From IMG/VR virus record IMGVR_UViG_3300020129_000301, positions 1-22,119 of that record: a stretch of DNA of 22,119 nucleotides. One strand, written 5' to 3'. Source of the DNA: a virus. Numbering within the stretch: position 1 is the first letter of the stretch; each line of letters begins with the position of its first letter. Both the position numbers and the translations under genes were made by a program. This document shows, in pieces, positions 1 through 22,119 of the stretch. Under the pieces are notes generated by a model, which saw only the letters and a list, made by a program, of their open reading frames with translations, made no database searches and had not been told where the DNA came from.

Positions 1-510
1 GAGATCGGAGGCAAACACGCGACCGTCGGCGACGGTGAAAATGAAGAAGCCGTCAACGCAGCAAACAGAATTGACGCCCGGCAAGTCGGCATCGATCGGG
101 CTGGTGAAAACACCGCCGGCAGTGAATGCAATCTGCGTCCCGGCTGGATCAACAAACACCATGTCTGGTGTGGTCTTGTTGTTGCGTGCGAAGAAGCCTC
201 TGGCACTGCCGGTGAAGCTGCCGGCCGCGCCGACGCCGGTCGCAACACCGCCGGCTGCGCCGAACGTGACGAGGTTGTTGTTGAACGCGCAGTACAACAG
301 GTTACCCACCTGCATCGCACCACGAAAGCCGGTGAGCGCCGAGGCACCAAAGAACCGCAGCCCCGGCGCCCGTCGGTAGATCAGCTGTGTCGGTGCGCTG
401 GCACTGAGCGCATCAATGTAGCCGTTGATGATGCGCCCGCCGCTTTCCTGGGTGCGAATGCCGGGCATCGTGCTGTCTGGCCACGGTACCTGCAGCTGAC
501 CGAGCGGCAT
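1..510 (-). CDS. P22 gp10-like packaged DNA stabilization / tail accessory protein (partial)
   Basis: The reading frame starts at ATG 510 and runs off the left edge, giving the first 170 residues. The start MPLGQLQVPW, followed by RIINGYIDAL and a LIYRRAPGLRFFG segment, follows the layout of P22 gp10 (MPIQQLP..., then a YLRSFPGI-like segment and repeated beta strands). gp10 forms a ring below the portal and gp4 that plugs the channel and keeps packaged DNA inside. The visible part is rich in Gly/Ala beta-strand segments, consistent with a beta-propeller. Its ATG overlaps the stop of the upstream gp4-like gene (TAATG), so translation is probably coupled. The gp4-gp10 order matches P22-type phages. 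The family call is by pattern, without alignment; the C-terminal part lies outside the window. Confidence 0.7.
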   Translation of the reverse strand, partial: MPLGQLQVPWPDSTMPGIRTQESGGRIINGYIDALSASAPTQLIYRRAPGLRFFGASALTGFRGAMQVGNLLYCAFNNNLVTFGAAGGVATGVGAAGSFTGSARGFFARNNKTTPDMVFVDPAGTQIAFTAGGVFTSPIDADLPGVNSVCCVDGFFIFTVADGRVFASDL

Positions 511-926
511 TAGCTGCTCCAGAAGCGTGGGTTGAGCGGCGCACGCCGGCCCGACAGCTGCATGTCGGTCGAGAGCGTGCGGCGCGTGGATGCGGGACGA
601 CCGATCAGGCGCAACGTCACGTCGGCCTGACCATCCAGCGTCTTGAGCGCTGGATTGTCACCCTGGTTGAAGCGACCGGCCGCCGCCCAGGCACATTTGT
701 CGGCAACCGGCAGAAAAATAGCGTCATCAATCTCGCCGCCAGCGGGTGGGTTGGGTGTGCCGGCGTCGGGAATGTAGATGATGCCGAGCGCCGCCAAGGT
801 GGCAACGGTGGGATCGATAATGCTATCGACCGTCGCCACGTTTTCGTCGCTCGGCGCCTGTCCAGGCACGAGCACGCCGAGATTGTCGAGCACCGCGTCG
901 ATTAGCTCCCGGCGTGTCCGAGCCAT
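510..926 (-). CDS. P22 gp4-like tail accessory factor (head completion)
   Basis: This 138-residue protein starts MARTRRELIDAVLDNLGV. An N-terminal helix of this form, then a 'VDSIIDPTVATLAALGIIYI' helix, a PPAGGEID turn and a hydrophobic helix, matches the plan of P22 gp4, the first tail factor to bind the portal (P22 gp4 is 166 residues). In P22 it extends the portal channel and receives gp10 and the tail needle. The tail here, around RAPLNPRFWSS, is shorter than in P22. It starts 3 bases after the stop of the upstream small gene and overlaps the gp10-like start, so it lies in one cotranscribed block with coat and portal. The possible lysozyme activity reported for P22 gp4 cannot be judged from sequence here. 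Confidence 0.7.
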   Translation of the reverse strand: MARTRRELIDAVLDNLGVLVPGQAPSDENVATVDSIIDPTVATLAALGIIYIPDAGTPNPPAGGEIDDAIFLPVADKCAWAAAGRFNQGDNPALKTLDGQADVTLRLIGRPASTRRTLSTDMQLSGRRAPLNPRFWSS

Positions 927-929
927 CGA

Positions 930-1355
930 TTAAGCCTCCGCTTCGGCGCGCTCGGCGTCAGCGGCAGCATCGCTTTTGGTGGCCGCCGCTAGCGGCGTCG
1001 CTCCGTCGTTGTATTCACAACGGAACTGGAAGCCGTAAGTGCCGCCGGCAACGACAGCGAGCGGTGGCTTGAAGTAGAGATGCACGCCCGCGGCATCGGT
1101 AGTGATTGGCCTGTTGGGATCAAGCAGGTGCGAATTGCCCGAGGTTTCAGTGATCCGATCTGGCTCGGCCGCGAGAGCCAGACATTGCTGCTCAATCACC
1201 AGCTCATCAACAACGCCAACGCTCGGCATCGTGACAAACACTTGCTGGACAATTGTCACGTTGCCGGAGACCGGAGCGTCCTTGGTCTCGCCGGCAAACA
1301 AGTCAGGTTCGTCCGCCTTGCTGCGCTTCTTTTTCGGAGGGTGCTTCTTCGCCAT
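930..1355 (-). CDS. Small hypothetical virion-module protein with Lys-rich N-terminus
   Basis: The protein has 141 residues from ATG 1355. An in-frame ATG two codons upstream (1361) sits one base after AGGAG, too close to be used, whereas AGGAG lies 7 bases before ATG 1355, so I chose the latter. The first dozen residues are strongly basic (MAKKHPPKKKRSK). The middle is beta-rich (VTIVQQVFVTMPSVGVVDEL, then HLYFKPPLAVVAGGTYGFQF), and the C-terminus is an Ala/Glu/Asp tail (SDAAADAERAEAEA). It sits between coat and the gp4-like gene, where P22-like phages often carry small head-decoration or head-fibre genes. I do not recognise the family; a capsid-associated role is inferred from position only. 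Confidence 0.6.
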   Translation of the reverse strand: MAKKHPPKKKRSKADEPDLFAGETKDAPVSGNVTIVQQVFVTMPSVGVVDELVIEQQCLALAAEPDRITETSGNSHLLDPNRPITTDAAGVHLYFKPPLAVVAGGTYGFQFRCEYNDGATPLAAATKSDAAADAERAEAEA

Positions 1356-1377
1356 GTTCATCTCCTATAGTGGACAC

Positions 1378-1403
1378 AAAAAAGAAGGACGCATTGGCGC
1401 TTC
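1378..1403 (-). terminator. Probable intrinsic terminator after coat gene
   Basis: Read on the minus strand, GAAGCGC pairs with GCG-(TC bulge)-CTTC around a CAAT loop, followed by six T residues (1378-1383). It lies just downstream of the coat stop at 1423 and before the ribosome binding site of the next gene. The bulge makes it weak, so partial termination that lowers downstream expression relative to coat is the likely effect. Confidence 0.4.
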
Positions 1404-1422
1404 CCAGGTGAGGCGTAGTGCT

Positions 1423-2718
1423 TTACTGCGACGGATTGCCGAGCGTGGCAGTGCCGCCGCTGAGGCGCACGGCGAGGCGGTTATCGATCACCTTGACGCC
1501 GTACAGCACGTCGAGGCGGTAGTTGCTGATGTCGTTGGTGCCGTCATAGTACGGGATCAGACGAGCACTGATGCCGCGATAGCTCTCGCGTGCGACATCA
1601 ACGGCGCCGGCCGGCTTGACCATCGGCACGATGACCAGCGCAAACGCATTGCGGTGGAACATCAGGTTCTGCCGATAGGAGCCCGAGGCGTCGCCCACCA
1701 CTTGGATGGTTGCACCGGCACCGGCTGCGATGTCGGTGGTGCCGAACGCCGCATCGACCGAGGTTGGGATGATCGGCGGCGTGATCGTCAAGGTCGCCGC
1801 ACCAGCGGACACCGTTGCATCAGCAAGCACGGTAAACATCTGCTGGAATGGCAGCTGCGCCTTGGTCACCGGGTTGACTGCACGTACCGCGGTCGCGGCC
1901 GTGCCGATCGTGAACACGGTGCCTGCCTTCACGGTGGTGCCGGTCCAGGCACCGGTCACCAGAGACATGGTGCCGGGCATGGCCTCGGTGTTCATTGCCG
2001 CCGCCCAGGTGGTTGACTGCGCACCAGTGACGGTCGCCGGAGCATCGAGGTTGCCGGGGCCGGTGAACGTCGGCACGTTCTGCGACATGTAGGTGCCGAC
2101 ACCAGCGATCTGACCGATCTCGCCAGCGCGGTAGGATTGCTGGTTGACGCTCGGCAGGAACTGGGTCAGCGACCCGCCAGCAAGTGCCCAGTAGCTGTCA
2201 GGCGCCAGCACTGCGGAGCGATCGTCTTGCGGGCACGCCATCTGATCGAGGCGCTCGGTGCCGCGCGCAAACATTGCGAACGACGAGATCGGAGCATCAG
2301 CACCAGTTGCCGGCTGTCCGACCCAGTTGGGGATTTGCGAGTACAGGTTCATCACGTCAACGTCGATCTGGTTGGCGAGACGCACCATTGCCGGCCGGAT
2401 GACGCGGTCGGCGAGTGCATCAATCTTCAAGGTCAGCTCGACGCCGCTGAACTTGAAGTCAACGCCCTTCTGGTTGTTGACGACCAGAGAGAGCTTGCCC
2501 TCTTGCACGTCTTGCGGCACGGCCACTGCCGTTTGCCGAACACTGAACTGTTGCGGCTTGCGGATCGAGATGGTGTCGCCAATCTCGTAGCCGTTCACTT
2601 TCTTGTCGAACTCTTCCTCGTAGCCGCGATAGACGCGGCGACCCATGACGAGTTCGTTTTCGAGTATTCGCACCGCCGTCTGGGCGATGATTTGTGGGTT
2701 CAGAATGGTGTTAGGCAC
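1423..2718 (-). CDS. Major capsid (coat) protein, P22 gp5 family
   Basis: The protein has 431 residues; P22 coat has 430. The N-terminal segment (NPQIIAQTAVRILENELVMGRRVYRGYEEEF), a GDTISIRKPQQF strand, the long helix region 'LADRVIRPAMVRLANQIDVDVMNLY', a Gly/Thr-rich inserted domain near residues 215-310, and the C-terminal 'YRGISARLIPYYDGTNDISNYRLDVLYGVKVI' follow the HK97-like fold order of P22-type coat proteins, including the I-domain insertion. It self-assembles on scaffold into the procapsid. The start is GTG at 2718 with AGGAG 8 bases upstream; no ATG fits. The gene follows scaffold by 44 bases, a gap that contains a 12-base palindrome at 2739-2750. I am confident in the family, less so in insertion-domain boundaries. 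Confidence 0.88.
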   Translation of the reverse strand: MPNTILNPQIIAQTAVRILENELVMGRRVYRGYEEEFDKKVNGYEIGDTISIRKPQQFSVRQTAVAVPQDVQEGKLSLVVNNQKGVDFKFSGVELTLKIDALADRVIRPAMVRLANQIDVDVMNLYSQIPNWVGQPATGADAPISSFAMFARGTERLDQMACPQDDRSAVLAPDSYWALAGGSLTQFLPSVNQQSYRAGEIGQIAGVGTYMSQNVPTFTGPGNLDAPATVTGAQSTTWAAAMNTEAMPGTMSLVTGAWTGTTVKAGTVFTIGTAATAVRAVNPVTKAQLPFQQMFTVLADATVSAGAATLTITPPIIPTSVDAAFGTTDIAAGAGATIQVVGDASGSYRQNLMFHRNAFALVIVPMVKPAGAVDVARESYRGISARLIPYYDGTNDISNYRLDVLYGVKVIDNRLAVRLSGGTATLGNPSQ

Positions 2719-2762
2719 TGCCGTAGCTCCTGTGCTAGCGGCTCGAGCCGGTCACCACGCTG

Positions 2763-3665
2763 CTAGTCGCGGTCGCCGTACCGTCGTTTCATGTAGGCGT
2801 TGACTTCAGCCAAACCCGATCGTGGGCCAGCACCGCCACCACGCAGCGGAGCAACAGGCTTACGAGCCTGCGTTTGCTGTTTGGGTTGCGGCAGAGACAG
2901 GCGTCCCTCGATGCGGCCGATCTCGCGAGCGGCTGCCTCGGGCGACATGTTGTTGAGCTTGACGAGCCGCGACTGATCTTTTGCCAGCACGAGGCTGATG
3001 CGTTCAGATCGCTTGCTTTCGAGGATCAGGCGCTCGACGTGCGGATGCACCGGGACCGTGGCGCGGGCCATGATCACATCAAAGTCTTTGACCTTGGTGC
3101 GAAGCTTCGCGATGCGTTCCTTGTGATCAGCAACCAGCTGACCCATCCGCTCCCGCTCGCGCGTGTAATCGGCGTGCATCTCCTTGCGCACCGAACGCTC
3201 GACCTGTCGCAGATCGGTCTCGTAGGCCTGGGCCGCCCGTTCAAACCCGACGTAGTTGTCCTTCCACCTCGGGTCTTGTGGATTGGGCGGATCGCCGATT
3301 TCGTTATAGACGCGCTGCGCGATGTGGCGATTGAGTGCCGCCTCGCTGCTCACGTCTGCAGGAAGGCTGCCGTTGGAACGGCTGCGCATGTCCTGCAGAC
3401 GGGCTTCGGCTGCCTCAGCCCGTCGCTTGTAGCGCGCGGCGCGCGACCCAGACTTGCGCTTGGGCTTGTCTTCGTCGTCGCCGTCCTCGTCTTCGTCCTC
3501 GTCCTGCTCGTCGTCGTCGCCCTCATCGTCGTCTTCGAGGGTCTCGGTCTCTGCCTCCTCGCCTTCGGCCTCCTCGGCCTCGGGCTGGTCGCTGACTTCG
3601 GGTTGATCACCGGCTGGCACACTCGGGGCTGGCGCGGGCGTCTTCTCGTCGTCGTCAAGGTTCAT
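2763..3665 (-). CDS. Scaffolding protein (P22 gp8-like)
   Basis: The protein has 300 residues from ATG 3665, which has GGAG 6 bases upstream; an in-frame TTG at 3680 overlaps the terminator and is unlikely. P22 scaffold has 303 residues. Residues ~20-75 are extremely acidic, with runs of Asp and Glu, followed by a basic patch (KPKRKSGSRAARYKRRAEAAEARLQDM). A long predicted helical middle follows, then a basic C-terminal end (EVNAYMKRRYGDRD) like the coat-binding helix-turn-helix of gp8. Position between portal and coat is canonical for scaffold. Its role is to direct coat assembly and then leave the procapsid. Sequence similarity to gp8 itself is not evident; the call rests on position, length, charge pattern and C-terminal helix. 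Confidence 0.75.
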   Translation of the reverse strand: MNLDDDEKTPAPAPSVPAGDQPEVSDQPEAEEAEGEEAETETLEDDDEGDDDEQDEDEDEDGDDEDKPKRKSGSRAARYKRRAEAAEARLQDMRSRSNGSLPADVSSEAALNRHIAQRVYNEIGDPPNPQDPRWKDNYVGFERAAQAYETDLRQVERSVRKEMHADYTRERERMGQLVADHKERIAKLRTKVKDFDVIMARATVPVHPHVERLILESKRSERISLVLAKDQSRLVKLNNMSPEAAAREIGRIEGRLSLPQPKQQTQARKPVAPLRGGGAGPRSGLAEVNAYMKRRYGDRD

Positions 3666-3678
3666 TGTTTGCTCCAAC

Positions 3679-3700
3679 AAAAAAACCGCCCAGAGGGCGG
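3679..3700 (-). terminator. Intrinsic terminator between portal and scaffold genes
   Basis: On the minus strand, CCGCCC (3700-3695) pairs with GGGCGG (3691-3686) around a 3-base loop and is followed by seven T residues (3685-3679). It stands 50 bases after the portal stop, and the scaffold ribosome binding site begins right after the T run. Either scaffold and coat have their own promoter, or read-through sets the ratio. Confidence 0.7.
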
Positions 3701-3750
3701 CTACTTTTCGGCGGCTGCCGCGTCATGCGGCTGCACGGCTCGAAACCTTT

Positions 3751-6618
3751 TTAAATTGCGGGTGGTGCTCCTGCCGGCGCCGCGCCAGGCGGCGGCGGCT
3801 GCGGCTCACCAATGAACGGGGCCATCGGCGGTGGTGGTGCTGGTCCCGGCGACGGCGGACCCATCACCGGGCCGCCTGGAGGGCTTCCGCCCGGTGCCGA
3901 GGAGGCACCGCCGCCGCCGAGCATGTTGACGAGATGTAGCATTGCCTGCTGCAAGTCCTCGACGGCGCGCTTTAGCCCATCGATCTCGCGCTGCTGCTGC
4001 ATATCGTCGGCGACCTCTGGCTCGGCCAGCGCCGCACCGTTGCCGTTGCCGTTGGCGGCACGACTGGCGATCTCGGCCATGCCGGCCTCATGGTCGCGCT
4101 GCGCCATAGCCATGCCGATCTCGTGGCCACGCTGCACGTCAGCTTCGCCCGTGTTGCGACCATGCTGCACGGTCGCCATGCCGATCTCGTGGGCGCGATC
4201 GATGTGCTTGTCGACGATGTCGGCACGGGTCTGTGCCATCGAGGTCTGCTGCGCCATGAACGCCTTCTGCAGCTCGGCATCGACCTTGGCCAGCTCGACC
4301 TGAAGCTTCTTCTGATCGAGCTGCAGCTGCTGGCCTTGCAGCGCGATCTTGCCTTGCACCTCTTGCTGCTTGAGCTGCAGCTCGCCCTGCTTCAGGGCAA
4401 CCTCGGGATTGGGTGGTGCCGGCGGTGGTGCCGGCGGTGGCGGTTCACCGGACTGTGCCGCCTCTGCCTGCGCGATCTGCGGCGGCAACAGGAACTGCAG
4501 CCGCTTCGCAATCTTGTCGGCGAGCGGAAAGTCCTGGCCGCGCACATACAGATCAGCAAACAACGGCGCAACCTGTTGGCCGAGCGACTGCATCAAGGTC
4601 TGCATGCCATCACGAGCTTCCTCGCGCTTGGTCGAGTAGCTCGGCCCCATCTCGACTGCAACCTGATAGCTGCCGATGGTGACATCGTTCAGCGTGATGG
4701 TGTCGATGCCGTCGCCGTTGGGATCAATGATCGGCTTGTTGATCTCGATCTTGGTAGCCTTGCCGTCGTCGCCGACAACGCGCAGCGTGCGCTCGGTGTC
4801 GTAAACGTGCGGCATCAGATCAACCACGATTTGACCGACGCGCTCGACACCGCGCGCGAACGCCTCGATGTAGTGGAACGTACCGGTGTCGCCCTCGCGC
4901 TGCCGCGCAGTGATCGCCTTGCCCGAGGTCTCGTTGCTGGTGGCGCCGAGCGCCGCCGGATAGATGCCGGTGACGGCGGACATATCGCCGGTCGCCGTGT
5001 TCAGCAGCTCCCTGATGCCGGTGCTCGCGACCGGCGGCGGCTCGCGCTCGGGGGGACGACCACCGTTCTCGGGATCGGGATCGTATTCGAGGAACGGCCA
5101 ATTGCGAGTGTTGGCGGTCTCCCACTGGTCGAGGAAATTTTCGAAGTTTTTGCGGGTGCCCTTGAACGGCGCCTTGGGCTGCAGCGCCACCGCTTCGGCA
5201 TCAGCAGAAATCGCATAATTGTACAGCCGCTGCACGTCTTTCAGGACGCGGACGATGCCGCGGCGCACGACGCGCCGGCCAATCGTCACCTGCTCACCGA
5301 TGAACGGCACGATCGGAATATGCATGACGGGCCACTGCTCGGGGCCCTCCAGTATCTCGGTCGCCGACATGATGATGCGCTCGACCCGGTAGCTGTCGCG
5401 CTTCTCGATGGTGGCGCCGGCCGCGATCGCGTCGGCGCGTTTCGGTCCCATGCCGGGGCCGAGCTGCGGGCGCTGCGGGTTGCCGTAGAGATCGCCGCCG
5501 GCCATGTCGGCGAGCGTCGCTTCCGGTTTGAGCTCGAAATAATCGCACAGCATATCGGCGCGCACCGGGTCTTGGATCGCGGTGCAGTGAGCCGGCGCCC
5601 GGAACATGGTGCAATTGGCGCACCGTTCCTCGCCCTCACCGGGACGATAGTGCGCCTCGTCCTGCGATGGCTTGTCGTCCTCGGGTGTGTCCTCGGGCTC
5701 GGCCTCGGGCTCGGCAAATTGCTCGGGCTCGGTGCTCTCGTCGTAATCATCGTCGGTGAGATCAATCACCTGTCCGGTCGGATAGACCGCCAGCTCGCGC
5801 TCCATCGGCACCTTGCGCCAATACTCGGCGACGCGAATATGATCGTCGCTGGCCCAGCCATCGAATGCTGCGCCGGGCGCCGCCATCGGTGCATCAAACG
5901 ATTTGTCGGGCCACCTCTGCTCCGCGACCTTGCGCGCGAAGTCGAACAGCACGAAGCAATAGTTGGCATCCCGGCGCGTCAGCTCGCTGGCGTCGGCATC
6001 CCAGACCACGGCGATGCCGTCGACCACCGGGCCAATGGCAATTTCCTGATTGAAGGTGCCGAAGCCGGCATATTCAGTGTAGACGCGGACATGACCGATG
6101 CCGGCCGACACCATCTGATCGGCGGCATGAAAGTAGGCACCCTTGGCGTCGCTGCGCCGCTCGATGTAGCGCACCATCTCCGGCAGCACGTCGCTGGCGA
6201 GCGCCTCGCTGCCTTCGTTGATTGGCACAACGTGGATGGCGGGACGCAGCTGCCTGATATCGCCGGTCACCTGCCGGATGAACTGCGGGCACTTGTTCAC
6301 GGTCAGCACCGGACGCCGCTCACTGACACGCTGCTGAAGCGCAATCGCGTCCCACTGTGCGTTATCATCGGCGAGAAATTTTAGATCGTCATAGGCCTCA
6401 TCTTGGTTGAGGCGGTCTTTTTCCCAGGCGTCATCGTAGCGATCGATCGCCTCCTGATGCACCTTGTCGAGATCGCTGGTCGGAGCAACCTCGGGGATGC
6501 CAGTCTCGTTGCTCTCGACGCGCGCGTCCTCGCCATCAGCTTCGGTGGCGGTGGTGCGGGTCTCGGTGACCGGCGCAGATGGGTTCCGCGCCCGCTTGCG
6601 TTTGCGCTTGCTTGCCAT
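3751..6618 (-). CDS. Portal protein, P22 gp1 family, with extra domains
   Basis: The protein has 955 residues from ATG 6618 (AAGG 5-6 bases upstream; an in-frame GTG at 6624 is the alternative); P22 portal has 725. The P22-portal signature is clear: 'DDLKFLADDNAQWDAIALQQR...RPVLTVNKCPQFIRQVTGDIRQLRPAIHV', then 'YDPDPENGGRPPEREPPP...ATGDMSAVTGIYPAALG...ETSGKAITARQREGDTGTF'. Between these halves, about residues 288-360, sits an acidic linker and a Cys4 motif (ERCANC-x8-C-x12-C) that P22 lacks. The C-terminal ~230 residues add a Pro-rich hinge, a Gln/Lys/Leu coiled coil, HEIGMA-type repeats and a Pro/Gly tail. The protein forms the dodecameric DNA channel at the head vertex and docks terminase and gp4. 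It is transcribed with scaffold and coat, separated by a terminator. Confidence 0.9.
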   Translation of the reverse strand: MASKRKRKRARNPSAPVTETRTTATEADGEDARVESNETGIPEVAPTSDLDKVHQEAIDRYDDAWEKDRLNQDEAYDDLKFLADDNAQWDAIALQQRVSERRPVLTVNKCPQFIRQVTGDIRQLRPAIHVVPINEGSEALASDVLPEMVRYIERRSDAKGAYFHAADQMVSAGIGHVRVYTEYAGFGTFNQEIAIGPVVDGIAVVWDADASELTRRDANYCFVLFDFARKVAEQRWPDKSFDAPMAAPGAAFDGWASDDHIRVAEYWRKVPMERELAVYPTGQVIDLTDDDYDESTEPEQFAEPEAEPEDTPEDDKPSQDEAHYRPGEGEERCANCTMFRAPAHCTAIQDPVRADMLCDYFELKPEATLADMAGGDLYGNPQRPQLGPGMGPKRADAIAAGATIEKRDSYRVERIIMSATEILEGPEQWPVMHIPIVPFIGEQVTIGRRVVRRGIVRVLKDVQRLYNYAISADAEAVALQPKAPFKGTRKNFENFLDQWETANTRNWPFLEYDPDPENGGRPPEREPPPVASTGIRELLNTATGDMSAVTGIYPAALGATSNETSGKAITARQREGDTGTFHYIEAFARGVERVGQIVVDLMPHVYDTERTLRVVGDDGKATKIEINKPIIDPNGDGIDTITLNDVTIGSYQVAVEMGPSYSTKREEARDGMQTLMQSLGQQVAPLFADLYVRGQDFPLADKIAKRLQFLLPPQIAQAEAAQSGEPPPPAPPPAPPNPEVALKQGELQLKQQEVQGKIALQGQQLQLDQKKLQVELAKVDAELQKAFMAQQTSMAQTRADIVDKHIDRAHEIGMATVQHGRNTGEADVQRGHEIGMAMAQRDHEAGMAEIASRAANGNGNGAALAEPEVADDMQQQREIDGLKRAVEDLQQAMLHLVNMLGGGGASSAPGGSPPGGPVMGPPSPGPAPPPPMAPFIGEPQPPPPGAAPAGAPPAI

Positions 6619-6640
6619 ATACACCTTAAGGTGTTAGAAA
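6612..6640 (+). promoter_or_regulatory. Possible plus-strand promoter with operator dyad in spacer
   Basis: TTGCCA (6612-6617), a 17-base spacer and TAGAAA (6635-6640) match the -35 and -10 consensus at 5 and 4 of 6 positions. The spacer contains the perfect 14-base palindrome ACACCTTAAGGTGT (6621-6634). It points rightward, away from the portal gene and into the structured element ending with a T run at 6733. The palindrome also overlaps the portal ribosome binding site on the other strand. Confidence 0.3.
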
Positions 6641-6733
6641 AGAGGTTGCCGAGCGCCTCGTCGGAAACGCAGCGCCCTAGGGGGACACAGTCCCCGCACT
6701 GGGTACGGGAAACGGTTAGGCGCTCGGTTTTTT
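6641..6733. ncRNA. Structured RNA element between portal and its upstream gene
   Basis: A perfect 10-base stem (6649-6658 with 6718-6727, CCGAGCGCCT/AGGCGCTCGG) encloses a second hairpin, GGGGA-CACAG-TCCCC (6681-6695), itself flanked by CAGCGC/GCACTG. On the plus strand the element ends in six T residues (6728-6733), like a terminated small RNA. On the minus strand the inner flank pairs completely through a G-U wobble, which instead favours a folded leader of the portal mRNA. No protein frame explains the segment. I cannot decide the strand; the fold is direct, the function unknown. Confidence 0.4.
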
Positions 6734-8657
6734 ATTGCTCGTTATCTCGCGCCAGGCCGAGCCCCAGTAGCGACAGCGGCGGCAGCGTCAGATAACCAAA
6801 CGACCCAGGATTGGGACGCGGGCGCGTCGGCTTCAGCGAAACCACCTCATCGTCACCGGTCACCTTGCCGTAGGTCTTATGGCCCGACAGCGTGTGCTCG
6901 CGGCTGACCTCGCGGAGCTGCTCGCGCGACATCGCCGGCATACGCTCCAGGCCGGGGAACATGTTTTCGTGTGGCTCCAGACGATTACGGATGCGGTCCC
7001 ACAGCGCCCACTGCCCGCCGAATAGGCCGAGACCTCGGCTCGCTGCATCCTGCGCGTTCCAATCGAGCGCCCGATGATAGGCATCACCCATGATGTTGAC
7101 GTTGGTCGGCTCGACCGGGAAATCAGCATTGGCCAGATATGGCGGAATATTCTTGTTGACTTCACCCTTGGCGGTGCGGAACAGCGGCTGCGACGAGGCG
7201 CCGACATATTCAAGCTTCATGCCACCGAGGAAGCCATCGCTGCCCGAGGTGTTCAGCAGCTGCTGATAGCTATCGACCTGCTTGTTGTTGTTTTCCTTCA
7301 TCTTGTTCCAACGCTCGACCGCGCGCTGCTCAAACGCTGCACGTTCCTCCGGCGTCTTGAATAGACCAACCTGTCGGTCAAACTCGTTGACCATATGACG
7401 ATCGATCGCCGAGATGTCGGCCTTGGCCGGATCTTGCCAGACACCGCTGAGTGACCCTGTCTTTGCCGACAGGCCCTTGACCTGGGAGGTAAGGCGCTCG
7501 ACGTACTGGTCCCATGGTTCGCCGGCTTTCTTGGCAAACCATTCTGGTTTCTCTTTGTACATCTGCGCCAGCTCGGCAATGCGGGTGTAGTCGGTGGTGC
7601 CGCGCGAGCCGAGCCCGCCTTTCTCACCAGACTGCAAACCAAACATGCTGGCGACGCGATCGTTGTATTCCTTGCGGACTTCCTTCGGCACCGTCTCACC
7701 AACCTTCCACGGGATCGAGCCGGCGAGCTGATCGAGCAGCTGCGGATCACGTAGGCGCAGGATCGAGCTGGTGAGTTGATTAGGAAACAGCGGATTGTTG
7801 GGCGAGGTCATGCCGAACATCAGGCCTTGCCAAACTTGCGCTGGCGACGCGCCTTCCTCCGGCGTCATAGTGCGCAGCAGTTTCGAGTGGATTTGGCTGT
7901 GCAGCTGCGGATCGATGCGAGCCGGATCGATGGCATCAGCTTTCATCCGCAGCAGATCATAGTAGGTGAATTTGCCTTCCAGGCCGCCAGGGATGTTGAA
8001 CGTACCAGTGTCGCTGTAGGGAAACGCGGTCGCCTTGCTCTCCGGCCCCAGGTTGGGAATACCAAAGTTTTTTCCCACCTCTTCCCACTGCTGCGGTGTC
8101 CATTCGGCCGGCGATTTGCCCTTGTAGGTAAACGGAATATTGTCGAGCGTGTTCATCGAGCCGCGCAGATCGGGATTGCCGAGCAACATCTGTGCTTCAG
8201 GTGTCGGCGGCGGCACATGCTCCCAGAACCGCAGCGCATTCGGCGCCAACCGCGCGTCTTGCACCGCCATAGCCGAGGCCTCGGCTCGAGTTGCCGGCGC
8301 CATAGCTTTGCCGGCGGCAGCAACAGCGGGGCCGAGCTTCGGAGCGCCATAAGCTTCGCCAGGATCGAGCAGCATCGACACTGTCGGTGCAGCGAGACGC
8401 GACAGCATGCTGCCGCCCATGCCGGCGCCGGTAGCCCAGCTCGCGTACTTGGCCGCCTCGCCCATGCGCTGCTCGGCGATCGCCTGGGCGGCGCGATCGA
8501 TCGGGATATGGCGCTGGCCAGCCAGACGCGCAGCAGCGCGCTCGAACACATCGCCGAGGCCACCAACCGTCGTCGGCGCCTCGTACTGCGCGCCCTCCAG
8601 CCAATCCGGCGCGCCGCGTTCGAACAGCCCGCCAATATCGGAGAGATTAGACGCCAC
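6732..8657 (-). CDS. Large uncharacterised protein between terminase and portal genes
   Basis: The protein has 641 residues from GTG 8657, which has GGAGAGG upstream; a TTG at 8672 is the alternative, and no ATG is nearby. The gene overlaps the end of the preceding one by 11 bases. I do not recognise it. Residues ~1-150 are Ala-rich and helical. The middle has 'YYDLLRMKADAIDPARIDPQLHSQIHSKLLRTMTPEEG' followed by 'QGLMFGMTSPNNPLFPNQLT', which reads like a globular enzyme-like core. Near residue 540 comes 'DAYHRALDWNAQDAASRGLGLFGGQWALWDRIRNRLEPHENMFPG'. There is no signal peptide or convincing membrane segment. A place between terminase and portal suggests a virion or packaging-associated protein, possibly ejected with DNA, but that is inference from position. 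Confidence 0.65.
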   Translation of the reverse strand: MASNLSDIGGLFERGAPDWLEGAQYEAPTTVGGLGDVFERAAARLAGQRHIPIDRAAQAIAEQRMGEAAKYASWATGAGMGGSMLSRLAAPTVSMLLDPGEAYGAPKLGPAVAAAGKAMAPATRAEASAMAVQDARLAPNALRFWEHVPPPTPEAQMLLGNPDLRGSMNTLDNIPFTYKGKSPAEWTPQQWEEVGKNFGIPNLGPESKATAFPYSDTGTFNIPGGLEGKFTYYDLLRMKADAIDPARIDPQLHSQIHSKLLRTMTPEEGASPAQVWQGLMFGMTSPNNPLFPNQLTSSILRLRDPQLLDQLAGSIPWKVGETVPKEVRKEYNDRVASMFGLQSGEKGGLGSRGTTDYTRIAELAQMYKEKPEWFAKKAGEPWDQYVERLTSQVKGLSAKTGSLSGVWQDPAKADISAIDRHMVNEFDRQVGLFKTPEERAAFEQRAVERWNKMKENNNKQVDSYQQLLNTSGSDGFLGGMKLEYVGASSQPLFRTAKGEVNKNIPPYLANADFPVEPTNVNIMGDAYHRALDWNAQDAASRGLGLFGGQWALWDRIRNRLEPHENMFPGLERMPAMSREQLREVSREHTLSGHKTYGKVTGDDEVVSLKPTRPRPNPGSFGYLTLPPLSLLGLGLARDNEQ

Positions 8658-9054
8658 GGACCCCTCTCCCAATCATCGACAGACGTGTGCCGCCGCCGAG
8701 CTGCAGCTGCGGGAGCTGCGGCACCTGTCGCGCTCGCGGTGCGCGCAAGCCGGCGAGGAAGTTCATCAGATAATTTGGTTGCTGTTGCGGTGGTGTCACC
8801 GCCTGCGGCGGCGGGCTGAAATTGGGTGGCCCGAGCTGCGGTGGTGCAGCCGGCGACGCCGGCACCGCAGCCGGCGACGTTGCGGTGTTGGCACCGTACT
8901 GCCGCATGAAGTCCATCGTCGACATCGGCGGCTGTGGCCCGCCGCTGAACGGCGCCCAGGCGCCGAGCACGCGCGAATATTCCGGCGTGTAGGCGTTCAT
9001 CTCGCCGAGCGTCGGAAACCAGCTACCACCACCACCGAGATCATCGAGGGCCAT
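8647..9054 (-). CDS. Small Pro/Gly-rich hypothetical protein downstream of large terminase
   Basis: The protein has 135 residues from ATG 9054, five bases after the terminase stop (TAG-TC-ATG), so it is cotranscribed and probably translated by reinitiation. The N-terminal third is ordered-looking (GGGGSWFPTLGEMNAYTPEYSRVLGAW). Residues ~55-95 are a low-complexity Pro/Ala/Gln linker, and the end is basic (LRAPRARQVPQLPQLQLGG...MIGRGVRGV). No domain is recognised. It could be a minor virion component or an accessory of the following ~640-residue protein, whose start it overlaps. Confidence 0.6.
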   Translation of the reverse strand: MALDDLGGGGSWFPTLGEMNAYTPEYSRVLGAWAPFSGGPQPPMSTMDFMRQYGANTATSPAAVPASPAAPPQLGPPNFSPPPQAVTPPQQQPNYLMNFLAGLRAPRARQVPQLPQLQLGGGTRLSMIGRGVRGV

Positions 9055-9056
9055 GA

Positions 9057-10541
9057 CTACGCTGCCTGCCAGGAACCAGACGGCGGCAGCCGCGGCCGAC
9101 GCACCGGCTCAGTGATTGAATATCGCAACATCATGATGGCGTAGCGCGTCGCCGACATCAGGTCGTCGTGCTCTTTCACCACCTTACCGTCCTTGCGGTG
9201 ATACAGCCTGAACTCCTCAAACCAGTCGTTGAGGTGTCCGAAAACTTTCAGCCGGCCGGTCTGCATTCGATCGAGCATCGCCATCAGCCCGGCCTCGACG
9301 CCGCTGCCGCCATCGGGAAAGGTGGCGCGCTCGTGCAGCATGGTGAGATGCTGCGAACGATACTGCGCGGCGAGCTGATCGCCGGAGCCCTTGTCGTGCG
9401 CCAGACCATCATGCGGCCACGCGCACGGCACCCACTCCATGCCCCAGGCGCGGATCGCGGCGGCGTGGATGACTGGCGTCTGCTCGCGCATACGGATGGC
9501 GCGGGTGACGTAGATCACATCGGCGTCACGATCCCACACCAGCTCGACGGCGCCGAACGGGTGATCGAAGCCGAAGTCGATGCCGCGGATACGCGCCATC
9601 TCTTTTGGAAAGATGCGCGCCGGGATCGCGATATCCGCCTCGGGCACCGGGAAGATGCGGCCGGAGCCGAGCTGCGGCGTGCCGCGGGCGCGAGCCTCGC
9701 GCTCGTGTGCCGGGTAGCCATCGATGATCTTCTGGCGCTGCTCGGCGGTGTAGTGCAACGCATCGTCAATCGTCATGTTGACGAGGACACGATCGGGCGA
9801 CGGCTCCAGCAGGAAGCGCCGACACACCTCGCTCATGCCGATCAGCGGCGTGAACGTCGAGTAGACCATGCCGTTGGTCGAGCTGACGCGGGTGAGCGCC
9901 TCGCTGTAGATCGGCATCGGCGCTTCTTCGTCGAGCCAGACCGCGTCGAGGGTATCGGCCTGCCACTTGGCGCGACCTTGCTCATAGGCCTTGAAGTTCA
10001 GCGTGCTGTGGCCTTGCTGCACGTCGCCGCCACCACCCCACACCACGACGATGCCATCGAGCGCATCGGAGACGCCATTGCGCCGCGTCCAATGCGCCAG
10101 GGCATCCTTCGGCAGCATGCCGGTGCCCCAGGAGCCTTCGTCGCGCGGGTTGCCGACGATCAGGCGCTGCACGCCATCACGGGTCAGCTCGGCGCTCTCG
10201 GAGCCGGCCGCGGCGCGGATCGGCCTGTCGTAGACCCGGCCGCGCCACCAGTCTGGGTATCGGCCGGTGAGATGCATCGACATCTCGGCCGAGCCAGCCA
10301 GGGTTTTGCCGAGCTGGTTACCGGCCATGAAGCCGCGCTCGCGATACTTGGCGCCAGTCTCGTGAAACTCGAGCTGCTTTGGGTATGGCGCATAATTTGC
10401 CAACCGGTTCAATGCGGCGCGGCGTTCCTTTTCGAGCCGAAACCGCTGCATCATCGTTTCCTGCTGCTGCAACCGCAGCTCCAGCGCGGCATATTCAGCT
10501 TCGGTGTGCTGTTGCGCGGGTGGCTTGCGGATGCGCGGCAT
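9057..10541 (-). CDS. Terminase large subunit (ATPase and nuclease)
   Basis: The protein has 494 residues from ATG 10541 with GAGAGG five bases upstream. It shows an ATPase Walker A GNQLGKT at residues 74-80, Walker B LDAVWLDEE at 198-206 with the catalytic Glu, and a coupling-motif-like YSTFTPL at 227-233. The C-terminal RNase H-like nuclease has acidic residues at D322 (RGIDFGFDHP), D378 (WPHDGLAHD) and D459/D460 (KEHDDLMSATRYA). It belongs to the Terminase_6-type enzymes of headful-packaging phages. It pumps DNA through the portal into procapsids and cuts it. It is the first gene of the leftward virion operon; the next gene begins right after its stop. The candidate small subunit lies apart, near 14 kb. 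Confidence 0.93.
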   Translation of the reverse strand: MPRIRKPPAQQHTEAEYAALELRLQQQETMMQRFRLEKERRAALNRLANYAPYPKQLEFHETGAKYRERGFMAGNQLGKTLAGSAEMSMHLTGRYPDWWRGRVYDRPIRAAAGSESAELTRDGVQRLIVGNPRDEGSWGTGMLPKDALAHWTRRNGVSDALDGIVVVWGGGGDVQQGHSTLNFKAYEQGRAKWQADTLDAVWLDEEAPMPIYSEALTRVSSTNGMVYSTFTPLIGMSEVCRRFLLEPSPDRVLVNMTIDDALHYTAEQRQKIIDGYPAHEREARARGTPQLGSGRIFPVPEADIAIPARIFPKEMARIRGIDFGFDHPFGAVELVWDRDADVIYVTRAIRMREQTPVIHAAAIRAWGMEWVPCAWPHDGLAHDKGSGDQLAAQYRSQHLTMLHERATFPDGGSGVEAGLMAMLDRMQTGRLKVFGHLNDWFEEFRLYHRKDGKVVKEHDDLMSATRYAIMMLRYSITEPVRRPRLPPSGSWQAA

Positions 10542-10591
10542 TTTTCCTCTCTTAAGTCAGGTGGACGACGTTGTTTTTCCACAACTAAGGT

Positions 10592-10620
10592 TTGCCTGCC
10601 GCAATTTGGCCTGTTACGTT
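10592..10620 (+). promoter_or_regulatory. Candidate promoter for the plus-strand small-gene operon
   Basis: TTGCCT (10592-10597), 17 bases, then TACGTT (10615-10620). The spacer end and -10 start (ttggcctgttac, 10606-10617) are identical to 14940-14951 in front of the recombinase gene, which supports both as promoters. A dyad operator lies just downstream at 10624-10640. Confidence 0.45.
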
Positions 10621-10623
10621 CGC

Positions 10624-10641
10624 AACACCTGAAGGGTGTTA
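10624..10641. promoter_or_regulatory. Operator-like dyad AACACC-N5-GGTGTT
   Basis: Six-base perfect arms with a TGAAG centre lie where transcription from the 10592-10620 promoter would begin. The arms match the ACAC/GTGT dyads at 6621, 20616 and 20659, so it is a probable repressor site. Confidence 0.45.
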
Positions 10642-10659
10642 CTGAGCCAGAGCAACGCG

Positions 10660-10968
10660 ATGGACCATATGATGCAGAGGATCGGTGCTATTGATCGCAG
10701 CATTCGGCGGCTTGCGCTTGAGCATGCCGAGAACGGCCAGCTGATCGAGTTTCACTGGGTGTTGTTCAGCCAGCTGCTCGATAAGAGCCTCACACCCACG
10801 ATGCTCAGCGAGTTGCGCTGGGCCTTCCTCGCTGGTGCCGAAACGATTTTTGCCTGGATGGACGAGCACCCGGCGAACCCGCACAATGCCAGCCTGCTGA
10901 TGGCGGAATGCAATCGCGTCCGCGATGAGCTGCAGCTGCGGTTTGGTGACGCCGAGGGCAGTGCGTGA
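10660..10968 (+). CDS. Small helical hypothetical protein
   Basis: The protein has 102 residues from ATG 10660; ATG 10669 and GTG 10636 (inside the operator) are alternatives, and no strong ribosome binding site decides. It looks all-helical: 'MMQRIGAIDRSIRRLALEHAENGQLIEFHWVLFSQLLDKSL', then 'SELRWAFLAGAETIFAWMDEH' and 'NASLLMAECNRVRDELQLRFGD'. I do not recognise a family. It opens the rightward run of small genes, which diverges from the terminase operon, and its stop overlaps the next start (TGATG). The tight coupling supports it as real. Function unknown. Confidence 0.6.
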   Translation: MDHMMQRIGAIDRSIRRLALEHAENGQLIEFHWVLFSQLLDKSLTPTMLSELRWAFLAGAETIFAWMDEHPANPHNASLLMAECNRVRDELQLRFGDAEGSA

Positions 10969-11279
10969 TGATCACCTGGGAATTGTTGCACCCAAGGATG
11001 ACACCGGCGCATCTCGGCTATCTACCGGGCATGATTTCAGACAACGATCCGCGGCCGGCGCGCGAGCAGTTCAACGAGCGCTACGGCCACGGCGGCGGCT
11101 GGTTTCCAATGCACGGCCACACCCTGGAGCCCAATCTCACCATCACCTATCCGGGTGATCCACCGTTTCGCTTGCTGGCGCGCACCAAGCTGCGCGACGA
11201 GGTGATCCTCGTCCACGAGCATGATCTGGTGACGATCGTGCAATCTGACGGCTCATACGAAACCTGCAGGATGGATTGA
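10968..11279 (+). CDS. Conserved-looking phage hypothetical protein with DPRPAREQ motif
   Basis: The protein has 103 residues from ATG 10968, overlapping the upstream stop; a GTG at 10965 is in frame. From memory, the pattern LGYLPGMISDNDPRPAREQF-x3-YGHGGGWFP...YPGDPPFRLLARTKLRDE-x-ILVHEHDLVTIVQ-x-DGSYETCRMD resembles a hypothetical protein common in rhizobial and burkholderial prophages, with the same order of motifs. No catalytic motif is evident; the second half looks like a small beta-barrel ending in the RMD tail. Its role is unknown. It is translated in a coupled cassette with its neighbours. Confidence 0.75.
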   Translation: MITWELLHPRMTPAHLGYLPGMISDNDPRPAREQFNERYGHGGGWFPMHGHTLEPNLTITYPGDPPFRLLARTKLRDEVILVHEHDLVTIVQSDGSYETCRMD

Positions 11280-11281
11280 TC

Positions 11282-11539
11282 ATGCCAGAACGTCTAGGCG
11301 ATGCACCGATCGAGGCCAAACACCATAAGACAATGAACCTGCTCGCTCGCTTTCTCGATGAGCAATTCAACGGTGACGGCCCGCGCAAAGTCGGCTTCGT
11401 CATGATGGTGTTTGATTTTGGCATCGGCCCCAGCCGCTGCAACTATATCAGCAACGCCGAGCGCGCCGATGTCGTGACCTTGCTCAAGGAACAGCTCGCG
11501 CGCTTCGAAGGTCAGCCCGACATTGAAGGTCGCGCGTGA
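11282..11539 (+). CDS. Small conserved-looking phage hypothetical protein
   Basis: The protein has 85 residues from ATG 11282, two bases after the preceding stop, with an AGGA 10 bases upstream; a TTG at 11276 is in frame. The core 'MNLLARFLDEQFNGDGPRKVGFVMMVFDFGIGPSRCNYISNAERADVVTLLKEQLARFEGQP' fits a small alpha/beta phage protein that I recall from many prophages with the CNYISNA...LLKEQ-x-ARFEGQP signature. Function unknown. It converges on the minus-strand membrane gene, with 11 bases between the two stops. Confidence 0.7.
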   Translation: MPERLGDAPIEAKHHKTMNLLARFLDEQFNGDGPRKVGFVMMVFDFGIGPSRCNYISNAERADVVTLLKEQLARFEGQPDIEGRA

Positions 11540-11550
11540 ATGATGCCGGC

Positions 11551-11769
11551 TTATCTGATCCAGTGCGGCAGCGAGATGCCGGCAACGCTGCCGAGTAACG
11601 TCAGGATCACGTAGACCACGATCAGCACGAGGATGACCACCATCAGCACGTAGATGATGCGACGGAACGGCTCCGGCAGCGGGATCAATGGCAACAGCTG
11701 CTGGATCGCCCACCAGATCACACCGAGCACGATGAGGGTGACGATAATTCCAATCAGAGCACCGATCAT
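11551..11769 (-). CDS. Small membrane protein, Thivi_2564-like
   Basis: The protein has 72 residues from ATG 11769 with GGAGG 8 bases upstream. It has two hydrophobic segments: residues ~2-27 (IGALIGIIVTLIVLGVIWWAIQQLL) and ~38-62 (IIYVLMVVILVLIVVYVILTLLG), joined by 'PLIPLPEPFRR'. This is the layout of the Thivi_2564 family of small membrane proteins (from memory). In a phage, a two-segment membrane protein could be a holin, but no endolysin gene is adjacent. It is the only minus-strand gene inside a plus-strand block, and its ribosome binding site abuts that of the divergent gene at 11786. Confidence 0.65.
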   Translation of the reverse strand: MIGALIGIIVTLIVLGVIWWAIQQLLPLIPLPEPFRRIIYVLMVVILVLIVVYVILTLLGSVAGISLPHWIR

Positions 11770-11785
11770 GAGTGGAGCCTCCAAA

Positions 11786-11980
11786 GTGATCGAAATTCTC
11801 GCAGTGATTGACGCACCCAAGTTCTACTGCGGCGTGGTCCTGCACGACGATGTCGTGATCCAGACGGCGCCACGGGTCAGCTACATGCGCGGCTGGTCGC
11901 GGCAGCGGGTGCGCGACCACTGCAAAAAACAACGCTGGCGCATCTCGATCGTCTGGCAATACGCGCGGGGAAAACCATGA
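11786..11980 (+). CDS. Small hypothetical protein (HDDVVIQTAP...GWSRQRVRDHC type)
   Basis: The protein has 64 residues from GTG 11786, chosen because TGAGTGGAGC ends 7 bases upstream, the same leader used before the recombinase gene and the HTH gene at 15916. An ATG at 11768 in the same frame would overlap the divergent membrane gene start and lacks a binding site. The sequence IEILAVIDAPKFYCGVVLHDDVVIQTAPRVSYMRGWSRQRVRDHCKKQRWRISIVWQY reads as strand-strand-helix-strand. Similar small proteins occur in rhizobial prophages (from memory). Function unknown. The stop overlaps the next ATG. Confidence 0.65.
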   Translation: MIEILAVIDAPKFYCGVVLHDDVVIQTAPRVSYMRGWSRQRVRDHCKKQRWRISIVWQYARGKP

Positions 11981-12252
11981 CCGAAACCGCCGTGGTTTTC
12001 ACCGATCTGCAAAACAAGCTGTACGGCGACATGTCGGCTGCGCTGACGCGGTTTCAGCAGCTCGCCAGCATCCACGGCATCGACCTACGAGCCATCAACA
12101 GTGCTCAGCTCGACATTTCCATCAACCTGCTGATGCAGATGGTGCTGCAGCTTGGCGTATCCAAAAAGGACATGCTTAAGGCACTCGCCGCCGATTACGA
12201 GGGGTCCCTCAAAGTTGCAAAACAGCTTAGGAAGGCGAAAGGCACCGCATGA
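11977..12252 (+). CDS. Small helical hypothetical protein
   Basis: The protein has 91 residues, translationally coupled at both ends by ATGA overlaps (11977-11980 and 12249-12252). It appears wholly helical, with amphipathic stretches 'VFTDLQNKLYGDMSAALTRFQQLAS', 'SAQLDISINLLMQMVLQL' and 'SKKDMLKALAADYEGSLKVAKQLRKAKG', and a basic C-terminus. I do not recognise it. The KKDMLKALAADY segment could be a degenerate DNA-binding helix pair, but this is weak. Confidence 0.65.
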   Translation: MTETAVVFTDLQNKLYGDMSAALTRFQQLASIHGIDLRAINSAQLDISINLLMQMVLQLGVSKKDMLKALAADYEGSLKVAKQLRKAKGTA

Positions 12253-12665
12253 GAAAAACACTCGGCGAAAAACTTGAGGTTGGGCGTGTCCACAGCGGCT
12301 ACTACGCCAGTCGCCCAGGCGATCTGCACGGTGCCTTCAACATCATCGGCCCGAAGGGTCAGGCGCTGCTTATCCTGTCGAGCGGCAGCGACACCGACGC
12401 CGAGGGTTGGGAGCACGTCATCGTCTCGACCAAGCACCGCACCCCAAACTGGGCCGAGATGTGCTTCGTCAAAGACCTGTTCTGGGACGACGAGGAGACG
12501 GTGATGCAGCTGCATCCGCCACGCTCGTCGTACATCAACAATCACCCGTACTGCCTGCATCTATGGCGACCAACCGGCGACGTGACGCTGCCGGTGCCGC
12601 CCGCGATCTTCGTCGGCCACAAGGCTCTGAACGATGCCTGCCACAAGGCTCTGAACGATGCCTGA
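12249..12665 (+). CDS. DUF7694-like phage hypothetical protein
   Basis: The protein has 138 residues. The block 'GWEHVIVSTKHRTPNWAEMCFVKDLFWDDEETVMQLHPPRSSYINNHPYCLHLWRP' carries the motif order (WEHV...R-P-W-E-MC-VKDLFW-EE-V-Q-HPP-Y-NNHP-CLHLWRP) of DUF7694, a family found widely in phages (from memory). The conserved acidic, His and Trp residues hint at a binding or enzymatic role, which is not established. The C-terminus ends in HKALNDA repeated twice, the product of a 24-base tandem duplication at 12616-12663 that also contains the next gene's start. Coupled to both neighbours. Confidence 0.75.
   Translation: MRKTLGEKLEVGRVHSGYYASRPGDLHGAFNIIGPKGQALLILSSGSDTDAEGWEHVIVSTKHRTPNWAEMCFVKDLFWDDEETVMQLHPPRSSYINNHPYCLHLWRPTGDVTLPVPPAIFVGHKALNDACHKALNDA
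12616..12663 (+). repeat. Tandem 24-base duplication across a gene junction
   Basis: Two identical 24-base copies (12616-12639, 12640-12663) span the end of the DUF7694-like gene. Each copy carries an AAGG and an ACGATGCC start context, so the upstream protein gained eight residues and the downstream ribosome binding site and ATG were duplicated; only the second ATG leads into the next frame. Confidence 0.85.
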
Positions 12666-12858
12666 CGACGGCGACCGCATGTACTGGCAGGGGCGCCCGA
12701 TCGAGGAGCTGTCGCGTGATGAGCTGATCGAGGTCATTCACCACCTCGCCAGCCGCTGCGAGACGGCCAACGAGGTGGGGCAAGGTGCGCTAGGGCTGGT
12801 GGCAGAGGTGCTAGCGTTTCACCAGTCCCGGCGTCGCTGTCGGGCGTGTCCGTTCTGA
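12658..12858 (+). CDS. Small hypothetical protein, last of the plus-strand cassette
   Basis: The protein has 66 residues from ATG 12658, inside the second copy of the tandem repeat and overlapping the upstream stop by 8 bases. It has an N-terminal acidic part with 'GRPIEELSRDELIEVIHHLASRCETANE', a typical short phage helix-loop-helix, then a helix 'GALGLVAEVLAFHQ' and a basic Cys-containing end (SRRRCRACPF). No family function is known to me. It ends five bases before the convergent Pro-rich gene, with no clear terminator between. Confidence 0.65.
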   Translation: MPDDGDRMYWQGRPIEELSRDELIEVIHHLASRCETANEVGQGALGLVAEVLAFHQSRRRCRACPF

Positions 12859-12863
12859 GCTTA

Positions 12864-13328
12864 CTACTTCTTGCCGGGCGGCAGCGGCTTGCCGCCGGGT
12901 GGGAAGTAACCCCAGCCGTAATCCGGGTGATAGCCCCAACCACCTTCAGGCGGCGGCGGCTTGGCACCCTCAGCCGGCGGCTGCGGCCCCTGCTCCGGCG
13001 GCGGGATCACGATCGGATGCGAGGGTCGGCCGGGGCTCGGCCAGATGCTGATCGGCCCGCCCGGCGCGATCGGCGGTGTCGGCCACGGCAGCGGCGCGCC
13101 ACCCCAATATCCCGGAGGCTGACCTCCAGGCGCAATCGGGTGGGTCGGCAGCGGCGGTGCCACGCCGCCCCAGTAACCCGGGGGCGGGCCACCCGGGGCA
13201 ATCGGATGCGTTGGCCATGGCGGCGCAACACCACCCCAATAACCGGGCGGTGGTCCGCCGGGCGCGATCGGATGCGTCGGCGCCAAGCTGGTGTCGATCG
13301 GCACGATAAAGCATAGTACTGGCTGCAT
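12864..13328 (-). CDS. Proline-rich repeat protein
   Basis: The protein has 154 residues from ATG 13328, which has GAGGAGGT 6 bases upstream. After 'MQPVLCFIVPIDTSLA' it consists of three near-identical 22-residue repeats of the form PTHPIAPGGPPPGYWGGVAPPW, a fourth partial repeat, a linker (ISIWPSPGRPSHPIVIPPPEQGPQ), and 'GWGYHPDYGWGYFPPGGKPLPPGKK'. Proteins with serial SHPIAPGG/THPIAPGG motifs and a final W-x-Y-x-P-x-YGW segment occur in many phages and prophages (from memory). They are presumed to be extended, surface-exposed or structural; function unproven. It is transcribed leftward, alone, from the gene-poor stretch at 13329-13874. Confidence 0.75.
   Translation of the reverse strand: MQPVLCFIVPIDTSLAPTHPIAPGGPPPGYWGGVAPPWPTHPIAPGGPPPGYWGGVAPPLPTHPIAPGGQPPGYWGGAPLPWPTPPIAPGGPISIWPSPGRPSHPIVIPPPEQGPQPPAEGAKPPPPEGGWGYHPDYGWGYFPPGGKPLPPGKK
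13083..13280 (-). repeat. Three tandem 66-base coding repeats
   Basis: Three in-frame 66-base units (13280-13215, 13214-13149, 13148-13083) encode the PTHPIAPGG...YWGG repeats of the Pro-rich protein. Units differ mainly at synonymous sites and at one Pro/Gln and several end residues, so unit number could vary by recombination. Confidence 0.8.
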
Positions 13329-13874
13329 GGTCTTACCTCCTCGCGTTTGGTGGGTACCTACTCTAAAACACAACCTTGTTTGGTTGCCGCAAATTTGATC
13401 TCAACCGGGATCACAAGCAACCCCAACCAGCTACCCAAAATCAGGTCAGTGGTGCTGTCTTGACACCTCGAATTTACCAGCGCCCCCCTCGCGCGCGGCT
13501 CCCCCACCCGCCGAAACCCGGCTCACCCGAGAGACCAAGGCTCGATGGGCCGCCAAGACCCGGCCTCATCCAGATACCGTACGTTCCGCTCGGCCGCGCC
13601 CGGCTGAAACAGCCCCGTTGGGGCCCCTCAAAGGGGGTGATGCCCACATACCCCCATGGGAAGCAAGGGCACATACCCCCGTGGGAGGGCCCAAGCACAG
13701 GCTGGCTCCGCCGATGCGGTCTGACCCCGATAGGGAGGGGGGGGTGCAGAGGGTGATCGATGCCAAGCCCTTGAAATCGCTGAGGTTTCTCAGTTGATGG
13801 GCTCGAGGTGTGACACGCCAACGAACCTTGACGTGTTACACAACCCGGCTGTTATGAGGCCTAAGTCCTTGATA
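13329..13874. other. Gene-poor stretch with repeats, downstream of candidate small terminase
   Basis: No convincing gene is seen here: open frames on both strands are Pro/Arg/Gly-biased, lack ribosome binding sites and look like GC artefacts. It contains a 17-base near-repeat (13645-13661 and 13670-13686, one mismatch). A 24-base direct repeat with four mismatches (13765-13788 and 13863-13886) lies evenly on both sides of the 22-base inverted-repeat site at 13816-13837. There are also G/C runs, with eight or more G near 13736-13744. It could hold a packaging site or recombination site; nothing proves either. Confidence 0.5.
13808..13841. repeat. Dyad site; left copy of a 22-base exact inverted repeat
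   Basis: GTGTGACACG and CGTGTTACAC (9 of 10 complementary) flank the 14-base core CCAACGAACCTTGA. Bases 13816-13837 recur exactly, in opposite orientation, at 20574-20595. The arrangement of imperfect arms around an asymmetric core resembles a site-specific recombination site; a regulator site is the alternative. Confidence 0.6.
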
Positions 13875-14534
13875 TCACTCAGGTTTTCCATCAGAACCAG
13901 GCAGGTCGAGGGGTGAGCCAGAACCGGGCAGAACACCCTGGTGTTCACAGGTTTCGGCCGTCCCCTGTCGGTCGTTCCTCCTCCCATCGGTCCTGTTGTC
14001 CGCAGTCCCCGATCCTCCTGTGGTACTTGAGCCGTTTGCGTCGCAGCTGATAGCTGGGTCGGTTGCGGTAGTAGTGCCGCAGTCGAGAGGTGTGTCGGCG
14101 CTCGCGATCGGCTGGCGGCATGCCTCGACCTCCTGCTGGCGCCTGACTGCGCTGCCGTTGAGGATGTGGCGCTGCCGAGGAACTGGAGCATGAGCCGGTG
14201 CTGGGTTGGCTTGCTCCAGCTCCTCGACCGTCTTGGCGCGCATAGCCGCCAGCAGCTGCTCCAGCTGGTCCATCTCCTGATCGCTCAAGTCGATGAACGG
14301 GCTTTCGAGCTTCTGCGCCTGTTTCGGTAGCAAGCTCACCACCGAGGCGAGATAGACCTCTGGTCGCTTCTCGCGGACCCTACGAACCACGTCCTCACCG
14401 TGCTGTTCGAAGTCGGCCGCGAGAACAGCAACCGCCATCTCCTGCAGCTTGGCGCGCGAGCCCTTCGGTCGGCCGGGACCGCCTGGATGACCTTTCTGAA
14501 ACTGATGCTTTTCGAGGTGCGCGCCCTTCGCCAT
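13875..14534 (-). CDS. DUF5681-like protein, candidate terminase small subunit
   Basis: The protein has up to 219 residues from ATG 14534 (AAGG 6 bases upstream). Residues ~1-115 fit the DUF5681 pattern: 'HQFQKGHPGGPGRPKGSRAKLQEMAVAVLAADFEQHGEDVVRRVREKRPEVYLASVVSLLPKQ', followed by an acidic Gln/Leu helix. These proteins often neighbour large terminases and probably bind DNA as small-subunit equivalents; here terminase is 3.3 kb away. After about residue 120 the frame becomes Ser/Thr/Gly-rich with poor composition, and a separate gene with a strong ribosome binding site (13945-14121) lies in another frame. The tail is therefore either overprinted or the product of a lost stop or frameshift. 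Confidence 0.65.
   Translation of the reverse strand: MAKGAHLEKHQFQKGHPGGPGRPKGSRAKLQEMAVAVLAADFEQHGEDVVRRVREKRPEVYLASVVSLLPKQAQKLESPFIDLSDQEMDQLEQLLAAMRAKTVEELEQANPAPAHAPVPRQRHILNGSAVRRQQEVEACRQPIASADTPLDCGTTTATDPAISCDANGSSTTGGSGTADNRTDGRRNDRQGTAETCEHQGVLPGSGSPLDLPGSDGKPE
13945..14121 (-). CDS. Small basic protein overprinted on the tail of the DUF5681-like gene
   Basis: This 58-residue frame starts at ATG 14121 with AGGAGGT 6 bases upstream, one of the best ribosome binding sites in the window. The protein is basic and Tyr/Arg-rich (MPPADRERRHTSRLRHYYRNRP, then QLRRKRLKYHRR), ending in an acidic then Gly-rich tail. It resembles short nucleic-acid-binding phage proteins, though no family is assigned. 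It lies wholly inside the longer frame 13875-14534 on the same strand in a different phase. Third-position GC is higher in this frame than in the host frame, which supports it as coding. Confidence 0.5.
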   Translation of the reverse strand: MPPADRERRHTSRLRHYYRNRPSYQLRRKRLKYHRRIGDCGQQDRWEEERPTGDGRNL

Positions 14535-14570
14535 ATGCTGCCTTATCAAATGCTAGGTGTTAATGGTACG

Positions 14571-14717
14571 ATGATAGGGCGGGTATTGTACACCGTGGTT
14601 GCGCTCAGCGCGATCACCTTCATCGCCTGGGTGTTGCTGCAGGCCGACGATCAGTCGAAATCGCGCTATCGGTTCTATGGCGGCGATCAGCAGCAGCGCG
14701 ACTACGACCGGCGCTGA
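14571..14717 (+). CDS. Small single-pass membrane protein
   Basis: The protein has 48 residues from ATG 14571. Residues ~6-22 (YTVVALSAITFIAWVLL) form one membrane segment, followed by a polar, basic tail (QADDQSKSRYRFYGGDQQQRDYDRR) that would be cytoplasmic or periplasmic depending on orientation. AGGT 12 bases upstream is a poor binding site, so the start is tentative. It diverges from the candidate small terminase over a 36-base gap holding GGTGTTA (14556-14562). Its end overlaps the convergent DUF6496-like gene by 16 bases. Function unknown. Confidence 0.45.
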   Translation: MIGRVLYTVVALSAITFIAWVLLQADDQSKSRYRFYGGDQQQRDYDRR

Positions 14718-14884
14718 CCGCCGCGGCGCTTCGGCTTCGACATGCCAGCCTGATTGAGCGCGATCGCCACCGCCTGCTTGCGCGCGGTGACCACCGGCCC
14801 GGTCTTGCTGCCGCTGTGCAGCTTGCCGGCCTTGAACTTCTCCAGCTCCTGACGAACGCCCTTGCGACCGCGAGCCACTGGCAT
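14702..14884 (-). CDS. Small basic DUF6496-like protein
   Basis: The protein has 60 residues from ATG 14884 with GGAGG 10 bases upstream. The middle 'LHSGSKTGPVVTARKQAVAIALNQAGMSK' fits the DUF6496 pattern (LKSGS...VKSRKQAIAIALSEAG, from memory), flanked by basic ends (MPVARGRKGVRQELEKFKAGK and KPKRRGGQRRS). Such proteins are common in phages and bacteria and are thought to bind nucleic acid; function is not established. It is a lone leftward gene whose upstream region is shared with the divergent recombinase promoter. Confidence 0.7.
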   Translation of the reverse strand: MPVARGRKGVRQELEKFKAGKLHSGSKTGPVVTARKQAVAIALNQAGMSKPKRRGGQRRS

Positions 14885-14917
14885 GATGCGATTTCCTCCT
14901 GACCAAGTGTGGGGCGA

Positions 14918-14954
14918 CTTGTCAGTTGACAAGTAGTGCTTGGCCTGTTACAGC
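14918..14954 (+). promoter_or_regulatory. Recombinase promoter overlapped by a palindromic operator
   Basis: The -35 TTGACA (14926-14931), a 17-base spacer and TACAGC (14949-14954) point to the recombinase gene. The perfect dyad CTTGTCA-GT-TGACAAG (14918-14933) covers the -35 box, so a bound protein would block it. The spacer end is shared with the promoter at 10592-10620. The dyad differs from the ACAC/GTGT operators, so another regulator is likely, perhaps the HTH protein at 15916 or the recombinase. Confidence 0.5.
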
Positions 14955-14999
14955 TGCGTCATCGCCGTTGGCACGGCGACCAATGAGTGGAGCAAAGTC

Positions 15000-15632
15000 A
15001 TGAACGCAATCGCATACATCAGGGTTTCGACCGAGAAGCAGGGTCGCTCCGGGCTCGGCCTGGAGGCGCAGCGCGCGGCGCTGGCGCGGTTCGCTGCTGC
15101 CGAGAACTACGTGTTCGCTGCCGAGCATGTCGAGGTCGAGAGCGGCACCGACGACAACCGGCCGCAGCTCAAGGCCGCGATCGATGCCGCCAAGAAGGCC
15201 GGCGTGCCGGTGATCGTTGCCAAGCTCGATCGGCTGTCGCGCGACGTGCATTTCATCTCCGGCCTGATGCGGCACAAGGTGCCGTTCATCGTCGCCGAGC
15301 TGGGCCGCGACACCGATCCGTTCCTGCTGCACATCTACGCCGCGCTGGCCGAGAAAGAGCGCGCCATGATCTCGCGGCGCACCACCGACGCTCTGGCTGC
15401 GGCCAAGGCCCGCGGCATCAAGATCGGCGGTCACCGCGCCCAGTCCGATGCCAACGCCCAGGGGGCGCAAGCTCGCGCCGAGGCGCTGCGCGATATCTTC
15501 GCGCAGATGACCACCCTGTCGCATCGCGAGGCGGCGCGCGCTCTCAACGACAACGGCATCGCCACCGCGCAGGGCAACGCCTGGACCGCGGTGCAGGTGA
15601 CGCGGGTTCGCAACCGACTGGAGGTGCAGTGA
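15000..15632 (+). CDS. Small serine recombinase (resolvase/invertase family)
   Basis: The protein has 210 residues from ATG 15000, six bases after TGAGTGGAGC. The resolvase catalytic domain covers ~1-145: [11 protein letters not shown] with nucleophile Ser10 and Arg8, then [12 protein letters not shown] (residues 71-82; Asp77, Arg78, Arg81), and [16 protein letters not shown] (E-helix). A basic linker follows, then a short C-terminal helical DNA-binding part ([35 protein letters not shown]) resembling the Recombinase-domain start, not a large-serine-integrase tail. It cuts and rejoins DNA at paired short sites. With only ~65 C-terminal residues it suits resolution or inversion; phage integration cannot be excluded. 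Two tiny membrane genes follow at once. An exact inverted repeat pair (13816, 20574) brackets it and could be its target. Confidence 0.9.
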
Positions 15633-15724
15633 TGGAGTTCATATCGACAATTTTTTTCGCGCTCGTGGTATTCGTGGTGGTGGTGGCCTTTCTGGCCATG
15701 GCCCACGAGATCAGTGAAAAATGA
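15632..15724 (+). CDS. Tiny single-pass membrane protein (30 residues)
   Basis: [20 protein letters not shown] continues as LAMAHEISEK. The ATG overlaps the recombinase stop (TGATG) with GAGGTG a few bases upstream, so it is coupled to the recombinase. Nearly all of the first 22 residues form one hydrophobic segment. The same leader, GAGGTGCAGTGATGGA, begins the next gene. Function unknown; the close linkage to the recombinase may be transcriptional only. Confidence 0.5.
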   Translation: MEFISTIFFALVVFVVVVAFLAMAHEISEK

Positions 15725-15737
15725 GCGAGGTGCAGTG

Positions 15738-15833
15738 ATGGAATTGATTGCTGTGATGCTGTTGATCTGCGGCGTAGCCTGGTTGCTTTACGCCGCGATC
15801 GGCAGCGCGATCGACGCCTGGCGCGATCGCTGA
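15738..15833 (+). CDS. Tiny single-pass membrane protein (31 residues)
   Basis: MELIAVMLLICGVAWLLYAA is followed by a short polar end (IGSAIDAWRDR). The start lies 13 bases after the previous stop, and its ribosome binding region repeats that of the previous gene exactly over 16 bases, suggesting gene or leader duplication. Residues 3-22 make one membrane helix. A strong hairpin (15842-15875) follows. Function unknown. Confidence 0.5.
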   Translation: MELIAVMLLICGVAWLLYAAIGSAIDAWRDR

Positions 15834-15841
15834 AACTGAGC

Positions 15842-15875
15842 GGGGACCGGGGGGTTGGCACCCGCTCCGGTCCCC
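15842..15875 (+). terminator. Strong hairpin after the recombinase operon
   Basis: GGGGACCGG (15842-15850) and CCGGTCCCC (15867-15875) form a perfect 9-base stem whose 16-base loop can itself pair (GGGT/ACCC). No T run follows, so it may be an RNA stabiliser or an attenuator instead of a full terminator; it precedes the HTH gene. Confidence 0.4.
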
Positions 15876-15915
15876 TAGCATTTCGGTCAACACAACCTGA
15901 GTGGAGCCCAAGGCC

Positions 15916-16140
15916 ATGGACAGCGAAATGATCGACAACCCTAGCAGAGATCGACTGCGCGACAAGGCTGTTGCCATGATGCGCAACGGCGACGCCACCA
16001 TGGCCGAGATCGCGGCGCTCGCTGATGTGTCGCGGCAGACCGTGCGCTACTGGGCCAAAGCCGCCGGCATCGACGCCGAAGTCAATCGCAACCGGCGTAT
16101 CATCCAGCTGTGGCGTTCAACAAAACCGCGCCGCCCGTAA
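15916..16140 (+). CDS. Small helix-turn-helix DNA-binding protein
   Basis: The protein has 74 residues from ATG 15916, 8 bases after TGAGTGGAGC; an in-frame GTG at 15901 falls within that leader and is unlikely. The HTH is clear at residues ~28-50: 'ATMAEIAALADVSRQTVRYWAKAAG', the resolvase/MerR-like 'SRQTVRYWA' recognition helix. The rest is a helical N-terminus (RDRLRDKAVAMMRNG) and a basic tail (NRNRRIIQLWRSTKPRRP). It may regulate the recombinase promoter or help it at its sites, inferred from proximity and the shared leader. A terminator follows at 16165. Confidence 0.7.
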   Translation: MDSEMIDNPSRDRLRDKAVAMMRNGDATMAEIAALADVSRQTVRYWAKAAGIDAEVNRNRRIIQLWRSTKPRRP

Positions 16141-16164
16141 CACTGCGTGATGTTGCAATGCAAA

Positions 16165-16202
16165 GGCCCCGTCGTGAGGGATCGCGGCGGGGCCTCGTTT
16201 TG
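16165..16202 (+). terminator. Rho-independent terminator after the HTH gene
   Basis: GGCCCCG (16165-16171) pairs with CGGGGCC (16188-16194) and is followed by TCGTTTTGTT. It lies 25 bases after the HTH stop. The reverse strand has only TTTG after the stem and would terminate poorly. Confidence 0.75.
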
Positions 16203-16275
16203 TTCCAGGCAACCAAGGAGGCGCGGATCGCTGAGGGGGGCACACAGGGATGACGCCGAGCGAAAGCCTGGAACA
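16201..16275 (-). ncRNA. Possible small structured RNA
   Basis: A perfect 10-base inverted repeat (TGTTCCAGGC 16201-16210, GCCTGGAACA 16266-16275) encloses an inner TCGCT/AGCGA pair (16228-16232, 16259-16263). On the minus strand a TTGACA (16309-16304) and a weak GATATC (16286-16281), 17 bases apart, would start RNA close to the first stem base, and the hairpin at 16194-16165 follows. No protein frame fits. The strand is chosen from the promoter; this is a weak call. Confidence 0.3.
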
Positions 16276-16380
16276 CTGGCGATATCTGCTGATTTGCCAT
16301 TGATGTCAACTGGTAATCTATAGCCGAAAGGCGCGCATTGCCCCAGCGAACACCGTCGGTGCGTTTTGCGACACCGCCGG
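16276..16380. other. Intergenic stretch downstream of the early operon
   Basis: This AT-richer stretch between the possible structured RNA and the end of the early operon contains the minus-strand TTGACA at 16304-16309 and no gene that I can support. Together with 16141-16275 it makes 240 bases free of protein genes. Confidence 0.4.
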
Positions 16381-17007
16381 CTATGACGCTACCACCGCGA
16401 CCCCGCGACGCAATGGCTGGCCTCCGCTGCGTGATCCTGTGCCGGTTGCTGCCTTGACCTCGGCCAATTCCGACAGCGCATCGCGAAACCGATCGGTGAC
16501 GTAGTGGACACCGCGGCTGCCCAGGTAGCCGCGGGCAGTTGCCGCCCCAGTGAAGGATTGCCGGTTGCCGAGCACATCCCACAGCAATCTGGTGTCACGG
16601 CGACCGAGGTGCTGCACCAGCCAACCGAGAAACGCGTTGACCGCGCGGGCGTGCTCGACGCCGAGCACGATCGCCAGCTCGGCGGTCGAGGCCGCATCAA
16701 TGCGGTCGCCTTCCAGCCACTGCCCACCACCACCGATCCGGCTCATGGTTTCGAACATGTCCTCGACCTCGCGACCGACACGATACGAGGCCTCGTCAAT
16801 GCGCCGGGCGCGGCGCTCGCGATCGAGCAGATCGATGCGCGCAATCGCCCGCACCCGACGGCGCTCGTCATATGGATCGGAGATTGCGACCAGGCACAAC
16901 GTTGCCAGCGTGTTCATCGGCGATGATGGCGGCAGCAAATAACCTGACGCCGGCTGCGGCGTCCGCGCAATGTCATGCCGGCTGGTGGCGCCGCGTAGTT
17001 TCGGCAT
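16381..17007 (-). CDS. Uncharacterised early-operon protein, possibly a late regulator
   Basis: The protein has 208 residues from ATG 17007 with AAAGGAG upstream. After a variable N-terminus, 'DPYDERRRVRAIARIDLLDRERRARRIDEASYRVGREVEDMFETMS' is a charged helical block. The C-terminal half, 'HARAVNAFLGWLVQHLGRRDTRLLWDVLGNRQSFTGAATARGYLGSRGVHYVTDRFRDALSELAEV', resembles a helical module I recall from rhizobial prophage proteins, with a sigma/HTH-like helix pair (SFTGAATARGYLGSRGVHYVTDRF). DUF6456-like is possible. As the last gene of the leftward early operon it holds the place of lambdoid Q-type antiterminators, but that role is only a guess from position. Confidence 0.6.
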   Translation of the reverse strand: MPKLRGATSRHDIARTPQPASGYLLPPSSPMNTLATLCLVAISDPYDERRRVRAIARIDLLDRERRARRIDEASYRVGREVEDMFETMSRIGGGGQWLEGDRIDAASTAELAIVLGVEHARAVNAFLGWLVQHLGRRDTRLLWDVLGNRQSFTGAATARGYLGSRGVHYVTDRFRDALSELAEVKAATGTGSRSGGQPLRRGVAVVAS

Positions 17008-17026
17008 CAAAAAAAGGCTCCTTTGT

Positions 17027-17203
17027 TCAGTTCGCTTTTTTAGCGTCCCTAGATCCCGTCATTTCTATATCGGTTGCATCACAGCGCGGGCAATGCATTC
17101 GAAATCTCACAAAAATCTCTGATGCAGGAAAACGAGCGCAGCACGTTTTGCAGAGCCATTCGTCGCGAAGGTGTTCGTTCCCCGGCTGGTCCTCATAGCG
17201 CAT
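17027..17203 (-). CDS. Small zinc-ribbon protein
   Basis: The protein has 58 residues from ATG 17203, with GGAGG five bases upstream overlapping the end of the previous gene. Two Cys pairs, C18-x2-C21 (LCKTCCARF) and C38-x2-C41 (HCPRCDA), separated by 16 residues, form a zinc-ribbon pattern. The N-terminus (MRYEDQPGNEHLRDEW) and C-terminus (EMTGSRDAKKAN) are polar. Such small ribbons in phage early operons usually bind nucleic acid or host transcription machinery; the target is unknown. Its stop is 20 bases before the next start, with that gene's ribosome binding site between. Confidence 0.65.
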   Translation of the reverse strand: MRYEDQPGNEHLRDEWLCKTCCARFPASEIFVRFRMHCPRCDATDIEMTGSRDAKKAN

Positions 17204-17212
17204 CCGACCCTC

Positions 17213-17395
17213 CTATTTTGCAGATCGCAGTTCGGCGGCCATCCGATCAAACTCTCGGCATATAAGCTCGTCCTCAAGGTCGCCACGGCAGGGAAGGATG
17301 TCGAGCGTGCCCGCCATGAATTCACGAAGCTGGCGATCAGCGATGATCTTGGCCTTCACCTTGATTTGCCGGTAACGCTGTTTGCCAGTGAGCAA
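17213..17395 (-). CDS. Small hypothetical protein with TTG start
   Basis: The protein has 60 residues from TTG 17395. The start is chosen because AGGAG lies 6 bases upstream and directly follows the stop of the preceding gene. A longer frame from ATG 17500 would overlap that gene by 94 bases with no binding site. The protein (MLTGKQRYRQIKVKAKIIAD, then RQLREFMAGTLDILPCRGDLEDELICREFDRMAAEL) is a basic N-terminal helix followed by an acidic helical half. No family is recognised. It is one link in the chain of tightly packed early genes. Confidence 0.6.
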   Translation of the reverse strand: MLTGKQRYRQIKVKAKIIADRQLREFMAGTLDILPCRGDLEDELICREFDRMAAELRSAK

Positions 17396-17406
17396 GATCT
17401 GCTCCT

Positions 17407-17604
17407 CTAGTCCATTCTCCGCTTTGGCAACGGCTCTAGCCGAACGTAGTGCGTCGGCGCGTGCCGCATCAGGTCGCCTGCGATTAAGCCTGTCCGCCAT
17501 TCGCCGAGCGCGGCGGCGCCAATGTCAAACCAGCCTGGGAAAAATTCGCTCGTCACAAGGACGGGCTCTTGATCCGGCGCGGTCTCAATTGGCCGCCAAT
17601 CCAT
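17407..17604 (-). CDS. DUF551-like small protein (WRPIETAP motif)
   Basis: The protein has 65 residues from ATG 17604 with AGGAG 8 bases upstream. MDWRPIETAPDQEPVLVTSE, later 'GEWRTGLIAGDLMRHAPTHYVRLEPLP', is the pattern of small phage proteins in which WRPIETAP-x-D/E-x2-P-VLV is followed by a W and a PTHW/Y motif near the end (DUF551-like, from memory). Function is unknown; these are accessory proteins in many early regions. The leader GAGAGCGTCGGATGG is shared with the gene at 17862. Confidence 0.7.
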   Translation of the reverse strand: MDWRPIETAPDQEPVLVTSEFFPGWFDIGAAALGEWRTGLIAGDLMRHAPTHYVRLEPLPKRRMD

Positions 17605-17615
17605 CCGACGCTCTC

Positions 17616-17708
17616 CTATCTTGCAGTCGGCGGAGCACCGCATTTGGGGCAGTATGGCTCCGCGCTGTGCTCACCGCATTCGCTGCACTTCCACGCCATC
17701 ATCATCAT
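17616..17708 (-). CDS. Tiny zinc-ribbon protein (27-30 residues)
   Basis: From ATG 17708 (four successive ATG codons, 17708 to 17699) the frame encodes MMMMAWKCSECGEHSAEPYC followed by PKCGAPPTAR. C-x2-C and C-x2-C are spaced like a minimal rubredoxin-type knuckle pair. The start lies within the end of the upstream gene, and the stop overlaps the ribosome binding site of the DUF551-like gene (TAGGAG). It has no strong binding site of its own, so translation would depend on coupling. The clean Cys spacing makes chance unlikely. Confidence 0.5.
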   Translation of the reverse strand: MMMMAWKCSECGEHSAEPYCPKCGAPPTAR

Positions 17709-17862
17709 CCGGGCCGGTTTGATCATCATCGAGGAAGAGGTTTATTTCCCAGTCCTCGTATTTCAGTTCGCTAAGGCGAGCGGCGGCAAGTTTGCGGCTT
17801 ATCTGTTTCTCTGAATAAGCGAGGCAGACTTCGTCCTTTCTATCCCGTCGCCGATCGCCCAT
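17671..17862 (-). CDS. Small hypothetical protein with acidic tail
   Basis: The protein has 63 residues from ATG 17862, preceded by GAGAGAGCGTCGG, the leader seen at 17604. An upstream in-frame ATG at 17877 overlaps the previous stop (ATGA) and is the alternative start. The N-terminus is basic (MGDRRRDRKDE), the middle helical (YSEKQISRKLAAARLSELKYEDWEINLF), and the C-terminus very acidic (LDDDQTGPDDDDGVEV). I do not recognise it. A charge-polar protein of this kind could mimic or bind nucleic acid, but this is speculation. Confidence 0.55.
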   Translation of the reverse strand: MGDRRRDRKDEVCLAYSEKQISRKLAAARLSELKYEDWEINLFLDDDQTGPDDDDGVEVQRMR

Positions 17863-17873
17863 CCGACGCTCTC

Positions 17874-18182
17874 TCATCGTCGCACGTCGTTTTCAAAATA
17901 CTTGCACGCTAGATTGCCGCGGCTGATCACCGGACCATGCTTGCCAGTGAGCGCCTTGAACATCTCGCAGCCACAGTAGTGATAAAACTTGCGAAAGAAA
18001 CTGTCGGTTTTTTGATCATAGTACTCACGCTGCCCCTGCCGTGAGTAGCCACGATGGGCGCAGCTGCCGCAAGTCTTGCCGGCGGGACCAGTGCCAGGAA
18101 AGTGCGCCATGCCGCGCGCCGTGTTCACGTCCTCGCTATTCGGCACGCCATCAATTCTGGTGAGGTTAGCTGTCATGATCAT
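17874..18182 (-). CDS. Cys-containing phage hypothetical protein (GTGPAGKTCGSCAHRGY)
   Basis: The protein has 102 residues from ATG 18182, overlapping the upstream stop (ATGA). The pattern ARGMAHFPGTGPAGKTCGSCAHRGY, then YHYCGCEMFKALTGKHGPVI, then LACKYFE carries conserved-looking Cys residues (about C38, C41, C70, C72, C93) that could bind zinc or an iron-sulfur cluster. From memory, proteins with this GKTCG-C-RGY...CxKF..MTGxHGP...ACKYFE order are frequent in alphaproteobacterial prophages. Function unknown. It sits just downstream of the replication genes in the early operon. Confidence 0.75.
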   Translation of the reverse strand: MIMTANLTRIDGVPNSEDVNTARGMAHFPGTGPAGKTCGSCAHRGYSRQGQREYYDQKTDSFFRKFYHYCGCEMFKALTGKHGPVISRGNLACKYFENDVRR

Positions 18183-18694
18183 CCATCGGCGGGTGGTTCT
18201 TCGTGCTTGCCGTAGATTGCCGTCAGCTCCTCGCCGGTGAGCCGGCGGAATGTGCTCACGGCCTGCTCGGTCTCGGGCGGTAGATGCGCGGCGTGATACT
18301 CGCGCATGATCCGCTCAGTGACGCCGCGACGGTGCTCCAGGCTCTCACCACCGCGATCGAGCTCGAGCCGCTCGGCGAGCTGTTTGCGCGACTGTTCCTC
18401 CCACTGCGCGGCGTAGCCGAATGCCTGCCGGGTCGAGGCCAGCAGTTCATCGCAGTGCTTTCGAATGAGCGGCGTCGGCGGCGGGAACGTCGGGCTCGCT
18501 GCCATCGCCGCGTCGAGGCCGGCTTGCGCTACCTGACCCGAATAGTCCTGCAGCATCGTCACGATTGTGCTGGCATACTCGGCCATCCCCGGCAATCCTT
18601 GTGCCGACGGGTAGGAGGAGATGACCATGCGCGCGAGCGCCGTCGCCTTCTCTTTGCTGGTCGGCACGACCGTAGAGATATTGCTCGACGCCAT
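18179..18694 (-). CDS. Probable replication-associated protein (helicase-loader-like position)
   Basis: The protein has 171 residues from ATG 18694, which has GGGAGGT five bases upstream. It reads KATALARMVISSYPSAQGLPGMAEYASTIVTMLQDYSGQVAQAGLDAAMAASPTFPPPTPLIRKHCDEL, a helical pattern (Y-P...Y...L-x3-V...A...FPPxxxLI) shared by phage proteins found next to replication initiators, followed by a long Arg/Glu-rich helix and 'FRRLTGEELTAIYGKH'. Position right after a replication-initiator-like gene suggests a lambda P-like helicase loader. Family assignment is not secure. The coding strand is supported by couplings at both ends. Confidence 0.65.
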   Translation of the reverse strand: MASSNISTVVPTSKEKATALARMVISSYPSAQGLPGMAEYASTIVTMLQDYSGQVAQAGLDAAMAASPTFPPPTPLIRKHCDELLASTRQAFGYAAQWEEQSRKQLAERLELDRGGESLEHRRGVTERIMREYHAAHLPPETEQAVSTFRRLTGEELTAIYGKHEEPPADG

Positions 18695-18797
18695 CGAGTA
18701 CCTCCCTGTTTCGTTCTTTGATTGTTTGCTTGCGCTGGCCGCGCTGCCGGAACGGCGAGGTCACCCAGTTGCGCCAAACCGCATGCCAGTCGGCCAT
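18447..18797 (-). pseudogene. C-terminal part of the replication protein, beyond an in-frame amber codon
   Basis: In the same frame as 18834-19214, right after TAG 18836-18834, the sequence continues RCRNHWLANGKPMADWHAVW and then RNWVTSPF. This is the usual C-terminal motif of phage replication-initiator proteins (RFRNHWLAKG..DW.A.WRNW). An ATG at 18797 could restart translation. Beyond about residue 50 the frame runs on antitypically into the next gene, so the natural end is unclear. Either the gene is broken, the codon is read through, or the sequence has an error at this base. Confidence 0.55.
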
Positions 18798-18833
18798 CGG
18801 CTTGCCATTGGCCAGCCAGTGGTTCCGGCACCG

Positions 18834-19214
18834 CTACCCTTCGATTTCGATCTGGTCGTCGCCGAGCCCGCGTGAGCGGGCGTAGGCGCGGTCTTGGTCG
18901 TCGGGAACCCAATTTGGCGAAATGAGCCCTCTTAACTTACTTTCTTTCTTTCTTTCTTTCTTACTTATAGGGACCACGCTGTGACCGTCACGTGACGTCA
19001 CGTGACCGTCACGTGATGTCACGGTGTTCCTGGCGCGCCAGTCCCGCATCTTGGCGGCATGCCGTTCACGACGCTCGGCGGCAATCCGTTGCTGCTCGGC
19101 AGCCGCGTTCCGTTGCTCGGCGACCAGCCTCAGCTCCGCGATCATGGTCGCAACCTTTTCGATCGCCGCGACCGACATCCCCTTCGCCACCATCTCGCCG
19201 ATCAAATCGTTCAT
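18834..19214 (-). CDS. Replication-initiator-like protein, N-terminal part ending at an amber codon
   Basis: The protein has 126 residues from ATG 19214, overlapping the nuclease gene stop (ATGA), with a G-rich binding site. The N-terminus is helical (MNDLIGEMVAKGMSVAAIEKVATMIAELRLVAEQRNAAAEQQRIAAERRERHAAKMRDWRARN). It is followed by a tandem VTSRDGH repeat and a KKERKKES linker, then 'LRGLISPNWVPDDQDRAYARSRGLGDDQIEIEG'. The LPxNWxPxxxDxxYAxxxGLxDxxI motif is that of lambda O-like/phage replication proteins, which normally continue through RNHW to WRNW. Here a TAG interrupts, and the expected continuation lies in frame beyond it. Without it the protein loses its conserved C-terminal motif. 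Confidence 0.65.
   Translation of the reverse strand: MNDLIGEMVAKGMSVAAIEKVATMIAELRLVAEQRNAAAEQQRIAAERRERHAAKMRDWRARNTVTSRDGHVTSRDGHSVVPISKKERKKESKLRGLISPNWVPDDQDRAYARSRGLGDDQIEIEG
18941..18960 (-). repeat. Tetranucleotide repeat (GAAA)5 in coding sequence
   Basis: Five TTTC units on the plus strand (GAAA on the coding strand) encode the KKERKKE linker of the replication protein. Gain or loss of a unit shifts the frame, so the tract is a potential slippage site. Confidence 0.85.
18981..19022 (-). repeat. Tandem 21-base repeat in coding sequence
   Basis: Two 21-base units (18981-19001, 19002-19022) differ at one base and encode VTSRDGH twice. Each unit is rich in GTCACGTGAC-type palindromes, so the DNA itself may be bound as a short iteron-like array inside the replication gene. 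Confidence 0.8.
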
Positions 19215-19558
19215 GGTACCCCCCATGCAGCCAGTACGTTCAGCGCCTCGTCCATGCCGTAGGCGACCTGATACTTGCCCTGGCACATCTCGACCTCGAT
19301 CCCGCGCGCAACCTGGGCATCGCTCAGCCGGCCGCGCTCGGTCTTGAGTTCCAACTCGAAATACATGCCCTGCGGCGACAGCAGCGAGATGTCGCCAAGC
19401 CCCGGCAACATGCCCTGGCGCTTCAGTTCCGCGCCCAGCCGGCCCGATCGGATACCGGCATTGAGGTTGGCCCACACCGACCAGCCCCGGCGCCGAGCAA
19501 ATTGCAGCCGCTGCATCACGGCTCGCTGCATCTGCGCCTCGGGGGCGCGCCGCATCAT
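19211..19558 (-). CDS. VRR-NUC family nuclease
   Basis: The protein has 115 residues from ATG 19558 (TGATGATG overlap with the Cro-like gene). 'NAGIRSGRLGAELKRQGMLPGLGDISLLSPQGMYFELELKTERGRLSDAQ' is the VRR-NUC core of phage type. It has the PD-(D/E)xK elements D56 (GLGDISLL), E70-x-K72 (ELELKTERGRLS) and Q82 (DAQ), and a size usual for stand-alone phage members (~90-130 residues). The enzyme is expected to cleave branched or flap DNA with a metal ion and help replication or recombination. It follows the Cro-like regulator and precedes the replication-initiator-like gene, a common early order. Confidence 0.88.
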   Translation of the reverse strand: MMRRAPEAQMQRAVMQRLQFARRRGWSVWANLNAGIRSGRLGAELKRQGMLPGLGDISLLSPQGMYFELELKTERGRLSDAQVARGIEVEMCQGKYQVAYGMDEALNVLAAWGVP

Positions 19559-19827
19559 CAGGAAACCGGAACGTGCGACGGCCGACGCCAGAGATCGGGC
19601 CGCAGCTGATTGCCGGTCACCTTGCCTTGGGTTTCACGGTGGATACCGATCGCAACCTGGGGCGACACCTGCCCCTTGCGTACGATGCGGTTCATGTTCT
19701 GTTGGGAGATGCCGATCCGCAGGGCCAACGCCCGCTCGCTGCCAAAGATTTCGATGGCGCGGCCAAGATGATATTCGACAATCGCGGCGATATCAGCCGC
19801 GGGTCGGTTGCGACTTGCTTTGGACAT
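19558..19827 (-). CDS. Cro-like regulator (YdaS family HTH)
   Basis: The protein has 89 residues from ATG 19827. The body 'AIEIFGSERALALRIGISQQNMNRIVRKGQVSPQVAIGIHRETQGKVTGNQLRPDLW' is the YdaS/Cro pattern: a helix pair with GS-x-x-A-LA-x-x-IG-I-SQ, then the closing GxVTxxxLRPDLW. It would compete with the divergent XRE repressor for control of early genes. No clear Shine-Dalgarno precedes the ATG; instead a 12-base-stem hairpin lies 25-52 bases upstream. As first gene of the leftward early operon, coupled to the nuclease, it takes the Cro position. Longer frames upstream read through the regulatory region and are rejected. Confidence 0.8.
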   Translation of the reverse strand: MSKASRNRPAADIAAIVEYHLGRAIEIFGSERALALRIGISQQNMNRIVRKGQVSPQVAIGIHRETQGKVTGNQLRPDLWRRPSHVPVS

Positions 19828-19961
19828 GGGGAACTTGTGTTGGCGTTGTCTACACCACCGAGCTTGCGCTCGGTGGTGTTGAGCCGTCAAGACCGCAACA
19901 TTGTACACACAACCGGCCCAAGCCATTGAACTATACAAGAATAGGTGTTACCTCCTTTCCC
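19828..19961. promoter_or_regulatory. Divergent control region between repressor and Cro-like gene
   Basis: This 134-base gap lies between oppositely oriented regulators. It contains the hairpin at 19852-19879, candidate -10 boxes TATACA (19932-19937, rightward) and TACAAT (19903-19908 read leftward), and GGTGTTA (19944-19950) within AGGTGTTACCT next to the repressor start. It is the probable immunity switch; exact promoters are not certain. Confidence 0.5.
19852..19879. promoter_or_regulatory. Perfect hairpin in the early-operon leader
   Basis: Twelve-base arms (19852-19863 and 19868-19879, ends ACACC and GGTGT) with a 4-base loop lie in the Cro-like gene leader. No T run follows on either strand, so attenuation by a terminator is unlikely. 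It may be a leader RNA structure hindering translation or a DNA operator carrying the ACACC/GGTGT arms. Confidence 0.55.
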
Positions 19962-20474
19962 ATGCTTTCCCGTTCATTCCCATTTATGTTAAAACTTTCC
20001 CCGGCCGAGATCGGGCAGCGCATCGCCGCTAAGCGGCGGGAACGTGGTTTATCGCAGCAATCAGTGGGCAAAGCCTGCGGCCTGTCGCAGAACAGCGTGC
20101 GCAAAATCGAGCAGGGTCAGGTTGAAGTATCGCGTTTCGTACCAGTTATTTGGCAGCACCTGGGGTTAGATATGTCTGATTTGACAGGCGAAGTCGGCAC
20201 CTCCCTGAGAACACCGCAGCATCATGATCTTAATCTTAGTACTGGTGATGTGGAGGTGATCACCCAAGCCTTCCTCGTTGAAAACACCACATTGCAATGG
20301 GTCAACGTGCCGTCGCTGGGCGGCAAGCGGATGATGATTACGTGGCAGCTCAAAAACGGCGCCCGCGTCAGCGGTCTGTTTGACCGTCAGATGGTGATGA
20401 AGGCTGCGCGGCTGGCTCTTGAGATTGTCGGCGACGACGATCCACGCCCGGATCAGGGGTCCGATAAATCGTAG
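19962..20474 (+). CDS. XRE-family repressor
   Basis: The protein has 170 residues from ATG 19962; ATG 19986 is the alternative. Neither has a Shine-Dalgarno, which fits a leaderless or very short-leader repressor mRNA. The HTH is at ~13-70: 'SPAEIGQRIAAKRRERGLSQQSVGKACGLSQNSVRKIEQGQVEVSR'. The C-terminal ~95 residues (LNLSTGDVEVITQAFLVENTTLQWVNVPSLGGKRMMITWQLKNGARVSGLFDRQMVMKAARLALEIVGDD) are alpha/beta and lack the Ser-Lys autocleavage motifs of LexA/CI. Induction would need another trigger than RecA cleavage. It faces the Cro-like gene and is the best candidate for binding the ACAC/GTGT dyads. Lower GC than neighbours is visible around 20200-20260. Confidence 0.82.
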   Translation: MLSRSFPFMLKLSPAEIGQRIAAKRRERGLSQQSVGKACGLSQNSVRKIEQGQVEVSRFVPVIWQHLGLDMSDLTGEVGTSLRTPQHHDLNLSTGDVEVITQAFLVENTTLQWVNVPSLGGKRMMITWQLKNGARVSGLFDRQMVMKAARLALEIVGDDDPRPDQGSDKS

Positions 20475-20544
20475 TCGCCCCGTCGTTATCTATCAGTTCG
20501 ACTTCGTGAAAATTCTCAATTGCGTCAGGTCTTTGCCTCGGCAT
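20368..20544 (-). CDS. Possible small gene antisense to the repressor end
   Basis: This 58-residue frame starts at ATG 20544 with GGAGG five bases upstream. It encodes MPRQRPDAIENFHEVELIDN, continues DGATTIYRTPDPGV, and ends in an Arg/Gln/Ser-rich tail. The first ~23 codons lie in otherwise empty sequence; the rest overlaps the repressor gene by 107 bases on the other strand. Composition of the first half is protein-like; the tail looks like repressor antisense. Real but overlapping, or chance: undecided. Confidence 0.35.
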   Translation of the reverse strand: MPRQRPDAIENFHEVELIDNDGATTIYRTPDPGVDRRRRQSQEPAAQPSSPSDGQTDR

Positions 20545-20769
20545 TTCAGCCTCCGCAGGCCTTTGCTTTAGTGAACACGTCAAGGTTCGTTGGCGCGTTC
20601 ATTCTATGGGTAGTTTCACACCCGAGAGTGTGACCACGACATCTTGGGCTATTGCGCCGTAACACGTTTGGGTGTTACGGTCCTAACACTAGACTGTCAG
20701 CTACGCGACGCACTTCAACCCTGACACCAAGCTTACGGCTACGCAAGCGGTTTCCTATGGGGGATGCCC
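20475..20769. promoter_or_regulatory. Operator-rich intergenic region before the recombination operon
   Basis: Apart from the possible antisense gene, this stretch holds three dyads with GTGT-type arms: 20571-20604 (right copy of the 22-base repeat), 20616-20633 (TCACAC-N6-GTGTGA) and 20659-20678 (GTAACAC-N6-GTGTTAC). A candidate promoter TTGCGC (20652-20657) / TACGGT (20676-20681, 18-base spacer) overlaps the last dyad and would drive the genes from 20770. This is the expected structure of a repressed rightward promoter. Confidence 0.5.
20574..20595. repeat. Right copy of the 22-base exact inverted repeat
   Basis: This is the exact reverse complement of 13816-13837. Flanking arms (GTGAACACG-type and ATGAACGCG-type, 7 of 9 complementary) again surround the identical 14-base core, so the conserved unit is arm-core-arm. 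Confidence 0.8.
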
Positions 20770-20946
20770 ATGGAAGTCTGGGTGCTTGTCTTCTGGAGTG
20801 CCACCATCGGCATTGTCGAGGGTGGTCAATATCAAACCGAGCGCCGCTGCAAGGAACGAGCCGTCGCGCAAATTGAGTTTTTGCGCGGCGAGGCCGGCAA
20901 AGACTTGCAGTGGCGCTGCGATCTCAAGCGGCTGGGACAGTTCTGA
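20770..20946 (+). CDS. Small hypothetical protein with hydrophobic N-terminus
   Basis: The protein has 58 residues from ATG 20770, with GGGGG 6 bases upstream; ATG 20764 directly abuts that tract and is less likely. Residues ~2-17 (EVWVLVFWSATIGIVEGG) are hydrophobic, like a short membrane anchor or signal segment. They are followed by a charged part with two Cys (RRCKERAVAQIEFLRGEAGKDLQWRCDLKRL) that could form a disulfide outside the cytoplasm. Function unknown. Its stop overlaps the YqaJ gene start (TGATG). Confidence 0.6.
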   Translation: MEVWVLVFWSATIGIVEGGQYQTERRCKERAVAQIEFLRGEAGKDLQWRCDLKRLGQF

Positions 20947-21743
20947 TGCTGAGCCCCGAGCAGATTGCGGCCCGCAAGGGCAAGCTCACCGGCAGCCGCA
21001 TCCGCCCGCTGATGATCGGCGATGAAGATGGTGTGATGCGGCTGTGGCGCGAGATGACCGGGCAACAGGTCGAGGAGGACCTCAGCGGCGTCTGGGCGGT
21101 GCGCCTGGGCGAAGCGACCGAGGCGCTGAACCTGGAGTGGTTCGCGCGGCACAACGGTGGCCGGCCGGTGTCGCGCCAGGGCGAGGTGATCCAGCACGCC
21201 TATCTCAGTTGGGCTGCCGTCACGCTCGATGGCTGGTGCGATCAGCTCGACTGTCCGATCGAGGCCAAGCATGTCGGCGGCAGGGAGCCGCTGGAGGTGA
21301 TCATCGATAGGTATCAACCACAGCTGCAGTGGTGCATGGAGGTGACCGGCGCCGAGCGGTGCGCGCTGTCGGTCATCTCCGGCGTCAACCCGCCCGTGAT
21401 TGAGTTCATCGAGCGCGATGTGGCGTATGCCGACGAGCTGGTCAGGCGCGGCGCCATGTTCATGAACCACGTGCGCGATCGCACGCCGCCGATCGATCTG
21501 GTCGAGCCGGTGCCGCCGCCGGCTGTTGATCTGGTCAAAGTGTATGACCTCGGTGGGCTCGATGTTTGGAAGGGTGCAGCAGAACGCTGGCTGCAGACGC
21601 ACGGCGCCGTCGAGACCGCGCGCGATGCTGAGAAGGTTCTGAAAAACCTGATGCCGGCTGACGCCCGGAAGGCGCACGGTGCAGGCGTGCAGATCACGCG
21701 CGATCGTGCGGGGCGGTTGTCGCTGAGAGAGACAACAGAATGA
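20946..21743 (+). CDS. YqaJ-family phage recombination exonuclease
   Basis: The protein has 265 residues from ATG 20946. The YqaJ viral recombinase (lambda exonuclease-like) fold is seen in order: LTGSRIRPLM (residues 14-23), 'GVWAVRLGEATEALNLEWFARHNG' with E56/E59, 'SWAAVTLDGWC' with D95, 'DCPIEAKHVGG' with E106-x-K108, and 'DRYQPQLQWCMEVTG' with the conserved Gln residues. It degrades one strand of linear duplex DNA 5' to 3' for single-strand annealing; a partner annealing protein would be expected nearby, likely beyond the right edge. The C-terminal ~60 residues form a helical extension. It is coupled to both neighbours and probably repressed through the dyads at 20616-20678. Confidence 0.9.
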   Translation: MLSPEQIAARKGKLTGSRIRPLMIGDEDGVMRLWREMTGQQVEEDLSGVWAVRLGEATEALNLEWFARHNGGRPVSRQGEVIQHAYLSWAAVTLDGWCDQLDCPIEAKHVGGREPLEVIIDRYQPQLQWCMEVTGAERCALSVISGVNPPVIEFIERDVAYADELVRRGAMFMNHVRDRTPPIDLVEPVPPPAVDLVKVYDLGGLDVWKGAAERWLQTHGAVETARDAEKVLKNLMPADARKAHGAGVQITRDRAGRLSLRETTE

Positions 21744-22119
21744 AAAAAAGGGATGGTCCTCGGTTAGTGCTCGCCAAGGAGATTGGCGGCCCTGATCTCA
21801 CGAAAGAGACGACCGATCTGATCCTGTCGGTCAAGCGCATGTATGATCGCCTTGGCAAGGAGTGCCTGATTAATCCTGATGAGATCAGCTACACAATCAA
21901 GCGCGAGGACCGGAAACATGTGGCGCAGCAGTTGTCGCGCAAGGGTTGGTCAACGCGGCAGATCGCGGCGGTCACGGGGGCGAGCCAGACCCAGATTGTC
22001 CGCGATGTAGCCGAACCAAATGGTTCAAAACCTGAACCAAATGGTTCACCAAAGCGAGCCAAGAAGGCCGCGCCCGACGACGACATGCCAACAGAGGAGG
22101 AAGCAGATCAATCACATCA
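21740..22119 (+). CDS. HTH/ParB-like DNA-binding protein (partial, runs off the right edge)
   Basis: From ATG 21740 (overlapping the YqaJ stop) the frame is open to the edge, at least 126 residues. 'KEDRKHVAQQLSRKGWSTRQIAAVTGASQTQIVRDV' (with R for K at the start) is a clear helix-turn-helix like those following ParB-type domains in phage regulators. After it comes a duplicated EPNGSKP linker, a basic KRAKKAA patch and an acidic PDDDMPTEEEADQ segment. The N-terminal ~55 residues (PRLVLAKEIGGPDLTKETTDLILSVKRMYDRLGKECLINPDEI) are helical. Its role is unknown; the duplicated linker DNA forms two palindromes (22013-22047). Confidence 0.65.
   Translation, partial: MKKRDGPRLVLAKEIGGPDLTKETTDLILSVKRMYDRLGKECLINPDEISYTIKREDRKHVAQQLSRKGWSTRQIAAVTGASQTQIVRDVAEPNGSKPEPNGSPKRAKKAAPDDDMPTEEEADQSH
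22013..22047 (+). repeat. Two copies of a GAACCA-AA-TGGTTC dyad, 21 bases apart
   Basis: Perfect six-base-arm dyads lie at 22013-22026 and 22034-22047, inside the HTH gene, where they encode EPNGS twice. Spacing of two helical turns is typical of paired binding sites, so they may be autoregulatory or centromere-like sites. Confidence 0.6.

Follow-up and report, generated by a model that had tools for sequence, protein, structure and literature searches.

The C-terminal domain found in the DnaT-like family PF17948 and in PHROG 3992 and PHROG 1408 shares the pattern W102, F129 and DWxAxWR-W with the phage replication gene described here, direct homologues of which match these families, and the copy described here differs from them in carrying a stop and a Cys within the domain. 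Lambdoid phages have repeats and an A/T-rich tract midway along the replication gene, with the origin located within the lambda O gene (PMC7466680). Errors in low-coverage metagenome consensus sequences form a further relevant class. On the Illumina platform, which may not be the one behind the present sequence, the G and T signals are correlated and inverted repeats and GGC trigger errors (PMC4381044); G/T base-call confusion through a shared laser and additional errors at such sites are documented (PMC4381044; PMC4787001), and C>A, i.e., G>T, errors have been linked to 8-oxoG, an oxidised guanine (PMC5994075).

The analysed stretch of DNA (hereafter the window) is a virus contig of 22,119 bases, without further sequence. 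On its minus strand, a frame whose start, ATG 19214, shares an ATGA overlap with the 3' end of a VRR-NUC-like nuclease gene runs for 126 codons and is interrupted by TAG at 18836-18834, as the original prediction stated and as the deposited sequence reads. Past the TAG the same frame continues as RCRNHWLANGKPMADWHAVWRNWVTSPF..., stays open as far as 18449 and enters the next gene, whose start is at 18694. The parts of the locus are as follows.

19211-19558, minus strand: upstream VRR-NUC-like nuclease gene, coupled by an ATGA overlap; syntenic in contigs L005 and L206
18834-19214, minus strand: frame before the stop, 126 codons, with an N-terminal helix, a linker and the first part of the DnaT-like domain
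18834-18836, minus strand: in-frame TAG, codon 127 of the replication-protein frame; E, D, A, K or Q in relatives and a stop in 0/124
18828-18830, minus strand: codon 129, TGC (Cys), a second improper codon beside the stop; Phe in 122/124 relatives
18447-18833, minus strand: frame after the stop, comprising what remains of the DnaT-like domain, as far as about 18760, and an open tail that overlaps the next gene
18179-18694, minus strand: next gene, overlapped by the replication-protein frame; L206 homologue at 35%

With an X placed at the stop, the frame aligned to the homologue of syntenic contig L005 over 140 residues at 43% identity (E 6e-21; residues 40-174), straight through the stop. L082 (E 2e-11), L003 and L080 gave weaker matches than L005, each directly across the stop. 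Judged by these alignments to L005 and L082, the continuation beyond the TAG is true homology instead of chance, which bears out the earlier remark that the frame goes on after it. L005 has the same gene order (nuclease gene, replication gene and overlapping next gene), and its frame is uninterrupted. The extension into the next gene had raised the possibility of a frameshift at the 3' end; this was dropped, as L080 and L206, like L005, show the same overlap.

The assignment as a replication protein follows from the match of the L005 homologue to the Pfam DnaT family PF17948 over the same region as the stop (E 0.0016; 18.6 bits, under the cut-off of 25) and from the PHROG matches of the L080, L082 and L003 homologues to primosomal and replication initiation proteins, strongly so for PHROG 3992. 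The name given in the original prediction thus holds, with weak direct evidence and good indirect evidence from these relatives: the window protein has no match in Pfam and reached only E 0.31 against PHROG 3992, so that neither it nor the L005 homologue attains a curated score cut-off. Its C-terminal domain is alignable with the W, F and DWxAxWRxW of the family, the exceptions being F129 and a common D131N. A search among solved structures returned no convincing match, and in the model predicted for the L005 homologue only the domain has high confidence (residues 71-130, pLDDT 82-95). Close relatives of the gene were found neither among viral contigs, by peptide and degenerate-DNA searches, nor in phage records, and one plasmid match was obtained. 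At the syntenic place after the nuclease gene, L206 (3336-4150) and L208-L210 (after 3336) carry a replication gene with a similar short N-terminal helix and a different C-terminal sequence, in what looks like a modular exchange; these loci likewise run on to the next gene.

To learn what relatives carry at the stop, a five-sequence alignment was scanned against genome and viral collections, yielding 124 usable relatives. None of the 124 has a stop codon anywhere in the aligned stretch, a count to be read with the design of the scan, since the genome scan required the downstream DWxAxWR motif, so that relatives truly ending at the stop could escape it, and the viral scan also had a second pattern around the stop. 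The original prediction had allowed for relatives in which the protein ends naturally at this position, and this comparison returned no such ending within the domain. In column 127, the stop column, the 124 relatives carry E (34), D (34), A (14), K (11), Q (7) and others, with one aromatic residue and a gap in seven. The family residue is thus mostly Glu or Asp (68/124), and the suggestion that TAC would restore an expected aromatic residue fails, the aromatic Phe being located two codons downstream. This Phe, at column 129, is Cys in the window. TAG and TGC lie within nine bases, and a single G/T change separates each of them from a family codon (GAG and TTC, respectively). The strongly conserved W102, P104, A112, R130, G137, D142, W143, A145, W147, R148 and W150 are all kept, indicating that the domain is not in general decay, and Asn131 is shared with 24 of the 124 relatives.

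The TAG is not a functional signal. Its most likely source is an error in sequencing or an isolated broken copy, not new biology. Of these, we favour error as the probable, though far from certain, explanation: TAG and TGC would both be G/T base errors fixed in a single metagenome consensus, and the gene of the true phage would be intact. Codon 127 would originally have been a sense codon, usually acidic in relatives, which a G/T change turned into TAG, and a second G/T error nearby would have converted the invariant Phe codon 129 to Cys. Confused base calls or oxidation of guanine may have been the cause, in a stretch of thin coverage beside an inverted repeat, with the errors subsequently fixed into one metagenome consensus. 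In the true phage, translation from 19214 would then give an unbroken DnaT-like replication protein whose frame reaches into the beginning of the next gene. The inverted repeat consists of two 13-nt arms.

18741-18753: first arm of the 13-nt inverted repeat
18822-18834: partner arm, adjoining the TAG and including codon 129

Allowing up to two mismatches, the window contains no second copy of the altered stretch, and the idea that it had been copied from another position there was rejected.

Sister contig L004 supplied the comparison that carries the error explanation. It is 98.9% identical to the window across 10.4 kb and ends inside the terminase gene, thus not extending to the replication gene, over which no second contig of the same phage was found in the viral contigs. 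Some 95 sites differ between the two, almost all of those in structural genes being synonymous. L004 itself carries GAG>TAG at codon 755 of the portal gene, a position that is Glu in 6/6 aligned relatives, and GAA>TAA at codon 159 of the gene at window 6732-8672; these stops lie at L004 6830 and 2994 (window 4362 and 8198), where the window is open. The window in turn has one missense change of its own.

5327, minus strand: portal Gly433>Val, a G>T missense change unique to the window; Gly in L004 and in 9/9 aligned relatives

Among single-base codon differences in the structural genes, read on the coding strand, G/T accounted for all three of the amino-acid-changing ones and for one of the 53 synonymous ones (Fisher p=1.4e-4, or p=0.003 with A/C pooled with G/T), in a test with small numbers that was designed after the changes had been seen. 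The pattern says that these isolated harmful changes arise by a process other than that of the substitutions separating the two phages. The nonsense codons of L004 are probably errors of the same kind, and the portal Gly433>Val in the window is a probable base error; isolated deleterious G/T changes in strongly conserved genes, as seen in both contigs, resemble the errors of low-coverage metagenome consensus sequences. The stray GAG>TAG and GAA>TAA of L004 make an error or a very recent lesion the better choice for the TAG of the window, and the single-base error listed among the early options is favoured by these lesions and the G/T pattern. Against the error reading, the ancestral base of codon 127 is a guess, G>T is also a natural type of mutation, and the 10.4 kb common with L004 contain one clear suspicious change, so that two within 9 bases need local clustering.

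The other leading option from the outset, a recent true nonsense mutation through which the sampled phage or prophage has a broken replication gene, is possible but rather unlikely; unless it is a dead end, such a molecule would depend on a helper, a host protein or a suppressor host. The otherwise conserved domain is what a very recent hit would leave, the second damaged codon, F129C, fits relaxed constraint, and a consensus built from few molecules in a metagenome can catch deleterious alleles. A temperate phage may be indicated by the open frame at 14940-15632, whose translation resembles a serine recombinase of the resolvase type. However, the structural genes of the window are open and under strong purifying selection relative to L004, and with their almost exclusively synonymous differences the label of a defective prophage proposed at first does not suit them. 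The independent nonsense codons of L004, one of them in the portal gene, are difficult to account for as live biology.

Programmed or suppressed read-through of the TAG, giving a short and a long replication protein, is very unlikely. The frame beyond the stop is open and conserved, and the TAG is directly followed by a stable structure (fold of 18740-18836, z -3.1), yet this score was equalled in 15 of 368 other folding windows of the contig, and the structure was set aside as a signal, being present but not rare in a GC-rich contig. Programmed read-through, included among the original options, goes with a stop conserved among relatives, and here 0/124 have one; it also leaves the loss of the invariant downstream Phe unexplained. 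This contig uses TAG as an ordinary stop, at the end of the terminase gene and of the frames at 2763, 14702, 17407, 16381 and 17213, and the first reading of TAG as a normal stop for the terminase, 14702 and 17407 was thus correct. Amber-recoded phages are marked by avoidance of TAG and a suppressor tRNA, and the window displays neither, as the suggested search for such a tRNA turned up no tRNA at all in this possibly incomplete 22 kb contig. General recoding had been judged not likely, and the use of TAG in terminase and several other frames agrees with this. A newly arisen leaky stop before the stable RNA structure, which would produce short and long forms in this one lineage, is highly improbable.

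Hardly credible is a pair of proteins, one of 126 residues ending at the TAG and a second restarting at the in-frame ATG 18797 as proposed earlier, because the stop falls inside one predicted helix (residues 99-116 of the L005 homologue, holding E107 and F109) of a confidently modelled domain, the restart would drop most of the domain and leave a downstream piece without the conserved Phe helix, and all syntenic relatives keep a single frame. Compared across these sequences, read-through, recoding and a two-polypeptide gene have no support.

The stray lesions of the two sister contigs thus differ from each other but are of one base type, which urges caution with metagenome phage contigs: before a single stop is taken for read-through or recoding, it needs a check against sister contigs and against the conserved residues around it.

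The replication gene also gave a testable lead, namely candidate origins within the gene across the family.

18936-19022, minus strand: linker in which two 21-nt palindromic repeats (18981-19022) lie beside an A-rich tract (18936-18963), a candidate in-gene origin

Repeated 7-mers in the 60-codon linker exceeded synonymous-codon permutations (p<=0.05) in 33 of 123 relatives versus 8 of 219 control segments taken from other open frames (Fisher 6e-10), where not every control frame is an established gene and the relatives are not independent; the linker of the window itself gave p=0.032. Iteron-like palindromic repeats with an A-rich tract were observed in this linker and in those of relatives such as L126, L128, L158 and L082. 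The repeats and the tract are a candidate for a family-wide origin inside the replication gene in the style of lambda O, in which repeats and an A/T-rich tract are likewise placed mid-gene. The window differs from lambda O in its protein family and in having only two 21-nt repeats, and its origin role is putative.

Elsewhere in the window, 12864-13373 is an open frame of tandem HPIAPGGPPPGYWGG-like units, of which the opposite strand is open too.
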